From Pseudomonas putida (lineage in GTDB: Bacteria; Pseudomonadota; Gammaproteobacteria; Pseudomonadales; Pseudomonadaceae): a stretch of DNA of 64,000 nt. The first letter of the stretch is position 1. Each line of letters begins with the position of its first letter. The notes beneath the pieces are model-generated. The model was not told where the DNA came from, did not search any database, and saw only the letters and a program-made list of their open reading frames with translations. The stretch lies in the NCBI RefSeq assembly GCF_001976065.1, contig NZ_MNAH01000011.1, forward strand, positions 55 to 64,054. The letters are read 5' to 3'. Position numbers and translations under genes: made by a program. Shown here piece by piece: positions 1 through 64,000 of this stretch.

Positions 1-301
1 CCAAGAGGTTGCGCAGGATCGGCGACGGCGTGTGGGTGCCGTAGTAGCCCTGGCCGATGAAGGTCTTGAACAGCTGGTTCTTGCCGGCGATGCCTTTGAT
101 CATCGCCAGGGCATCGGCTTCGCTCAGGCCGTCTTCCAGGCCGAGCACGCTGGTGCCCTTGATGCTGTCGGGGATGACGCTGGCGCTCAGATCCTGGAGG
201 GAGTCGAAACCGAGGGTGTTGAGCATGGCCTGCTCGTCACCGGCGCGGGGGCCGATGTGGCGGGCGATGAATTCGTTGGCGGTGCTGAGATTAATCGTCA
301 T
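1..301 (-). CDS. gcvP: Glycine dehydrogenase (decarboxylating), P-protein, N-terminal part
   Basis: This is the first 100 codons of the PLP-dependent P-protein, which decarboxylates glycine and passes the aminomethyl group to the lipoyl arm of the H-protein. The N-terminus contains [11 protein letters not shown] and ends with [16 protein letters not shown], the conserved opening of GcvP. The gene runs off the left edge, so the PLP-binding lysine is not visible. The ATG lies 10 bp after the gcvH stop on the same strand, so the two are co-transcribed and probably translationally coupled. Family assignment is secure; completeness cannot be judged. Confidence 0.95.
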
Positions 302-311
302 GGCGGGTTCC

Positions 312-695
312 TCAGGCTTCGGCTTGGGCTTTGATCAGGCGGTCGTAGGCGTCCTGATCCAACAGTTGGCCGACAGCGGCAGCGTCAGTGGGCTTGAAGC
401 GGAAGAACCAGCCCTGGCCGAGCGGATCTTCGTTGACCAGCTCCGGGGTACTTTCCAGTTCCGCGTTCACTTCCAGCACCTCGCCGTCCAGCGGCATGCT
501 GATGCTGCTGGCGGCTTTTACCGATTCCACGACAGATACTTCAGCGCCGGTGTCAAAGCTTCCCAACTCGGGTACTTGAACGAACACCACATCCCCCAGC
601 GCCTGTTGCGCAAACGCGGTGATGCCGACGGTGAAGCTGCCGTCAGCTTCGGTACGCAGCCATTCGTGTTCGACGGTAAAACGCAATTCGCTCAT
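312..695 (-). CDS. gcvH: Glycine cleavage system H-protein
   Basis: This 127-residue lipoyl carrier shuttles the methylamine intermediate between the P-, T- and L-proteins. The lipoylation site is Lys60 in ESVKAASS, followed by the usual PLDGEV turn; length matches the family. The start is supported by a GAGGAG ribosome-binding site just upstream. It is the first gene of the operon, followed by gcvP. Pseudomonads often carry two gcv sets. The adjacent TyrR-like regulator and sigma-54 promoter identify this as the inducible set (called gcvH2 in P. aeruginosa). Confidence 0.97.
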
Positions 696-783
696 ATCAA
701 CTCCTCATTGTTCAGACTCATCCGCTGCAGGTGGCGGAGGGCGATGGGCAGGCTCGTGTTGGAGCTTGGCTGGAGGAGAGATA

Positions 784-798
784 GCAAGGGTGGTGCCA
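784..798 (-). promoter_or_regulatory. Sigma-54 (-24/-12) promoter of the gcv operon
   Basis: Read on the minus strand the site is TGGCACCACCCTTGC. It has GG and GC exactly 10 nt apart, a near-perfect match to the RpoN consensus TGGCAC-N5-TTGC. It points at gcvH, whose ATG is about 89 bp downstream. The upstream gene codes for an activator with an intact GAFTGA loop, the motif that contacts sigma-54, so promoter and activator fit together. Confidence 0.9.
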
Positions 799-862
799 AG
801 GTTTATTATTTGTTTTAAATCAATGGCTTAGTCTTTAGTCAGGCTGTTTTTGTTGCGGCTGG

Positions 863-969
863 CGTATTGAAATCAATACAGGCAGGCGAAGGGAAGGGAC
901 CGAAGCCCGGGCCAGACAGGTCGAGAGGGTTTTGTCTTGATTTCAATACACTGTATCGATTTGCAAACG
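863..969. promoter_or_regulatory. Three inverted-repeat sites, probable GcsR enhancers
   Basis: Three 18-bp elements share a 7-4-7 inverted-repeat plan: CGTATTGAAATCAATACA (863-880), TGTCTTGATTTCAATACA (933-950) and the more degenerate TGTATCGATTTGCAAACG (952-969). They lie 65-185 bp upstream of the sigma-54 promoter, a normal enhancer distance. From memory, P. aeruginosa GcsR binds three tandem sites of the form TGTAACG-N4-CGTTCCG. The architecture is the same but the half-site differs. The sites are seen directly; binding by GcsR is inference. Confidence 0.7.
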
Positions 970-992
970 CATCAGCGCCCACACAATTCCAC

Positions 993-1095
993 TGTGGGAG
1001 CGGGCTTGCTCGCGAAGGCGGTGTGTCATCCAACCTATGCGCTGATTGACACACCGCCTTCGTCGGAACGCCGCCCGGACCAAGCCCGCTCCCGC
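993..1095. repeat. REPIN (inverted REP pair)
   Basis: A REP of the TGTGGGAGCGGGCTTGCTCG type at 993-1020 faces an inverted, degenerate copy ending in AAGCCCGCTCCCGC at 1083-1095. They are separated by a loop with an inner palindrome (GGTGTGTCA / TGACACACC). The pair lies between the enhancer sites and the 3' end of gcsR. The second REP is interrupted (GTCGGAACGCCGCCCGGACC) compared with the other copies here. Confidence 0.85.
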
Positions 1096-1112
1096 TTTTG
1101 ACCGAGGCGGTC

Positions 1113-2621
1113 TTACGACTTGTTGGGAATTCCGTATTTGCGCAGCCGAATGGCAATGGCGCTATGGGAGGTTTGCAGGCGCGCCGCGAGCAAGCGGCTG
1201 GACGGATAGCTGCGATAAAGTTTCTCCAGCAGATTCTTTTCAAACCCTTCGACGGCATCCTCGAGGCTACCCACCTCGCCATCGTTCTGTCGTTCCACCG
1301 CCGTCCTGGCAATATCGAGATCATCGATGTCCACCAACGGATTCTCGCAAATCGCCGCCGCGCGAAAGATCACGTTCTGCAATTGCCTTACATTGCCCGG
1401 CCAGCGGTTGCCGAGCAGGGCGGGAAAGGTGCTGGGCGCCAGGCGACAGACCGGGCGCTGGATCTGCGCGCAGGCTTGCTGCATGAAGTGCTGGGCCATC
1501 AGCAAGATGTCGTGGCCACGTTCGCGCAGCGGCGGCACTTGCAGGTTGAGCACATTGAGACGGTAGAACAGGTCTTCGCGAAAGTGCCCCTCGCTGACCA
1601 TCTTTTCCAGGTCGCGGTGGGTCGCGCTGAGGATGCGCACGTTGACCTTGACCTCGCGATCGCCACCGACCCGACGGAAGCAACCATCACTCAAAAAACG
1701 CAGCAACTTGGCTTGCAGGTACGGCGACATTTCCCCGACTTCGTCGAGAAACACCGTGCCCTGGTCGGCCAGCTCCAACAGCCCGAGCTTGCCGCCCCGT
1801 TGCGCCCCGGTGAACGCGCCGGGGGCGTAGCCGAACAGCTCGCTTTCGGCCAGGCTTTCGGGCAGTGCCGCGCAGTTCAGGGCCAGGAATGGCGCGTCCC
1901 GCCGACCGCTGATGGCGTGACAGGCGCGGGCCACCAGTTCCTTGCCGGTGCCGGTTTCGCCCTGGATCAACAGCGGTGCATCCAGCGCCGCCACCCGTTG
2001 CGCGCGGGCCTTGAGCGAGCGGATCGGCGGCGATTCACCGAGCAGCGCATCGAAACCTTCGGCGTGATCATGGTGCAGCGCCGAGAGACGTTCGCCGATG
2101 CGGTTCGGTTGATAAAGGGTGAGCAGGGCGCCAGCGTCGGTGATCGGCATGGCATCGAGCAGCAGGGTGTGGCCGCCGAGGCTGACCTCGTGCATGGGCA
2201 GGCGGAAATGCTGGGCGATCAAGGTGCGTTGCAAGTCGGCATCGTCGAACAATGCGCTCAGGGATTCGCCGGCCGGTTCGCGACCGCACAGGGCGATCAA
2301 CGCCGGATTGGCCAGCAGTACGTGACCGCGATCATCCACCGCCAGCACCGGGTCGGAACTGGCGGCGAGCAAGGCGTCCAGTTGCAGGCGCCGACGTTGC
2401 CCCGGAAGGATGTCGACCATGGTCACCGCTTGCACGCCGCGCACGCCGAACAGTGCCTCGCGCAGCTCTTCCAGCACTTCGGTACCGAGGGTCGGGGCAT
2501 CGATGTAGACGTTCGGCGGCACCATCTCCACGGCATCCAGGTTGAAGCTGCGCCCGCCGAGCAGGGCCAGTACTTCCTGGGTGATGCCGACGCGGTCGAT
2601 GAAGGTGACGTGGATGCGCAT
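1113..2621 (-). CDS. gcsR: TyrR-like sigma-54 activator of glycine cleavage (GcsR)
   Basis: This 502-residue enhancer-binding protein has an N-terminal ACT-like domain (about 1-70), a PAS-like domain (about 80-180), an AAA+ core (about 193-430; Walker A GETGTGKE at 221-228, GAFTGA loop at 268-273) and a TyrR-type C-terminal helix-turn-helix ending in RLRKYGIPNKS. In P. aeruginosa the orthologue activates gcvH2-gcvP2-glyA2-sdaA-gcvT2 in response to glycine. Here it lies directly upstream of gcvH, in the same orientation and with a matching RpoN promoter. The start has a weak AGGT ribosome-binding site. Assignment rests on domain order plus synteny. Confidence 0.9.
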   Translation of the reverse strand: MRIHVTFIDRVGITQEVLALLGGRSFNLDAVEMVPPNVYIDAPTLGTEVLEELREALFGVRGVQAVTMVDILPGQRRRLQLDALLAASSDPVLAVDDRGHVLLANPALIALCGREPAGESLSALFDDADLQRTLIAQHFRLPMHEVSLGGHTLLLDAMPITDAGALLTLYQPNRIGERLSALHHDHAEGFDALLGESPPIRSLKARAQRVAALDAPLLIQGETGTGKELVARACHAISGRRDAPFLALNCAALPESLAESELFGYAPGAFTGAQRGGKLGLLELADQGTVFLDEVGEMSPYLQAKLLRFLSDGCFRRVGGDREVKVNVRILSATHRDLEKMVSEGHFREDLFYRLNVLNLQVPPLRERGHDILLMAQHFMQQACAQIQRPVCRLAPSTFPALLGNRWPGNVRQLQNVIFRAAAICENPLVDIDDLDIARTAVERQNDGEVGSLEDAVEGFEKNLLEKLYRSYPSSRLLAARLQTSHSAIAIRLRKYGIPNKS

Positions 2622-2690
2622 GACGGACCTGCAAAAGTGGCAAACGAAAATCAGTATGCCGGGGCGAATTTGAATTTGGCGAGCGTCATG

Positions 2691-3605
2691 TCATCCGTTA
2701 GCCGTTTTGCGGGCGCTGGCCGCCAGGTCCTCGAGGAACGCCTGGAGGATCGGCGGCGGTGCCACGCCGCGACGGGTGATCACGTCGAACGGTGATCTCA
2801 AACGTAAGCTACCCGGGGCCAACTGGTGCATCTCGCCACTCTTGACCCATTGGGCAGCGAAGTGCTCCGGCAGAAAGCCCAGGTAGGCGCCGGAAATGAT
2901 CAGGATCGCCGTGGCTTCGATGTTGTCCACGGTGGCGGCCGCCTTGCTGACGCCCAGGTGTTCGAGGTCATGTTGCTGCATGTAGCCGCGCACGACGATG
3001 CGCCCGGCCGCGACTTCTTCGAGCAATTCCTCACCTTCAGCCTGGCTGCCGTACAGCGGATGCCGGCGCCCGCAATACAAGCCCAGTGCTTCCTGGTACA
3101 GCGGCGATTGCAGCAGGCCCGGCACATGGATCGGAAAGTGCCCGATGGCCAAATGCAGGCGGCCGTCGAGTACCCGCTCTTCCAGCTCCGCCGGCGTACC
3201 CACGTAGACGTTCAGGTGCACGTCATGGCCGCGCGACACGAAGCGCTGGGTGGTGCGCGGAATGGGCGAATCCGGGTCGGTGATGGTGGTGTCGATGATG
3301 CCCAGGTTGAGCTTGCCGCTGATGTGCTGCTTGAGCACGTCGGCGTCCATGCAGAAGTTTTCCACCGCCGACAGCAGGCGCTGGGTGGCCTCATGGATCG
3401 CCACCCCTTGCTCGGTCAGGCGGAAGCCGCTGCGCCCGCGCTGGCAGAGCTTGACCCCCAATCGGGTTTCCAGATGGGTCATCTGTTCGCTGATCGTCGA
3501 CTGCCCGGCATTCAGCGCCGCCTGGGCGGCCGAGAAACCGCCGCAGCGGACAATCGTGGCAAACACCCTGAGCAACTTCAGATCGACATCGTGCAGTTGA
3601 ATCAC
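2691..3605 (-). CDS. LysR-family regulator of the divergent ureohydrolase cluster
   Basis: A 304-residue LysR-type regulator with an N-terminal winged helix (DLKLLRVFATIVRCGGFSAA) and a C-terminal substrate-binding-like domain. I chose the GTG at 3605 because it follows a perfect GGAGG at 5 bp and gives the normal family length. A longer frame to 3767 would run into the divergent gene. It faces the ureohydrolase across 151 bp, the standard LysR arrangement, so it probably controls that cluster. Inducer unknown. Confidence 0.88.
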   Translation of the reverse strand: MIQLHDVDLKLLRVFATIVRCGGFSAAQAALNAGQSTISEQMTHLETRLGVKLCQRGRSGFRLTEQGVAIHEATQRLLSAVENFCMDADVLKQHISGKLNLGIIDTTITDPDSPIPRTTQRFVSRGHDVHLNVYVGTPAELEERVLDGRLHLAIGHFPIHVPGLLQSPLYQEALGLYCGRRHPLYGSQAEGEELLEEVAAGRIVVRGYMQQHDLEHLGVSKAAATVDNIEATAILIISGAYLGFLPEHFAAQWVKSGEMHQLAPGSLRLRSPFDVITRRGVAPPPILQAFLEDLAASARKTANG

Positions 3606-3628
3606 GTTGACCTCCGGCCTGTGGATGC

Positions 3629-3643
3629 ATCGGTAATGCCGAT
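3629..3643. promoter_or_regulatory. Candidate LysR operator ATCGG-N5-CCGAT
   Basis: A perfect interrupted palindrome (ATCGGTAATGCCGAT) lies 24 bp upstream of the LysR GTG, in the divergent promoter region. It fits the T-N11-A style of LysR boxes. Binding is inferred. Confidence 0.55.
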
Positions 3644-3756
3644 ATGAGTATCTGATGTTTAGCATTTTTTCCACGAAAACCTGCGCCCATAGTCTCTCCA
3701 ACGGCGGTCGCCTTGCAGTTCCGCCAAGCCGATAACAAGAAGTGGAGAGGCTAGAA

Positions 3757-4758
3757 ATGTCGAACAACGGTTATGAATCCGGTCGCCTGAACCTGCCATT
3801 CGTGGGTCATTGCACCTTTGGCAAATCCCCGGTGTGCACCGATTGGGATGCCCTGGATGCCGACGTCGCGGTGCTTGGCGTACCCAACGACATGGGCACC
3901 CAGTGGCGCTCCGGCGCACGCTTCGGACCACGCGGGATTCGTGAAGCATCGACGCTGTTTTCCTTCGGCCACGCCGGCGCCTATGACCACGAAGACGACG
4001 TGATGTACCTCACCGCTTCGGACGTGCGCATGGTCGACGTCGGTGATGCCGACATCGTCCACACCGACATGGCCACCAGTAACAAGAACACCGAATACGC
4101 CGTGCGCAAGATCCTCGATGCCGGGGTGATGCCGGTGGTGCTCGGCGGCGATCACTCGGTACATGCGCCGGTGATCAAGGCCTTCGAAGGCCGTGGCCCG
4201 ATCCACATCATCCACTTCGATGCGCACCTGGACTTCGTCGACGAGCGCCACGGCGTGCGTTACGGCCACGGCAATCCGCTGCGCCGCGCCTCGGAAATGA
4301 ACCACATCGTCGGCATGACCCAGATGGGCATCCGCAACGTGTCGTCGTCCAACCGCGACGACTACGAAGCGGCCCACGAAGCCGGCTCGAAGATTCTCTC
4401 GGTGCGCGATGTGCGTCGCCTTGGCGTCGAGGGTGTACTGGCGCTGATCCCGCAGAACATCAACTACTACATCACCATCGACATCGACGGCTTCGACCCG
4501 TCCATCGCCCCGGGCACCGGCACTCCGAGCCACGGCGGCTTTCTTTACTACGAAGTGCTGGAAATCATCCAGGCCCTGGCCAAGCGCAGCAAAGGCAACA
4601 TCGTCGGCATGGACCTGGTGGAAGTCGCACCGGTGTACGACCCGACCGGCATGACCTCGATCCTGGCCGCGCAACTGCTGCTCAACAGCATCGGTTTCAT
4701 CTTCCACGAGCGCGGCTTGGTACGGGCGGCCGCCGAGAGTGAAGCGACCCTGGCTTAA
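3757..4758 (+). CDS. Agmatinase/arginase-family ureohydrolase, substrate unassigned
   Basis: A 333-residue metal-dependent ureohydrolase that should split urea from a guanidino compound. All dimanganese ligands of the family are present: His133 in GGDHS, Asp155/His157/Asp159 in DAHLD, and Asp242/Asp244 in DIDGFDP. The ATG at 3757 follows GGAGAGG; a GTG 15 bp upstream would overlap that site. It opens a same-strand run with an aldehyde dehydrogenase, an NCS1 permease and a GMC oxidoreductase. The N-terminal sequence does not resemble the GbuA or GpuA openings I remember, so I do not name the substrate. Agmatine, guanidinobutyrate or a guanidino-alcohol are all possible. Confidence 0.85.
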   Translation: MSNNGYESGRLNLPFVGHCTFGKSPVCTDWDALDADVAVLGVPNDMGTQWRSGARFGPRGIREASTLFSFGHAGAYDHEDDVMYLTASDVRMVDVGDADIVHTDMATSNKNTEYAVRKILDAGVMPVVLGGDHSVHAPVIKAFEGRGPIHIIHFDAHLDFVDERHGVRYGHGNPLRRASEMNHIVGMTQMGIRNVSSSNRDDYEAAHEAGSKILSVRDVRRLGVEGVLALIPQNINYYITIDIDGFDPSIAPGTGTPSHGGFLYYEVLEIIQALAKRSKGNIVGMDLVEVAPVYDPTGMTSILAAQLLLNSIGFIFHERGLVRAAAESEATLA

Positions 4759-4823
4759 GAGCTGGCCTGAACATCGAAACCAGTGACCCGGCAGGCTCTG
4801 ACTGCCGGGCAGAGAGAACAAAA

Positions 4824-6335
4824 ATGGACACGATCGTCAAAAGTTACCTGCAAAAATTCGGCGTCAGCGAAGCCACCCAGACCTTCCTCGGCAAGGTCCA
4901 GAAAATGTTCATCGGCGGCGCCTGGGTCGAAGCCAGCGACGGCCAGACTTCCGATGTGATCGAACCTTCGACCGAAGGCCTGATCACCCGCATTCCGATG
5001 GGCACCACCGCTGACCTGGACCGCGCCGTGCAAGCCGCCCGTGCGCAGTTCGACGGTGGCCAATGGAGCCAGGCCAAACCAGCGCAACGGGAACGCCTGA
5101 TCCAGCGCCTGGCGGACTTGATTGAACAGAACGCTGCTGAGTTGGCGCAAATCGAATCGATCGACATGGGCAAGTCGGTCGCCTTCGCCAAGGACGTCGA
5201 CATCCAGGGTACCGTCGATACCCTGCGTTACTTCGCCGGTTGGGCCACCAAGCTCCACGGCCGTACCGTCGAGCCTTCGCTGCCGGGCAATTACCTGGCC
5301 TATACCCGCAAGGAAGCGGTGGGCGTGGTCGGCGCTATCGTGCCGTGGAACTTCCCGCTGCAAACCATGGCCTGGAAACTCGGCGCGGCGCTGGCCACCG
5401 GTTGCACCGTGGTGGTCAAACCCGCCGAGCTGACCTCGCTGTCGGCCCTGCGTTTCGCTGAACTGGTGCAGGAAGCGGGCATTCCGGATGGCGTGATCAA
5501 CATCGTCACCGGACGTGGCAGCGTGGTCGGCGCGGCCATGGCCACCCACCCTGGCATCGATAAACTGACCTTCACTGGATCGACCCCGGTGGGCGTTACC
5601 GTTGGCCGCGCGGCGCTGGACGAGATGAAGCGCCTGACCCTCGAGCTCGGCGGCAAATCACCGGTCATCGTGTTTGCCGATGCCGACATTCCGGCGGCGG
5701 CACAAGCGGTCGCCAACGGGGTGTTTTTCAACTCCGGGCAGGTTTGCGACGCCGGCACGCGAGCCTATATTCATAGCAGCGTCTACGAGCAATTCCTGAG
5801 TGAGCTGATCGCCTACACACGCACCCTGAAAATGGCCCCGGGCCTGGACCCGGACTGCTTCATCGGCCCACTGGTCTCGGCCCTGCAAAAGCAGCGCGTG
5901 ACCGAGTACATCGAGACCGGCAAGGCCGAAGGCGCCGAACTGGTCTACGGCGGCCAACCGGTCGATGGCCCTGGCTTCTTCGTTGAACCGACCATCTTCG
6001 CCAACTGCCGCAACGACATGCGTATCGTCCAGGAAGAGATCTTCGGGCCAGTGCTGGTCACCGCACCGTTCGACGATGAGGAAGAGGCGCTGGCCCTGGC
6101 CAACGACTCGGTCTATGGCCTGGCGGCGGCCCTGTATTCCAACGACCTGGGCAAGGTGCACAGCCTGATTCCACGGCTCAAGGCCGGTTCGGTCTACGTC
6201 AACGCTCACGGCACCCTCGACCCGTCGATGCCGTTCGGTGGCTACAAGCAGTCCGGGTTCGGCAAGGACCTGGGCGCGGAGCAGCTCGACTACCTGCTCG
6301 AAACCAAGGCCGTGTGGATCACGCTTCCGAGCTGA
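4824..6335 (+). CDS. NAD(P)-dependent aldehyde dehydrogenase
   Basis: A 503-residue ALDH superfamily enzyme that oxidises an aldehyde to the acid. Visible are Asn176 in PWNFP, the cofactor segment FTGSTPVG, general base Glu274 in LELGGKSP, nucleophile Cys308 in SGQVCDAG, and EEIFGPV near the C-terminus. The start follows a GAGAGAA site, 65 bp after the ureohydrolase stop. In context it probably oxidises the aldehyde made by the GMC enzyme at the end of the cluster, or the amino-aldehyde derived from the ureohydrolase product. The class is secure; the substrate is inferred. Confidence 0.92.
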   Translation: MDTIVKSYLQKFGVSEATQTFLGKVQKMFIGGAWVEASDGQTSDVIEPSTEGLITRIPMGTTADLDRAVQAARAQFDGGQWSQAKPAQRERLIQRLADLIEQNAAELAQIESIDMGKSVAFAKDVDIQGTVDTLRYFAGWATKLHGRTVEPSLPGNYLAYTRKEAVGVVGAIVPWNFPLQTMAWKLGAALATGCTVVVKPAELTSLSALRFAELVQEAGIPDGVINIVTGRGSVVGAAMATHPGIDKLTFTGSTPVGVTVGRAALDEMKRLTLELGGKSPVIVFADADIPAAAQAVANGVFFNSGQVCDAGTRAYIHSSVYEQFLSELIAYTRTLKMAPGLDPDCFIGPLVSALQKQRVTEYIETGKAEGAELVYGGQPVDGPGFFVEPTIFANCRNDMRIVQEEIFGPVLVTAPFDDEEEALALANDSVYGLAAALYSNDLGKVHSLIPRLKAGSVYVNAHGTLDPSMPFGGYKQSGFGKDLGAEQLDYLLETKAVWITLPS

Positions 6336-6345
6336 CCCCCGCCCT

Positions 6346-6435
6346 TGTGGGAGCGGGCAGGCTCGCGAAGAGGCCGGCACATTCGACAAAGATGTTGCCT
6401 GACCCACCGCTCTCGCGAGCAGGCTCGCTCCCACA
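6346..6435. repeat. REPIN between ALDH and permease genes
   Basis: Inverted pair: TGTGGGAGCGGGCAGGCTCG on the left and CGAGCAGGCTCGCTCCCACA on the right. It lies in the 226-bp gap before the NCS1 gene and could separate transcription or stabilise mRNA ends within the cluster. Confidence 0.85.
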
Positions 6436-6561
6436 GGTTTTGCACCAAGGCCAATGCATTTGCACCATTGAACATCAGAACGGCATGGAGGCCCCACGGG
6501 CGTCGTTCCCCCGAAAGAATGCAGTTATCTCGTCATGATCTTCCAACAATAAGAGTCCATC

Positions 6562-8136
6562 ATGAACACAAACGCCAAGTCCGCCACGAGTGTGTCCTCC
6601 CTCGATGACAAATCCGTCGTCGAGGGGCATTCGATTGACTTCATCCCCGAGGACGAACGCACCGACAAACTGTCGAGCCAGGGCCCGTTCTGGTTTCTCG
6701 GCAACTTCACCTTCTTCACCATGACCATCGGCTTCGTCGGCCCGAGCGTCGGCCTGACCGCGCTCTGGACCACACTCGCCGGCACCCTGGGCATCATGTT
6801 CGGCACGCTGTTCATGGCGTTTCACGGATCCCAGGGCCCGCACCTGGGCTTGCCGCAGATGATCCAGTCCCGCGCGCAGTTCGGTTACCGTGGCGTGATC
6901 CTCGTGCTGCTGGCGACGCTGTTCGTGTTCGCCGGGTTCAACATCGTCAATCTGGTCCTGATGATGCAGGGCCTGCATACGCTGTTCGGATTCAATCCCG
7001 TGGTGATCGCGGTGGCCGTGACCCTCCCGGCGGCGGTGTTGGCCATTCTCGGCCATGACTGGATGCACCGCAGCTTCAAATGGGCGTTGTACCTGTCGCT
7101 ACCGCTGTACGGCCTGGTGACACTGGCGGTGGTGATGGGCTGGGTGCCGGATGCGGTCTTGCCGGCACTGGCCGAAGGCGAAGTGGCCCCGCCGCCGCTG
7201 GGCTTCAACTGGACCGGTTTCATCGCCCAGTTCGCGGCGGCGGCGAGCTACAACATCGCCTATGCCCCGTACGTGTCGGACTACTCGCGTTATCTGCCAA
7301 AGAACACCTCCAGCGGCAAGCTGATCGCCGTGGTGTTTCTTGGTGCGTCGCTGTCCGGTGCGTGGATGATTTCCGTCGGCGGCTGGCTGGCCGATCACCT
7401 GCACTCCACCGATGTGCTGGTGGCCCTGGGTCAAGTCGGCAACACCGTGTCGCCGCTGATCGGCACCGCGGTGGTGGTGGTGACCATCCTGGCGTTCCTG
7501 CCGGTGATCGCGATGAACATCTACAGCGCCAAGCTGACCACCCTGACCTGTGTCGATTCGATCAAGCACATCGAACCGACCCGCAAGGCGCGGATCATCG
7601 CCATCGCTTTCGTGATCCTGCTGCAACTGGGCGTAGCCCTGAGCATCCAGAGTTCCGGCAAAGGCCTGTCGGTGCTCGGCATCTACCTGGTGGTGATGCT
7701 GTACTTCCTGGTGCCCTGGACCTCGGTCAACCTCACCGACTACTTCTTCGTGCGCAAGGGCCGCTACGCCATCCCGCACTTCTTCATGCCCCACGGCAAT
7801 ATCTATGGCAACTGGGGCCTGCGCGGTATGGCCGCCTACGCCATCGGCTTCATCTCGATGATTCCGTTCTTCTACATCTATGACGGCGTCGAGCAACGCG
7901 AAGTGTATGTCGGCCCGCTGGCCAAGGCACTGGGCAGCATCGACATCGCCTGGCTGGTGGGGCTGATCGTCTCGGGCCTGGCGTACTACTGGCTGAGCCG
8001 CTCGATCGATCTCAAACGCGAAGAGGCGGTGATCCAGCAGATCGAGAAAACCTCCCCGCAATACACCACCGGCGACACGCTGATCCACAAAAAACCACTG
8101 CAACCGGTATTTACTGAATCGACGGTCGGGAGATAA
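6562..8136 (+). CDS. NCS1-family permease (purine/cytosine permease-like)
   Basis: A 524-residue integral membrane protein with about 12 hydrophobic segments, preceded by a polar N-terminus of about 45 residues. The stretch [20 protein letters not shown] and the later [14 protein letters not shown] are typical of nucleobase:cation symporter-1 transporters, which import nucleobases, hydantoins, allantoin, thiamine or similar compounds. Position between ALDH and oxidoreductase genes suggests it imports the substrate of this cluster. The stop is 2 bp before the GMC start, so the two are coupled. Confidence 0.88.
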
Positions 8137-8138
8137 CC

Positions 8139-9842
8139 ATGACCACACAAAGAATGACCACACAAAAATACGACTACATCATCATTGGCGCAGGCTCGGC
8201 AGGTTGTGTGTTGGCCAACCGCCTGAGCGAAGACCCGGCCACCTCGGTGCTGGTGCTGGAGTTTGGCGGCAGTGACAAGAGCGTGGTGATCCAGATGCCG
8301 AGCGCATTCTCGATCCCGATGAACACCAAAAAGTACAACTGGCGTTACGAAACCGAACCGGAAACCTACCTCAACGGCCGGCGCATCCACTGCCCACGGG
8401 GCAAGGTGCTGGGGGGCTCGTCATCGATCAATGGCCTGGTGTATATCCGCGGCCACGCGCTGGATTTCGACGAATGGGAATCCCTCGGCGCCCAGGGCTG
8501 GGGCTACAAGAATTGCCTGCCGTACTTCAAGCGCGCCGAAAGCTACGAGTCCGGTGGCGACAGCTATCGCGGGCAGACCGGGCCGTTGCACACCACCAAC
8601 GGCAACAACATGAAGAACCCGCTGTACGGGGCCTGGGTTGAAGCCGGTGCCGAGGCGGGCTACATCAAGACCGAAGACTGCAACGGCTACATGCAGGAAG
8701 GCTTCGGCGCGATGCACATGACCGTAAAGAACGGTGTGCGTTGCTCCACGGCCAACGCCTATCTGCGCCCGGCCATGGGGCGTCCGAACCTGACGGTGGT
8801 CACCCACGCGATGACCCGCCAGGTCATCCTCGAAGGCAAGCGCGCGGTGGGGGTCATGTATGACCACGGTGGCCAGACCCACCAAGTGCACTGCAACCGC
8901 GAAGTGCTGATTTCGTCCGGGCCGATCGGCTCGCCGCACCTGCTGCAACGCTCCGGCATCGGCCCGGCCGCGGTCCTGCGCAAGGCCGGAATCGGTGTGC
9001 GCCATGACCTGCCGGGAGTAGGGGAGAACCTGCAGGATCACGCCGAGGTGTACATCCAGTTCGGCTGCAAGGAACCGGTGACCCTCAACAGCAAGATGGA
9101 CCCGCTGAGCAAGTTGATGATCGGTTTGCGCTGGCTGCTGTTCAAGGACGGCCTGGGCGCCACCAACCACTTCGAGGCCGGTGGTTTCATCCGCTCCGAG
9201 AAGGGCCTGCGCTGGCCGGACATCCAGTTCCACTTCCTGCCGGCAGCGATGCGCTACGACGGCAACAAGCCGATCAAGGGCCACGGTTTCATGGTGCTCA
9301 CAGGTCCCAACAAACCGAAAAGCCGCGGGTACGTGCGGGTGCGTTCGGCCGATCCGTACGAGCATCCGGAAATTCGCTTCAACTACCTGGAGCGCGAAGA
9401 GGATCGCGAAGGCTTCCGCCGCTGCATCCGCCTGACCCGCGAAATCATCGGCCAGAAAGCCATGGACCGCTTCCGCGACGGCGAAATCGCCCCCGGCGAC
9501 CTGGTGACCAGTGACGAAGACCTCGATGCCTTTGTCCGTGACAACCTCGAAAGCACTTACCATCCCTGTGGCTCGTGCCGCATGGGCGAGGACGACATGG
9601 CAGTGGTGGATTCCGAGTTGCGGGTGCATGGCATCACGGGGTTGCGAGTGATCGACTCATCGGTGTTCCCAACCGAGCCGAACGGCAACCTCAATGCGCC
9701 AACCATCATGCTCGCCGAGCGGGCTGCGGACCTGGTGCGCGGGGTGCAGATGCTGCCGGCGGCGGACGTGCCGGTGGGGCTGGTGGAGAACTGGGAGAAC
9801 AGCCAGCGCACAACACTGCCTGGGCGTAACGTGCGGGTCTGA
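8139..9842 (+). CDS. GMC-family FAD oxidoreductase, choline dehydrogenase-like
   Basis: A 567-residue GMC enzyme that oxidises an alcohol using FAD. The ADP-binding motif [18 protein letters not shown] is at the N-terminus, the second GMC signature ([18 protein letters not shown]) is mid-protein, and the catalytic His region [12 protein letters not shown] and [14 protein letters not shown] are near the C-terminus. The gene starts with an imperfect 15-bp tandem duplication (ATGACCACACAAAGA twice), so translation could begin at 8139 or 8154. The GGGAGATAACC spacing favours 8139. No bet genes adjoin, so choline is not the obvious substrate. Confidence 0.9.
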
Positions 9843-9853
9843 TCGCAATCCAA

Positions 9854-9944
9854 TGTGGGAGCGGGCTTGCTCGCGAAGGCGGAGTGTCAGTCAATGAATG
9901 TGTCGACTGACACTCCGCCTTCGCGAGCAAGCCCGCTCCCACAG
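9854..9944. repeat. REPIN, near-perfect copy
   Basis: TGTGGGAGCGGGCTTGCTCG and its exact complement flank a palindromic core (GGCGGAGTGTCAGTC / GACTGACACTCCGCC). This is the cleanest REPIN in the window and lies immediately after the GMC gene, where it could act as a transcript end. Confidence 0.9.
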
Positions 9945-10014
9945 GGGGTGTGGAGGAATTTTTTCGTTGTGGTTGCTAGGCTGTAATTCCCCAAGACCGC
10001 AATGGAGCCCCCTC

Positions 10015-10470
10015 ATGCCAATCCAGGCCCTGCGCGCCGACGCCTCGCACATCGAAACAATCGCCCCGTTATTCGACGCTTATCGCGGCTTCTACGGCCA
10101 GCCGTCGAACCTGCCCCAATCGCGCGACTTCATCGCCGAACGCATCGCCCGCGACGAGTCGGTGATCTTTTTCGCCGAGGACAGCAAGGGCGAAACCCTG
10201 GGTTTCGTGCAGATGTTCCCAACCTTCTCCTCCATAGACGCGCACCGCACCTGGCTGCTCGGCGACCTGTTCACCACGCCCGCCGCCCGGGGCCAAGGCG
10301 TTGGCACGCTATTGATGAACACCGCCCGCGACTTCGCGCGGTTGATGGGTGCCAAGGGCATGACCCTCGAAACCGCGACTGACAACCACAGCGCCCAGCG
10401 GTTGTATGAGTCGTTGGGTTACGTGCGTGATCCGGGTTACTACACCTATTGCCTGGACTTGCAGCGTTGA
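10015..10470 (+). CDS. GNAT-family N-acetyltransferase
   Basis: A 151-residue GNAT enzyme. The acetyl-CoA motif A reads GDLFTTPAARGQGVGTLLM, followed by NHSAQRLYESLGY, the usual motif B region. The ATG at 10015 follows GGAG; the longer upstream frame is only REPIN sequence. Substrate (small molecule or protein) is unknown and neighbours give no hint. Confidence 0.88.
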   Translation: MPIQALRADASHIETIAPLFDAYRGFYGQPSNLPQSRDFIAERIARDESVIFFAEDSKGETLGFVQMFPTFSSIDAHRTWLLGDLFTTPAARGQGVGTLLMNTARDFARLMGAKGMTLETATDNHSAQRLYESLGYVRDPGYYTYCLDLQR

Positions 10471-10501
10471 TCATTAATGAAGGCTGACTCCTACATCGAG
10501 G

Positions 10502-10693
10502 TTAATCGCGCCGCGCCGAGCGCCTCGCGACACCGGCAACGCTGACTGGCGTGAGCGGACGCCCGACCACCGCCTCGGCTTGCGAAATAACGCTGTGCAC
10601 GCCCGGGATCGACAAGGTGTCACCAAGCTCCAGCGCGCACACCGCTACCAGTCCCACCAGCAAAAATCCGCAGGATTTGATCAACAGGTTCAT
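10502..10693 (-). CDS. Small membrane-anchored protein in operon with a DUF2092 protein
   Basis: A 63-residue protein with a hydrophobic N-terminus (about 4-22, SCGFLLVGLVAVCALELG) and a basic tail containing VGRPLTPVSVAGVARRSARR. Its ATG overlaps the stop of the DUF2092 gene by 4 bp (ATGA), so translation is coupled. The Arg/Pro tail resembles small proteins I recall next to DUF2092 genes, but function is unknown. Confidence 0.7.
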   Translation of the reverse strand: MNLLIKSCGFLLVGLVAVCALELGDTLSIPGVHSVISQAEAVVGRPLTPVSVAGVARRSARRD

Positions 10694-11472
10694 TTGGTTT
10701 TTCCTCGCACAAAGTTGCCGGGCAGGTCCTCGGCGTTGGGCAGGTCCTTCAGATCGATTTTCTGGGCATTGCTCGAGTTGTTGAAGGCGAAGTCATCTGC
10801 TGGCGCGGCATCGCCACTTTTAAAGTCGCTGAGCTGGATGCTGTATTGCGGACTGCCGGCAATGGTTTTTGACGTGATGGAATAACGGCAAGGGTAGGGT
10901 TTGTCGCCCTGGGCGATCCATATCTGCCAATCAACTTCTTTTTTCCTGAACGCCAGGTGATCGCATTCGGTACCGCCGATGACGCCACTGCCCAGGTCCT
11001 TGATGTCGGTCACGCCCGCCATCAATTGATCCTGGGGATTGGACATGAGCAGGTCAGCGCCGGGAAGCGGCCGGTTGTATTTGTCCCGCAGGGTATCGAA
11101 CAGATCATCCAGCGTGCCCGGGACTTCCACTTGGGTGTAGATGTTCTTGCCTTTTCCCAACAGGGTCAGGGTCTTGCCATCGAACACCATCTCCAGGTCG
11201 GCAAAACCACTGGCGCGGGTACTGCGCAACTTGTCAGGCCGGGTCAGAGCGAGTGTGCCGGAACCTGCCAAGGCCAGTCGTTGCTTATCTTTAGTGACTA
11301 CTTCAAGGATGGTGTCGTAGTTGAACGATATATTTTTTTGCGCTGACATATAGTCAGACATCTTCTTGAGCAACGTCTTGGCGTAGGCCTCATCGGCCTG
11401 TGCCGCTGTTGCTGTACTCAATCCGATGATCAGGGCAAGAACGGTGTGCAACTTTGGGGCGAACTTTTCCAT
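10690..11472 (-). CDS. DUF2092 family periplasmic protein
   Basis: A 260-residue exported protein with a signal peptide cleaved after about residue 26 (TATAAQADEA). The body alternates beta strands (LRSTRASGFADLEMVFDGKTLTLLGKGKNIYTQVEVPG) as in the LolA/LppX-like fold to which DUF2092 proteins are usually compared. That fold suggests binding of a lipid or lipoprotein in the periplasm, but no substrate is established. Two-gene operon with the 63-residue protein downstream. Confidence 0.75.
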   Translation of the reverse strand: MEKFAPKLHTVLALIIGLSTATAAQADEAYAKTLLKKMSDYMSAQKNISFNYDTILEVVTKDKQRLALAGSGTLALTRPDKLRSTRASGFADLEMVFDGKTLTLLGKGKNIYTQVEVPGTLDDLFDTLRDKYNRPLPGADLLMSNPQDQLMAGVTDIKDLGSGVIGGTECDHLAFRKKEVDWQIWIAQGDKPYPCRYSITSKTIAGSPQYSIQLSDFKSGDAAPADDFAFNNSSNAQKIDLKDLPNAEDLPGNFVRGKTK

Positions 11473-11608
11473 GGGAGGTCACCGCTGGAAGAATGCCGAG
11501 TTGGTGATGCGGACTTATAACGCTAGCCCCATCAACAGCAACTCGCCGGGTATTGCCTGACCATTCATCCGACGTTTTATTACGCTGTGCCCCTCCCTGT
11601 TCGCCTAA

Positions 11609-11636
11609 TAAAAAATGCCGCCCGGTCGGCGGCATT
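11609..11636 (-). terminator. Rho-independent terminator of the NIPSNAP gene
   Basis: The stem AATGCCGCC/GGCGGCATT with a 5-nt loop is followed on the minus strand by a U-run (TTTTT). It begins 15 bp after the NIPSNAP stop. Confidence 0.85.
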
Positions 11637-11650
11637 ATCATTGATGACGA

Positions 11651-11977
11651 TCAGGCGGGTTTGTGTTTCGGCTCACCGAACACCGGCCGGAAGAAGGTGC
11701 GTTCATAACTGAGGATACAGCGGGTTTCTTCCGCGTACTTGAAGGCGGCGATGCACTCAGGGTCGTTCATCGACGCTTGGCGATAGGTTTCGTAGGCCGC
11801 CAGGCTCGGGAAGGTGAACATTGCCAGGGCAATGTTGTTGGCGCCTTCGGACGGCAGGAAATAGCCGTGATGCTGGCCACCGAATTTCTCCACCAGCGGA
11901 ATCCACAGTTTGCCGTAGTGTTCGAAGGCTTCGAGCTTGTACGGGTCCAGCACATATTTCAGGTAGCAGGTGACCAT
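11651..11977 (-). CDS. NIPSNAP-family protein
   Basis: A 108-residue ferredoxin-like alpha/beta-barrel protein (MVTCYLKYVLDPYKLEAFEHY; FTFPSLAAYETYRQ). NIPSNAP and related dimeric barrel proteins are small stress or catabolic proteins without a settled reaction. The ATG at 11977 follows GAGAAA, and the upstream extension lacks family similarity. It is a single gene with its own terminator. Confidence 0.82.
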   Translation of the reverse strand: MVTCYLKYVLDPYKLEAFEHYGKLWIPLVEKFGGQHHGYFLPSEGANNIALAMFTFPSLAAYETYRQASMNDPECIAAFKYAEETRCILSYERTFFRPVFGEPKHKPA

Positions 11978-12080
11978 CGGTTTTTTCTCACAGACTGGGT
12001 TATGACGTTCTCGCCGTCGATGGTAGACAACAGGCCTGGTGGACGCCATGGCGCAGAGCGATTTTCTGGCCCCAATCTAC

Positions 12081-12164
12081 TGTAGGAGCTGGCTTGCCAG
12101 CGAAGGCGGCCAGATGATCAACGCTGTATTCAAGGGCGCCTTCGCCGGCAAGCCGGCTCCTACA
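12081..12164. repeat. REPIN overlapping the 3' end of a LysR gene
   Basis: Inverted pair of the TGTAGGAGCTGGCTTGCCAG class. The right-hand REP overlaps the LysR coding end: the LysR stop codon TAG (12160-12162) is part of the TGTAGGAGC motif. Confidence 0.88.
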
Positions 12165-13065
12165 ATGGATTGCCCGCCCGAGTAGCACGGGCAAACTCGA
12201 TGAAAGCCTTGAGCGCTGCGGGCACATGCCGTCGGCTTGGGTAGTACAGGTGCAGGCCGGGGTAGTAGGGGCACCAGTCGCCCAGCACCTGGACCAGGCT
12301 GCCGTCGGCAATTTGTGCCTTGACCATGTCCTCGAAGACGTAGGCCATGCCGACGCCCTGCAACGCCGGGGCGACCATCAGGCTCACGTCACCCAAGGTC
12401 AGCGGGCCGTCGATTTCGATTTCCTGGGTGATCCCGCCGCGTTCGAACTCCCAGCGATACACGGTGCCACTGGGGAAACGATGGCGAATGCACGGCAGGC
12501 CATGCAGGTCTTCGGGTTTCTGCGGTACGGGATGTTTGCGGAAAAACTCCGCGGAGCCCACGACCACGGAGCGCAGGGTGCCGCCAATCGGCAGGGAGAC
12601 CATGTCCGCCTCCAGCCGGATGCCGAATCGCACCCCGGCGTCAAATCCCTGCGCCACCACATCGACCAGCGCGTCGTCCGTCACGATCTCCAGCTTCACG
12701 TCCGGATAGGCGTCGAGGAACCTGCTGGCCAGCGGCAGCAGCACCAGTTCCGCGGCCTGGCGACCGGCGGTGATTCTCAGGTTGCCCGAGGGTTTGTCGC
12801 GAAAATGGTTGAGGTCTTCCAGGGCATCGTCGATATCGCGAAAGGCCGGTTTCAATCGCGCAAAGAGACGCTCGCCGGCTTCGGTCAGGCCGACGCTGCG
12901 GGTGGTGCGGTTGAATAGCCGCACACCGAGCCGGTTCTCCAGGGTGCGCACCGCATGGCTCAGCGCCGAAGGCGTTAGCCCCAGATCCACCGCCGCCCGG
13001 CTGAAGTTCAGATGGTTGGCCACGCACAGGAAGGTCGAGAGGTCTGCCGCCGAAGGTGCCTTCAT
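12160..13065 (-). CDS. LysR-family regulator of the divergent SDR gene
   Basis: A 301-residue LysR regulator. The DNA-binding domain (DLSTFLCVANHLNFSRAA; LTPSALSHAVRTLENRLGVRLF) is followed by a substrate-binding domain resembling the CrgA/AaeR-like group. It is transcribed divergently from the short-chain dehydrogenase at 13196 with a palindrome next to its own start. The last codons read into a REP, which supplies the stop codon, so the original C-terminus may have been a little different. Confidence 0.9.
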   Translation of the reverse strand: MKAPSAADLSTFLCVANHLNFSRAAVDLGLTPSALSHAVRTLENRLGVRLFNRTTRSVGLTEAGERLFARLKPAFRDIDDALEDLNHFRDKPSGNLRITAGRQAAELVLLPLASRFLDAYPDVKLEIVTDDALVDVVAQGFDAGVRFGIRLEADMVSLPIGGTLRSVVVGSAEFFRKHPVPQKPEDLHGLPCIRHRFPSGTVYRWEFERGGITQEIEIDGPLTLGDVSLMVAPALQGVGMAYVFEDMVKAQIADGSLVQVLGDWCPYYPGLHLYYPSRRHVPAALKAFIEFARATRAGNPL

Positions 13066-13066
13066 A

Positions 13067-13083
13067 TGTGAATGCCTTTCACA
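13067..13083. promoter_or_regulatory. LysR box TGTGAA-N5-TTCACA
   Basis: A perfect 6-5-6 inverted repeat begins 2 bp upstream of the LysR ATG in the 130-bp divergent region shared with the SDR gene. Position suggests autoregulation plus control of the SDR gene. Confidence 0.6.
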
Positions 13084-13195
13084 AAGTCATGTAAAATTGC
13101 TGGGATTATCACATCAGTAAGGCAGATTTAAAGTTGCGTCAACTCATCAAGAAAGCCCGGCAATAACGCTCGGGTCGCTGACAGGAGGAGTTGAA

Positions 13196-14026
13196 ATGCG
13201 TACTTGGTTCATTACTGGGGCTTCCCGTGGTTTTGGTACTCTCATCGCAGAACGTGCTCTGCGAGCCGGCGACGCGGTGATTGCCACCGCCCGTAAACCC
13301 GAAGAAATCACCGCCAGACTGGGCGATCATCCAAACCTGCTGGCCGTGCGTCTGGACGTGACCCGCGAAGCCGAAGCGCATCAGGCCGTGGCAGAAGGCA
13401 TCAAGCGTTTCGGGCGGATCGATGTGCTGATCAACAATGCCGGGTTCGGTGTGCTTGGCGCGGTGGAAGAAACCAGTGCCAGCGAGACCGAGCGCCTGTT
13501 CGCCACCAACGTCTTCGGCGTACTCAACGTGACCCGTGCGGTCCTGCCGCACATGCGTCGCCAGCGCTGCGGGCATGTGATCAACATCTCTTCCATTGGC
13601 GGCTACCAGGCCTACATGGGCTGGGGTGTCTACGGTTCCACCAAGTTCGCGGTGGAAGGCATCACCGAGGCGCTGCACCAGGAACTGGCGCCGCTGGGGA
13701 TCCACGCCACGGTGGTCGAGCCGGGCTTCTTTCGCACCGACTTCCTCGACGAGCAGTCGCTGGTGAAGACCGCGCTCGAGCTGTCGGACTACGACGACAC
13801 CGTGGGCGCCATGCGCAAGCATGCAGAGGCCGCCAACCATGCCCAGCCCGGTGACCCGGTGAAGTTCGCCGAAGCCATGCTGGCCCTGGTCAATGCGCCG
13901 AAGCCGCCACAGCGTCTGGCACTGGGCAGCGATACCATGGCGCGCATAGAAGCGAAAAACCGCTTTGTCGCCCAGGAACTGGCCGAGTGGAATGAGTTGG
14001 CGCTGTCTACCGATTTCCAGGACTGA
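13196..14026 (+). CDS. Short-chain dehydrogenase/reductase
   Basis: A 276-residue classical SDR with TGASRGFG at the N-terminus (NAD(P) binding), NNAGFG, Ser in INISSIGG, and catalytic YGSTK. The Arg after TGAS and RKPEE after strand 2 suggest NADP(H) preference. It follows an AGGAG site. The divergent LysR gene probably regulates it; substrate unknown. Confidence 0.92.
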   Translation: MRTWFITGASRGFGTLIAERALRAGDAVIATARKPEEITARLGDHPNLLAVRLDVTREAEAHQAVAEGIKRFGRIDVLINNAGFGVLGAVEETSASETERLFATNVFGVLNVTRAVLPHMRRQRCGHVINISSIGGYQAYMGWGVYGSTKFAVEGITEALHQELAPLGIHATVVEPGFFRTDFLDEQSLVKTALELSDYDDTVGAMRKHAEAANHAQPGDPVKFAEAMLALVNAPKPPQRLALGSDTMARIEAKNRFVAQELAEWNELALSTDFQD

Positions 14027-14039
14027 CTTGAGGCATTAT

Positions 14040-14075
14040 AAAAATCCGGACTCCGTCACAGGGTTCCGGATTTTT
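14040..14075. terminator. Bidirectional terminator between SDR and cupin genes
   Basis: AAAAATCCGGA and TCCGGATTTTT flank a 14-nt loop. A/T runs on both sides let the hairpin serve the plus-strand SDR gene and the minus-strand cupin gene. Confidence 0.85.
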
Positions 14076-14086
14076 CTGCAGGTGAA

Positions 14087-14485
14087 TCACTCGACCGGGA
14101 GGACCGGCGGCTTGTTCTGGTCCTTCAGCAGAAAGACGACAAATTTCGCTGGCTTGTCCTTGCTGGCATTGCGGCCCACCGTATGGATGTCATCGGGGCC
14201 TTCGTGGAAACTTTGCCCGGGCATCAGGGTGACTTCCTTGCCACCCTTGACCCCCATGACGATGGAGCCTTCGAGCACGTAGATGAAACCGTGCGCGTCG
14301 TGCCGATGAACCGGGTCGGCACCGCCTGGCGGGTACTCGACGGTGAGCATCAGCACTTCCTTGCCGGGGTAATCGGGAAGGGCGGTGACCGACACCTCCT
14401 TGACGTCCGGGTGCGGCGCGTCGGCGGCCAGGACCTGGGGCGAAAGGGACAGTGCAAGCGAGGCGAGGAGAACATGGGTTCGCAT
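14087..14485 (-). CDS. Secreted single-domain cupin
   Basis: A 132-residue protein with a signal peptide (MRTHVLLASLALSLSPQVLAADA) and one cupin barrel. The metal-binding pattern is PVHRHDAHGFIYVLEG followed by PGQSFHEGPDDIHTVGRN. The start at 14485 follows CAGGAG at good spacing. It lies 29 bp after the NAD(P)-binding protein gene on the same strand. Function is probably binding or modification of a small molecule in the periplasm; no substrate can be named. Confidence 0.82.
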   Translation of the reverse strand: MRTHVLLASLALSLSPQVLAADAPHPDVKEVSVTALPDYPGKEVLMLTVEYPPGGADPVHRHDAHGFIYVLEGSIVMGVKGGKEVTLMPGQSFHEGPDDIHTVGRNASKDKPAKFVVFLLKDQNKPPVLPVE

Positions 14486-14514
14486 GGGACGCTCCTGATG
14501 AAGTGGGCTGACTG

Positions 14515-15264
14515 TCAGGCGCCGGCGCTCTTGAGCCATTGATCGAAGTGAGTCTTGCCGACGATCGGATTGGCACCCGGGGTCAGTGACTGGTCGTTGA
14601 TGATCGCGCCGAAGTAGCCGGCGTTGTCGTCAATGATCACTTTTCGCTGATCCTGGTTGTGTTGCAGCCAGGCTTTGGCGAACGAGGCCAGTGGCTGCTT
14701 GTCCGGACCGGCCACTTCCGAGGTCTTGTTGGTGGGGGGCGCCACGGCAAGGGTTGCCAGTGCCGCGGCGACGTCGGCCGAGGCAACGGGCTGCAAGGCG
14801 GCGGACGTCAGGCGGACGCTGTCGCCTTGGGCACCGGATTGCGCAATGGCGCCGATGAACTCGAAAAACTGCGTGGCGCGCAGGATCGAGTAGGGCACGC
14901 CGGCTTTCTTGATCAATTCCTCCTGGGCCATCTTGGCGCGGAAGTAGCCGCTTTCGAGCATCCGCTCGGTACCTACCACCGAGAGCGCGACATGGTGCTT
15001 GATCCCGGCGGCCTTCTCGGCGGCGCCGAGATTGCGCCCCGATTTTTCGAAGAATTCGAGCACGGCGGCATCTTCGAACGAGGGCGAGTTGGCGACGTCG
15101 ACCACCACGTCGGCGCCTTGCAGGGCAGCCTGCAAGCCTTCCCCCGTCACCGCGTTGACCCCGGATTTCGGCGAGGCGGGCAGGACATCATGCCCACCCT
15201 CGCGCAGCCGCTCGCAGAGCTGTGTGCCGATCAACCCGGTTCCGCCGATCACGACAATTTTCAT
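14515..15264 (-). CDS. NmrA-like NAD(P)-binding protein
   Basis: A 249-residue atypical SDR with a Rossmann motif at the very N-terminus (MKIVVIGGTGLIGTQL) and no classical YxxxK. The body (RAKMAQEELIKKAGVPYSILRATQFFEF) matches NmrA/quinone-oxidoreductase-2-like proteins, which act as redox sensors or reductases. GGGAG precedes the ATG at 15264. Upstream gene of a two-gene operon with the cupin. Confidence 0.87.
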   Translation of the reverse strand: MKIVVIGGTGLIGTQLCERLREGGHDVLPASPKSGVNAVTGEGLQAALQGADVVVDVANSPSFEDAAVLEFFEKSGRNLGAAEKAAGIKHHVALSVVGTERMLESGYFRAKMAQEELIKKAGVPYSILRATQFFEFIGAIAQSGAQGDSVRLTSAALQPVASADVAAALATLAVAPPTNKTSEVAGPDKQPLASFAKAWLQHNQDQRKVIIDDNAGYFGAIINDQSLTPGANPIVGKTHFDQWLKSAGA

Positions 15265-15430
15265 GATGTTTGTCTCCCTCTGTTGCGGCCATCTGGTGGA
15301 GATGGAATGACTTTCCAGTCTAGGCGGGGATAACCGCGCGATGTTTTGGCGGGATGGACGGCAGGCGTTCGTTTCGCGCGAGGCCGGATCATGCTCAAAT
15401 GGCGGCCGTTTTTGCGTGGGTATTGGCTTG

Positions 15431-15814
15431 ATGAACAAAACAGCGATGATGACCCTTGCCCTGAGCCTGGGTTTGTTCGGCATGCAGGCGAACGCCCAGG
15501 GTGATGCCGAGGCGGGTGGGAAACTGTTCAAGCGGGTGTGCGGCGGCTGCCATCAGATCGGCGAGGGCGCGCGGCCCTTTTTTGGTCCGCAGCTCAACGG
15601 CATTGTCGGGCGCACCGCCGGGAGCACCACGGACTATCAATACTCCGATGCCATGAAGTCCTCCGGCATCGTCTGGACCCGGGAAAAGCTCGCCGCGTAC
15701 ATCGAGGACCCGAAGGCCGTGGTCTCGGGTACGCGGATGATTTTCTGGGGGATCAGCGATCGAGAAAAAATTGATGATTTGCTGGCTTATATTGAGACGT
15801 TCCAGGCGCCTTGA
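15431..15814 (+). CDS. Class I cytochrome c, periplasmic
   Basis: A 127-residue c-type cytochrome with a signal peptide (to about residue 22, QANAQG), one haem site VCGGCHQIG (CxxCH at 37-41) and a C-terminal Met ligand in SGTRMIFWGI. It looks like a soluble c2/c-type electron carrier. I start at the ATG at 15431 because it gives a proper signal peptide, although the ribosome-binding site is weak; an upstream frame extends to 15341. No partner oxidase adjoins. Confidence 0.88.
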   Translation: MNKTAMMTLALSLGLFGMQANAQGDAEAGGKLFKRVCGGCHQIGEGARPFFGPQLNGIVGRTAGSTTDYQYSDAMKSSGIVWTREKLAAYIEDPKAVVSGTRMIFWGISDREKIDDLLAYIETFQAP

Positions 15815-16090
15815 AGATCAAGAGATCATTCGAGCGCGGCCCGAACGTTCGGCAGCTTCTATAGGTGTTTGCGCGGGTTGTTTAATGGCTGTCGGAATCA
15901 CTTCTTGAAAGCTACAACACCTTGCGCCGTTACCTACAGGTACGCCAGAATCCGCCGGCTTGTGCGCCTTGGACCCCCTCGGTAACTTGATTCGCGTCAC
16001 TGCCCATCAGTGATCGGGTTTAGTCGCCCGCTGTGACACGAAGCGCATTTTCATCCCAAACAGTCAGGCCATTTCATGTCCTGTACTTCA
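15815..16090. other. Non-coding region upstream of the folded DUF6124 leader
   Basis: No convincing gene. It contains the small hairpin TCACTG-CCCAT-CAGTGA (15997-16013) and the segment GTGATCGGGTTTAGTCGCCC. I associate this with sequence often found before DUF6124-type genes in fluorescent pseudomonads, from memory and unverified. It may hold the promoter of the downstream gene. Confidence 0.4.
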
Positions 16091-16168
16091 TGGCAGCTGT
16101 GCGCAGGGCGCCTTCGGGCGCGCCGGTTTTCGTGCTCCGCCGGTCGACTAACCTGCGTACAGCTGCCA
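16091..16168 (+). ncRNA. Highly structured leader RNA before the DUF6124 gene
   Basis: A 17-bp stem pairs 16091-16107 (TGGCAGCTGTGCGCAGG) with 16152-16168 (CCTGCGTACAGCTGCCA), with one G-U pair and no bulge. Inside are a GCGCC-UUCG-GGCGC hairpin (16108-16121) and a second hairpin GCCGG/CCGGU (16122-16144). A three-way junction with a UUCG tetraloop is strong evidence for a functional RNA. It ends about 55 nt before the ATG of the DUF6124 gene, so it could be a 5' leader or a cis-regulatory/processed element. No known Rfam class is claimed. Confidence 0.6.
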
Positions 16169-16222
16169 CCCCTCTTGTTTAGTCGCAAGTAGGTGACGGC
16201 TCCACATCTGGAGCATTCAACT

Positions 16223-16582
16223 ATGGTCAAACCTTCACCAAATCCGCCGAACACCGATCCGGCATCCCCATACGAACCCGATTCAAAAAAACTCAACGAA
16301 GCCGCCGAACGCGCCCTCGATTACCACTTCCCCTCGACCGCCGACATCAAGGCCACCCCGCGCACCATCAGTACCCTGTTTACCGTAGACCCTGAAGCCA
16401 CGACCGAAACCCTGGTGGTGTATCTGGTCGAAACGCTGGCCTCGGTCGATGTCATGGTTCATTACCTGGTCGACCATTTGGAGGGCAGTTCGCGCAATGT
16501 TTTGCTGGGTATTTCAAACAACGTCATGCTGGCGGAGATCACGGCGAACCGAGTGCTGGACCAAATCGAACCATCTGCATAG
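16223..16582 (+). CDS. DUF6124 family protein (Pseudomonas-specific)
   Basis: A 119-residue acidic, cytoplasmic, mostly helical protein. The conserved opening PNPPNTDPASPYEPDSKKL is followed by NEAAERALDYHF and a Val/Leu-rich C-terminal helical half. Such genes occur in multiple copies in fluorescent pseudomonads and have no known function. GGAG precedes the ATG at 16223. It stands behind the folded leader and is followed by an inverted repeat. Confidence 0.75.
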   Translation: MVKPSPNPPNTDPASPYEPDSKKLNEAAERALDYHFPSTADIKATPRTISTLFTVDPEATTETLVVYLVETLASVDVMVHYLVDHLEGSSRNVLLGISNNVMLAEITANRVLDQIEPSA

Positions 16583-16587
16583 CGCAA

Positions 16588-16682
16588 GGAGCTGCCGCAG
16601 GCTGCGATCTTTTGATCTTGATTTTCTGTCAGTCCCAAGACGATCTACATCAAAAGATCGCAGCCTGCGGCAGTTCCTACAG
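16588..16682. repeat. Inverted repeat of a second REP class
   Basis: GGAGCTGCCGCAGGCTGCGA followed by TCTTTTGAT on the left mirrors ATCAAAAGATCGCAGCCTGC followed by GGCAGTTCC on the right. This is a different REP family from the GGGAGCGGG type. It lies 5 bp after the DUF6124 stop and may act as its transcript end. Confidence 0.82.
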
Positions 16683-16796
16683 GGATTTCCGAGCCTTGAC
16701 TGAGTGGTCCATAGGCTGGTTATTCTGCCGTTCTCAACAAGGAAACCGACGTCCATCAATGTTGTTTGAGGGCGTTGGTGTTAAGGAGGATGGTAG

Positions 16797-17909
16797 ATGG
16801 TGATGCGCCTTATTCGTCAGCAAGACCGCGAGCGGCAAGGTATAGGTTTCGATCAGATCGAATCGCCGTTTTTTGCCGAGGGCATGGTAAAACGGGCCAT
16901 TCAGAGTTACGGCGACGGGATTTTTGGGCTACGTGATTTTCTGCTTGCCAATGGACGTACGCGTGGTCAGATATCGGAACCTGAGCTGCGCCAAATGCTT
17001 GCTACTGTGGAAAACGGTGATTGGCTTTTGGTCACCGATGACCCCTTCAGCCCGATGAGTGAAGACCGGACGGGCAGGTATAGATGCCTCAGCGGATGGC
17101 GAATGGCGTCGCTGGATTACCATCCTGTCGCTCACGGCATGTTGCCGTTCTCCAAAACCGAACCGGGTGCAAGTTTGCTACCTCAAGATCGATCAAAAAT
17201 GGCTCAGCAATTTGCTACCAGGGCAAGAGTGACCCACGACGAACCCGCTGAGCCAGCAGCTCTTACTACCATCCGTGGCAACGATAGAGCTGCTACCAGG
17301 GAAGCAATCATCAGGCTCGTCCGCAAAAATGGTTATGAGTTTGAAGAAAGATCATCATGGGGAGCTCATCAAGCCAAAGGCGAAATGATCGATGACTGGG
17401 ACTACTCGATGATCGCCCTTCACCATGCAGGTAGAAGTGTGGGCTGTGGAGTCGGACAAGGACAAATGCGTGCGATTCAGAGCGCTCATCAGACCAAGTT
17501 CGATGATATCGGTTATCACTACGGTATTGATTGTATGGGCAATGTCTTTGAGGGGCGTGACATCCGATTCAAAGGCTCAAGCGTACATAACTACAACACG
17601 GGCGTTATTGGCATCGTTTTGCTGGAAAACCTGACAACCGCGGGCGAAGGGGGCGATTTGGTTGCTCTTGCTCGTCAGGCTCTTGAAACCATGAATGGCA
17701 ATATGGACCAGGAGATCCCTGCCGTGCAAATCAACGCCCTATTGAATCTGGTTCAAGCGCTGACCAGTGTTTTCGGGGTGACTGTCTTGGGTGGGCATCG
17801 CGAATTCCCCATGCAAGCCGGTGAAGGAAAGATTTGCCCTGGCAATATTGGGATGAGACTAGTGAGAGATCTTCGAATCAAAACCAACCTGCAACCACCT
17901 TCATTATGA
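16797..17909 (+). CDS. PGRP-type N-acetylmuramoyl-L-alanine amidase, probable antibacterial effector
   Basis: A 370-residue protein with an uncharacterised N-terminal region (about 1-160, with YGDGIFGLRDFLLANGRTRG and GDWLLVTDDPFSP) and a C-terminal PGRP/amidase_2 domain (about 165-360). Zinc ligands are probably His209 or His210 (IALHHAG), His334 (GGHREF) and Cys347 (GKICPGN), with Tyr in GYHYGID. This fold cuts the amide between muramic acid and the stem peptide. There is no signal peptide, and the stop overlaps a small membrane-protein gene. That is the pattern of a type VI-type toxin with immunity, although no vgrG or hcp adjoins. AAGGAGG supports the start. Codon use is AT-richer than the flanks. 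Confidence 0.8.
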   Translation: MVMRLIRQQDRERQGIGFDQIESPFFAEGMVKRAIQSYGDGIFGLRDFLLANGRTRGQISEPELRQMLATVENGDWLLVTDDPFSPMSEDRTGRYRCLSGWRMASLDYHPVAHGMLPFSKTEPGASLLPQDRSKMAQQFATRARVTHDEPAEPAALTTIRGNDRAATREAIIRLVRKNGYEFEERSSWGAHQAKGEMIDDWDYSMIALHHAGRSVGCGVGQGQMRAIQSAHQTKFDDIGYHYGIDCMGNVFEGRDIRFKGSSVHNYNTGVIGIVLLENLTTAGEGGDLVALARQALETMNGNMDQEIPAVQINALLNLVQALTSVFGVTVLGGHREFPMQAGEGKICPGNIGMRLVRDLRIKTNLQPPSL

Positions 17910-18193
17910 AATCGCTGCTTATAATTTTCCCGATCGCGTTCCTCGTTTTCCTCTACACCGGTTTTTACGAAAAGATGGAAGACGCCTACCCGGAAAAAGT
18001 ATTTTTCATCAAAAAAAGTCCGGCACTTCAGATGAAGTTTGAGAATATTTTCGCGTACGAATCAGATGACAAAAAATTGAGTGAGCTAACCGATACGGAG
18101 CGGCAGTTGGTCATCCAGTATTGCAAGTATCGGTTAGGCATCATTACGACGTTGAAAAGCCAGAACGAGCTTGAGGCATGTAAAAAAAGGTAA
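17906..18193 (+). CDS. Small membrane-anchored protein, candidate amidase immunity protein
   Basis: A 95-residue protein with an N-terminal membrane segment (LLIIFPIAFLVFLYTGF, about 4-20) and a charged periplasmic domain with two Cys (QYCKYR, EACKKR) that could pair. Its ATG overlaps the amidase stop (ATGA), giving coupled translation, and a terminator follows. A peptidoglycan amidase acts in the periplasm, and a membrane-anchored periplasmic partner is what an immunity protein would need. No similarity to a named Tai family is recognised. Confidence 0.7.
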   Translation: MKSLLIIFPIAFLVFLYTGFYEKMEDAYPEKVFFIKKSPALQMKFENIFAYESDDKKLSELTDTERQLVIQYCKYRLGIITTLKSQNELEACKKR

Positions 18194-18217
18194 GTTTCGT
18201 TCCTGTGCACCTTTCTC

Positions 18218-18243
18218 AAACGGGCCTTTCTGGCCCGTTTTTA
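18218..18243 (+). terminator. Rho-independent terminator of the amidase/immunity unit
   Basis: The stem AACGGGCC-TTTCT-GGCCCGTT is followed by a T-run (TTTTTAT), 24 bp after the stop at 18193. Confidence 0.9.
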
Positions 18244-18265
18244 TGCCCGCGCCCAAAGGAGCTTT

Positions 18266-19150
18266 TCAACGACGAAATTGCGCGCAGTGATCCTGTTCCG
18301 GTTGCGCCGCCGTATACCACACGAAATCCGCGCTATCGGCGCTTACCGTCTTGCCCACCTCTGCCAAAACCAGCACTGCGTTGCCCTGGCCAGCGCCGAG
18401 GTCTTTCAGATGCAGCGGCACGCCCAGGTCCTTGCGCACATGGAACGCCCCGGCCAGCAACAGGGCTGGCGTCGGCGCCGCCAACAAGCGCTCGGCCATG
18501 CGTCGGTCGCGTTGCTGTTGCACGGCGAGCATCGCCGGCATCTGCGTTTCGGGCAGCAAGCCGCAATGGGACTCGCGAATGTCCGCAAGCAAGGTCGCTT
18601 GCACCTGTTGGGTAGTGGACGCTTCGCCGCTGAGCATCGGACGCTGTTGGTAGATCTGCATGATCTGCGCCCGGTCCAGGTTGGCCGACAGCAGCGGATA
18701 GGGTTGGCGCAGGGCGTAAGTCACCAATGCACCGTAAACGCCCCAATCCCAATTGGCTTGCCAGGACAGCGCTTGATAGAGGTCGGCCGGCGGTTGACCG
18801 GCACGGATGGCGGCCTGTGCTGCATCGACTTTTGCCTGTTGGTCGGGGTTGAGCATTTCCATCAACAGGCTGCCCTGTGGACGTTGCGCCGCCAGTTGGC
18901 GTAGCAGCCACAGTTGCAAGGCATGGTGATCGGGGTTGTCGTGTTGTTCACCGACCAGCACCCGCGGCGCAGCCGCCAGGCGCTCGACCAATGCGTGCGG
19001 GGTGAGGGTGCGCCCGCTGGCGAGTTCGCGGATGACCCCGAGATCAGCGTGAGCCCGCCCTTCGGGGGCAATTGCAGGCGGTGGCGGTGCGACGTAATGA
19101 ACTTGGCAGGCAGCCAGCAGGCTGGCCAGGCATATCAGCAGGATGCGCAT
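18266..19150 (-). CDS. phuW: ChaN-family haem/iron-associated lipoprotein
   Basis: A 294-residue lipoprotein with signal and lipobox LLAAC (Cys15). The ChaN signature VLVGEQHDNPDHHALQLWLL carries the conserved Glu/His, and ALLLAGAFHVRKDLGVPLHL is at the C-terminus. ChaN proteins bind haem or iron, and in pseudomonads one (PhuW) ends the phu haem operon. Here it follows phuV by 30 bp on the same strand, so that role is likely. Exact biochemical function remains unsettled. Confidence 0.85.
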   Translation of the reverse strand: MRILLICLASLLAACQVHYVAPPPPAIAPEGRAHADLGVIRELASGRTLTPHALVERLAAAPRVLVGEQHDNPDHHALQLWLLRQLAAQRPQGSLLMEMLNPDQQAKVDAAQAAIRAGQPPADLYQALSWQANWDWGVYGALVTYALRQPYPLLSANLDRAQIMQIYQQRPMLSGEASTTQQVQATLLADIRESHCGLLPETQMPAMLAVQQQRDRRMAERLLAAPTPALLLAGAFHVRKDLGVPLHLKDLGAGQGNAVLVLAEVGKTVSADSADFVWYTAAQPEQDHCAQFRR

Positions 19151-19180
19151 CGGCTCTCCTTGTTGGGGGGTGGATGGGCG

Positions 19181-19948
19181 TCAGCGCGCGATAATCAACG
19201 GATGACCGCGTTCCGGGTGCCGGTGGATCAGTACTTGCAACCCGTAAACGGCTTGCAGTGCCTCGGCGGTCAGGACTTCATCCGGAGGACCGCAGGCGTG
19301 CGTGCGCCCCTCATGCAACAGCAGCAACTGATCACAATACCGTGCCGCCAGATTCAGGTCGTGCAGGATCACCAGCACCGCCGCACCGCGCCCGGCGAAA
19401 TCCCGCACCGCCTGCAGAATGGTGTGCTGGTGCAGCGGGTCGAGCATCGAGGTCGGTTCGTCGAGCAGCAAGGTCTGCCCCTTGGCCCCCGGCCACAGTT
19501 GCGCGAGCACCCGCGCCAGGTGCACGCGCTGGCGTTCGCCACCGGACAACGCCAGATAACTGCGCTCCGCCAGGTGCAAGGCGTCGGCGGCAACCAGGGC
19601 TTCAGCAACGATTTCGGCATCGCGCACACGACCGCTGCAATGGGGCAGGCGACCCATGGCCACCACTTCATTCACGGAGAAGGCGAAGTTCAGGCTTGAA
19701 CTTTGGGGCAATACCGCCAGGCGTCTGGCCCGCTCCTGACCCGGCCAGTCGGCGAGTGCACGCTCATCGAGGCTGACCGTACCTTTGTTGGCCGGTAGCT
19801 CGTCGCACAGGGCGGCGAGCAGGGTGCTTTTACCGGCGCCGTTGGGCCCCAGCACGCCAAGGACTTGACCTGGACGCAACTCGATATCGATGTCTGCCAG
19901 AACAGTGCGACTGCCGCGCCGCACCAACAAGTTGTTGGCCCGCAGCAT
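19181..19948 (-). CDS. phuV: Haem ABC transporter ATPase
   Basis: A 255-residue ABC ATPase with Walker [10 protein letters not shown] (34-42), the Q-loop in LPQSSSLNF, signature LSGGERQRV, Walker [10 protein letters not shown] and the H-loop (ILHDLN). Belongs to the FepC/HmuV import group. The ATG at 19948 shares its A with the phuU stop (TGATG). Partner of PhuU in carrying haem across the inner membrane. The same-operon binding protein gene is defective, see phuT. Confidence 0.93.
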
Positions 19949-20985
19949 CAGGAACGCCCCCGTACCAGCAGATAGAGAAAGAAGGGTGCACCGATGAGCG
20001 CGGTGACGATACCGATCGGCAACTCGGCGGGTGCCAGCAGCAAACGGGCGACCAGATCCGCGAGCAACAACAGGCTGGCACCGGCGAGCAATGACGCCGG
20101 CAGCAGCGCCCGATGGTCGGGTCCGACCAGCAGGCGCATCAGGTGCGGCACCACCAGGCCGATAAAACCGATCAGGCCTGCCGCGGCCACCGCGGCTCCG
20201 ACGCCCAGCGCCGTGCACAACACCAGCTCAAGCTTGATCCGCTCGACATTGAAGCCCAGGTGACGGGCTTCGGACTCGCCCAGAAGCATCGCGTTGAGCG
20301 CCGCAGCGCGACGCGGCAACCACGACGCCACGCCCACCGCCACGATCAGCAACGGCCACAGGCGTGGATAACTGGCGCCGTTGAGGCTGCCCAGGTTCCA
20401 AAAAGTCAGGGTGCGCAACGTAGCGTCATCGGCCAGGTAGGTGAACAGGCCGACCCCGGCCCCGGCCATGGCCGTCATCGCCACGCCGGCCAGGAGCAGG
20501 GTGGCGACGTTGGTCTGGCCATCGCTGCGGCCGAAGCGATACACCACCGCCGTGACGATCAGACCGCCGGCGAAGGCGCTCACCGACAACAGGTACGGCT
20601 CGATGGTCGGCGGCCAACCGCCCATCAGGCTGCCGCCGACAATCGCGACCGCCGCGCCCAGCGCTGCGCCGCCGGACACGCCAACCAGCCCCGGATCGGC
20701 CAGCGGATTGCGAAACAACCCTTGCATGGCCACGCCGGACAGCGCGAGTACCGAGCCGACCGCGATGCCCAGCAGACTGCGCGGCAGGCGGATCTGACCG
20801 AGGATCAGCTCGGCCTGTTGGTTGTCGCCGCCATCCACCGGCAATCCGAGCAGACGCAGCCCGGCCAGCAAGGTATCGCCCAGCGGCAGGCTGACCGGCC
20901 CCAGGGCCAGGGACAGCCAGAACACCAGCGCCAATACCAGACCCAGGGCAATCAACATCGGCCGCGGTCGAACGATGGCCGTCAC
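19948..20985 (-). CDS. phuU: Haem ABC transporter permease, FecCD family
   Basis: A 345-residue permease with about 9-10 membrane helices. FecCD motifs include [33 protein letters not shown] (20-residue parts of which are diagnostic) and [20 protein letters not shown], the coupling helix that contacts PhuV. It starts with GTG overlapping the stop of the phuT remnant by 4 bp (GTGA), so coupling from the original operon is preserved. Confidence 0.92.
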
Positions 20986-21128
20986 CGGTTGCGCTCTGTT
21001 GTCTGGAGTCCGGCAGCCTGCACCTGTGCCGACGGATAGAGCGCCTTCGCCAGCGTGGCCAGGGCGTCGGCCATGGCCATCTGGTTCTGGAGCACGCCGG
21101 CGCAGGCCAGCAGTGATTTGATACGCAT
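20982..21128 (-). pseudogene. phuT: Internally deleted haem-binding protein gene (phuT remnant)
   Basis: An open frame of 48 codons keeps a signal-peptide-like start (MRIKSLLACAGVLQNQMAMA) joined directly to DALATLAKALYPSAQVQA, which I recognise as the C-terminal tail of PhuT/HmuT proteins. About 240 residues that would form the haem-binding fold are missing. The frame stays open and its stop still overlaps the phuU GTG. Family membership is inferred from position and short similarity. Alternatively it is a small unrelated leader peptide. Confidence 0.65.
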
Positions 21129-21140
21129 CAGGACGCTTCC

Positions 21141-21287
21141 CTAGTCGATCAGGACGGTGGCGGTTTCGGCCAAGGCACGCCGAACAACTGGGATGACCCG
21201 TTCACCATCGGCATCGAAACCTTCGAAGCGGCTGATGATGCCACCGACGCTCGGCTTGCGCACTTGCACGCGTTGCGCAAAATCTTT
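21141..21287 (-). pseudogene. Gene fragment truncated at a REPIN
   Basis: A coding-looking 3' end (FAQRVQVRKPSVGGIISRFEG, then DADGERVIPVVRRALAETATVLID) reads in frame to a stop at 21141. Upstream it runs straight into REP sequence at 21288, with no start codon or ribosome-binding site between. It may be the surviving tail of a longer gene. I do not recognise the family. It lies just before the phuT remnant. Confidence 0.45.
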
Positions 21288-21370
21288 GTAGGCGCTGGCT
21301 TGCCAGCGAAAAGGCCCGAAGCTCAATGCACATTTCAAAGACGCCTTCGCCGGCAAGCCGGGCTCCTACA
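21288..21370. repeat. REPIN
   Basis: Left REP TGTAGGCGCTGGCTTGCCAG and right REP GCCGGCAAGCCGGGCTCCTACA flank a short core. It separates the SnoaL-like gene from the truncated fragment and phu operon. Confidence 0.85.
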
Positions 21371-21385
21371 GGTGCGCGGCAATGA

Positions 21386-21814
21386 TCAGGTTTTGCTGGC
21401 GGCCAGGTAGGCACCGAGGCGACGGCCCATTTCCTCGCCCAGCGCCTGCAAGCCACTGAGTGGACGGACCATCACTTCGAAATCGACGATTTTCCCCTGT
21501 TCGTTGAAGCGGATCATGTCGATGCCTTTCAATTCCTTGTCGCCGACTCTCGCGCTGAATTCGAGGATCACATTCAAGCCGTCGGCGCTCGCCAGTTCGC
21601 GATGATAAGTGAAGTCTTCGAACACCTTGGACACGGTGTTGAGGATCATCGAAACCACCGGCGCACCCGGATACGGCGTGTGCGCCATCGGTGAGCGGAA
21701 CACCGCTTGTGGGTCCAGCAGCGCAGGCAAGGGCTGCAAGTCGCCGGTGCGGATCATCGCGTGCCACAGGTTCAAGGATTGCGCGGCTTTGGGGTGCAGT
21801 TGCAGTTCAGACAT
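21386..21814 (-). CDS. SnoaL/NTF2-like protein
   Basis: A 142-residue cone-shaped NTF2-like protein: helical N-terminus (SLNLWHAMIRTGDLQPLPAL), LDPQAVFRSP, and a C-terminal sheet containing FNEQGKIVDFEVMVRPLSGL. These small folds bind or turn over ligands, often polyketide-like, but catalytic residues are not obvious. CAGGAG sits before the ATG at 21814; the longer upstream frame would overlap the chorismate mutase gene. Single gene. Confidence 0.8.
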   Translation of the reverse strand: MSELQLHPKAAQSLNLWHAMIRTGDLQPLPALLDPQAVFRSPMAHTPYPGAPVVSMILNTVSKVFEDFTYHRELASADGLNVILEFSARVGDKELKGIDMIRFNEQGKIVDFEVMVRPLSGLQALGEEMGRRLGAYLAASKT

Positions 21815-21872
21815 GATCAACTCCTGTTTTTTTGTTGTTGTGCAAAGTGTGTCTGGCGGCAGGCGAGGGCGC

Positions 21873-22442
21873 CTATGAATCCGTGACGCACAACTCCCCC
21901 GTCGCACGGATCAATGCCTGGCCATGCAGGGCATCCTTGATCAGCTCGGAGCGCTGCTCAGCCAGCCACTCCGGGCAATTGGGGTCGACGCGATAGGGCA
22001 CGAAATCGGCATATTGATGCAACAGACGCACTTGCAGTTCTTCCAGCTTTGCCCGCAGCTGGTTCAGGTCCGGCCGTGGCAGGTCGGGCGCCTTGTGCGC
22101 TGCTTGCCATTGCGCAATCAGTCCATACTGCACCAGTTTGTTGGCTTCGATCTGCGCGGCGGTCAGTTCGGCGGCTTCATCCGGGTCGACGTTGTTTGCG
22201 ACGGCCTGCTTCCTCGCAAGAGTGATGAGCAGGGTTTCCCGGGCGGTATCCTGGATCGGTTTGCCGGTGTCCCATTTGGTCAGCGCCACCAGGTTGGCAA
22301 CATTCAGGCGCTCGTTGATGGTGTTCAGCAGTGGCTGCAGCGATTCGGGCGCCGGGGTGGGCAGGGCGGCGTTGGCGACGCTGGCGAATAAGCCGAACAA
22401 CGAGCAAGTCAGCGCTTGCGGCAAGCGTGGGCTGTGGAACAT
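21873..22442 (-). CDS. Secreted chorismate mutase, AroQ-gamma type
   Basis: A 189-residue exported helical protein with a signal peptide (cleavage near SVANAALP). The AroQ helix NTINERLNVANLVALTKWDTG is followed by IQDTARETLLITLA and EANKLVQYGLIAQWQ, as in periplasmic chorismate mutases (*AroQ) of pseudomonads and enterics, which convert chorismate to prephenate outside the cytoplasm. Two Cys (PNCPEW, ELCVTD) could form a disulfide. I start at 22442 because GAGG is properly spaced there; an ATG 12 bp upstream lacks one. Confidence 0.87.
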   Translation of the reverse strand: MFHSPRLPQALTCSLFGLFASVANAALPTPAPESLQPLLNTINERLNVANLVALTKWDTGKPIQDTARETLLITLARKQAVANNVDPDEAAELTAAQIEANKLVQYGLIAQWQAAHKAPDLPRPDLNQLRAKLEELQVRLLHQYADFVPYRVDPNCPEWLAEQRSELIKDALHGQALIRATGELCVTDS

Positions 22443-22545
22443 AAGCAACCTCATGGGTTCGGGATGCGCATCCGGTCTTATGTATCACAGCTGAGTCAGA
22501 TGAACGATAGTTCAACGAGCACTTTTGCGTTGCCCTGGCCCGAAC

Positions 22546-22830
22546 TCAGTCGCCAACCAGCAACCGCTCGATCTGCGCCAGCTCCCAGGTGCTGAGCAAA
22601 CTCACCGGGTCAGTACCGAAACGCGGCCCACCGTCGAACGCTCGGCCGTCCGGACTCTGGCAATGCTGGCAGTGGCGCAGGTGGGTGCCGTCGACATCCA
22701 GGCTCAAATGCCAGCCCTCGATATCCACCTGCATCGGGCTGGATCGTTGATCAAGGCACTTGAGCGGGCGCAGGCCCAGGGCGGCATCGCGCAGTTGCTG
22801 GTAAACCTCTCGGGCTGTCAGGGGCGGCAT
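22546..22830 (-). CDS. Conserved Pseudomonas protein (DUF7693-like)
   Basis: A 94-residue cytoplasmic protein: N-terminal helix (LTAREVYQQLRDAALGLRPL), a strand pair with WHLSLDVDGTHLRHC, a possible metal site HCQHCQSPDGR, and the tail FGTDPVSLLSTWELAQIERL. I recall this tail from a conserved Pseudomonas family, probably DUF7693. The function is unknown, and it stands alone. Confidence 0.68.
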   Translation of the reverse strand: MPPLTAREVYQQLRDAALGLRPLKCLDQRSSPMQVDIEGWHLSLDVDGTHLRHCQHCQSPDGRAFDGGPRFGTDPVSLLSTWELAQIERLLVGD

Positions 22831-23025
22831 GGTGTCTCCGGTGGAATGGCGGCACGGGTAGAATCGGGACCACAGGATAGTCGATCAGCAACCAGGTGAA
22901 GAGCCCTGCAACGCAGTGGATCGATTGCACCGACGCAGCCTGTCGTCGGTTATGGCGCCAGGCCAGGTGCGCAGGGGTATGCTGGTTTTTCGCAGGTTCC
23001 GCACTCTGATCGAGAGGATAAACCG

Positions 23026-24699
23026 ATGCACGACTATTACGATCTGGGCACCTACAGCCGCCCCGTGACGACGAGTTCAGCCCAGGCCCAGCTTTGGTTC
23101 GACCGCGGCCTGATGTGGTGCTACGGCTACAACCATGACGAAGCCATCCGCTGTTTCCAGAAAGCCCTGGAACACGATCGCGACTGCGCGATGGCCTACT
23201 GGGGCATCGCCTATGCCTCGGGGCCCAACTACAACAAACGCTGGGACGCCTTCATCGAGCAAGAGCTCAAGGAGGCCGTGGCCCAGGCACGACTGGCGAC
23301 ACAAATCGCGCTGGTGCACCTTGACGGCACGACACCAGTGGAACAGGCCCTGATCCACGCGATACAGCAACGCTACCAAGCCGAACAGGCGAGCAGCGTT
23401 GACGAGCTTTTCACCTGGAACGATGCCTATGCGGCGTCCATGCGCGATGTCTATCGCAGCTTTCCCGACGATCCCGACGTGGTGACACTGTTCGCCGAAG
23501 CGCTGATCGACCGCACGCCCTGGCAGTTGTGGGACCTGAAAACTGGCCAGCCGGCAGCAGGTGCCGACACCCTTGAGACGGTGGCCGTACTCGAACGGGC
23601 CCTGCAACGCATGGAGCAACAGGGCGATGCACCGCACCCCGGCGTGCTGCACATGTACGTCCACACGATGGAAATGTCGCCGTACCCGGAACGGGCCTTA
23701 CGCGCGGGCGATGTCCTGCGCGACCTGGTGCCGGACGCCGGACACTTACGCCATATGCCGTCGCACATCGACCTGCTCTGTGGCGATTACCGCGGGGCCA
23801 TGATCACCAATCACCGGGCAATCCAGGCCGACAGCCTGTACCTGGCTAAGGAGGGCCCGATCAATTTCTACACCCTGTACCGCAGCCACAATTACCACTT
23901 CAAACTCTATTCGGCGATGTTCCTCGGCCAGTACCAGCCAGCCCTGGAGGCCGCCGATCAACTGGCCGATACCCTCATCGAAGACCTCCTGCGGGTGGAA
24001 AAACCGCCCATGGCCGACTGGCTCGAAAGCTTCGTGTCGATGAAGCTCCACGTGCAGATCCGCTTCGGCAGATGGCAAGATATCCTCGCCACGCCGCTGC
24101 CCGCCGACCAGGCGCTGTACTGCGTGACCACGGCCATGCTGCACTACGCCAAAGGCGTGGCCCATGCGGCCTGCGGGCGGGTCGCCGAAGCTGAAACCGA
24201 GCATCACCTGTTCCTCGAGGCCTGGGCCCGGGTGCCGGACACACGCTACCTCTTCAACAACCAATGCAACGATATCCTGGCCGTGGCCGCGGGCATGCTG
24301 CGGGGCGAAATCGAATACCGCAAGGGTAACTTCGACGAAGCCTTCGCCCACCTGCGCGAGGCGCAATCGCTGGACGATCACCTGCCATACGACGAGCCCT
24401 GGGGCTGGATGCAACCGGTACGCCACGCACTGGGCGCGCTGCTGCTGGAGCAGGGCAGGGTAGAAGAAGCCTTGCACGCCTACCGCGCCGACCTGGGCCT
24501 GGATAACACACTCAGTCGCGCCTCCTGGCACCTGGACAATGTGTGGAGCCTGCACGGCTACGTGGAGTGTTTGAAGCGACTGGGTCGCGATGCCGAAGCG
24601 GCCGCTGCGCAGGTTCGCCTCAACCTGGCCCTGGCCCGGGCGGATGTGGAGATTTCGGCTTCGTGTTTTTGCCGGATCGGCAGAGCTTGCTGTCTGTAG
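23026..24699 (+). CDS. Tetratricopeptide-repeat protein, TTC38-like
   Basis: A 557-residue soluble helical protein with early TPR motifs (AQLWFDRGLMWCYGYNHDEA, CFQKALEHDRDCAMAYWGIA) and several later helical pairs. The arrangement, including HMYVHTMEMSPYPERALRAGD and HMPSHIDLLCGDY, matches the TTC38-like family, whose role is unknown. The last residues (SCFCRIGRACCL) are Cys-rich and unlike the rest, so the C-terminus may have been altered by a small frameshift. Confidence 0.82.
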   Translation: MHDYYDLGTYSRPVTTSSAQAQLWFDRGLMWCYGYNHDEAIRCFQKALEHDRDCAMAYWGIAYASGPNYNKRWDAFIEQELKEAVAQARLATQIALVHLDGTTPVEQALIHAIQQRYQAEQASSVDELFTWNDAYAASMRDVYRSFPDDPDVVTLFAEALIDRTPWQLWDLKTGQPAAGADTLETVAVLERALQRMEQQGDAPHPGVLHMYVHTMEMSPYPERALRAGDVLRDLVPDAGHLRHMPSHIDLLCGDYRGAMITNHRAIQADSLYLAKEGPINFYTLYRSHNYHFKLYSAMFLGQYQPALEAADQLADTLIEDLLRVEKPPMADWLESFVSMKLHVQIRFGRWQDILATPLPADQALYCVTTAMLHYAKGVAHAACGRVAEAETEHHLFLEAWARVPDTRYLFNNQCNDILAVAAGMLRGEIEYRKGNFDEAFAHLREAQSLDDHLPYDEPWGWMQPVRHALGALLLEQGRVEEALHAYRADLGLDNTLSRASWHLDNVWSLHGYVECLKRLGRDAEAAAAQVRLNLALARADVEISASCFCRIGRACCL

Positions 24700-24872
24700 G
24701 CACTTGAATACCCACGAGCGTGTGCGGTGTCATCAGGGTGTCACTGAACCCATGGCAACCGCCATGGGCGATCAGACCCATGCTCGGGCCGATGAATTTG
24801 CCAGGACCCCCACTCAAGCAACTATGGCCCGGTACTGATATCGAGCCTGCAGACTCAGGTCGCGGCCTGGTC

Positions 24873-25565
24873 TCAGGCCTCGCTGATCTGGCTGACGCTG
24901 GTAATCTGGCCGTTCCAGACCATCTCGTAGTGGGCGGTCTGGATGATTGAAGAGACGGGTCGGGGCGTCATCAACGCCCAGCAGACACTGCCCGGCAAAC
25001 GCACCGAGCGATAGCGCAGGCCAGGGCAGCCAGTCTTCCGAATTGCCTGGCCCAGTGCGCGGGAGTGGCTGTAATCGTCAGGCGCATACACCGGATCGTT
25101 GATCGGCAGGGCGGTGGCGTCTTTCATTGCGGTATCCATGAATGAGCACGACAGCCCGCGGAACACAAACCGCTCATAGTTCAGGCCCGGCACCTTCGAC
25201 CAATACAGGCCCTGGTGATGGCGCACTTCGGCCAGCGCGGTTTCCATCGAATCCGCCAGGTACAACACCCCAAAGCTGCCATCGCTGAACCGCGAGCCCG
25301 CCGGGTTGATGTGGGTAAAAGGTGCGGTGGCGTACGAGCAGCCGACAATCCCGAACGGGATCTCGCCCCGCGGGATCAGCTCAAGCTGACCGACCTCATT
25401 CTTCAGCCGGGGATTGGTCAGTGCCTGGATCTCGAACAGCACCTCGAACTCATCCGCGCTGGCCACGTCATCGAACAATGCAATCGGCGGAAACTTCGAA
25501 TTGATCAATCGATAAGCCTGCAATGCCTGCCCGGCCAACACCGCCAGCGCGCTCAACTTCACCAT
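24873..25565 (-). CDS. RES-domain toxin of a RES-Xre pair
   Basis: A 230-residue RES-family protein. RES toxins degrade NAD+ by phosphorolysis or hydrolysis and stop growth. Seen here: AYRLINSKFPP at the N-terminus, RFSDGSFGVLYLADSMETAL (Arg/Tyr/Glu pattern of the RES site) and a Ser-rich region. The start overlaps the antitoxin stop by 7 bp. At 230 residues it is longer than minimal RES toxins, with an N-terminal extension like the ParT/Rv1989c-type proteins. Confidence 0.85.
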   Translation of the reverse strand: MVKLSALAVLAGQALQAYRLINSKFPPIALFDDVASADEFEVLFEIQALTNPRLKNEVGQLELIPRGEIPFGIVGCSYATAPFTHINPAGSRFSDGSFGVLYLADSMETALAEVRHHQGLYWSKVPGLNYERFVFRGLSCSFMDTAMKDATALPINDPVYAPDDYSHSRALGQAIRKTGCPGLRYRSVRLPGSVCWALMTPRPVSSIIQTAHYEMVWNGQITSVSQISEA

Positions 25566-25963
25566 AACGCGCCCCGCAGCATATCGATGCGCCGAAAGGT
25601 CTCGTACAGCGAAATCATGTCGCCCTGGGCCATGATCGCCAGCGGTGAACGGCCATTGAAAAACTCGTTGTCGTTGGTCATCGACACGAAGCCATAGACG
25701 TTGTCCGGGTTATCGAACACCAGGCGCAATGTGGCGTGAATGTTCAGTACGAAACTGATGCGCTGCATCTGATCGGCATCCAGTGCCACCGCCCAGTCCG
25801 GGTCATGCTGGCGCGCGCGGGTGTAGGTGCTGCGGGAAATGCGCAGGATCTGGCAGGCCTGCTCGCTGCTGGCGCGCCATTTTTCCAGAATGCCCACGGC
25901 GGCGCGCAGGCCGGTGACACACTGGGTTTTGCTGAACGATCGGGGCTGGGTAGCGACGGCCAT
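25559..25963 (-). CDS. Xre/MbcA/ParS-family antitoxin
   Basis: A 134-residue antitoxin, first gene of the pair. The N-terminal HTH region (WRASSEQACQILRISRSTY) and a C-terminal toxin-binding domain (RISFVLNIHATLRLVFDN; NEFFNGRSPLAIMAQGD) match the Xre-MbcA-ParS type that neutralises RES toxins. It probably represses its own promoter through the inverted repeat upstream. Confidence 0.87.
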   Translation of the reverse strand: MAVATQPRSFSKTQCVTGLRAAVGILEKWRASSEQACQILRISRSTYTRARQHDPDWAVALDADQMQRISFVLNIHATLRLVFDNPDNVYGFVSMTNDNEFFNGRSPLAIMAQGDMISLYETFRRIDMLRGALW

Positions 25964-25983
25964 ATAGATTTCCTGTCCTTGCG

Positions 25984-26020
25984 TCTGTAGATTAAAAGAT
26001 AGGTGTATTGCATCTACAGA
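25984..26020 (-). promoter_or_regulatory. Operator of the RES-Xre operon
   Basis: Perfect 9-bp arms TCTGTAGAT and ATCTACAGA, 19 bp apart, start 20 bp upstream of the antitoxin ATG. The AT-rich interior (minus strand ATACACCTATCTTTTAATC) could hold a -10 element, so antitoxin binding would cover the promoter. Confidence 0.7.
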
Positions 26021-26197
26021 ACAATGGCCTTGCGACCAGCGGCAGCTTTGCAGCGGCCCTGTTGCGCTGCCTTAACGTTTTTCGCGGGCAATCAACGCCT
26101 GCGATGACCACCCATCAGCCAGCGCCCGCGTCCGGAGCAGGCCACTAGACTTCACAAGGGGGATGACATCAACGCATCTCAAATCAGGAAACCTGTG

Positions 26198-26641
26198 ATG
26201 AACAGAGCATCTTGGCTGGCGTTGGTAGTGGCGGTTGGGACGATTTCAGCCTGCGCGAGCAGAACCGAAGTTGTCGATGTCCCCCTCGGTGCTACCCCGC
26301 AAAACGCAGAACATATCGCTCGAGCCACCCTCAGCCCGGTGGGCAACCAAACCAGCATCTGGCTCACCGTCGGTGGGGTCCCCCACGACATGGCCGTATC
26401 CAGCCGTCTCGACACCGCTATCTACGCAGGCTCGTGCCAGCAACTGGGAGCACAACCGGCGTACGAGACCCGTCAGGCCAACAGCGTCGACTATCCTTCG
26501 CTGGCCCCGCGTACCCAGCATTGGGCCCAGGCACCGGTGGCGTTGAGTGAACTGACCAGGGGCGGCTATGCCTTGCTGGTTCGCACCAGCCCGGCAGACG
26601 GCAGCCGCGCGCTTTTCTGCGGCAACATCAGTGCTGGCTAG
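26198..26641 (+). CDS. Small outer lipoprotein, paralogue of the gene at 48693
   Basis: A 147-residue lipoprotein: signal with lipobox ISAC (about residue 19). The mature part has NQTSIWLTVGGVP, an early GSCQQLG and a C-terminal LLVRTSPADGSRALFCGNI. The lipoprotein at 48693 shares GNQT, GSCQQ, VVRTSPEDG and FCG in the same order, so the two are paralogues. The two Cys probably form a disulfide. ATG at 26198 follows CAGGAAACC. Function unknown. Confidence 0.8.
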   Translation: MNRASWLALVVAVGTISACASRTEVVDVPLGATPQNAEHIARATLSPVGNQTSIWLTVGGVPHDMAVSSRLDTAIYAGSCQQLGAQPAYETRQANSVDYPSLAPRTQHWAQAPVALSELTRGGYALLVRTSPADGSRALFCGNISAG

Positions 26642-26704
26642 GGGGCATCAGACAAGCCGTCCAGTACTGTGGCCTGGGCAACTTGCGCAGGCCATGGACT
26701 GGGT

Positions 26705-26883
26705 TCAGGTGGTGCTTGATGCGGCGTACCAGGCGGCTATGACCATGAGCGCGAGAAAACAGACCAACTGAACGAAGTAGAAGGTAAACCGAACCGCTAC
26801 GAACCTATTGGTTTGCACATGGCAGACATGAACCAGAGACTGGCACACGAAAATCCAAGCAACATCCACATCGGTATCGTCAT
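26705..26883 (-). pseudogene. MAPEG-family gene remnant, deleted and frameshifted
   Basis: Reading from the ATG at 26883 gives MTIPMWMLLGFS, the usual opening of a MAPEG membrane protein. A second frame then continues as CQSLVHVCHVQTNRFVAVRF and YFVQLVCFLALMVIAAWYA, the usual MAPEG C-terminus. The roughly 70-90 residues in between are gone and the two ends are out of frame. MAPEG proteins are about 130-residue, four-helix membrane proteins linked to glutathione/eicosanoid chemistry. Family assignment is from recall. Confidence 0.75.
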
Positions 26884-26898
26884 GGCTGCCATACTCGA

Positions 26899-27852
26899 TC
26901 AATGGCTGAAGATGGGTGCCAGTGCGCTCTGAATCCTCGCCATCTGAGCGGGCGTTGTCATGTGCGTCAGCAGCCGGACAAAGTGAGGGTGTTGCACGCC
27001 CGAAATAATGTATTGCCAGCGGTAGGCACCCAGCACGCAGGTTTTGATCTGCGCTGCCTGATCGAGACTCAATGAGCGCGAAACATTGCGGGTAAAGTAG
27101 TCGGCATCGGATGCCGATTGGGCCTGCAGGATAGCGTCGACGGCCGCCACCAGCGCTATCAGGTCGTTCACGGCCTGGTCGCATTCGGCCGGCGAAAGTT
27201 TCTCGTGCTCCGCCTTCCACTCCAATTCATCGAGCACGACGTGGCGGCTTTCATCCATCCAATGGAATTTGAAGACGTCCTTGAACAGTGGGCATAACTC
27301 CTCGCGCGGGGCGATGCTTTTGGCGTAGTGGGTTTGCACGAACAGCTCGATATGACAGGTCAGCGCCAGCACCGACCAGGTGCTGGACGCCAGTACCGCG
27401 CGCGCCACTTCGTTGGGATCGGCCACCTGACGATAGCCCACTGGCAATTGCCCAGCCATCATCGTCTCGATGCGCCGGAACAGCTCCTGGTGCCTGATCT
27501 CATCGTTGGAAAAACGCACCAGCGCTTCGAGTGCGAGTTGATCGTCAAATACGTGGGCACGACCTTGATCGAGCATTTTGGCGCTGATGAAACGCTCGAC
27601 CAGGCCAAACAGATACGCATAGGTTCGGCCTTGGATCTGGCTGAGCAAGCGCGCCTCATCCGTGGCGAGGAAGGTCAGGCGTTCGATTTGCGACAGGCCG
27701 TCGGGCAGGAATTTGCGCGAGAAGTCGAAATGCCGGTCCCGGAGCAAATCGCGATCGATCTGCCATTCGGCTTTCTTCGATGATCTGACAATCTGCGCGT
27801 AACGGGCGGCATTGGCCGAATCAGGGGTGGGTAGGGTCGCGACGGTATTCAT
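26899..27852 (-). CDS. Ferritin-like diiron protein
   Basis: A 317-residue four-helix-bundle protein. Metal-binding motifs EIRHQELFRR (about 135-145) and DESRHVVLDE (about 198-207) carry the Glu/His pairs of a diiron site; another Glu lies in QGRTYAYLFGLVERF. It resembles uncharacterised AurF-like or P-aminobenzoate oxygenase-like proteins. Substrate and redox partner are unknown. Divergent from an AraC regulator across 160 bp, which probably controls it. Confidence 0.78.
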   Translation of the reverse strand: MNTVATLPTPDSANAARYAQIVRSSKKAEWQIDRDLLRDRHFDFSRKFLPDGLSQIERLTFLATDEARLLSQIQGRTYAYLFGLVERFISAKMLDQGRAHVFDDQLALEALVRFSNDEIRHQELFRRIETMMAGQLPVGYRQVADPNEVARAVLASSTWSVLALTCHIELFVQTHYAKSIAPREELCPLFKDVFKFHWMDESRHVVLDELEWKAEHEKLSPAECDQAVNDLIALVAAVDAILQAQSASDADYFTRNVSRSLSLDQAAQIKTCVLGAYRWQYIISGVQHPHFVRLLTHMTTPAQMARIQSALAPIFSH

Positions 27853-28013
27853 ATCGATCTCCGGCTTCTCTGGTCGAGTTGCAATGGGGCGGTCCGGGTT
27901 GACGTCGGCGCCAATGGGTCCGCGTTGGTGCTAATCTAGGCCTCGCGGTTCAGGCGAAGAATGACCGGTGCGCCGGATTACCTGCTCGAAACTCCGGAAC
28001 GGAGGGCTGGCAA

Positions 28014-28970
28014 TTGCTCGATGCGCTTTCTGATGTCCTGCGTGTGATCCGATTGTCTGGAGGGGTCTTTCTCGAGGCGCAATTCACTGCGCCCTGGTGC
28101 GTCAATGGAAGCCTTTCCGCGGACGATTGCCTGCCGTACCTGGCGGCCCCTCGACATATCATTGCCTCGCATTTTGTCGCCGTGGGGCACATGCAATTGC
28201 GCATTGGCGATGGCGCCACTCTCGACGTGCGCGAAGGCGAACTCATTCTGCTTCCTCGCAACGACGTTCATACCTTTGGCAGCGACCTGGGCATTGCGCC
28301 CATGCCCGCGCGCGAAGTCATCCAGCCGCCAGACGTTGGCAGCATTTCACGAATCAAATACGGCGGGGGCGGTGAAGCCACGCAGCTGCTGTGCGGCTTC
28401 CTCGGCTCGCAAACCCCATTCAACCCGCTGCTTTCGTCGCTGCCGCCGGTATTGAAACTGGACGTGCGCGCAACGGCTTCAGGGGCCTGGATCGAAAGCT
28501 CGTTCCGTTTCGCGGTCAGCGAGATCGCGGCGGGGCGTGTCGGCTCGACAGCGGTCATCGCCAAGCTGTCGGAATTGCTCTTCGTCGAAGCGGTCAGCCA
28601 GTATGTCACCAGTCTCCCGGCCGAGCGGAGCGGGTGGCTGGCAGGGCTGCGAGACCCGCAAATCGGGCGCGCACTGGCGCTGCTCCATTCGCGTCCAACC
28701 GATGGCTGGACGGCGCAAGCGCTGGCGCTGGAAGTGGGCATGTCGCGCTCGGTATTCGCCCAGCGATTCACCGCATTGGTCGGCCAGCCACCGATGCAAT
28801 ACCTGGCGCTCTGGCGCCTGCACGTGGCGGCTCAACAGCTGCGCGAAGGACGCGGCAATGTGGCGCAAATCGGCTTTGCCGTGGGCTACGAATCCGAAGC
28901 GGCGTTCAGTCGCGCATTCAAGCGCCAGTTCGGCGCGTCACCCGCCACCTGGCGCAGGCAATCGGAATGA
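28014..28970 (+). CDS. AraC-family regulator with N-terminal cupin
   Basis: A 318-residue regulator. Residues to about 190 form a cupin-type sensor (ASHFVAVGHMQLRIGDG; GELILLPRNDVHTFG). The C-terminal half has two AraC helix-turn-helices (ALALEVGMSRSVFAQRF; VAQIGFAVGYESEAAFSRAF). TTG at 28014 follows GGAGGG at 8 bp; the nearest ATG is out of frame. It likely regulates the divergent diiron gene. Confidence 0.86.
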   Translation: MLDALSDVLRVIRLSGGVFLEAQFTAPWCVNGSLSADDCLPYLAAPRHIIASHFVAVGHMQLRIGDGATLDVREGELILLPRNDVHTFGSDLGIAPMPAREVIQPPDVGSISRIKYGGGGEATQLLCGFLGSQTPFNPLLSSLPPVLKLDVRATASGAWIESSFRFAVSEIAAGRVGSTAVIAKLSELLFVEAVSQYVTSLPAERSGWLAGLRDPQIGRALALLHSRPTDGWTAQALALEVGMSRSVFAQRFTALVGQPPMQYLALWRLHVAAQQLREGRGNVAQIGFAVGYESEAAFSRAFKRQFGASPATWRRQSE

Positions 28971-29039
28971 CAAGGCCCTAGCGGCCTACCTTCGCGATCA
29001 GGCATGATCAGGCGACATGAACCGGGACTTCCCTGACCT

Positions 29040-29903
29040 ATGCCCGTTGACCTGCAAGCGCTCTACCCCAAACTGATCCATCTGATGCTGGACACGGTGT
29101 TCGTGGTCGACAGGCATAACCAGATCGTATTCGTGAGCGATGCCTGCGAGGCGCTGCTCGGTTACCGTGCCGACGAGCTGACCGGTACCCCGATCACCGA
29201 CTATATGCATCCTGACGACCTGGCGGCCACACGGGCCTCTATCGTCCGCGTCATGAATGGCCAGCCTCACTTCGACTTCCGCAACCGTTATATCCGCAAG
29301 GATGGCGGCGTCGTGCACATCCTGTGGGCTGCCTTCTGGTCCGAGGAGGTGGGGGCGCGGATCGGTGTCGCGCGCAACGTGACGGCGCTCTGGCAAGCCG
29401 AGGAGGAACTGCGTTTCCTTGCCCATCATGATCCGCTGACAGGGCTGGCCAACCGGGCGCTGTTCAATGACCGCCTGGACGTGGCCCTGCGCGCGGCACA
29501 CCGGCACAACAGCACGCTGGCCTTGCTGTTTGTGGATATCGACGACTTCAAGGGCATCAATGACGTCCATGGCCATGCAGCGGGCGATCGTGTGCTGTGC
29601 ACGATTGCGCGTCGGCTGGAAGGCTGCGTGCGAGAGACGGACACGGTGGCGCGGATGGGCGGTGATGAGTTCACTGTACTGCTGACGGACATCCCGTCCG
29701 AGGGTGCCGTTTTCGAGAAAGTGGCGCAGATTCTCTCGATCATGGCCGAGCCACCGGACGCTGAATCCGGCGCAGTCAAAATGCCGTCCTGCAGTATCGG
29801 CATCGCCTGTTATCCCGCGGACGGGGAGGATGCCGATACGCTACTCAGCCATGCGGATGACGATATGTACCGGATAAAACGGCACCGGTCAGCGGCCGGG
29901 TGA
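29040..29903 (+). CDS. PAS-GGDEF diguanylate cyclase
   Basis: A 287-residue soluble signalling protein: PAS domain (about 12-125; VFVVDRHNQIVFVSDACEALLGY) and a GGDEF domain with an intact active site RMGGDEF near residue 205, so it should make cyclic di-GMP. No clear RxxD inhibitory site is visible five residues before GGDEF (the segment reads CVRETDTVARMGGDEF). The PAS domain may sense redox state or a ligand. It overlaps no neighbour. Confidence 0.9.
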   Translation: MPVDLQALYPKLIHLMLDTVFVVDRHNQIVFVSDACEALLGYRADELTGTPITDYMHPDDLAATRASIVRVMNGQPHFDFRNRYIRKDGGVVHILWAAFWSEEVGARIGVARNVTALWQAEEELRFLAHHDPLTGLANRALFNDRLDVALRAAHRHNSTLALLFVDIDDFKGINDVHGHAAGDRVLCTIARRLEGCVRETDTVARMGGDEFTVLLTDIPSEGAVFEKVAQILSIMAEPPDAESGAVKMPSCSIGIACYPADGEDADTLLSHADDDMYRIKRHRSAAG

Positions 29904-29920
29904 CGCGCCGGTCACCGGCG

Positions 29921-30346
29921 TCATGACAAGCGCGATTCGCCTGGCGCTCGACTCAGGTACCCGGCGGCAACACCGATGCGCGAGAACACCAGCCAGGCAA
30001 ACAGCAGCACACTCAAGCCAATCAGGATCGATGCCACGCCAATCAGTGGCTCGAACGCCGCAAAGCCCTTCAGGCGCAGGGTCAGGGCGCCCAGCATCAG
30101 CGGCACACCGAGGTTGTAGGTCCAGAACTGCGCGGCGGCAGCGCGCCCTTCGCTCATGCCCGGGTGCAGCGTGGCGATGACGCCGAACAGGGCCATCGAC
30201 ACCCATCCCAACAGATTGATATGGGCATGTACCGCGAACAGCGAGTGATCGCCGGAGGCGCCCATTGCCACCCCCAGCACCACGCCAAGGGCAAAGTAGA
30301 GGGCGGCGAGTCGAAACCAGGTCCGCGAACGGGGAGTGTGATTCAT
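29921..30346 (-). CDS. Four-helix membrane protein, haem-copper-oxidase-subunit-like
   Basis: A 141-residue membrane protein with four hydrophobic segments. The motif FAVHAHINLLGWVSMALFG resembles the HxHxNLLG segment in cbb3/NorB-type subunit I proteins. This reduced family could bind haem or metal through those His, but no partner subunits adjoin. The ATG follows GAGGTC. It is divergent from a TetR gene whose operator lies between them. Confidence 0.72.
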   Translation of the reverse strand: MNHTPRSRTWFRLAALYFALGVVLGVAMGASGDHSLFAVHAHINLLGWVSMALFGVIATLHPGMSEGRAAAAQFWTYNLGVPLMLGALTLRLKGFAAFEPLIGVASILIGLSVLLFAWLVFSRIGVAAGYLSRAPGESRLS

Positions 30347-30461
30347 GGCATTGACCTCAAGCGCCCTGAGGCGCGCTCAGTTGCTGGAAAATCCCTGAAA
30401 TCGTGATGCCCGCAGGTGCTGCGCACAGGGGCGGTGGCAGGTCCGGTGCCTTGGGTCTATC

Positions 30462-30479
30462 ATGAGACACGAGTCTCAT
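30462..30479. promoter_or_regulatory. Probable TetR operator ATGAGAC-N4-GTCTCAT
   Basis: A perfect 7-4-7 palindrome lies 25 bp before the TetR ATG in the divergent region shared with the membrane-protein gene. It is probably the operator for both directions. Confidence 0.7.
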
Positions 30480-30504
30480 AACAAGACAAGGTATCATTTA
30501 TTCC

Positions 30505-31158
30505 ATGTCCAGCGCTCAGTCAAGCCCGTCGGTCGCCGACAGCGATTCACAAGGTCGCGTCAACCAGAAGCTGCGCACCCGCCAGGCGCTGATCGAGGCC
30601 GCCATCGCCTTGCGCGACGAGGGCCAGCAGCCCACGGTGGCACAAGTGGCCGAGCGCGCTAAAGTCTCGCGCGCCACGGCGTATCGCTACTTCCCCACGG
30701 TTGAGGCGTTGATCAGCGAGACGGCGGCAGATCGTGACATGCCGCCGCTGGAGCGCATCTGGCGGCCGGGCGACGATCCGGTCAAAGGCATGGGCCTGGC
30801 GGCGAACGCGTTGAACAAGCTCCTGATCGAGGACGAGATCGGCCTGCATGTGATGGAGCGTTCGTTCATGACGGTGTGGCTCGAAAACGAGTCCCACGAA
30901 CCCCTGCGACCGGGCCGACGGCTGAGCTACATCGAGCCGATTGTCGACTCGATGAAGGACGTGCTTGCGCCCAAGGCGCGTAAACGCCTGAAGCAGGCGC
31001 TGTCGATCGTCATGGGCACCGAGGCGTTGATCGCCGTGCGCGATGTCAGTGGCGCGAGCACCGAAGAATCACTCGACGCCAGTGCCTGGGCGGCGCGGGC
31101 GCTGGTTCGCCAGGCACTGGAGGAGGCTGAAAAAACACGGCGAAAGCGTGGAGGATGA
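30505..31158 (+). CDS. TetR-family transcriptional repressor
   Basis: A 217-residue TetR regulator. The HTH lies at about 22-70 (LRTRQALIEAAIALRDEG; VAQVAERAKVSRATAYRYFP) with a larger helical ligand-binding domain. A palindrome just upstream suggests autoregulation and control of the divergent membrane protein. Ligand unknown. The ribosome-binding site is weak (AAGG at a long spacing). Confidence 0.9.
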   Translation: MSSAQSSPSVADSDSQGRVNQKLRTRQALIEAAIALRDEGQQPTVAQVAERAKVSRATAYRYFPTVEALISETAADRDMPPLERIWRPGDDPVKGMGLAANALNKLLIEDEIGLHVMERSFMTVWLENESHEPLRPGRRLSYIEPIVDSMKDVLAPKARKRLKQALSIVMGTEALIAVRDVSGASTEESLDASAWAARALVRQALEEAEKTRRKRGG

Positions 31159-31194
31159 GCGATTTCATCGACTCCGCCGCCCCCAGGACTTGAA

Positions 31195-32121
31195 TCAATC
31201 CGACTTGTCTTGATCCTCCGGCACTTCCTTCCAACTGTCATCCGGATCAAAGCGCTTCATCGTCTGCGCCAACTTTTCCCCATCAGGTCCCAGGTCCTTC
31301 TCGAAGACCTGCCCGTCATGACTGATCATGAAGCTCATCACTCCGGTTTCACCGTATTTAGCCGGCCAGGCGATCAGGGCAAAGCCCCGGCTCATCTTGT
31401 CGCCGATGAGGTAGCTGTAGGCGCCGCCCGGTGCCGAAGGACCCTGGCCCAGCAGGATGCGGAAGTGGTAGCCATGCCAGGGCTCGCCGGCAATGGTCTT
31501 GCCGAACTCGGGGCCCAGCGGGCTGATCTGCCCGCTATCGTCGTCGGCCCAATAGAGTCCGTCGTGCAAGCCTGGGGTGCTGTAGATATTCTGCGCATAC
31601 TCGAGGGCGCCGTCACCGTCACGATCCACCGAGGCGTAATCCATCTGCGCGTCGTGGTAGGCCAGTGCCGATTGCACCGCGGCCAACTCGTTGCGGCCAA
31701 TTTGCCGTGCACGGATTTCGGCACTGCCGCCCTTGGGGTCGAAGCGCCAACCGTTCGCGCTTTTAACGATGGGAATAGGCAGCGTCCAATGCTCGCTGCC
31801 TACCGACAGAATCGCCTTGTTGTCCGCAGTTTTTTCGATCTGGTGCTGCTGGTGATATTGCTTGAGGAACGCCTCCACGTCTTCGCGCTCCGCGCCGTCG
31901 CGAGGGATGTAGCTGCGCCAGTTTTCACCCAGCAACTCGGTCAGGCGTTTCTGATCGGCGGCTTTCGTACCCAGCGCTTCGACGAACGCTTGCGCGGCCT
32001 TTTCCGGCGTTGGAAATTCCTGCTGTGCCGTCGCGATGCACGACCAGGCCAAGCCAAAAGTGATCGCCAAGGCATGCACAAGCAAGCCCTTGCGTGCCTT
32101 TACTCGAGGATGGTTATTCAA
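31195..32121 (-). CDS. DUF2950 family periplasmic protein
   Basis: A 308-residue exported protein with a signal peptide ending near SCIATAQQ. DUF2950 features include FPTPEKAAQAFVEAL, a calcium-like loop DRDGDGALEYAQ, GLYWADD and a C-terminal PAKYGETGVMSFMISHDG. It starts at TTG, overlapping the DUF3300 stop by 4 bp (TTGA) behind AAGGGGGG. The pair is common in Proteobacteria; function unknown. Confidence 0.82.
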   Translation of the reverse strand: MNNHPRVKARKGLLVHALAITFGLAWSCIATAQQEFPTPEKAAQAFVEALGTKAADQKRLTELLGENWRSYIPRDGAEREDVEAFLKQYHQQHQIEKTADNKAILSVGSEHWTLPIPIVKSANGWRFDPKGGSAEIRARQIGRNELAAVQSALAYHDAQMDYASVDRDGDGALEYAQNIYSTPGLHDGLYWADDDSGQISPLGPEFGKTIAGEPWHGYHFRILLGQGPSAPGGAYSYLIGDKMSRGFALIAWPAKYGETGVMSFMISHDGQVFEKDLGPDGEKLAQTMKRFDPDDSWKEVPEDQDKSD

Positions 32122-33650
32122 CGGCGGCCCCCCCTTGAACGCGCTGGTGGACTGGACGGCCGACTGATCTGGTGGCCGGCGGCTCGCGAGGCATTGGGGC
32201 GCTGATAAGAAGCCTGGCTGGCCCGGCCGCGATTGGCTTGAATGTTGGTTTGTGACGGTGAACGCGCGCCGGCGAAGGCATTGTTGCGCGCACTGCCTTT
32301 ATTGACGGCCGGAGTGGTCTGGCGTTTTTGCGTCGTCTGGCGCGCCTGTGTGCTGCCCTGTACGCGTTGATTTGCCTGATTCCTGGATTGCTGAGTCCTC
32401 GCCTGATTCTCCCGAGTGTTTCTGGCAGTGCCCTGGCTTCTGTCGGACGCCATGGGTCTATCAGTCGCATTGGGTCTGTCTGCCCCGGCCTGCATCCGAT
32501 TGCCGGCCGATGCCCGGGACTGGGCTTCGCGCGCCCGGTCACGGGCTTCCAGGTTGCTGGTGGCGGGGCGTTCGATACCGTGCCTGTCCATCGAGCTGCG
32601 GGCATTTTCACGCGCCTGGGCGCGCTGGGGGTTGTTGTCGCCGCGATAGGCCTGGCGTTGATTGGCACCGTCCAGCTGCCGACCGTACTGTTCGCGGCTC
32701 CTGCTGTCCCTGTAGGGCACGCCATTGCGATGCGCGGAGTTGTGCTGCCACTTGTTCTGATCGTTGCCGATCCGGTTGTTGGCATTGATGTTGTTATAGC
32801 GATTGACGTCGATGTCGACGTCATTGTTGCCCCAGTCACATTCACCCCACAGCGCACCGACGATCGCCACCCCGGTGCCAAACGCCAGCCCGGCCATCAG
32901 CGCCTGACCGGGGTAATAGGCGGGCGGTGGTGGATAGTAGGCAGGAGGCGAGGCGGGATAGGCCCAGGTGCCGTAGGTGGTTGTCGGGTTATAGGAGGGC
33001 ACGTACACCACCTGCGGGTCGGCGGGCTGAATGATGATGGTGGAGCTGCTGCTGGCAGGAGCCTCGGCAGGGGCGGGCGCCGCCGTCGTGGCCGCCGGTG
33101 CGGGGGCTGCTGGCGCGACATTCTGGATCGTCACGTTCTGGTACTGGTTGCTCTGCAGGTTGCCGGCTGCCTGAGCTTGACGACGCAGGCGTTGCACCCC
33201 ATTCATGAGATCGTCGGGCTGCGCCAGGAAGGCATCGCCCAGGCGTTGTACCCAGACGGGATCCTGCCCCAGCGTTGCCAGAACCTGCGGGAAGGCAACC
33301 AGCGCCTGCACACTCGGGTCCCAGGGCTGGTTCGCCACTTGCTTGACCGCATCATCGCCCTTGGCGTCAGGATGAGCCTTGGACCAGGTGACCGCCTCGG
33401 CGACTTCCCCAGGGTAAGTAGACGCCATCAGTACCTGTGCCAGCAGCGGGTCCGGGTAAAGTGCAATGGGCGCAAGCATCTGGTCCAGCTGTTCCTCGGT
33501 GAATACGGGGTCTTTGGCGGGTGCCGCGACCGGCGCTGCACTGGGTGGGTTGGCTGGCGGGGTAGCGGGTGTCTCCGCTGACTGCGCGATATAGGGGGAG
33601 CCGCTCAGAATAAAGACCGCTGACAACGCGTAAAAAAATGGAATGCGCAT
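32118..33650 (-). CDS. DUF3300 domain protein with Asn/Arg/Gln-rich tail
   Basis: A 510-residue exported protein. After the signal peptide comes the DUF3300 domain (LDQMLAPIALYPDPLLAQVL; AVTWSKAHP; KQVANQPWDPSVQALVAFP), then a Pro/Ala-rich linker and a Tyr/Pro stretch. There is a possible membrane segment (LMAGLAFGTGVAIVGALWG). The long basic Asn/Gln/Arg-rich tail is low-complexity, like surface- or nucleic-acid-binding tails. ATG at 33650 chosen over an adjacent GTG because of GGGAG spacing. Operon with DUF2950. Confidence 0.82.
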   Translation of the reverse strand: MRIPFFYALSAVFILSGSPYIAQSAETPATPPANPPSAAPVAAPAKDPVFTEEQLDQMLAPIALYPDPLLAQVLMASTYPGEVAEAVTWSKAHPDAKGDDAVKQVANQPWDPSVQALVAFPQVLATLGQDPVWVQRLGDAFLAQPDDLMNGVQRLRRQAQAAGNLQSNQYQNVTIQNVAPAAPAPAATTAAPAPAEAPASSSSTIIIQPADPQVVYVPSYNPTTTYGTWAYPASPPAYYPPPPAYYPGQALMAGLAFGTGVAIVGALWGECDWGNNDVDIDVNRYNNINANNRIGNDQNKWQHNSAHRNGVPYRDSRSREQYGRQLDGANQRQAYRGDNNPQRAQARENARSSMDRHGIERPATSNLEARDRAREAQSRASAGNRMQAGADRPNATDRPMASDRSQGTARNTRENQARTQQSRNQANQRVQGSTQARQTTQKRQTTPAVNKGSARNNAFAGARSPSQTNIQANRGRASQASYQRPNASRAAGHQISRPSSPPARSRGGRR

Positions 33651-33944
33651 CACAGCTCCCTGTGGTCAGGCAGATTTGCGGTAAGTGCATCATTGTCGGG
33701 GAAATGCAGGCCGACTGGGCAAACCCCGGACCTCGGCTTCGACGCCGTCCATTGATAGTAGCAAACAAAAAAAATCTGCCCGCAATACCTTCGACTCCCA
33801 GGCCAATGGTCCCGCCAAGCCAACTTTACCGGCGCGTCCTTGTGGGAGCGCCAGGTGCGTACTATCGTCAAACATCACATCTGCAGTGCTGTTTACCCTT
33901 GTCGATACCAAGGCCATTCTGCCCATCCAGAAAAGGTAGCGCAT

Positions 33945-34580
33945 ATGAACCAGGCACTTGCGTATTTCACTAAACGGGTGATTGCCGGCTTGCTGGTGAT
34001 CATCCCCATCTACCTCGCCATCCTGGTGTTGCTCAAGGGCATGAAGTCCCTCGGGCAGTTGGTCAGACCGTTTACGAAACTGCTCCCCGAATGGCTGCCT
34101 GCCGAGCAACTGCTTTCCCTGATACTGGTGTTGGTGATCTGCTTCCTGATCGGCGTGGCGTTGCGCACCCGATTGGGCGAGATAGCGCGCAAACGGGTAG
34201 AGACAGGCGTGTTCGAACGCATCCCCGGTTACGGATTGTTCCGCAGCCTGACCCAGCAGATCGCGGGGGACAGTCGCCAGACCGTCTGGAAACCCGCGCT
34301 GGTCGAGATTGAAGATGCGCTGGTCCCGGCGTTCATCATCGAAGTGTTCGACGACGGCCGCTACACCATCTTCGTCCCCTCGGTCCCCACCCCCCTGGCC
34401 GGCGCGATCTACATCCTGGAGCCGAGTCGCGTGCATCCCCTCGACGTGTCCTTCACCGATACATTCAAAGTCATCTCCAAATGGGGTGCGGGCGCCAAGG
34501 ACCTGGTAGCAGCCATGGAAAATGCTGGTGACCGGGGAGGGCCGGGACTGGCGGTGAACAAGGTGGATGCGCTGCCTTGA
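33945..34580 (+). CDS. DUF502 family inner-membrane protein
   Basis: A 211-residue membrane protein with two N-terminal hydrophobic helices (RVIAGLLVIIPIYLAILVLL; LLSLILVLVICFLIGVAL), then a soluble domain with VFERIPGYGLFRSLTQQI and FVPSVPTPLAGAIYILEP, all typical of DUF502. Relatives appear in plants and bacteria; function unknown. ATG at 33945 chosen because upstream residues are not family-like. Followed by a strong terminator. Confidence 0.85.
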   Translation: MNQALAYFTKRVIAGLLVIIPIYLAILVLLKGMKSLGQLVRPFTKLLPEWLPAEQLLSLILVLVICFLIGVALRTRLGEIARKRVETGVFERIPGYGLFRSLTQQIAGDSRQTVWKPALVEIEDALVPAFIIEVFDDGRYTIFVPSVPTPLAGAIYILEPSRVHPLDVSFTDTFKVISKWGAGAKDLVAAMENAGDRGGPGLAVNKVDALP

Positions 34581-34606
34581 TAGACAGGTGCAACGCAGCG
34601 AACACG

Positions 34607-34637
34607 AAAAAGCCCGGCTGATCAGGCCGGGCTTTTT
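34607..34637. terminator. Bidirectional rho-independent terminator
   Basis: AAAAAGCCCGGC and GCCGGGCTTTTT flank a 7-nt loop. It serves the DUF502 gene on the plus strand and, through the A-run, the repeat protein at 34661 on the minus strand. Confidence 0.92.
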
Positions 34638-34660
34638 GTTGGAGCGATGTAGCGATTGGC

Positions 34661-35023
34661 TTAGGCGACGGCGTTGCCTTGCAGGCGATCCGAGCCATCG
34701 GCAGCGACGGCGTTGCCTTGCAGGCGATCCGAGCCATCGGCAGCGACGGCGTTGCCTTGCAGACGGTCGGAGCCATCAGCGGCGACGGTGTTGCCTTGCA
34801 GGCGGTCGGAGCCATCGGCGGCGACGGTGTTGCCTTGCAGGCGGTCAGAACCATCGGCAGCGACGCGATTTTCGATCAGGCGGTCCGAACCACCCTCAGC
34901 CACTCGGCTTTCAATCAGACGATCCGAGCCACCTTCAGCCACGACAGGCGCAGCAGAGGTAGCGGCAAAAGCGTTAACTGCAAAAACCGTGAAAGCGATG
35001 CTGAGGAGAGTTTGGCGTTTCAT
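34661..35023 (-). CDS. Secreted 13-residue-repeat protein
   Basis: A 120-residue exported protein with a signal peptide (MKRQTLLSIAFTVFAVNAFA). Residues 28-118 are seven tandem 13-residue repeats: two VAEGGSDRLIE(S/N)R units followed by five VAADGSDRLQGN(T/A) units. The GSDRL core is constant. There is no other domain, so it probably acts as a repetitive secreted peptide or surface-binding protein; function unknown. GGAG precedes the ATG. Confidence 0.78.
   Translation of the reverse strand: MKRQTLLSIAFTVFAVNAFAATSAAPVVAEGGSDRLIESRVAEGGSDRLIENRVAADGSDRLQGNTVAADGSDRLQGNTVAADGSDRLQGNAVAADGSDRLQGNAVAADGSDRLQGNAVA
34670..34942 (-). repeat. Seven 39-bp tandem repeats coding for the GSDR protein
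   Basis: Each 39-bp unit encodes one 13-residue repeat. The five 3' units are nearly identical at the DNA level while the two 5' units have diverged, which suggests recent expansion at the 3' end. Copy number may vary between strains. Confidence 0.9.
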
Positions 35024-35288
35024 GATCGTGTACTCCGGGGTGTTGTGGGTTGGTATGGAGCTGATGTTACGCCGCGGATTTTTTAAGAGAACTTCATTGA
35101 CGTGATGGTGAACATCGACGGTATTGATGGGGCCAGAAGCCCACCCGTGGCGGGCGTGATGATATGGAGCCGAAGATTGATTACATTGCGTATGAACTGT
35201 AATGCGCGATCACACCGTTATCATTGATGCCAATCACCCATAGAGTCGGCCGGACAATTTTGTTTATGGCGTAGTCAAGGTGCCTCTT

Positions 35289-35783
35289 ATGGTTCAAAAC
35301 ATTATGAAAACGGCTGCCCTGGCAGCACTTCTTGTCACAAGCGCGGCCATATCCTCTGTTCAGTCACAACCCTTGCCACTCGACAAAATCGGTGCCCTGC
35401 ATAATGAAAACGTGGAATGGCGCAGCTTTGCCGCATTCCCAAAGGAAGTAAAACTGGCTGTCATCGCCGGCGACCCGAGCAAGCCAGCACCCTATGTTGT
35501 ACGAGTCAAAGTGCCCAATGGCACCCGATTGATGCCCCATACCCATCCCGAAGACCGTATCTACACCGTCATGGCAGGTGTTTTCTACATTGGCTTCGGT
35601 ACGGTTTTCGATCCGGACAAACTGGTTGCCTATGGGCCGGGTAGCGTAGTGATACTTCCGGCTAATACGCCGCACTTCCATTGGGCAAAATCAGGAGAGT
35701 ACATTTCGCAGGTTTACGGGACTGGCCCGCTGGGGCTTGAGTATGTAGATAGCCATGATGATCCTCGTAATGCGTCGAAGTGA
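35289..35783 (+). CDS. Secreted cupin-domain protein
   Basis: A 164-residue exported cupin: signal peptide to about residue 27, then a single barrel with PHTHPEDRIYTVMAGVFYIG and PANTPHFHWAKSGEY as the metal-site motifs. AAGG at 9 bp supports ATG 35289 over an upstream GTG. It resembles small periplasmic cupins of unknown substrate. Single gene followed by a REPIN array. Confidence 0.8.
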   Translation: MVQNIMKTAALAALLVTSAAISSVQSQPLPLDKIGALHNENVEWRSFAAFPKEVKLAVIAGDPSKPAPYVVRVKVPNGTRLMPHTHPEDRIYTVMAGVFYIGFGTVFDPDKLVAYGPGSVVILPANTPHFHWAKSGEYISQVYGTGPLGLEYVDSHDDPRNASK

Positions 35784-35840
35784 GGAAGATCTGTTCAGCA
35801 TTTATGCTGTCTTCGCACTAATGTCAGCGAAGACCTAATC

Positions 35841-36581
35841 CTGCAGGAGCCGGCTGGCGGTAGCGCATATACAGTCGACACAGTCGTCGCCTGTCAGGCC
35901 TCTTCGCTGGCAAGCCAGCGCCTACACATACAGCGTGGTATTGCACCGGACCATCGTGGCATTGCACGGGACCTGTAGGAGCCGGCTTGCCGGCGAAGGC
36001 GGTCTTGAGTTTTGTAGCGGGTTTGAGGACGCCTTCGCTGGCAAGCCAGCTCCTACACAAACAGCGTGGTATTGCAGCGGACCATCGTGGCATTGCACGG
36101 GACCTGTAGGAGCCGGCTTGCCGGCGAAGGCGGTCTTGAATTTTGTATCGGGTTTGAGGAAGCCTTCGCTGGCAAGCCAGCTCCTACACAAACAGCATGG
36201 TATTGCACCGGACCATCGTGGCATTGCACGGGACCTGCAGGAGCCGGCTTGCCGGCGAAGGCGGTCTTGAGTTTTGTAGCGGGTTTGAGGACGCCTTCGC
36301 TGGCAAGCCAGCTCCTACACGTACAGCGTGGTATTGCACCGGACCATCGTGGCATTGCACGGGACCTGTAGGAGCCGGCTTGCCGGCGAAGGCGGTGTTG
36401 AATTTTGTATTGGGCTGGCGGGCCTCTTCGCTGGCAAGCCAGCTCCTACACAAACAGCATGGTAGTGCAGCGGACCATCGTGGCATTGCACGGGACCTGT
36501 AGGAGCCGGCTTGCCGGCGAAGGCGGTGTTGAATTTTATATTGGGTTTGAGGACGCCTTCGCTGGCAAGCCAGCTCCTACA
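35841..36581. repeat. Tandem array of six REPINs with 131-bp period
   Basis: A first divergent REPIN starts at about 35841. Then five nearly identical units start at 35974, 36105, 36236, 36367 and 36498, exactly 131 bp apart. Each unit has an about 84-bp REPIN (TGTAGGAGCCGGCTTGCCGG ... CAAGCCAGCTCCTACA) plus a conserved 47-bp spacer containing GGACCATCGTGGCATTGCAC. Small variants occur in the REPIN loop and in the first spacer base pairs. There is no open gene in this 868-bp gap, although the repeats create shadow frames of about 100 codons. Confidence 0.93.
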
Positions 36582-36651
36582 GATCTGCGAAAGCCCTCGG
36601 CGTCCGTTTTTGTTCACGCCGCTTGTTCAGGGGGAATCCAATCCCTACGGA

Positions 36652-36972
36652 TCAGGTCTCGGGTAATTGCGCCGACCAGTGTTTCATCTCCTCGGCAATA
36701 AAATGCTTCACCAGATCGCTATACATCTTTTCGATCACATCCGGGCTCAGGCCTTCTGCCTCAGCCCACTCCCGACGTGTCGCCAGCATTGAATCGAACC
36801 TTTCCTTGGCGCGCACCGAGGCCGCAGAGGTCTTGAATTTCGAAGCCGCCAGAACGTACTGAAAACGTCGGCCCAACAGCTTGATAACGGTTTGGTCGAG
36901 GGCATCGATCTCGCGCCTGATGTCCTCCATTCCTGTGCATTCTGCAGGTTGCAATATATTGGAAACTTCCAT
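36652..36972 (-). CDS. PchB-like chorismate mutase / isochorismate pyruvate lyase
   Basis: A 106-residue AroQ-fold protein. It aligns with PchB: CTGMEDIRREIDALD (Arg14 equivalent), LGRRFQYVLAASKFKTS (Arg31 and Lys42 equivalents), ERFDSMLATRREWAE and FIAEEMKHW. In PchB this last motif is IAEQIKYW, with active-site Gln90; here that residue is Glu. No pchA/D genes adjoin, so salicylate/pyochelin synthesis is not implied. GGAG precedes the ATG. Confidence 0.83.
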   Translation of the reverse strand: MEVSNILQPAECTGMEDIRREIDALDQTVIKLLGRRFQYVLAASKFKTSAASVRAKERFDSMLATRREWAEAEGLSPDVIEKMYSDLVKHFIAEEMKHWSAQLPET

Positions 36973-36994
36973 GTAGGTAACTCCGTCTTGCTTA

Positions 36995-37092
36995 TGTAGG
37001 AGCGAGCTTGCTCGCGAAAAATCCAAGGATGTCGCAAGTATCCGGGCACGTAATATCGTTCACGATCCTGTCGCGAGCAAGCTCACGCCTAC
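36995..37092. repeat. REPIN overlapping the 3' end of the GFA gene
   Basis: TGTAGGAGCGAGCTTGCTCG (36995-37014) and the degenerate right arm TCGCGAGCAAGCTCACGCCT followed by AC (to 37092). The GFA stop codon TAG (37089-37091) lies inside the right REP. Confidence 0.85.
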
Positions 37093-37523
37093 TCATCCAC
37101 GCAAACACCCGAACCCCCCAACTCTTTCGGCACATCCTTGAACTTGGGCAGTCCATCTTTGATGCGCAGCACCGACTCCTGATAATGGACATGCACCCCT
37201 GGCAAAAACTCAAGATCCGGAATGACCGCGGCATACACATCGATCAGCCCCATCCCCGGATGGTCGGTGAAGAGATGCCCGCCGCAACTCTTGCACCACT
37301 TGCGGTAACTCTGTGGGGTCATGTTGTAGGTGCCGATGTTGTCAGCCCCTCGAGTGACTTGCACTGCCTCGGGTTTCCACAGGGTGAAGGCATTGACCGG
37401 CCCTGCTGACCAATGCCGGCATGACTTGCAATGGCAATAACCCATCCCGGCCGGCTTGCCGCTGACGGTAAACTCGACTGCGCCGCAAAAACAACTGCCT
37501 TTGTAGGACTGTTCATTGTTCAT
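37089..37523 (-). CDS. GFA-family (glutathione-dependent formaldehyde-activating-like) protein
   Basis: A 144-residue zinc protein of the GFA/CENP-V family. Zinc ligands: CFCGAV, YCHCKSCRHW, and CKSCGGHLF (CxC, CxxC and CxxC sets). Relatives are mostly uncharacterised; a few bind glutathione-formaldehyde adducts. The stop codon is contributed by the REPIN that follows. Confidence 0.9.
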   Translation of the reverse strand: MNNEQSYKGSCFCGAVEFTVSGKPAGMGYCHCKSCRHWSAGPVNAFTLWKPEAVQVTRGADNIGTYNMTPQSYRKWCKSCGGHLFTDHPGMGLIDVYAAVIPDLEFLPGVHVHYQESVLRIKDGLPKFKDVPKELGGSGVCVDE

Positions 37524-37572
37524 GGCATGACTCCCTGATCAGTTGTCAGGCGTTCGTTCGCCTGAATATTCT

Positions 37573-38514
37573 TCACTCGTCAATGTACTGCACCGCCGTT
37601 GCTGGCGTGCGCCGCACCTGCAGTTCGAAAATGTCCGGGCGCGCATAGTGCCCGGTAACGTCGAGCGCCCGCCGTGCCGGGGCCACGAGTGACACGTCGA
37701 TGTCCGCATACAGGATGCCTGCCTCTCGGTGCAGTGGGCCGGCCACGATCCGGCCTTGCGGATTGACCACCACCGAGTCGCCGTCGTTGATCCACTCGTC
37801 CGGATCGGCAAACAGTTGCGCACGCGCCGGGAAGTCATCGGGAATGTCGCTGCCACGCAGCACGCTGCCACTGCCGAGCACCCAGCAGCGGCCTTCGAGT
37901 GCGATGTGACGCATGGTGCTGATCCAGCCTTCGCCAGTGTCGTACGTAGGCGCGATGTAGACTTCCACGCCTTGGGCATACAGTGCATAGCGCGCCAGCG
38001 GCATATAGTTCTCCCAGCAGATGAGCGCACCCACGCGGCCGACCGGTGTATCGACCGCACGCAAGCCGGACGCATCACCCAAGCCATGCACCATGCGCTC
38101 GGGATTGGTGGGCATCAGCTTGCGGTGGCGGTTGAGCACGGCGCCGCTCGCGCCGATAACGACTACGCTGTTATAGAGCGTGCCGCCGCCATTGCGCCGG
38201 TCGCATTCATTGATGCCGCACACGATTGTCACGGCGTGGACCCTGGCGGCCTCGCATAATTGGCGCAGATCACCGTTGGTGATATCAACGGCGTTGGCCA
38301 GCAGTCGCGCGTGCAACTGGCCGATCACCGCGCCGTCCTTTCCCGCGGCCAGTCGCCAGATCCATGACGGGTAACCTGGTATGAACGATTCGGGCAAAAC
38401 AATCAGCGCGGCTCCCGCCGCCGCGGCCTCGGCGACCGATTGCACGGCCCGGGTGATCGTCGCGCTGCGATCGAGCAGCACGGGCGGGCGCTGAATGATG
38501 GCGATCCTGGTCAT
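37573..38514 (-). CDS. Nitrilase-family carbon-nitrogen hydrolase
   Basis: A 313-residue nitrilase with the triad Glu42 (LPESFIPGYP), Lys132 (HRKLMPTNPER) and Cys166 (ALICWENYMP). The long form and the sequence around Cys (CWENYMPL) match true nitrilases (nitrile to acid) rather than amidases. The start at 38514 follows AGGAG; a longer upstream frame overlaps the divergent HxlR gene. The divergent HxlR regulator probably controls it. Confidence 0.9.
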   Translation of the reverse strand: MTRIAIIQRPPVLLDRSATITRAVQSVAEAAAAGAALIVLPESFIPGYPSWIWRLAAGKDGAVIGQLHARLLANAVDITNGDLRQLCEAARVHAVTIVCGINECDRRNGGGTLYNSVVVIGASGAVLNRHRKLMPTNPERMVHGLGDASGLRAVDTPVGRVGALICWENYMPLARYALYAQGVEVYIAPTYDTGEGWISTMRHIALEGRCWVLGSGSVLRGSDIPDDFPARAQLFADPDEWINDGDSVVVNPQGRIVAGPLHREAGILYADIDVSLVAPARRALDVTGHYARPDIFELQVRRTPATAVQYIDE

Positions 38515-38580
38515 GGCGTTCTCCTGGGGTGGTTGGCTGACAGAGACTTGAGCCTGCGCGTGGCGAAGTCGCGCGGCTAG

Positions 38581-38593
38581 TTCAGAATCTGAA
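38581..38593. promoter_or_regulatory. Palindrome TTCAGA-A-TCTGAA in the nitrilase/HxlR divergent region
   Basis: A perfect 6-1-6 palindrome centred between the two divergent starts. Candidate HxlR operator; binding inferred. Confidence 0.5.
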
Positions 38594-38619
38594 GCGTTGC
38601 AGCGATGGGAGGGCAGGCG

Positions 38620-39303
38620 ATGGAAGAAACCTACGGTCAGTTCTGCACGGTCGCGCGCGGTGCTGAAGCGCTGTGCGAGCGCTGGACACCCCTGGTCGTG
38701 CGCGAGTTGCTGTGCGGCAGCAAACGCTTCAATGAACTGCACCGCGGCGTACCCCGGATGTCCACCAACCTGCTGGCACAGCGCCTGCGCCATCTGGAAG
38801 AAATCGGTGTGATACAGCGCACGGCCACGGGCAAAGTCTGGGAATACAGCCTGACCGAAGCGGGTGAGGAACTGCGCCCCATCATCATGGCGCTGGGGCA
38901 CTGGGGCGCACGCTGGATCGGCAGTCGCCTGCGCGACGACCAACTCGACGCAGGCCTGCTCATGTGGGACGTGCGTCGGTTCGCGCGTATCGAGACGTTT
39001 CCGTCCCGGCCGGTGGTCATCCAGTTCAAGTTCCGCGACGCGCGACCCGGCGAGCAGCAATGGTGGCTGGTGGTCGAACAGGGCGTGGCAGACCTGTGCC
39101 GCGACGACCCCGGGCGCGAATTGACGCTTGTCGTCGACTCCAGCGTACGCGCGTTGACTGAAGTGTGGGCGGGCGACCGCACACCCCAGGAAGTGCTCCA
39201 GTCGCGAGAGCTGCGTGTAGACGGCGCGGCGCTGGATGCGCAAAGCCTGTGGCGCTGGCTTGGTACGAGTGCGTTTGCCGGTACTCGGAGTGCTGCGCGT
39301 TAG
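38620..39303 (+). CDS. HxlR-family regulator with C-terminal SCP2-like domain
   Basis: A 227-residue HxlR (MarR-like winged helix) regulator: ALCERWTPLVVRELLCGSK, FNELHRGVPRMSTNLLAQRL and VWEYSLTEAGEELRP. HxlR proteins are often about 100-140 residues; here a C-terminal extension (about 130-227, ELTLVVDSSVRALTEVWAGD) looks like an SCP2-type ligand-binding domain. GGAGGG precedes ATG at 38620. Faces the nitrilase gene; the ligand may be a nitrile or product. Confidence 0.83.
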   Translation: MEETYGQFCTVARGAEALCERWTPLVVRELLCGSKRFNELHRGVPRMSTNLLAQRLRHLEEIGVIQRTATGKVWEYSLTEAGEELRPIIMALGHWGARWIGSRLRDDQLDAGLLMWDVRRFARIETFPSRPVVIQFKFRDARPGEQQWWLVVEQGVADLCRDDPGRELTLVVDSSVRALTEVWAGDRTPQEVLQSRELRVDGAALDAQSLWRWLGTSAFAGTRSAAR

Positions 39304-39377
39304 TCCTCAGATGCCATCGTGAAACTTAAGCGGTCGATGAGCTCTTTGGGTCTTTCTGGGTAGCGCATCCGCAAACG

Positions 39378-40592
39378 CTAGAGACCGCTGAACATCCCAA
39401 TAATCACGGCATTCACCAGGTCAATGAAAAAACCACACACCAGCGGCACGATAAGAAACGCCTGGTGCGCCGCACCATACTTCTGGGTCACGGTGGTCAT
39501 ATTGACGATGGCGGTCGCCGTAGAGCCAAGCGCAATCCCGCCAAAGCCTGAAGCAATCACGCTGGCCTCGTAATTACGGCCCATGAACCTGAACACCACA
39601 AAGTACGTGTAGAGCACCGTCAACAGGATCTGCAGGGTCAACGCGCAAGCAATGAACAGCAACGCGCCGCTGAGTTGCCACAATTGCAACCCCATCAACG
39701 CCATGGTCAAGAACATGCCCAGGCAAACGTCGGAGATCAGTGCCAGGCCCTGGCTGGCGCCGCTCCAGGATTTCAGGCGCTGCTCGCCGAGTAGTCCCCG
39801 GACGACGTGGTGAATGACGATACCGGCGAACAGGCAACTGACGAACTTGGGCAGGGTGATCCCGCTATCCACCAGCAGCAGGTTGAGTCCGTAGCCGAGC
39901 ATCAAGGTCAAGTTGAGCCACATCCACGCCCAGAGCACGTCGTAGTAGTCCAGCGGCTTGCCCTGCTGTTGATCGAGAATGCCGACTTCCAGCGCCGCAT
40001 CCCGGGAGGGTGTGAGTTGATGGCGACGGATCAACCGGTTGGCGATAGGACCGCCGATCACACAGGCGGCAATCAGGCCGACGGTATTGCTGGCGATCCC
40101 CAATTCATGGGCGTTCTGAATGCCCAGCTTTTCGACGAACAGCGGTGCCCAGGCCAGGCTAGTGCCAATCCCACCTGTGAGGGAGATCGAACCCACCATC
40201 AAACCGGCCTTCGGATCAAGCCCGAATACCTCGGCCATCCCCATGCCCAGCGCGTTTTGCAGGAAGATAAACACTGTGGCGAGCACCAGCAGAATCATCA
40301 ACGGCCACCCACCCTTGATCAACTGGCGAATGTCCGACTTCAGGCCGATGCCGGCAAAGAAGTAGAGCAGCATGGTGTCGCGGACTTGCAGGTCGAACTC
40401 GACCTGGATATTGAGCCCGAAGTACAACAGGCTCGTGACCGCCGCACAGACAAAACCGCCAACCACCGATTCGGGAATACAGTATTGACGCAGCAACGTG
40501 CTGTGCTGGACCAGCGTCTTGCCCAGAAAGAGCAGCAGGATAGCGAGCGTGAAACTCACCAGGCCATGTACAGCAAAGAGTTCGGCGGTCAT
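39378..40592 (-). CDS. gltS: Sodium/glutamate symporter
   Basis: A 404-residue integral membrane protein with about 10-11 hydrophobic segments. GltS family motifs: RQYCIPESVVGGFV near the start, GSISLTGGIGTSLAWAP and IASGFGGIALGSTATA. The two Gly-rich reentrant motifs are characteristic of the family, which imports glutamate with sodium. Single gene. Confidence 0.93.
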   Translation of the reverse strand: MTAELFAVHGLVSFTLAILLLFLGKTLVQHSTLLRQYCIPESVVGGFVCAAVTSLLYFGLNIQVEFDLQVRDTMLLYFFAGIGLKSDIRQLIKGGWPLMILLVLATVFIFLQNALGMGMAEVFGLDPKAGLMVGSISLTGGIGTSLAWAPLFVEKLGIQNAHELGIASNTVGLIAACVIGGPIANRLIRRHQLTPSRDAALEVGILDQQQGKPLDYYDVLWAWMWLNLTLMLGYGLNLLLVDSGITLPKFVSCLFAGIVIHHVVRGLLGEQRLKSWSGASQGLALISDVCLGMFLTMALMGLQLWQLSGALLFIACALTLQILLTVLYTYFVVFRFMGRNYEASVIASGFGGIALGSTATAIVNMTTVTQKYGAAHQAFLIVPLVCGFFIDLVNAVIIGMFSGL

Positions 40593-40880
40593 CTATAGCC
40601 TATTGAAAAACCTGAAAAAAATATTATCCAGAGGAAATCGTACGGCTTTCAGACCTGGGTCAACGAAAGTGCAGATCGTCGATCAAGCCGGACTCGGCCA
40701 AGGCAGTGCACAGCGAACCCTGGATGGCTATTGTGTTCATAGGAGTCCATTGCATGGCATGGGTTAAGGTAGGCGGGCGAACATCCGGGTCGTTGCCAGT
40801 GTGCCGGAGTGAGTCAAGCAGCTGATCCCGGAACATGCAAACACCGCTATGGTTAGCTGTATTCATTCCTGGAGCCTTGC

Positions 40881-41339
40881 ATGAAAGTAGGCGTGATCTC
40901 CGATACCCACGGCTTGCTCCGCGCTGAAGCTCTCGCGGCGTTGCAGGGCTGTGAGCGGATCATTCACGCCGGCGACATCGGCAAAGCGCAAATTCTCGAA
41001 CAACTGTCGGAGATTGCGCCGCTGTATGTCGTGCGTGGGAACAATGACCAGGCGGCCCCGTGGGCGGCGCACATCGCCGATCACCTGTGTTTCGAACTCA
41101 ATGGGTGGCAGACCTTGCTGGTCCATGACATGGCCGATGTTCCGGCATTGCTGGATGCAGGTACAAGGCTGGTGATTACCGGGCATTCCCACAAACCACG
41201 CATCGAATGGAGCGGGGAACGGCTCTTTCTAAACCCAGGCAGCGCGGGGCCGAGACGGTTCAAGCTGCCGGTGACGTTGGCAGTGCTCGAACTGGAAAGC
41301 GGTCTGATTGAGCCGCGATTGGTGTCGTTGTTGGAGTGA
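40881..41339 (+). CDS. Metallophosphoesterase, YfcE/MJ0936-like
   Basis: A 152-residue calcineurin-like phosphoesterase with all metal motifs: VISDTHG (Asp8, His10), HAGDIG, RGNND, HDMAD, and TGHSHKPRIE plus NPGSAG. These small enzymes hydrolyse phosphodiesters in vitro; physiological substrate is unknown. GGAGCCTTGC precedes the start. Confidence 0.9.
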   Translation: MKVGVISDTHGLLRAEALAALQGCERIIHAGDIGKAQILEQLSEIAPLYVVRGNNDQAAPWAAHIADHLCFELNGWQTLLVHDMADVPALLDAGTRLVITGHSHKPRIEWSGERLFLNPGSAGPRRFKLPVTLAVLELESGLIEPRLVSLLE

Positions 41340-41441
41340 GCAGTTTCCGAAAGGCTGGCCGTTGGCAAAAGATCAGAAACCCGCTATTACGTTAGTAGTT
41401 GCCACTTCATTCATTGCAGCTCGTCGAAGGTAAGCCCCACG

Positions 41442-41849
41442 ATGCGAAATCCACTGAGGCATTCGAACGTTCGATTTGGTTTTTTACTGGGTGTTATCTC
41501 AATGGGGCTGACCGCTTGCACCAGCGATGAGAACTATAGTGCGCCTGCAAAAGAAATCACTCGTCCACCTATCGATGACAGCGAGACGTCGTCTGTGCGA
41601 GTCACAACTAGTTGGCTCCAGCACTCACTTAGCCAAACAGGCTGTCTGGAGCACGCCAGAGCGGCTCTGATTAAGGCTAGGTATTTTGTTGAAACAGGAG
41701 AACGATCTGTTTATGGATTGCGTGAAGGCATGACCTTTTCAATTCGCTGCGACTACGAAGGCGTGGCTTTTTTCGCAGTGGCTTATCGCAAAAGGCCAAG
41801 TACTCAAACCCAGGATCGAATCTTGAATGAGATCACCCGGCTATTTTAA
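41442..41849 (+). CDS. Small lipoprotein of unknown function
   Basis: A 135-residue protein with a signal peptide and lipobox LTAC (about residue 26). The mature part has one further Cys pair (TGCLEH, IRCDYE) and a C-terminal VAFFAVAYRKRPS strand. AAGGTAAG precedes the ATG. Not recognised; AT content rises from here towards the T6SS island. Confidence 0.65.
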   Translation: MRNPLRHSNVRFGFLLGVISMGLTACTSDENYSAPAKEITRPPIDDSETSSVRVTTSWLQHSLSQTGCLEHARAALIKARYFVETGERSVYGLREGMTFSIRCDYEGVAFFAVAYRKRPSTQTQDRILNEITRLF

Positions 41850-42208
41850 CGACTAGGCAAGAGGTATTTTGGCTCGCCAAAGTTGGTTGCGACTTACTAC
41901 GTCCGCATTACTGATGAGGCTTGCGGGACTAAGCAAATCTGTCCCGTTCTACTGGTCCCGTTCCACTGCTTTTCACTTTCCAGTCCGATCATTTCGATTC
42001 TTTCCAATCTACGATCATTGTAGTCGGCGTATTAGTCTCCACCCATCTTTTGCTGGCTAAAGGGCATTTCAGCCTGGTAGAAATTTACACAGTTCGATCT
42101 GACAAGCTGAGAAAAATTCTGCGCAGTTTTGCGCGATGGGCGCTCCCTAAATACAGGTGAAGAGGTGCTGTGGATCTTAACCATTTGAATTTAAACGTTT
42201 TTTAATAT
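41850..42208. other. AT-rich non-coding region upstream of hcp
   Basis: No supported gene. AT content is clearly higher than in the surrounding chromosome. The region probably holds the upstream activating sequences for the RpoN-dependent hcp promoter, but no clean repeat for an activator could be defined by eye. Confidence 0.5.
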
Positions 42209-42223
42209 TGGCATTGGTTTTGC
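42209..42223 (+). promoter_or_regulatory. Sigma-54 promoter upstream of hcp
   Basis: TGGCATTGGTTTTGC has GG and GC exactly 10 nt apart, matching the RpoN consensus. It lies 57 bp before the hcp ATG. RpoN control of hcp genes is known in Vibrio and some pseudomonads. No sigma-54 activator gene for it lies in the window. Confidence 0.8.
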
Positions 42224-42280
42224 GCTGTAGATTGGGCGCTGGTTCTCTCATCAGCGCTTTCAATCATTAGGAGATACGCA

Positions 42281-42799
42281 ATGCCAACACCTGCCTACAT
42301 GATGCTTGAAGGTAGCAAGCAAGGATTGATAACGTCCGGGACCTTTACCGAGGACTCGGTCGGCAATATTTACCAGCAAGGCCATGAAGATCAGATACTG
42401 GTCCAGGCATTTGATCACCAGGTGATCATCCCGCGTGATCCCCAGTCGGGGCAGCCAACGGGGCAGCGTGTGCACAAACCGTTGATGATCACCAAGGTCT
42501 TCGACAAGTCCTCCCCGCTGATTTTCAACGCCCTGACCTCGGGAGAGCGTCTGGAGAAATGCCACCTGGCCTGGTATCGCACTTCCGCAACGGGCACCCA
42601 GGAGCACTATTACTCGATCGAATTGCAAGACGCGATTATCGTCGATGTGAAGTCTCGCATGCCTAACTGCCAAGACCCTGCGATGGCGCATTTTACGCAT
42701 CTTGAAGATGTGTACTTCACCTATCGGAAAATCATCTGGACTCATGAAATTTGTGGGACGACTGGTTCTGACGACTGGCGTAGTCCGGTAACTGCTTAA
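42281..42799 (+). CDS. hcp: Hcp-family type VI secretion tube protein
   Basis: A 172-residue Hcp: starts MPTPAYMMLEGSKQGLITSG and carries HQVIIPRDPQSGQPTGQRVH, KPLMITKVFDKSSP, and the terminal VYFTYRKIIWTHE. Hcp forms hexameric rings of the T6SS tube and can carry effectors in its lumen. TAGGAGA precedes the ATG. It leads an orphan cluster (hcp, effector, immunity candidate) without structural tss genes here, so a T6SS encoded elsewhere must fire it. Confidence 0.95.
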   Translation: MPTPAYMMLEGSKQGLITSGTFTEDSVGNIYQQGHEDQILVQAFDHQVIIPRDPQSGQPTGQRVHKPLMITKVFDKSSPLIFNALTSGERLEKCHLAWYRTSATGTQEHYYSIELQDAIIVDVKSRMPNCQDPAMAHFTHLEDVYFTYRKIIWTHEICGTTGSDDWRSPVTA

Positions 42800-42873
42800 G
42801 GCTGGTTATGGCGGGCGCTGCAGGTCGCATTAAAGATCGATCCGGTCGTCCGGCGCTTTTCTGAGCGAGAGTT

Positions 42874-43152
42874 GTGAAGCCTTCCGCGAAAGAGATCGAC
42901 CACGTTGGCCAAGGTGGTTGCTCCCTCGGTATGCCCCGCCGACCCCGACCTAGTGGAGAGATACACCCGAAGCCAATACCACTGCCGAATGCTGATACGA
43001 CAGTAGCGATTCAAGGACAGAAAAATAGTCAGAAGGAGCTCATTACCGATGAGCAGCTACAACTCAAGATACTCGACGCCGTCAGGTGTCTGCCGCCCTG
43101 CGTCTCCGAATATGTATGGCGCACATCGGCCGCCGTCACAAAGGCAGTTTGA
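42874..43152 (+). CDS. Doubtful small ORF between hcp and effector
   Basis: A 92-codon frame from a GTG overlaps the effector start by 104 bp in another frame. It contains VGQGGCSLGMPRRPRPSGE and ITDEQLQLKILDAVRC. The ribosome-binding site is weak. It could be a real small protein, a decayed PAAR-like piece, or chance. Listed because the gap would otherwise be 250 bp. Confidence 0.25.
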   Translation: MKPSAKEIDHVGQGGCSLGMPRRPRPSGEIHPKPIPLPNADTTVAIQGQKNSQKELITDEQLQLKILDAVRCLPPCVSEYVWRTSAAVTKAV

Positions 43153-44458
43153 TTGTGATGAGGATCAGGGGCTACGCAAGCCGGTCATGCAAAAGGAGGT
43201 CGGACTCCTCTTTGAGTGGGATAACGGTGAGCAACTGGGTCCGAATACATCCTGCCACCTCACTATCGGGGGTGAGACCACGATTTACGGGTTAATGGAT
43301 GGCAAAAAACTGTTTTGTCAGACACCACCCGGTAAATACGAGGCCCAACTACTTCGAAATGTTAACACCGAGGAAAAACTCAACGAAGCTCGACAGCAAC
43401 TCAAAAAAGCATTGGACGCAATCATTGAGCATGAGAAAGAAGAAGCTGCGGCGCTGAAGAAGATTCAGGATAGCCAGCACATCTTCATTAGACCCTTCCA
43501 TTTACTCCTGGCAATGGGTCGTGGCTTTTTTCATAGTTTGTGGGGATTCATTAAAGGCACCAAGGAGCTATCCGACCTCGTTAATCCTTTCACTTCCCTT
43601 TCGAACGCACTTGCTGCCGCATGGACGGCCAAAAGGGACGACGGAGTCTCTTGGGTTCAATCCTTTACAAAAAACTACTCTGATGAGCAACATCGTGAGA
43701 TAACCGAAGCACTTGGTTTTGATCCGGAAAAAGTGTCTCGTGAAAAACTGGCGGAAGCATATGAGATCGCTTGCTTCATCTATGAAGACACCCGCAGCAG
43801 AGAAATACTCAAAAATTTTGCTGGTAATTATATAGAGGTTCAGAACATAGAGGAGAAAATGGAATTTGGTGGGTCCGTTGTCTTCGAAATCGTATTGAAC
43901 GTATTGTTGATCGCAACAACTGGAGGGGCGGGGAGCGCAGCCAGAGTCGCTGTATCGTCCCCGCTTCTAAAGTTATTGAAATCGCTAGAGGAGGCATTAC
44001 AAAATCTTTCCAAGTGGATCACCAATCACACAGTTAAATCAAGATCTCATATCAAGGGAACGACAGGTACAAGTGCAGTCACTGTAGTCTTGCGGCGCCC
44101 CAAAGAAATCATACCCGATGAAATTACACATCCGCCAGCTCCCTACCCAGTATCTCCAAAACCTGATAAGTGGAGTCGAGAGCCTAGAAGTATTCAAGAT
44201 CAGATGACGTTACAGGCTGCAAAAGATGGCCAAGGTGTGGTAATTATAGAGAACTTAAAAGACCCCGCCTTCGGAGGCATGAATAAGGTGGAACTTAAAG
44301 TAAAATCCAAGAATGGCCAAGATTCAGTTGTGCATTACGTGAAAAATCCGAGCACTGGAGAATTGATGGACTTCAAATTCAAGAAGCATAGCGCTGATGG
44401 CATAAAACCTTTGGGCAATGACCCTGCCGTATGGTCTGGAGCACTGGAAATAAAATGA
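43049..44458 (+). CDS. Modular T6SS effector, toxin domain unassigned
   Basis: A 469-residue protein directly after hcp. In order: a polar N-terminus with ASPNMYGAHRPP (1-45); a beta-rich domain with PVMQKEVGLLFEWDNGEQLG and GLMDGKKLFCQTPPGKYEAQ (46-105); a coiled coil (about 108-145); hydrophobic segments (LLLAMGRGFFHSLWGFIKG, about 152-170; VVFEIVLNVLLIATTGGAGS, about 275-295); a Pro-rich linker (about 350-380); and a C-terminal toxin-like domain (MTLQAAKDGQGVVIIENLKD ... HYVKNPSTGELMDFKFKKHS). AAGGAG precedes the ATG. The gene overlaps its immunity candidate. The toxic activity of the C-terminus is not recognised. AT-rich codon use suggests transfer. Confidence 0.8.
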   Translation: MSSYNSRYSTPSGVCRPASPNMYGAHRPPSQRQFDCDEDQGLRKPVMQKEVGLLFEWDNGEQLGPNTSCHLTIGGETTIYGLMDGKKLFCQTPPGKYEAQLLRNVNTEEKLNEARQQLKKALDAIIEHEKEEAAALKKIQDSQHIFIRPFHLLLAMGRGFFHSLWGFIKGTKELSDLVNPFTSLSNALAAAWTAKRDDGVSWVQSFTKNYSDEQHREITEALGFDPEKVSREKLAEAYEIACFIYEDTRSREILKNFAGNYIEVQNIEEKMEFGGSVVFEIVLNVLLIATTGGAGSAARVAVSSPLLKLLKSLEEALQNLSKWITNHTVKSRSHIKGTTGTSAVTVVLRRPKEIIPDEITHPPAPYPVSPKPDKWSREPRSIQDQMTLQAAKDGQGVVIIENLKDPAFGGMNKVELKVKSKNGQDSVVHYVKNPSTGELMDFKFKKHSADGIKPLGNDPAVWSGALEIK

Positions 44459-44868
44459 AGATTCTTTGCACATACAATAATCTTAATGATATAAAAGAGC
44501 ACGACACTGTTTTGCATTTGAAACGTTATATATCAATGCCGGGCGGAGAAGTTGAGCTAGAGGTCGGGAGGAAGTATGTTGTTTATGGGGTTGAATTTCG
44601 TGAAAATTGGCCCTGGTTCTATATATGCACAGAAGACTACGACGATTATCCAAAGCCTTTTTCCGCAAGTTTTTTCGATATTGTAGATAAGCGTTTTTCA
44701 ATGTTCTGGCAGCTTGGTTTTGAGCATGAACATGGTGGTAAACCTCAGAGCAAGATCACGTTCTCAGAATGGGCCAGCGATCCGAGCTATTATGAAAGAT
44801 TAATAGAGGGTGAAGACCTGGCCATTTCCACATTTGCAAAATATAGAAAGCTGATCGATCAAGAATAG
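44455..44868 (+). CDS. Candidate immunity protein for the hcp-linked effector
   Basis: A 137-residue acidic cytoplasmic protein (MKILCTYNNLNDIKEHDTVL; WPWFYICTEDYDDYPKPFSA; FSEWASDPSYYERLIEGEDL). The ATG overlaps the effector stop (ATGA), so it is translated with it. Position, size, acidity and AT-rich sequence fit a cognate immunity protein acting in the cytoplasm. No named Imm family is recognised. Confidence 0.75.
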   Translation: MKILCTYNNLNDIKEHDTVLHLKRYISMPGGEVELEVGRKYVVYGVEFRENWPWFYICTEDYDDYPKPFSASFFDIVDKRFSMFWQLGFEHEHGGKPQSKITFSEWASDPSYYERLIEGEDLAISTFAKYRKLIDQE

Positions 44869-44915
44869 TGGATTAAAACTCTAAATACCGGACAGATTTA
44901 TGGTGATTCTGTCCC

Positions 44916-45096
44916 TTGGTGTCCTCACCCAACGTGTTTTTTTATCCTGTAAAGGAGCGCAAACTGAGCGACCTGGCGTTCGAATGGCCTGGTGCAGTCG
45001 ACTGGCGCGGAGTGATCCCGGGCACTGGGGAGGTGAGGACTTTCTCGAATACGAAGAGCGCACTTGCGGTCGACTGCAGGGGCCGGAGGAGGTGTT
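44916..45096 (+). other. Coding-like remnant just before the patatin gene
   Basis: One frame reads NVFFYPVKERKLSDLAFEWP, then GAVDWRGVIPGTGEVRTFSN, which looks like protein, but it runs out of frame with the patatin gene around 45085-45095. It may be the original N-terminus of the lipase separated by a frameshift, or the tail of a lost gene. GC content rises sharply here, marking the right edge of the AT-rich island. Confidence 0.35.
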
Positions 45097-46305
45097 TTGA
45101 AACCGTTCCCGCTCAAACCCGGCGAGTCGACCCTGGACATGTTTCTTCAAGCGTGTCTGCCTCGGCGTGACGCTGTACCGCCAAGCTTGACGGACAAAGC
45201 GGTCATCCCTGGCATTCCCGATGCTCGCTACCGGTTGGACCACGACCTGACGCCGTTCATCCAGGATGCGGTTCAGGCCAACAAACGAGAAAGCGAGGGG
45301 CTCGCCGAGGCTGGGAAGCCGAACGACATCCTGCCGCTGGCAAGTATGCTGGCCGTTTCGGGTGGCGGCGATGCAGGCGCATTCGCAGCGGGGCTGATTG
45401 CTGGATGGACCACCCATGGAACCCGGCCCATGTTCAAGGTCGTCACGGGTATCAGCGCGGGCGCTTTGATCGCCCCGTTCGCTTACCTGGGCCCTGAGCA
45501 CGACGGCGTGATTCGGTACGTCTCCAATGCGATCGGTCCAAAAGACATCTTTCATCCGCGAAGCGTGCTGACCCGTCTTGCCAGCGACGGTATAGCGGAC
45601 AGCAAGCCACTGTCGCGGCTCATTTCAACCTACGTCACGGCAGAGATTCTCGCGGCGATCGCGGCGCAGTACGCCACAGGACGAATCCTGCTGATCGGCA
45701 CAACCGATCTTGATTCAGGACGACCCGTCACCTGGAACATGGGCGCCATTGCGGCAAGCCAGGCACCGGGAGCGCTCGATCTGTTTCGCAACATCATGCT
45801 CGCGTCAATGAGTATTCCCGGTGCCGTCTCGCCCGTCATGATCGATGTGGAAGTAGATGGCCAACAGTTTCACGAAATGCACGTCGACGGCGGGGTGATC
45901 ACCCAAGTGTTTCTTTACCCACCTGGCACCTTGGTGGGGCTGAACCGGGCCGCCGGAGTACCTTTGCGACGGGAACGGCATTTCTATGTCATTCGAAATG
46001 GGACACTGGAGCCGCAGTGGTCCGGGACCAAGCGCCGTACCTTGAGCATCGGCGGACGAGCCATCAGTGCATTGATCCAAACCCAGGGGATCAGCGACCT
46101 GGAGCGGATTTACCGTATGGCGCAGCAGGATGGAGCCGACTTCAACCTGGCCTACATTGGCGCCGACTTTGACTTTCCGCGCACTCGCAAATTCGATGGC
46201 GAGTACATGAAGCGATTGTTCGATTACGCCTTTCAACTCAGCGCGAAGGGCTATCCGTGGCATAAATCGTCGCCGAACGAAAGCCGGCAAATCCCCGGAC
46301 TATGA
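45097..46305 (+). CDS. Patatin-like phospholipase
   Basis: A 402-residue patatin. Oxyanion-type Gly-rich motif SGGGDAGAFAAGL (about 88-100), nucleophile Ser120 in GISAGAL, and catalytic Asp264 in VDGGV. No signal peptide with this start. TTG at 45097 follows GGAGGAGG closely; an upstream frame may be the true N-terminus after a frameshift. Neighbourhood to the T6SS island suggests a possible lipase effector (Tle-like), but no immunity gene is seen. Confidence 0.85.
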   Translation: MKPFPLKPGESTLDMFLQACLPRRDAVPPSLTDKAVIPGIPDARYRLDHDLTPFIQDAVQANKRESEGLAEAGKPNDILPLASMLAVSGGGDAGAFAAGLIAGWTTHGTRPMFKVVTGISAGALIAPFAYLGPEHDGVIRYVSNAIGPKDIFHPRSVLTRLASDGIADSKPLSRLISTYVTAEILAAIAAQYATGRILLIGTTDLDSGRPVTWNMGAIAASQAPGALDLFRNIMLASMSIPGAVSPVMIDVEVDGQQFHEMHVDGGVITQVFLYPPGTLVGLNRAAGVPLRRERHFYVIRNGTLEPQWSGTKRRTLSIGGRAISALIQTQGISDLERIYRMAQQDGADFNLAYIGADFDFPRTRKFDGEYMKRLFDYAFQLSAKGYPWHKSSPNESRQIPGL

Positions 46306-46324
46306 GGCTGCCGACACAAGGCCC

Positions 46325-46597
46325 TTATTTGATTTGAGTTTTAATTTCGGTTCCTGGCACGAAGAACTTACCCGGATCATCGACCTTCTTCAGGTCAATC
46401 AAGGCTCGGCAAACGCAATGTGAGAAATTTTCCTGCAACGTGTCGGGATCTATTGATGCCACTTGCGAGAGTTGTATGTGTTGTCCCTCGGGTGTTTTAT
46501 AGCAGACACAATTATCAAGTTTGGTGATGCCGTAATCATCCGACTGGCAAGCAGTGGTCAGCAAAGTGATGGTGATGAGCATGACGAAGCGTTTCAT
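46325..46597 (-). CDS. Small lipoprotein
   Basis: A 90-residue lipoprotein: signal with lipobox TTAC (Cys17). Four further Cys (NCVCYK, HCVCRA) suggest two disulfides or metal binding. Ends convergently with the patatin gene, 19 bp apart. Function unknown. Confidence 0.7.
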   Translation of the reverse strand: MKRFVMLITITLLTTACQSDDYGITKLDNCVCYKTPEGQHIQLSQVASIDPDTLQENFSHCVCRALIDLKKVDDPGKFFVPGTEIKTQIK

Positions 46598-46726
46598 TGG
46601 CTCCCCCCGAGGCTGGAGTGAAGGGCTTACTCCAGAGGAAGCTTAGCTGTCATTTTCCATCGCTCCATTACCCGCTGCTCGCGAAGTGGCGACCCCTGAT
46701 GAGGCCGCCATGTTTCGCCGGTCTGC

Positions 46727-48385
46727 TCAGTTACCCGCTGGCATCGGCAGGTTGATCCCTTCTTTTTTCAGGGTGTCACGCACGTACTGGAATTTCTGGT
46801 ACTGCGACAGCTCGATCGGCCCGTCATAACCCATGCTTTGCAGTTTGCGCGGTGGGTAATCGACGTAGGTTTTCATCAACTTGATGATTGCGCCCGTGAT
46901 CGGCACCATCGTCCAGGTGCGCTCGGTGAAGTTGTTCATGAACAGGTCATAGCGCTCTTGCGGGTCTTGCCACAAGTCAAAGACCTGGGGCACGGTGGCC
47001 ACGTATTTTTCTGCGCCTTTCCACCCCAGGTTGGTGTCCACCGCCAAGCCGCCGGTTTGCGCGCCATCGTCACCGCGCAGGTTGAACACGGCCTTGTAGT
47101 TGCCGACACGGGCTGCCCCCGGTGACAGTTCGTTCTCGGTGAAGTAGAACCACTCCTTGCGCGGAGAAGGGCCGCTGCCGGTGAGTACCGGGGTCATGTC
47201 GTAACTGTCGAAGATGATGGGCTGACCTTCGCGATCTTTTTCCGGCAGCTTCACGCCAGCGACAGAAGCGAACGTCGCCATCAAGTCCAGGCCACCAAGC
47301 ATTTCGTGGTTTTTGGTGTCGGGCTTGATCTTGTCTGGCCAGACGGCAATGGCCGGTACCCGGTTGCCGCCTTCACGCACCGTGCCCTTGGTGCCGCGGA
47401 ACGGGGTGTAGCCGGCGTCGGGATAAACATCCTGCCAGGCCCCGTTGTCCGTGGTGTAGACCACCAAGGTGTTCTTATCCAGGCCCAGCGCCTTGAGCTT
47501 GTCCATGATGCGGCCGATGTGGGTATCGAGTTCGACGACAGAGTCGGCGTACTTGGACTTGGACATGGACTTGTGAACGAACTCCGGTGCCGGCATGTTG
47601 GGCTGGTGCACTTTCATGAAGTTGACGTTGATGAAGAACGGCTTGTCCGATTTGGCTGCGGTGTCGAGAAACTCCAGGGCGGCTTTTTCCACGTAGTTGT
47701 CAAAGAACGGAATGCCGACCACGCCGGGTTTGCCGTCTACGACAGGGGTGTCCACGTACTGGCCGTTGACCTTGAATTCTTCGACCGGTTTTTCCCCCGC
47801 CTTGCCGGACAATGCGCCCTTGGTGACCCTTTGGAACATCTCGCGGGTTTGCGGATCCATGTCCGGGAACCAGGTGGGGTCTGCGTAGGTGTAGGCGTTG
47901 AGGTGGTACAGGCCGACGTACTTCATCACGTCGTAACCCTGGGCATTGGGCAGCGCATAATCGGCTTCGCCCAAGTGCCACTTGCCGGTGAAGTAGGTGT
48001 CGTAGCCACCGGTTTTCAACACCGATGCCAATGTCCACTCGGCGGCTGGCAAGCCACCGCCCTGGCCCTGGAAGGCCACGGTGGTCATGCCGCTACGATT
48101 GGGAATACGCCCGGTCTGCATGGCCGCCCGACCCGGTGTGCAGCTTGGCTGGGCATAAAAAGAGTAAAAAGTGACGCCTTCTGCCGCCAACTGATCGATG
48201 CTGGGCGTGGGCATGCCTCGACCGACCCCACCGCCATAGGGGCCCAGGTCGCCATAGCCGGTATCGTCGGAGACGATAAACAGAATGTTGGTCTTTTCCG
48301 TCTGGGCTGCGTGGGCAAATCCGGTCAAGGACAAAAGAGTGGCAAACACCAGAGAGAATTTGAAACGATCCGATAGCTGTTCCAT
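46727..48385 (-). CDS. Type I (formylglycine) sulfatase, exported
   Basis: A 552-residue arylsulfatase-like enzyme with a signal peptide (FAHAAQ, about 24-28). Catalytic Cys82 in SCTPGRAAMQTG (CxPxR) would be converted to formylglycine. Asp40/Asp41 (FIVSDDTGYGD) and Asp-Asn later (YTTDNGAW) bind calcium; FTGKWHLG carries the conserved Lys/His. It should hydrolyse sulfate esters in the periplasm. GAGGAATCC precedes the ATG. No maturase gene adjoins. Together with the alkylsulfatase 3.7 kb away it suggests sulfate-ester scavenging. Confidence 0.92.
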   Translation of the reverse strand: MEQLSDRFKFSLVFATLLSLTGFAHAAQTEKTNILFIVSDDTGYGDLGPYGGGVGRGMPTPSIDQLAAEGVTFYSFYAQPSCTPGRAAMQTGRIPNRSGMTTVAFQGQGGGLPAAEWTLASVLKTGGYDTYFTGKWHLGEADYALPNAQGYDVMKYVGLYHLNAYTYADPTWFPDMDPQTREMFQRVTKGALSGKAGEKPVEEFKVNGQYVDTPVVDGKPGVVGIPFFDNYVEKAALEFLDTAAKSDKPFFINVNFMKVHQPNMPAPEFVHKSMSKSKYADSVVELDTHIGRIMDKLKALGLDKNTLVVYTTDNGAWQDVYPDAGYTPFRGTKGTVREGGNRVPAIAVWPDKIKPDTKNHEMLGGLDLMATFASVAGVKLPEKDREGQPIIFDSYDMTPVLTGSGPSPRKEWFYFTENELSPGAARVGNYKAVFNLRGDDGAQTGGLAVDTNLGWKGAEKYVATVPQVFDLWQDPQERYDLFMNNFTERTWTMVPITGAIIKLMKTYVDYPPRKLQSMGYDGPIELSQYQKFQYVRDTLKKEGINLPMPAGN

Positions 48386-48692
48386 CCAGGATTCCTCGTT
48401 GTTTCATGTGGGAACCGGGTGATGAGTGCACATCAATGTTGACCCTTGGTGCATTGACCACCGAGTAATCAGCCTAGGTACTGCGTACAGAATCATTTCC
48501 CCCTTTTTGCATGACCGTGCACGGATTAAGGCGCAGGAAGGAGTCTAGTGCGGTTTTTTTCAAATGAGCGGGCGATTGCAGTGTTTTAGTGGCTGATGTA
48601 ACGCCAGGATTACAAACTGGATCAACATCACCATGTATAGGGAAAATACAATCGCCACTTAGAATGGGTCGACTCAAATGACTACAGGCGAT
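48386..48692. other. Non-coding gap between lipoprotein and sulfatase genes
   Basis: No supported gene, RNA, or repeat. It should contain the sulfatase promoter, but I see no clear -10/-35 or operator. Confidence 0.5.
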
Positions 48693-49145
48693 TCATCGAG
48701 TCGCGTGTACAACATCGCCGCAGAAAATATCGGCGTTGCCGTCCTCGGGTGAAGTACGCACAACAACCGAGTACTTGCCGGAAAGCAGGTCTGGCAGGGG
48801 TATCGGCGCGCTTCTGTAAAAGGTCCATCCACCGGTTCCTGCATTGGGTTCAGTGTTGACCTTATCGTTCATTGCGAACGCGGCTGGCCCAGGTTGCTGA
48901 CAACTGCCTTTGTTGATGAAGGTGTAGATGCGCGGCGGCAAGATGGTTCCGTTTGGAACGCCAGTTATGTAGAAATCAAAATTGGTTTGATTGCCTTCGC
49001 CGGTCAATGTGGTCGTGGCGGTATGACCAGGATTTTTCTGGGTCGCTGGCAAAGGAAGATTCATTGACTGGTGGTGTGATGAGCTGGAGCAACCGAAGAG
49101 CGATGCGGTGATCAATAGCGCTGACAGCAGGGGACAGAGTTTCAT
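48693..49145 (-). CDS. Small outer lipoprotein, paralogue of the gene at 26198
   Basis: A 150-residue lipoprotein: signal with lipobox LFGC (Cys19). Shared with the 26198 protein: NPGHTATTTLTGEGNQTNF, GSCQQPGPAAF, and VVVRTSPEDGNADIFCGDV in the same order. GGAGG precedes the ATG at 49145. Function unknown; a pair of Cys could form a disulfide. Confidence 0.82.
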   Translation of the reverse strand: MKLCPLLSALLITASLFGCSSSSHHQSMNLPLPATQKNPGHTATTTLTGEGNQTNFDFYITGVPNGTILPPRIYTFINKGSCQQPGPAAFAMNDKVNTEPNAGTGGWTFYRSAPIPLPDLLSGKYSVVVRTSPEDGNADIFCGDVVHATR

Positions 49146-49271
49146 TGCCAACCTCCAAGAGTGGAAGAAGTGCGGTGGGGGGAGTCTTGGGTATAGCTCA
49201 GTCACGCGGCGTTGCGTTCTTGAATATCCCGCGCAATCGCCAAAGTGCATGAGATTTCGGCAGGCGAACCA

Positions 49272-50249
49272 CTAACCTTGATTCTTTTTTGCTGCGCTTG
49301 TCATTTCGGCCAGCACAATTTCACGCTGACAAATTTCCTCCTCTACAACCCGCACCTCATTCATGTAAACCTCCACTGCGGGCGGCAGTGAGCGCTCTTT
49401 CAGATAGATAAAACCATAGCGGGTGCGCAGGGGCAGGTCATGGAGGGGTAATGGTACGACTTCGCCAGCGAGGAACTCTCGCTCAAAAGTCGATAAATTC
49501 CCTACTGCCAGGGCGTTACTGTGCTCGACGAATCTGACGATTTGCATGGGCACGTCTATTTCGATCGCCGGTACAAAATCACCCGTCAAGGGATCGTAGG
49601 CGCCGGCACAGCCCAATGTTGCCGGAAGCAAATGGGTCGCCAGTCGCAACGGAATGCGCGAGGCCACCCAGGGGTAATCGAGTGTTTGCGCCAAGGTGGG
49701 TGGACGTTTTTGCGATAGCAGCGGATGGCCCGGGCGACAAAACAGGCGGCCCACATGCTCACCCAACAATTCACAGGTGAACTCTTGCCGGCCTTGCAAG
49801 GTGCTGATTTCGGCGATCCCCAAGTCGACTGCGCCGGTGGCGACCTGATGGGCGACTTCGCGCCAGCCGGCGACATGGGCAGTGACCTTGATCTGCGGAT
49901 GCCGTGCATGCAAACGCGCGATGCTGGCGTATCCGCTGGTGACACTCGGATAGGGACCCAAGGCAACTTTCAGCGCGCCGATATCGCCTCCCGCCAGTAA
50001 GGCGATGTCGCGCCGCAGATCCTCCTCGGCCACCAACAGGCGTCGGCTTTTTTCCCGCAGCAACTGACCAAACGCCGTCAGTACGACGCCATCCGTGCGG
50101 CGATCAAACAGCGTGACCCCCAGTTCACTCTCCAGCAACTGGATGCTTTTGCTCAGCGCCGGCTGGGAAACCCCCAGCGCTTTGGCCGCTCGACCAAAGT
50201 GGGCATGTTCAATCAACGCCAGAAACTGACGTAAGCGACGCGGCGTCAT
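49272..50249 (-). CDS. LysR-family regulator, SdsB1-like
   Basis: A 325-residue LysR regulator (MTPRRLRQFLALIEHAHFGRAA; VSQPALSKSIQLLESELG). It is divergent from the SdsA-type alkylsulfatase gene, the same arrangement as sdsB1-sdsA1 in P. aeruginosa, so it probably activates that gene in response to SDS or related alkyl compounds. A palindrome lies just before its ATG. Confidence 0.85.
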   Translation of the reverse strand: MTPRRLRQFLALIEHAHFGRAAKALGVSQPALSKSIQLLESELGVTLFDRRTDGVVLTAFGQLLREKSRRLLVAEEDLRRDIALLAGGDIGALKVALGPYPSVTSGYASIARLHARHPQIKVTAHVAGWREVAHQVATGAVDLGIAEISTLQGRQEFTCELLGEHVGRLFCRPGHPLLSQKRPPTLAQTLDYPWVASRIPLRLATHLLPATLGCAGAYDPLTGDFVPAIEIDVPMQIVRFVEHSNALAVGNLSTFEREFLAGEVVPLPLHDLPLRTRYGFIYLKERSLPPAVEVYMNEVRVVEEEICQREIVLAEMTSAAKKNQG

Positions 50250-50252
50250 GTC

Positions 50253-50268
50253 ATAACCTTAATGTTAT
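50253..50268. promoter_or_regulatory. LysR box ATAAC-N6-GTTAT
   Basis: A perfect interrupted palindrome (ATAACCTTAATGTTAT) 3 bp before the LysR ATG, in the divergent region with the alkylsulfatase gene. Candidate autoregulatory site. Confidence 0.6.
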
Positions 50269-50417
50269 CGAAAGTTGTTGAAACGGAATTTTTCGGAATG
50301 AAGTGAATATGCTATTCATGGCCTGGCGGGTCAAGTTGACGCGTACCCAATAAATACAATCGAGCGCACGTTTGCGCATTGACGCTCATGTCACCCCCTT
50401 TAGCGCAGGAACCCTTA

Positions 50418-52454
50418 ATGCACAACAAGACCCTTCATCTGGCACTGGCAATCACGCTTGGGAGCGGCATCAGCCCCATCCTCTTTGCTGCCGATGCAAA
50501 CGGCGCAAGTACTGATCCGGCCCCGACACAACACGCGCACTTCGACAGCAAGGGCAAAGCGCCTTCGTCCTACACCATCGAAGCGCAGAATGCTGTACGC
50601 CAGTCACTTCCGTTCACAGACCAACGCGATTTTGAAGAAGCCAGGAAAGGCTTCATCGCTGCACCGTCCTACAACAAGATCATGGCCGATGCCGGGAATG
50701 TCGCCTGGAACATGGGCAGCTATGACTTTCTGCTCGGCGGCAAGGACTTTGACAGCATCAATCCTTCCTTGCAGCGCCAGGCAGTGCTCAACATGGCCTT
50801 CGGTCTGTATGAGGTCGTTCCGGAAAAGATTTACCAAGTGCGTGGGTTTGACCTGGCCAACATCACCTTCATCAAGGGCGATACGGGCTGGATCGTGTTC
50901 GACACCCTGATGTCGAAGGAAACCGCCAAGGCTGCCCTGGATTTCATCAATGAAAAACTTGGCAAGCGCCCGGTCGTGGCGATAGTGATCTCTCACTCCC
51001 ATGCCGACCATTTCGGTGGTGTCCGCGGTCTGGTCGATGAAGCCGATGTGCGCAGCGGCAAGGTCCCGCTCATAGCACCAACCGGTTTCATGGAGCACGC
51101 CGTGGCTGAAAACGTCTATGCCGGCAACGCCATGACCCGCCGCGCCTTCTTCCAATACGGCGTGATGTTGCCGCACAGCCCCTATGGCCATGTCGACATG
51201 GCCATCGGAAAAAATGCCTCCATTGGCAACATGGGCCTGATCGAACCCAATCGCTACATCGCGAAAGATTTCGAAAGCCTGACCATCGACGGCGTGGAAA
51301 TGGAGTTCCAAAGTACTCCCGGCACTGAAGCCCCCGCGGAGATGAACACTTGGTTCCCGCAATTCAAGGCCTTCTGGGCAGCCGAAAACATCGTCGGCAC
51401 CATCCATAATATCTACACCTTGCGCGGAGCCCTGGTCCGAGATCCGCTGGTCTGGTCGAAGAATATCAACAACGCCTTGTATCGCTACGGACAACAGGCC
51501 GATGTCATGTTCGCCGCCCACAGTTGGCCGCGCTGGGGCAATGAGCGAATTCAAGACGTCATGCGCGCGCAACGCGATGCCTATGCCAACCTGAACAACG
51601 CCGTACTGCACGCCGCCAACCAGGGCGTCACCATCAACGAGATTCATAACGTCTACAAGTTGCCCGAAAGCCTGAAAAACAACTGGGCGACCCATAGCTA
51701 TCACGGCTCCGAAGAGCACAACAGCCGTGCCGTGATCAACCGCTACCTGGGTTACTGGGATGCCAACCCGGCGACACTGATGCCGTTGTCGCCGAAAGAT
51801 TCTGCACCGTTGTACGTGGACATGATGGGGGGCGCGGACAAGATCATGACCAAGGGCAAATCCTTGTTCGATCAGGGCAAATACCGCGAAGCCTATGAAA
51901 TTCTCAATAAACTGGTGTACGCCGAACCCCAGAACACCCAGGCCAAGGATCTGCTCGCGGACGTCTACGAGCAGGTTGGCTATCAGAAGGAAAGTGCGGG
52001 CGTGCGCAACAGCTTTCTCACCGCAGCGTATGAATTGCGCCATGGCATGCCCAAGGGAGTGCCGCCAAAACCCACCGGGCCGGACATGATCCGCGCCATG
52101 AGCACCGAGTTGTGGCTGGAATACCTCGGCATCGCACTGGACGGCAGCAAGGTCGCGGACCAACACCTGGTCCTGAATCTCAAGACACCCGACAACGGTG
52201 AGCAGTTTGTGGTTGAGTTGAGCAATTCAACGCTGACCACCATCAAGGGGCAGCAAGCGAAAAAGGCTGACCTGACCATCACGCTCAACCGCTCGGATCT
52301 TGAAAGCGTGATGGCAAGGAAAACCAACTTCGCTCAACTGGTCGCGGCAGGTAAAGCCACCTTCGAAGGCGACCAAAAACCCTTCGAACGGTTGATGGCC
52401 GCCATGACCCCGTTTACACCTACCTTTGAACTGCTGCCCGGCACCCAGCAGTAA
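50418..52454 (+). CDS. sdsA: Secreted SdsA1-type alkylsulfatase
   Basis: A 678-residue exported metallo-beta-lactamase-fold enzyme: signal peptide ending near ILFAADA, HxHxDH motif SHSHADHFGG (193-198) for two zinc ions, then the dimerisation and SCP-like C-terminal domains (VELSNSTLTTIKGQQAKKAD). It hydrolyses primary alkyl sulfates such as SDS to alcohol and sulfate. The start at 50418 follows CAGGA. Divergent LysR gene as in P. aeruginosa. Confidence 0.93.
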   Translation: MHNKTLHLALAITLGSGISPILFAADANGASTDPAPTQHAHFDSKGKAPSSYTIEAQNAVRQSLPFTDQRDFEEARKGFIAAPSYNKIMADAGNVAWNMGSYDFLLGGKDFDSINPSLQRQAVLNMAFGLYEVVPEKIYQVRGFDLANITFIKGDTGWIVFDTLMSKETAKAALDFINEKLGKRPVVAIVISHSHADHFGGVRGLVDEADVRSGKVPLIAPTGFMEHAVAENVYAGNAMTRRAFFQYGVMLPHSPYGHVDMAIGKNASIGNMGLIEPNRYIAKDFESLTIDGVEMEFQSTPGTEAPAEMNTWFPQFKAFWAAENIVGTIHNIYTLRGALVRDPLVWSKNINNALYRYGQQADVMFAAHSWPRWGNERIQDVMRAQRDAYANLNNAVLHAANQGVTINEIHNVYKLPESLKNNWATHSYHGSEEHNSRAVINRYLGYWDANPATLMPLSPKDSAPLYVDMMGGADKIMTKGKSLFDQGKYREAYEILNKLVYAEPQNTQAKDLLADVYEQVGYQKESAGVRNSFLTAAYELRHGMPKGVPPKPTGPDMIRAMSTELWLEYLGIALDGSKVADQHLVLNLKTPDNGEQFVVELSNSTLTTIKGQQAKKADLTITLNRSDLESVMARKTNFAQLVAAGKATFEGDQKPFERLMAAMTPFTPTFELLPGTQQ

Positions 52455-52495
52455 TTCATCAGGGCCGGGTGCTGCCCTGTTTCAGTCTGAGGCTA

Positions 52496-52528
52496 CCTTG
52501 CGCATCCAGTGACACTGTGTGCGCAAGG
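52496..52528. other. Perfect nested hairpin between convergent genes
   Basis: CCTTGCGCA and TGCGCAAGG enclose CAGTG-A-CACTG, a fully paired stem of 9 plus 5 bp with a single-nucleotide loop, 42 bp after the sdsA stop. There is no T-run, so it may be a factor-independent-like end for sdsA or the convergent EamA gene, or a processing site. Confidence 0.45.
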
Positions 52529-52595
52529 TGCCAGAAGCTTTCACAGCGGGCCTGTTGCCGACGCTGCCCCCCGTGAATAATGAAACCAGTTTTTC

Positions 52596-53555
52596 TCACA
52601 CCACAGCTTTGGCGCCCGCCTTGATAGCTGATTTGCGATACGTCAGCAAAACGATGCCGGTGACCACAATCACCCCACCCAGGATCTGCCCCGCACTGAG
52701 CATTTGATCCAGCACAATCCAGCCCATCAGCAACGTCGCCAACGGCTCGATGTTCATGACCGGCGCATTGCGTGGCATGTCCAGGCGAGGCACCGAAATG
52801 AACAGCACGATAAAACCGGTGCCGTACAGCACAACCAAGGTGGCCAGCGCCAGCCATCCGGTCGAGGTTGCGGGCAGGTTTAGTCCGCCTGGCAGGGCGC
52901 CAGTCAGTCCCGCCAGATTGACGCTGCTGAAGACGATGAAAATGGTCAACAGACTGCGCACCGAACCACGTACCTGAGACAACTTGTGGTCGGTGATCCA
53001 TAGCGCGCAGGCGAACACGCTGGCGGCGCAGAACGCGAGCGCGACGCCCAGCAGCCATTGCGGGCTGACGCTGGTCGTGGTCGAAAGGCGCCCGGGGACA
53101 TCCAGCACAAACACCAGCCCCACCAGAATCAAACCCATCAACGTAGCGGTGCGCGCGGTCGGTCTCGGGCCACCCATCGCCCAAGTGAGCAACGCCAGCA
53201 GGATGGGAAACACGTTGGCCACCAACAGCGCCAGCGCCACCGGGACGCGAGCGACGGCGGAGTACAGACACAGGCTCTGCGCGGTAATCAGAAGGCCCAA
53301 CAGTAATTGCCAGCGCCATGCACCGGCCGGCAGACGCAGACTTTGTCTTTGCCACAGTACCAGGCTTGCCAGCACCAGCAAGGTCCCGCCAGAACGCATC
53401 AAAATCGCCAGCAACACACCCGCGCCATCATCAAAGGCGACCCGTGCCGCCACATGGTTACCGGCGAACGCGCAACCCATGCACAAAAGAATGATTACGG
53501 CGAGATGGCGGGGGAAGGGCGGCGGTACGGTTTGCGCAAATGTAGGGCGGGGCAT
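52596..53555 (-). CDS. EamA/DMT-family transporter
   Basis: A 319-residue membrane protein with ten hydrophobic helices in two EamA repeats (GCAFAGNHVAARVAFDDG in the first; NLAGLTGALPGGLNLPATS between; ending in GGVIVVTGIVLLTYRKS). Such carriers export amino acids or metabolites. Divergent side shows a palindrome at 53612. Substrate unknown. Confidence 0.88.
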   Translation of the reverse strand: MPRPTFAQTVPPPFPRHLAVIILLCMGCAFAGNHVAARVAFDDGAGVLLAILMRSGGTLLVLASLVLWQRQSLRLPAGAWRWQLLLGLLITAQSLCLYSAVARVPVALALLVANVFPILLALLTWAMGGPRPTARTATLMGLILVGLVFVLDVPGRLSTTTSVSPQWLLGVALAFCAASVFACALWITDHKLSQVRGSVRSLLTIFIVFSSVNLAGLTGALPGGLNLPATSTGWLALATLVVLYGTGFIVLFISVPRLDMPRNAPVMNIEPLATLLMGWIVLDQMLSAGQILGGVIVVTGIVLLTYRKSAIKAGAKAVV

Positions 53556-53963
53556 GGCAGATCTCGAAGGGTGATAGGCCCACTCGGGCATGGTGTGAGC
53601 GGTTTTATTATGTTGTCGTACAACTAGGTCGTTTTGTACCCTGTTCGGCTAGGTTGGGCAAGAGAGATTGGAAGGGCGACAGGCTTTAGTGCCTGGCTGG
53701 AAGGCGATGTTCTGGCGTCTCGGGTGAAGGGTAGAGATCATATGACCTGATCGTTCAGGGCCAAATCATGCAATTTTGCGAGCCTTCTCGCCCAGGGTTT
53801 GAATCGGTGTCACCAGGTGAAACGCTCAATGGGTCGGGTGGGCATTCGGGCGTAATTACCCGAGGCGTCAAGAAAACCTGAACTAAGCTCTTCGGGGCCG
53901 CCGAGTATCGAGGCGGTTCAACCGCAGTGGTAGGGCACCCTCGATATCGAGAAGGAGCTACTG
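53556..53963. other. Non-coding divergent region before EamA and the outer-membrane gene
   Basis: No supported gene. It holds the promoter-side palindrome at 53612-53624 and a GAGAAGGAG ribosome-binding site for the plus-strand gene at its right end. I see no tRNA, repeat, or terminator. Confidence 0.5.
53612..53624. promoter_or_regulatory. Palindrome GTTGT-CGT-ACAAC upstream of the EamA gene
   Basis: A 13-bp inverted repeat 57 bp before the EamA start, of the TTGT...ACAA form used by GntR-family regulators. No GntR gene adjoins, so the regulator would be elsewhere. Confidence 0.45.
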
Positions 53964-54779
53964 ATGAGCAAAATCTTTCACCTTATGCCCGTCATGGCCC
54001 TGGCGATTCTTTGGCCCAGCATCGGTCGAACTGCCGACAGCCAGGCCGAGCTGGCCAAACAATCATTGAATCCGGTAGCGGCGCTCTACAGCGTGCCCAT
54101 CCAGTACAACTGGAACCAGAAACTCGGCCCCAGTGGCGAGGGCTACCAAAGCGTCACCAATATCCAGCCGGTGCTGCCCTTTACCCTCAATGACGAGTGG
54201 AATCTCATATCCCGAACCATCCTGCCGGTAATCGATCAACACGGTCTGGTACCCGGGGGCGAGGCGGACAAATCCGGGGTCGGTGATGTTACCCAGAGTT
54301 TCTTTTTTTCACCCAAGCATCCAACCGCGAGCGGCTGGATCTGGGGGGCAGGGCCGGTAATCCTTGTGCCAACCGGCAGTGATGAGCTCTTGAGTGGTGA
54401 ACAATGGGGGGCTGGACCTACCGTGGTGGCCCTCAAGCAAAGTAACGGCTGGACCCGCGGCATCCTGGCCAATCACATCTGGTCGCTGGACAACAGCCCG
54501 CCTGACGACAAAGACAAGATCAACCAGACTTTCCTGCAACCCTTCTTCAGCTACACCACCCATACCTATACGACCTTCGGCATCAACACCGAGTCCACCT
54601 ACGACTGGCAGACCCGCGAATGGTCGGTGCCCATCAACCTGTTCGTCACCCAGTTGTTCAAGGTGGGGCATCAACCCATGAGCCTGCAAGTGGGCCCGCG
54701 CTATTGGGCTGACAGCCCGAAAGATGGTGCGCAGGGCTGGGGGTTTCGGGTGGCGTATACGCTGTTGTTTCCCAAGTAA
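53964..54779 (+). CDS. Outer-membrane beta-barrel-like protein
   Basis: A 271-residue exported protein with a signal peptide (LWPSIGRTADSQ) and alternating strands; aromatic belts (NLISRTILPVIDQ; FFSYTTHTYTTFGINTEST) and the final WGFRVAYTLLFPK end in a barrel-like strand. Relatives are usually annotated as transporter or neuromedin U-like proteins. GAGAAGGAG precedes the ATG. Function unknown. Confidence 0.72.
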   Translation: MSKIFHLMPVMALAILWPSIGRTADSQAELAKQSLNPVAALYSVPIQYNWNQKLGPSGEGYQSVTNIQPVLPFTLNDEWNLISRTILPVIDQHGLVPGGEADKSGVGDVTQSFFFSPKHPTASGWIWGAGPVILVPTGSDELLSGEQWGAGPTVVALKQSNGWTRGILANHIWSLDNSPPDDKDKINQTFLQPFFSYTTHTYTTFGINTESTYDWQTREWSVPINLFVTQLFKVGHQPMSLQVGPRYWADSPKDGAQGWGFRVAYTLLFPK

Positions 54780-55036
54780 CTGTTCGCAAACCGCAACGGT
54801 TCGCACGACAACAGCGTACTGGCCGCAAAGTCGAATGACACATTGACTCCGCAGCCTGGGCCCGCATGCGCCGGCCAATCACGTCCATCAAATCGCAACC
54901 GTCGCGCAACGGAACCTTTCACCTAACATTGCCGGGAAATTAAACACAGCGCCGAAATCATCATTGCCCCTGGCCCGTAACTCGCCGAAGCTATCCTCTT
55001 TGAGCCCTCACGCCGTCGAGATGGACCTCTACCCCC

Positions 55037-56398
55037 ATGCAAACCCCAGCCCAACCGCAGCGCGCCCTTTGGAAAACCTACCTGCTTTTCCTCGCCCCCA
55101 TGGTCCTGTCCAATTTCCTCCAGTCCATGTCCGGCACCGTAAACAGCATCTACATCGGCCAGATGCTCGGCACCCAGGCGCTGGCGGCGGTGTCGGGCAT
55201 GTTCCCCATCGTATTCTTCTTCATCGCCCTGGTGATCGGCCTGGGCGCGGGGGCGGGGGTGTTGATCGGCCAGGCCTGGGGAGCGCGGGAGACGCATTTG
55301 GTGAAGGCCATCGCTGGGTCGACCTTGTTGTTGGGGTTGTTGATCGGGCTGGTGGCGGCGGTGGTCGGGAGTGTGTTTGCGCGGTCTTCCTTGGTGGGGT
55401 TGGGGACACCGGGGGATGTGCTGGACGATGCGGTGGCGTACGCGCATGTGATGTTGTGGTTCATGCCGACGCTGTTGGTGTTCGTGTTGTTCACTCAGTT
55501 GTTGCGCGGGGTGAGCGATACGTTGTCGCCGTTGTTGGCGCTGGTGGTGTCGACCTGTATCGGCCTGGCGCTGACGCCGGCATTGATTCGCGGCTGGTTG
55601 GGGTTGCCGCCGATGGGGATTCAGAGTGCGGCGTTTGCCGGTTTGGCGGGCAATCTGGCGGCGATGGGTTGGCTGGCGTGGCGCTTGATTCGCAAGGGCC
55701 ATCCGCTGGCGCCGGACCGGGAGTTTTTCGCGGCGATGAAGCTGGACATGGCGATCCTCAGCAAGGTGTTGCGCATCGGCTTGCCCACCGGCCTGCAGAT
55801 GGTGGTGTTGTCGCTGTCGGAGCTGGTGATTTTGGCACTGGTGAATCAGCACGGTTCCCAAGCGACGGCGGCGTACGGTGCGGTGACGCAGATCGTCAAC
55901 TATGTGCAATTCCCGGCCCTGTCGATTGCGATCACGGCGTCGATCCTCGGGGCGCAGGCGATCGGGGCAGGGCGTGTCGAGCGCATCGGGCCGATCCTGC
56001 GCACGGGGTTGATGATCAACGTGTGCCTGACCGGTGGCCTGGTGGTGCTGGGGTACCTGCTGTCGCACTGGTTGCTGGGCTCGTTCCTCACCGAGGACGC
56101 GACGCGCAGCATGGCCGAGCACCTGTTGCACATCATGCTCTGGAGCCTGTTGGTGTTCGGCTTCCAGGCGATCATCGGCGGCATCATGCGCGCCAGCGGC
56201 ACGGTGATGGTGCCGGTGGCGATCTCGATTGTGTGCGTGGTGGGCGTGCAGTTGCCGGTGGCGTACGTGTTGGATGCGCGGTTTGGGTTGCAAGGCGTGT
56301 GGATGGCGTTTCCGGTGGCGTATCTGGGGATGCTGGCGTTGCAGACGCTGTATTACAAGCTGGTGTGGCAGCATCAGAAGATTGAGCGGTTGGTGTAG
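55037..56398 (+). CDS. MATE-family multidrug/toxin efflux transporter
   Basis: A 453-residue membrane protein with 12 helices in two MATE halves (APMVLSNFLQSMSGTVNSIY; RIGLPTGLQMVVLSLSELVI). It should export cationic compounds using Na+ or H+. From about 55240 onwards the gene uses G-ending codons (TTG, GTG, GCG) much more than its neighbours, producing long antisense open frames that are not genes. Confidence 0.92.
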   Translation: MQTPAQPQRALWKTYLLFLAPMVLSNFLQSMSGTVNSIYIGQMLGTQALAAVSGMFPIVFFFIALVIGLGAGAGVLIGQAWGARETHLVKAIAGSTLLLGLLIGLVAAVVGSVFARSSLVGLGTPGDVLDDAVAYAHVMLWFMPTLLVFVLFTQLLRGVSDTLSPLLALVVSTCIGLALTPALIRGWLGLPPMGIQSAAFAGLAGNLAAMGWLAWRLIRKGHPLAPDREFFAAMKLDMAILSKVLRIGLPTGLQMVVLSLSELVILALVNQHGSQATAAYGAVTQIVNYVQFPALSIAITASILGAQAIGAGRVERIGPILRTGLMINVCLTGGLVVLGYLLSHWLLGSFLTEDATRSMAEHLLHIMLWSLLVFGFQAIIGGIMRASGTVMVPVAISIVCVVGVQLPVAYVLDARFGLQGVWMAFPVAYLGMLALQTLYYKLVWQHQKIERLV

Positions 56399-56530
56399 GG
56401 GGGAGCGCCAGGATCAGCCCAGAGTGGATCGGGGGGCCTTGTTTTGGGGCTTGCTGACAGCCTCCGTCGAACCGACAATTGATGATGTGATGCGAACCGT
56501 CAGGCGTTGATCGCCTGGGGAGGTTTTCCA

Positions 56531-57190
56531 ATGAATCACTCATCACAAACCATCCTGCAAGACCGCACTGCCGCCGGGCGACGCCTGGTGGAATCGCTGC
56601 TCCCGTATGCCCATCGCGCCGATGTAATCGTGTTGGCCTTGCCCCGGGGCGGCGTGCCGGTGGCCTATGAAGTGGCCACGGCGCTCGGCGTGCGCCTGGA
56701 CCTGCTGCTGGTGCGCAAGCTGGGTGTACCGTCCCATCCGGAGTACGCCATGGGCGCGATTGCCAGTGGCGGAATCGAAATTCGCAATGAGCAGGCACTG
56801 CGGGCCCACCCCATTGACAAAGCGGCGTTCGAGGCCGTGGTTGCCCGGGAAACCCGGGAGCTGTTGCGACGTGAGCAGGTCTATCGGGGCGCGCGGGCGC
56901 CGGTGCAGCTCAGGGATCAGGTGGTGATTCTGATCGACGATGGCTTGGCGACAGGGGCCTCGATGCTGGCGGCGGTGCAGGCGGTACGTGCGCAGGAACC
57001 CGCGCGGATCGTGGTGGCGGTGCCGGTGGCACCGGTGGAAACGGCCGAGGCGTTGCGCAGGGAAGTGGATGAGTTGGTGTGTCCGCTGTGTCCTGAGTGG
57101 TTCACCTCGATCGGACATTGGTACATGGATTTTTCCCAGACGTCGGATGCCGAGGTCATCGAGTTGTTGCAGCGGGCGTGGGCAGCGTAG
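56531..57190 (+). CDS. Phosphoribosyltransferase-family protein
   Basis: A 219-residue type I PRTase with the PRPP motif VVILIDDGLATGAS (about 131-144). DLLLVRKLGVPSHPEYAMGA near residue 57 is a common opening of this free-standing group often found in stress/phosphate contexts. GGGGAGG precedes the ATG. Substrate unknown; some relatives are fused to hydrolases. Confidence 0.87.
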   Translation: MNHSSQTILQDRTAAGRRLVESLLPYAHRADVIVLALPRGGVPVAYEVATALGVRLDLLLVRKLGVPSHPEYAMGAIASGGIEIRNEQALRAHPIDKAAFEAVVARETRELLRREQVYRGARAPVQLRDQVVILIDDGLATGASMLAAVQAVRAQEPARIVVAVPVAPVETAEALRREVDELVCPLCPEWFTSIGHWYMDFSQTSDAEVIELLQRAWAA

Positions 57191-57315
57191 GCGCGGGTGG
57201 TCGCAAATCCGTGCGGCCAGTGGCATAACCGGCCGATCTTTGCTTTAGTCCTCCTGTCACTGGCTTGCGTGCGTTCGACACTTTCCTATGAGGGCGCCCG
57301 GGCCCGGAGTGTTCC

Positions 57316-57885
57316 ATGAACTCTCGATTGCTGCGTTTTTCAACCCTGTTTGCCATGCTTGCGTTGGGTGTTTCTGCTCAGGCTGGTGCCGTTGAATACG
57401 CGGACGTGAATCTCAATGCCAGCACCATCAGTTTCACCTACAACCAGACGGGGTCGCGGGTCTATGGCACTTTCAGCAAGTTTGCCGGCGACCTTGATTT
57501 CGATACCGCCCACCCCGAGGCGGCCCACGCCAGCTTGACCATCGATCTGGCCAGCATCGATGCCGGTAGTGACGACGCCAATACCGAGCTGCAAAAGCCC
57601 GCCTGGTTCGACACCGCCAGCTATCCGCAGGCGACATTCGAATCGACTCGCGTCAAGGATCTCGCCAACGACCGCTACTTGATCAGCGGCAACCTCACGC
57701 TGCGAGGCCTGACACGGGGCGTGGATGTGCCGGTTCTGCTCAAGGCCGAGGACGGTATCGGGATCTTCGTGGGCGAGCTGACGCTCAACCGCAACGACTT
57801 CAGGATTGGTGAGGGGGAGTGGGCCGATAGTGTCGTTTCCAACGAAATCAATATCCAGTTCCGCATGGTCGCGCCACAGCGCTAG
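57316..57885 (+). CDS. YceI-family periplasmic protein
   Basis: A 189-residue exported lipocalin-like protein: signal ending SAQAGAVEY, then YceI motifs FTYNQTGSRVYGTFSKFAGD, DTASYPQATFEST and LTLRGLTRGVDVPV. YceI proteins bind polyprenoid-type lipids. Single gene. Confidence 0.9.
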   Translation: MNSRLLRFSTLFAMLALGVSAQAGAVEYADVNLNASTISFTYNQTGSRVYGTFSKFAGDLDFDTAHPEAAHASLTIDLASIDAGSDDANTELQKPAWFDTASYPQATFESTRVKDLANDRYLISGNLTLRGLTRGVDVPVLLKAEDGIGIFVGELTLNRNDFRIGEGEWADSVVSNEINIQFRMVAPQR

Positions 57886-57922
57886 CGAGCGTGCAGGGGT
57901 TGTGAATAGACAGGAGATGAAT

Positions 57923-58975
57923 ATGCCAAAGAAAATCATCGTCGCCTTCGACGGCACCTGGAACCTGCCTGATCAGAAGCCTGAGATCGACGGCGACGCC
58001 AGCACCAACGTGGTCAAGCTGCATGACGCGATCCTCCCCAGCCAGAAAGACGGCACGCTGCAGAAGAAGATCTATGTCGCCGGCGTGGGCACCGACTGGT
58101 ACGACAAACTCGAGGGCGGGGCATTCGGGGTGGGGCTGTCGAAGAAAATCAAGGATGGCTATATCGCCCTGGCCAAGCAGTACGAGGAGGGCGACCAGGT
58201 GTTCATTTTCGGCTTCAGTCGCGGGGCTTACTCCGCGCGTAGTCTGGTGGGGTTGATCCGCAACGTCGGGCTGCTGACGAAAAAGCACATCGACCGCATC
58301 GATGAGGCCTACACCCTGTACCGCACCCGCGATTCGAGCGCGGATACGGAAAACGCCAAGTTCTTTCGCCAGAGTTACTCCCGGGAAATCCAGATCCATT
58401 TCCTCGGCGTCTGGGACACGGTCGGCGCCTTGGGGGTGCCGTTCAAATCGGCTGAGTGGTTCAACCACAAGTACTATGAGTTTCACGACACCGAACTCAG
58501 CGGGATTGTGCGCAACGCCTTCCATGCCGTCGCCATCGACGAACACCGGGCCAATTACGAATGCACACTGTGGGACCCGATCGCCAAGCCCAATCAGGTG
58601 ATGGAGCAGGTCTGGTTCTGTGGCGCGCATGCCAATGTGGGTGGCGGCTACGCCGACAACTCGCTGTCGGACATCCCGTTGCGCTGGATGGCGAACAAGG
58701 CGATGGAGTGCGGACTGGAGCTCAATTCAAAAAAAATCCCGCGGCTGCCGAGCGATCTGCCGGCGATCACCGACTCCTACCAGGACTTCCTCGGTGGCAC
58801 TTATCGGTTGTTGAATGCACGCTATTTCCGCACGATCGGCAAGACGTCGTTCGGCCAGGAATGCATCGATGACACCGTGCAGCAACGGGTGATCACGGTG
58901 GCGAATTATCGCCCGAAAAATCATGTGGACGTCCATCTGATTGGCACTTATGTGCCGTTGAACAAGATCGGTTGA
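57923..58975 (+). CDS. DUF2235 alpha/beta hydrolase, Tle1-like
   Basis: A 350-residue hydrolase: N-terminal KIIVAFDGTWN, nucleophile Ser99 in GFSRGAYSARSLVGLIRN, and acid/His further on (LGVWDTVGALGVP; HANVGGGYADNSL). DUF2235 is the family that contains the T6SS phospholipase Tle1. Here there is no immunity gene or VgrG nearby, so a housekeeping lipase is equally possible. GGAG at 6 bp selects ATG 57923. Confidence 0.85.
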   Translation: MPKKIIVAFDGTWNLPDQKPEIDGDASTNVVKLHDAILPSQKDGTLQKKIYVAGVGTDWYDKLEGGAFGVGLSKKIKDGYIALAKQYEEGDQVFIFGFSRGAYSARSLVGLIRNVGLLTKKHIDRIDEAYTLYRTRDSSADTENAKFFRQSYSREIQIHFLGVWDTVGALGVPFKSAEWFNHKYYEFHDTELSGIVRNAFHAVAIDEHRANYECTLWDPIAKPNQVMEQVWFCGAHANVGGGYADNSLSDIPLRWMANKAMECGLELNSKKIPRLPSDLPAITDSYQDFLGGTYRLLNARYFRTIGKTSFGQECIDDTVQQRVITVANYRPKNHVDVHLIGTYVPLNKIG

Positions 58976-59082
58976 TGGCAGGAGCGGGTGGCTTCTGTGG
59001 AGATGACGTACGACTGGTAATTCAGTGCCGTCGCGACGGACGCCATCGCCAGCACAACCGTCAACTGACTTACCAACTGCGA

Positions 59083-61281
59083 TTAAATCATCGGCGGCAA
59101 TTTATCGAGCATCTTGTCCAGGGTGATCGGGTATTCGCGCACCCGAATCCCGGTGGCGTTGTACACCGCGTTGGCGATGGCTGCACTGACGCCGCAAATT
59201 CCCAGCTCGCCAACGCCCTTGGCTTTCATCGGCGAGGAAACCGGGTCGGTTTCATCGAGGAAGATCACCTCCTGGTGAGGGATGTCGGCATGCACCGGCA
59301 CCTCGTAGCCGGCCAGGTCATGATTGACGAAAAAGCCCAGGCGTTTGTCCACCACCAGGTCCTCCATCAGTGCCGCGCCGACGCCCATGGTCATCGCGCC
59401 AATGACTTGGCTGCGCGCCGAAGTCGGGTTGAGAATGCGCCCGGCTGCGCACACCGCCAGCATCCGGCGCACGCGGGTTTCCCCGGTAGCGCTGTCGACC
59501 GCGACTTCGACAAAGTGCGCGCCGAAGGTCGATTGCTGGTATTTCTTGCCCAGTTCGCCGAATTCGATGCTGTCCTCGGCGACGATCTCGCCGCTTTGCG
59601 CCGCATTGCGCAACGGCATGCTCTTGCCGCCAGCGCGTACCTCGCCACCCACGAACTCAGCCTCTTCGGCGTTCACACCGAGGCGTTGCGCAACGGCTTG
59701 GCGAAGTTTGACGCAGGCGGCATACACCCCCGCGGTCGAGCAGTTGCCGCCGAACTGGCCACCTGAGCCAGACGAGACTGGAAAGCTCGAATCGCCCAAG
59801 CGCACCACCACCTGGTCGAGGCTGACGCCGAGCATTTCCGCCGCCGTCTGCGCGATGATCGTATAGCTGCCGGTGCCGATGTCAGTCATGTCGGTTTCCA
59901 CGGTCACGGTGCCCTGATCATTCAGGCGAACGCGGGCGCCGGACTTCACCAGCAGATTATTGCGAAAGGCTGCGGCGACGCCCATGCCGATCAGCCATCG
60001 GCCATCGCGCTGGGTGCCCGGTTGCGCAGGGCGCTGGCTCCAGCCAAATCGATCGGCCCCGGTGCGCAGGCATTCGACCAGATGGCGCTGGGAAAATGGT
60101 CGATCCGGTTTCGTCGGGTCGACCTGGGTGTCATTGATGATCCGAAACTCGATGGGGTCGAGCTTCAGCTTCTCCGCCATTTCATCCATGGCAATTTCCA
60201 GCGCCATCATGCCCGGGGTTTCGCCCGGAGCGCGCATGGCGTTGCCTTCCGGCAAGTCGAGCGTCGACAGGCGCATGGTCACCCGACGGTTTTCCCCGGC
60301 GTACAGCAATTTGCTCGGTTGCGCGGCGAGTTCCACTTTGCCGCCGGGCAAGTCGCCGGACCACCCTTCGTGGGCTATCGCGGTGATCTTGCCGTCGCTG
60401 CCGGCGCCAATGCGGATGCGTTGGATGGTCGCCGGGCGATGGGTGCAGTTGTTGAAGATCAGCGGCCGGGCCAGCGCCACTTTTACCGGCCTTCCAGCCA
60501 TGCGTGCGCCCAGGGCGGCAAGGAGCGCGTCGGCGCGGATGAACAGTTTGCCGCCGAAGCCACCGCCGATGTACGGCGAGATCAGGCGCACGTTCTTTTT
60601 GGGTATGCCGAGGGTGGTGGCCAGGTCGTTGACCGACCAATCGATCATCTGGTTGGAGGTCCACAGGGTCAGGTGGTCGCCGTCCCAGGCGGCCATCGAG
60701 GCCATGGGCTCCATCATGGCGTGGGCCTGGTCGGGCGTGGTGTAGGTGGCGTCGAGTTGCACCGGGGCCGCCGCGAATGCCGCTGCAAAATCTCCGTGCA
60801 GGGTGTCCTCCATCTGATCCTTGGGTTCTACCGCCGAGTCGCGGGAGCTGCCGAGGTCGAAAGCGCCTTCGGTGGTTGAGTACGTGATGTCCACCCGTTC
60901 CGCGGCGGCGCGCGCCTGTTCAAAGGTTTGCGCGACCACCAGGGCCACGGCCTGGTGGTAATGCTGGATCTCCGGCCCGCCGAGCAGACGGGCGGTGTTG
61001 TATTTGCCTTTGCCGAGCTTGCCGGCGTTGGCGGCAGTGACGATGGCGATTACCCCCGGTGCCGATTGAGCGGCTTGCAGGTTCATCGAGGCGATGCGTC
61101 CCTTGGCAATGGCCGAGCCGACCACCACGCCATAGGCCTGGTTCGGCACGGCGTCGTGGTGTTCATAGGCGTAGGGCGCCTGCCCGGTGGTTTTCAGAGG
61201 GCCTTCGATGCGCGTGGTGGGCTGGCCGATGACCTTGCCTTGGTCGATGGGGTTGGTGGTGGCCGGGGTTTCGAATTTCAT
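59083..61281 (-). CDS. paoC: Molybdopterin subunit of periplasmic aldehyde oxidoreductase
   Basis: A 732-residue xanthine-oxidase-family large subunit that binds the molybdenum cofactor (MCD). Visible are [24 protein letters not shown], and near the C-terminus the catalytic Glu in [12 protein letters not shown]. As in E. coli PaoC there is no own signal; the enzyme would travel with PaoA. Last gene of the paoABC operon, overlapping paoB by ATGA. Confidence 0.92.
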
Positions 61282-62234
61282 GCCTGGGCCCTCGCGTGTG
61301 CCATCACCGAAGCCAGCGTGCGCTCGACCAGGGTCAGTTTGAAGGTGTTTTCAGGGGTGGGGGTGGCGCCGTCCAGCAGCTGTTCGCTGAACGCTTTGGC
61401 GCCTTTGGCCATGGCTGCTTCAGCGCTTTCCACGCGCCACGGTTTGTGCGCGACACCGCCCAGCGCAATGCGGCCGGTGCCGTCCGGCTGGATCACCGCG
61501 GCCACCGAGACCAGCGCAAATGCGTAGGAGGCACGATCACGGACTTTCTGGTAGAGGTGCGTGCCGCCAAGCGGCGCCGGCAAGGTCACGGCGGTGATCA
61601 GCTCGTGCGCGGCCAGGGTGGTTTCGATGTTCGGCGTATTGCCGGGCAAGCGATGCAGGTCGGCGATGGCGATCGCGCGCGTGGTGCCGTCGGGTCGAAC
61701 CGTCTCGACTTGGGCATCGAGCACACGCATGGCCACGGCCATGTCGCTGGGATGAGTGGCGATGCAGGCGTCGCTGACACCGATGATACCCAGTTGCCGA
61801 CTGAAGCCGCCGATGGCGGCGCAGCCACTGCCGGGCTGGCGCTTGTTGCAGGCTTGATGGGTGTCATAGAAGTACGGGCAGCGCGTGCGTTGCAGCAGGT
61901 TGCCGGCGGTCGTCGCCCTGTTGCGCAACTGGCCGGAGGCACCGGCGAGGAGGGCGCGGGAAAGCACGCCGTAGTCCTTGCGGATGCGCGGGTCTGCGGC
62001 GAGGTCGGTGTTGCGCACCAGGGCGCCGATTCTCAAGCCGCCTTCGGGTGTGGCTTCGATTCGGTCCAGGGCCAGGTCGTTGACGTCGATCAGTTGCGTC
62101 GGCGTCTCGATGTCCAGCTTCATCAGGTCCAGCAGGTTGGTGCCGCCGGCGATGAAGCGCGAGCCATCGACCCCTGCGGCGAGCGAGGCGGCCTCGGCCG
62201 GCGACTTGGCGCGTAGATAGGTAAAGGGCCTCAT
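61278..62234 (-). CDS. paoB: FAD and 4Fe-4S subunit of the aldehyde oxidoreductase
   Basis: A 318-residue FAD-binding subunit ([19 protein letters not shown]). The PaoB-specific 4Fe-4S cysteine insert is present: [20 protein letters not shown], followed by GCAA. Overlaps paoA and paoC by ATGA on each side. It relays electrons between the molybdenum and FeS subunits. Confidence 0.93.
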
Positions 62235-62866
62235 GCGTTGGCCTCCGCGACTTCGGTGATCGCTTCGATGATGTTGGAGTACGCACCGCAGCGGCAGATG
62301 TTGCCGCTCATGCGTTCCTGGAGTTCGCTGGCGATCAGCCTGGGTGGTTCGGTTAGGCTCGGGCTTACGTGACTGGGAATGCCGTCGCGGATTTCCCCCA
62401 GCACCGCGACTGCCGAGCAGATTTGCCCCGGCGTGCAATAACCGCACTGATAGCCGTCATGCTTGATGAATGCCGCCTGCATCGGATGGAGCTTGTCCGG
62501 CGTGCCGAGCCCTTCAATGGTGGTGACCTTCGAGCCTTCGTGCATCACCGCCAGGGTCAGGCAGGAGTTGATCCGCCGGCCGTCGACGATCACCGTGCAG
62601 GCGCCGCACTGGCCGTGGTCGCAACCCTTTTTGGTGCCGGTGAGCTGCAGGTGTTCGCGCAGCAGGTCGAGCAGGGTGGTGCGAGTGTCGAGCTCCATGG
62701 CCTGCTGTGTGCCGTTGACCCAGATCGACACTTTGCTCTTGACCGGCAGCGCGGTGTTGGCGGCCGCTGCCTGCGCAGATATGAACGGTGGCAGGATCAC
62801 GGCCGCTGCTGTCACCACGCCCACGATCAGCAGTTCTCGTCGGGAAATCGTCATCACGTCGAGCAT
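62231..62866 (-). CDS. paoA: 2Fe-2S subunit with Tat signal (PaoA)
   Basis: A 211-residue protein with a twin-arginine signal ([11 protein letters not shown], Arg9-Arg10) and two 2Fe-2S sets: plant-type [22 protein letters not shown] and the C-terminal [12 protein letters not shown]...[10 protein letters not shown]. The Tat signal exports the folded heterotrimer. ATG at 62866 chosen for the AGGA site; an alternative is MTISRRE at 62854. Confidence 0.92.
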
Positions 62867-63051
62867 CGGTGCGCTTCCTATGGTTGATTGGCGATAACAG
62901 CCCTCATCCATTGACTGACCCCGGTGCCAAGGGAAATGTTCATGCGGATTTCGGCTATAGACTCATGTGTGTGGCTCATGAATCGATCAAGGCAGGCTCC
63001 GGCGCGGTATGATAGGCAGCCGCGCCCCATTCCCCGGAGTCAGTCCCCGCA

Positions 63052-63732
63052 ATGCCCCAGATCACCCACTACAAAACCCCGTGCCCGGAGTCGGTCAACA
63101 GTCAGATCCTGCAGCTGGTGGTCGACAACCTGACCGACATCAGCATGGTCGCCATCCCGCCCAGTAACCTGCTGTACAACGTCTACCAGTACGCGATCGG
63201 CTACGAGGTGCACCTGTATCTGGAGGCTTTGAACGGGGCGAAAGGGATGGCGGTGGAGTTGATCGTTGCCACCGATCTGGACGACCCGGAGAAGGTCGTC
63301 GGTTTCCTGCTGTACCTGCCGGTCAAGGACGATCCCGACGCCTGCAGTGTGGCCTACATGGCCGTGGATGGCGGGCATAGGCGCCAAGGCATTGCGCGCC
63401 GGATGCTGCGCGAGATGGTCGGCCGCTACCCGCATGCCGAGCTGGCCTGCGCGGTGGCCAAGGTGCCGTATTTCGAGTCGATGGGTTTTCAGGTGGTCGG
63501 TGCGCGCAGTACGCAAGTGCTGATGAACACCCGCGACCACGGCAGCGACGGCTTGATGGCGCTGCTGGATGTGGCGCCGATCTACAGCTCGCTGGAGGTG
63601 CGGCAGATTCATACCTACCTGCTGCAAAAGCACGGCAAGCGGGCGATGCTCGATGCGGAAAAGCAGCGTGACCGGCATCTGGACCAATTGACGCGCAAGG
63701 CCAGCGAATTCGTTCGCGAGCGATTGGGATAA
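63052..63732 (+). CDS. GNAT-family acetyltransferase with C-terminal extension
   Basis: A 226-residue GNAT protein: motif A AYMAVDGGHRRQGIARRML, then AKVPYFESMGFQVV. About 60 residues follow the GNAT core (from LMALLDVAPIYSSLEVRQIH), more than a minimal GNAT. Substrate unknown. Confidence 0.85.
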   Translation: MPQITHYKTPCPESVNSQILQLVVDNLTDISMVAIPPSNLLYNVYQYAIGYEVHLYLEALNGAKGMAVELIVATDLDDPEKVVGFLLYLPVKDDPDACSVAYMAVDGGHRRQGIARRMLREMVGRYPHAELACAVAKVPYFESMGFQVVGARSTQVLMNTRDHGSDGLMALLDVAPIYSSLEVRQIHTYLLQKHGKRAMLDAEKQRDRHLDQLTRKASEFVRERLG

Positions 63733-63837
63733 AGACGATCCGGTGGGTTTGGAATGCACAATGCCCGGTCAAGTGTCGTAATGCTGTTCACTTAAGCATG
63801 GGGTTGTTAAGAACTGGATTGGGGGGATATCCATTGC

Positions 63838-64000
63838 TGCGGTAACGGCCACTTAGGGTTTCGCTCTTACAGCGAGTCCCTTTTCCAAACGCCGAAAAGG
63901 AACCAAAAGGCTTTGCCCCACCACTCGGTGCCTCGCTGTGGCTCGGCATGCCCTCTCTCCGGCATTGCTCCGTGGGTCGCCGCGATGGGCCATCCCTGGC
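63838..64000. repeat. Dispersed Pseudomonas repeat at the window edge
   Basis: The sequence beginning CCACTTAGGGTTTCGCTCTT and containing GGCTTTGCCCCACCACTCGG and CCGCGATGGGCCATCCCTGG is one I recall as a widely repeated non-coding element in fluorescent pseudomonads. It continues past the edge, so its borders cannot be set. Confidence 0.6.

Follow-up and report, generated by a model that had tools for sequence, protein, structure and literature searches.

C4 antisense RNA upstream of a DUF6124 gene

A chromosomal copy of the C4 antisense RNA lies directly upstream of a DUF6124 gene in Pseudomonas putida, and very probably controls this gene by the mechanism that C4 uses in phage P1. It was found in the window, the 64,000-nucleotide stretch of contig NZ_MNAH01000011.1 analysed here, where the segment 16091–16168 is, judged by its sequence and fold, the Pseudomonas copy of the C4 RNA known from P1. 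The locus is made up of the following parts (5' to 3'):

15944–15966 (+), promoter box GCCAGAATCCGCCGGCTTGTGCG, defined by conservation at DUF6124 loci, overlapping the putative −35 element
15960–15988 (+), putative sigma-70-like promoter TTGTGC-17 nt-TAACTT, proposed from conservation across copies
15983–16034 (+), c4-a1b1 element, RF03163-like (32.2 bits, E 4e-6, below the gathering score of 46.7 bits)
16020–16026 (+), a1, UUAGUCG, complementary in sequence to the C4 linker a'
16037–16042 (+), b1, CACGAA, complementary to part of the C4 loop b' (6-nt match)
16086–16173 (+), C4 antisense RNA, Rfam RF01695 match, 81.3 bits
16091–16168 (+), folded core of C4: 17-bp stem, UUCG hairpin and second hairpin, from folding
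16092–16170 (+), predicted mature C4 RNA, from the annotated ends of P1 C4
16127–16139 (+), b', loop of hairpin 2, anti-Shine-Dalgarno (duplex with b2 −12.2 kcal/mol)
16145–16151 (+), a', 7-nt junction linker CGACUAA (duplex with a2 −7.8 kcal/mol)
16179–16185 (+), a2, target UUAGUCG, complementary to linker a'
16210–16216 (+), b2, target GGAGCAU, complementary to loop b', containing the Shine-Dalgarno sequence 6 nt before the ATG
16223–16582 (+), DUF6124 open reading frame, 119 residues from the ATG (PF19619); the frame is also open from a GTG at 16193

The outer stem runs without interruption (16091–16107 pairs with 16152–16168) and encloses a UUCG-capped hairpin (16108–16121), a second hairpin (16122–16144), which has a 13-nt loop in the Rfam-type parse, and the linker. 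This is exactly the fold described in the initial annotation, which had also placed the start codon about 55 nt downstream; the ATG lies 54 nt past the stem. The claim that such a structure is far above random holds as well: the core has a minimum free energy of −52.1 kcal/mol with a z-score of −5.31, and 0 of 200 dinucleotide shuffles are equally stable (−52.7 and −5.50 for the C4 region of the window with its flanks included). The RNA is not undescribed, as had been supposed. In a scan against Rfam 15, the C4 antisense RNA family RF01695 is the sole match in the window above a curated cut-off (45 bits for this covariance model), and a model built from the copies of the genus finds P1 C4 at 54.4 bits.

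Compensatory changes are present. In a set of 45 C4 copies (16 from the same genome and 29 best matches of other genomes), double-sided changes occur in 17 of 27 pairs, 98.4% of the cells are compatible with pairing, and 0 of 500 shuffles attain any of five measures of covariation, a result that leans towards structure because the 45 rows were collected by covariance-model search. The covariation is located in hairpin 1 and the outer stem; hairpin 2 displays no double changes in this set.

Linkage to DUF6124 and distribution

The open reading frame behind C4 matches PF19619 with 81.8 bits (cut-off 27). The same genome carries 16 C4 copies, 16 c4-a1b1 matches (7 above the cut-off) and 18 DUF6124 matches, in line with the description of DUF6124 as a multi-copy family. 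A DUF6124 gene follows 11 of the 16 C4 copies at an E-value of 0.001 and 12 at 0.01. When loci are instead collected by protein similarity from Pseudomonas records, 78 of 80 DUF6124 loci have a C4 leader upstream at a similar distance, which ties the RNA to these genes as opposed to an unlinked mobile repeat. The remaining two are a locus in which just 50 nt precede the reading frame (L181) and one with another kind of leader (L208).

Seven of the 18 DUF6124 matches in the genome of the window have no listed C4. Two of these are truncated, and L021 looks severed from its leader. Three DUF6124 copies of this genome (L025, L033 and L034) keep the promoter box or a1b1 without a C4 match and could be deletion remnants or, alternatively, targets open to C4 in trans. 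C4 is not DUF6124-specific either, since 28 of the 134 C4s of four genomes have no DUF6124 match downstream at an E-value of 0.001.

Both partners are widespread in the genus. Among 40 genomes, this one included, C4 is found in 36 (35 above the Rfam cut-off), with up to 42 copies each, and DUF6124 in 32, with up to 43 copies each. Their copy numbers correlate with a Spearman coefficient of 0.84, uncorrected for kinship. Four genomes have C4 without DUF6124, and none has DUF6124 without C4. Outside the genus, C4 was found, in a search with stricter filters, in 11 of 228 sampled genomes of the same class (up to 4 copies), and DUF6124 in none of the 228. Weinberg 2010 lists C4 from Proteobacteria and c4-a1b1 from gamma-Proteobacteria, and both of them also from phages (PMC2864571). 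In full-text searches of open-licence PMC papers, no paper was listed as linking C4 to DUF6124, and none mentions DUF6124 or PF19619. The scale and the target of C4 in this genus thus seem unreported in the open-licence papers searched.

Leader and RNase P-type ends

Upstream of C4, a block of about 60 bp (window about 15908–15966) is strongly conserved among DUF6124 leaders and ends at the putative −35 element; within the genome, its 23-nt core occurs solely at DUF6124 loci. The GCCAGAATCCGCCGGCTTGTGCG box has 11 sites in the genome at up to 3 mismatches, all 11 at DUF6124 loci (9 at loci with C4 and 2 at remnants), and 0 in the control. In two genomes, a 26-nt core of the box is found within 8 mismatches upstream of 31 of 58 C4s, and no recognisable core precedes the other 27. 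A scan with the sigma-70 consensus found no promoter at the leader. As the operator Oc4 of the P1 C1 repressor overlaps the −35 element of promoter P2c4, the box may bind a shared regulator.

The ends of the RNA carry the determinants expected of an RNase P substrate. Across 86 copies of the genus, G+1, C72, C74 and C75 are invariant, while U-1 is found in 82 and A73 in 77 copies; G+1, C72, C74 and C75 are also present in 16 of 16 copies from outside the genus. C4 as annotated in the P1 record starts at this G+1 and ends at the second C (C75). Because the determinants coincide with the annotated P1 ends, the mature RNA is predicted to span 16092–16170, and cleavage would be carried out by RNase P.

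Loop and linker pair with the cognate target

The loop and the linker of C4 are matched by sites downstream of it and, less consistently for the loop, upstream. Exact downstream matches of at least 7 nt to the linker are found for 15 of 16 copies in the genome of the window and 36 of 42 in genome G019 (5.0% and 7.6% in mismatched pairs), and to the loop for 9 of 16 and 30 of 42 (2.5% and 5.2% in mismatched pairs). Upstream matches of at least 7 nt are likewise common for the linker (16 of 16 and 38 of 42) but are found for the loop in only 5 of 16 and 14 of 42 copies. A Shine-Dalgarno-type core is contained in 93 of 134 predicted b2 sites, and 73 of 132 end 4–7 nt before the predicted start.

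When the two duplex energies are summed, a C4's own target is its best partner for 119 of 134 C4s in four genomes (15 of 16 in the genome of the window, 36 of 42 in G019, 32 of 35 in G010 and 36 of 41 in G036), and the target of another gene scores better for the other 15. The genome means lie between −20.0 and −22.3 kcal/mol for own pairs and between −9.8 and −11.3 for all other pairs, the observed mean energy is attained in 0 of 5000 re-pairings in each genome, a test that treats C4 copies as independent, and 1.5–5.0% of non-cognate targets come within 2 kcal/mol. The pairing set contains 35 of the 36 C4s of G010 and leaves out those of G005 and G039. The loop and linker sequences were taken at constant distances from either end of the match, so that copies with shifted stems are misread but kept; a stem parse below 14 of 17 pairs was found in 3 of 42 copies in G019 and 3 of 76 in G010 and G036 together. 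In G019, the loop alone ranks the own target best or tied for 25 of 42 C4s, and 21 of 42 targets have their own C4 as best or joint best partner; it is therefore the loop and the linker jointly that make up the code and its insulation.

Loops differ from copy to copy. Distinct loops number 16 of 16 in the genome of the window, 42 of 42 in G019, 33 of 35 in G010 and 40 of 41 in G036. Among 77 close relatives (of 78 loci, one with less than 200 nt upstream being dropped), 47 different loops occur and the loop–b2 duplex scores −13.45 against −6.23, with 0 of 2000 re-pairings reaching the observed value. By eye, an entropy map of these 77 loci shows the promoter box, the a1 hairpin, the C4 stem and the coding start to be conserved and b1, the loop and b2 to be hypervariable. 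Third codon positions vary too, so the variable sites reflect freedom under complementarity and not proven diversifying selection. In a tandem pair in G019 (L086 and L087), the C4s are identical outside the loop and the unpaired ends, and each loop is matched by its own version of b1 and b2. Other genera of the class show the pairing too: in a set of 16 of their C4s, none of 2000 re-pairings reaches the observed value, and the summed energy ranks the own target best for 12 of 16. All of these re-pairing tests take the copies as independent. The 28 C4s that entered the pairing comparison as the best of their genomes are high scorers by choice.

The idea that copies in the same genome never share a loop is unsupported. 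Although 0 of 62 same-genome pairs did so in the earlier sample of 77 loci, three such pairs are now found among 2396 within genomes, compared to 22 of 6515 between genomes; in a stem-matched set the counts are 3 of 258 and 19 of 653 (Fisher p 0.15).

Proteins encoded behind C4

The predicted structure of the DUF6124 protein (mean pLDDT 79.6, pTM 0.49) contains two confident long helices. It has no fold match at an E-value of 0.001 or better in the PDB or among viral folds, and the sequence has no match in PDB sequences, in NCBIfam or PHROGs, or among the toxin and defence families of Pfam and PADLOC. By profile comparison, DUF6124 looks like a distant relative of DUF3077 (P 1.7e-5, probability 78.5%, with three DUF3077 rows only). 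DUF3077 genes themselves are found behind C4, at about 50 nt in L083 and L097 and farther away in L002.

Other products linked to C4 comprise Bro-N anti-repressor-like proteins, Rha, a SymE-family protein and un-named families. Anti-repressor-like genes of the Bro-N/Rha type, the classical kind of C4 target, follow C4 in L084 (G019), L055 (G011), L057 (G005), L125 and L134 (G263) and L130 (G106), and are thus present also inside the genus; L055 and L057 were assigned by eye from their likeness to L084. In L133 (G116), a SymE-family toxin gene (PF08845, 48.8 bits) begins 51 nt after the C4 match, and this C4 possibly controls a type I toxin-like gene.

Two groups of small proteins recur behind C4. 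One is a family of 89–109 residues (alignment A4, six rows), encoded at L004, L008 and L016 in the genome of the window and at L115, L117 and L120 in G019; the four of its six members that were tested have no Pfam match, and the family has no profile relation to DUF6124 or DUF3077. The other consists of alike peptides of 52–58 residues (e.g. MHALNPSKIRAAAHRAMALAALHANSSL...) encoded directly behind high-scoring C4s (L051, L052, L053, L056, L058, L061, L063, L067, L071 and L077), two of which were tested and have no Pfam match.

Genomic placement

Seventy of the 80 DUF6124 loci, selected by length, were compared by their flanks (blastn, over 400 nt, E 1e-40). Sixty-two share both flanks with no other locus, and the remaining 8 form 4 pairs. 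In addition, 11 relatives that match the cytochrome c gene adjoining the DUF6124 copy of the window (67–83% identity) have neither DUF6124 nor C4 (E 0.001) within about 1.5 kb; one of them, L228, has a weak match to the C4 model (22.4 bits, E 0.0028). These relatives are not clean empty sites, because the amidase neighbour is missing too. With flanks so rarely shared and relatives without the unit, C4–DUF6124 units seem either to relocate or to have a rapid turnover. A search for cassette ends at the DUF6124 loci showed no conserved right-hand end. Behind the DUF6124 gene of the window lies a long palindrome (16585–16680, GGAGCTGCCGCAGGCTGCGATCTTTTGATC... and its complement), in which Rfam microRNA matches fall below the cut-off and presumably arise by chance.

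A single phage record matches DUF6124. EU982300.1 ('phage DVM-2008'; L217) has at one end, next to prtR, a DUF6124 gene with a C4 leader; a holin and phage regulators lie deeper within the record. This end of the record is probably host chromosome flanking a phage-like cluster, so that DUF6124 as a phage gene is doubtful. Plasmids gave no DUF6124 protein match and two weak partial DNA matches.

Proposed mechanism and alternative explanations

By the P1 scheme, a single promoter would transcribe a1b1, C4 and the DUF6124 reading frame together. RNase P would then cut before G16092, as the invariant determinants predict, and free a stable C4 of about 79 nt, whose a' and b' could bind the a2 and b2 sites of additional DUF6124 transcripts, a pairing to which the covariation of loop and target points. 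Since b2 contains the Shine-Dalgarno sequence, translation of DUF6124 would be blocked, as in P1, where, according to a review (PMC12197685), C4 prevents translation of the ant mRNA at its ribosome site and is the basis of the heteroimmunity of P1 and P7. By analogy, C4 would act in trans to stop translation and, since each copy tends to have a loop code of its own, the majority of C4s should chiefly repress the gene behind them in the cell. Synthesis of DUF6124 would require C4 to be in short supply, for example upon a burst of transcription, loss of C4 or its titration by a1b1. The RNA had been proposed at the outset to be cis-regulatory or processed. It is structured, tied to DUF6124 and probably processed; judged by its homology to P1 C4, it is probably more than a cis element.

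A purely cis-acting structure, i.e. a leader switch or attenuator in which the a2 and b2 sites are bound by the linker and loop of the same molecule, would also give specific cognate pairing, and C4 and its target are separated by only about 40 nt on what would be one transcript. Such an element would need no RNase P determinants, whereas G+1, C72, C74 and C75 are kept in 86 of 86 copies and the determinants match the annotated ends of the P1 RNA. Moreover, a2 follows so closely behind the 17-bp stem that pairing back to the linker at its far end would be sterically awkward, and the same review (PMC12197685) lists P1 C4 as trans-acting. Cis action alone is consequently given little chance. It is scarcely credible that the RNA is a REP- or ERIC-like structured repeat that came to lie before DUF6124 genes by chance. 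Many copies per genome and a stable stem would suit such a repeat, but its identity as one was rejected on the C4 leader found, at a similar distance, at 78 of 80 DUF6124 loci, and the Rfam C4 match and the co-varying loop and target argue against it as well.

The unit may, less probably than not to a clear degree, be chiefly a mobile cassette or a toxin–antitoxin-like addiction module, in which C4 restrains a harmful DUF6124 protein and the pair is selfish. Such a module could well operate through the C4 mechanism, and the odds of the two readings do not compete. The rarity of shared flanks (merely 4 pairs among the 70 close loci), the cytochrome c relatives that lack the unit, the high and uneven copy numbers of C4 and DUF6124 and the SymE-type toxin gene behind one C4 of the class are all in its favour, as is the division-inhibiting activity that a further paper gives for Icd, the product of the P1 C4 target (PMC8198154). 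Against it stand the lack of a conserved right-hand end, the amidase neighbour that is missing along with the unit, and a DUF6124 protein that is unrelated to Icd and matches no toxin or defence family, PDB sequence or fold.

Control by C4 assigns a likely regulator to DUF6124, a family for which the literature searched describes none, and opens a way to test what DUF6124 and DUF3077 do, through the loss or mutation of a single C4. An antisense RNA family has multiplied here to dozens of copies in one genome, most of which keep separate pairing codes, and nature thus offers a library in which the insulation of RNA regulators can be studied. As a tentative speculation, a phage immunity RNA might have been adopted by some species of the genus and spread over the chromosome as 16–42 antisense switches that are largely insulated, each with its own loop and target code and most guarding a small DUF6124-type protein, with units moving between sites. 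Such parallel 'heteroimmunity' circuits would release small proteins, perhaps toxins or anti-repressors, upon titration of C4, e.g. by a phage with a matching target.

Comparison with phage P1 and other known systems

Antisense RNA also silences a small protein in type I toxin–antitoxin systems such as SymE/SymR. There, the antitoxin RNA is usually encoded on the opposite strand or at a separate site, whereas C4 is encoded on the same strand directly upstream of its target. The locus shares with the c4-a1b1 motif (RF03163) the putative target sites a1 and b1 directly before C4, although its 32.2-bit copy scores below the cut-off of that family.

The closest counterpart is the c4-icd leader of P1, in which a promoter, a1 and b1, C4, a2, b2 over the Shine-Dalgarno sequence and a reading frame follow one another as their candidate counterparts do here. 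The two C4 RNAs are alike in their fold, hairpin 1, linker a', loop b' and RNase P-type ends, and the distance from the 3' end of C4 to the reading frame is 50 nt in P1 and 52 nt here (from the predicted mature 3' end). Because the gene downstream is DUF6124, which has no similarity to P1 Icd, the locus would work like a P1-type immI operon (c4-icd-ant) without being one. It also differs from P1 in a conserved box that occupies the place of the C1 operator. Whereas C4 targets icd-ant in P1 and P7, its targets here are mostly DUF6124 genes, along with DUF3077, Bro-N and others, and, unlike in those phages, a genome of the genus carries up to 42 copies with differing loops. In this genus, a known antisense RNA is present in a new and greatly multiplied form.
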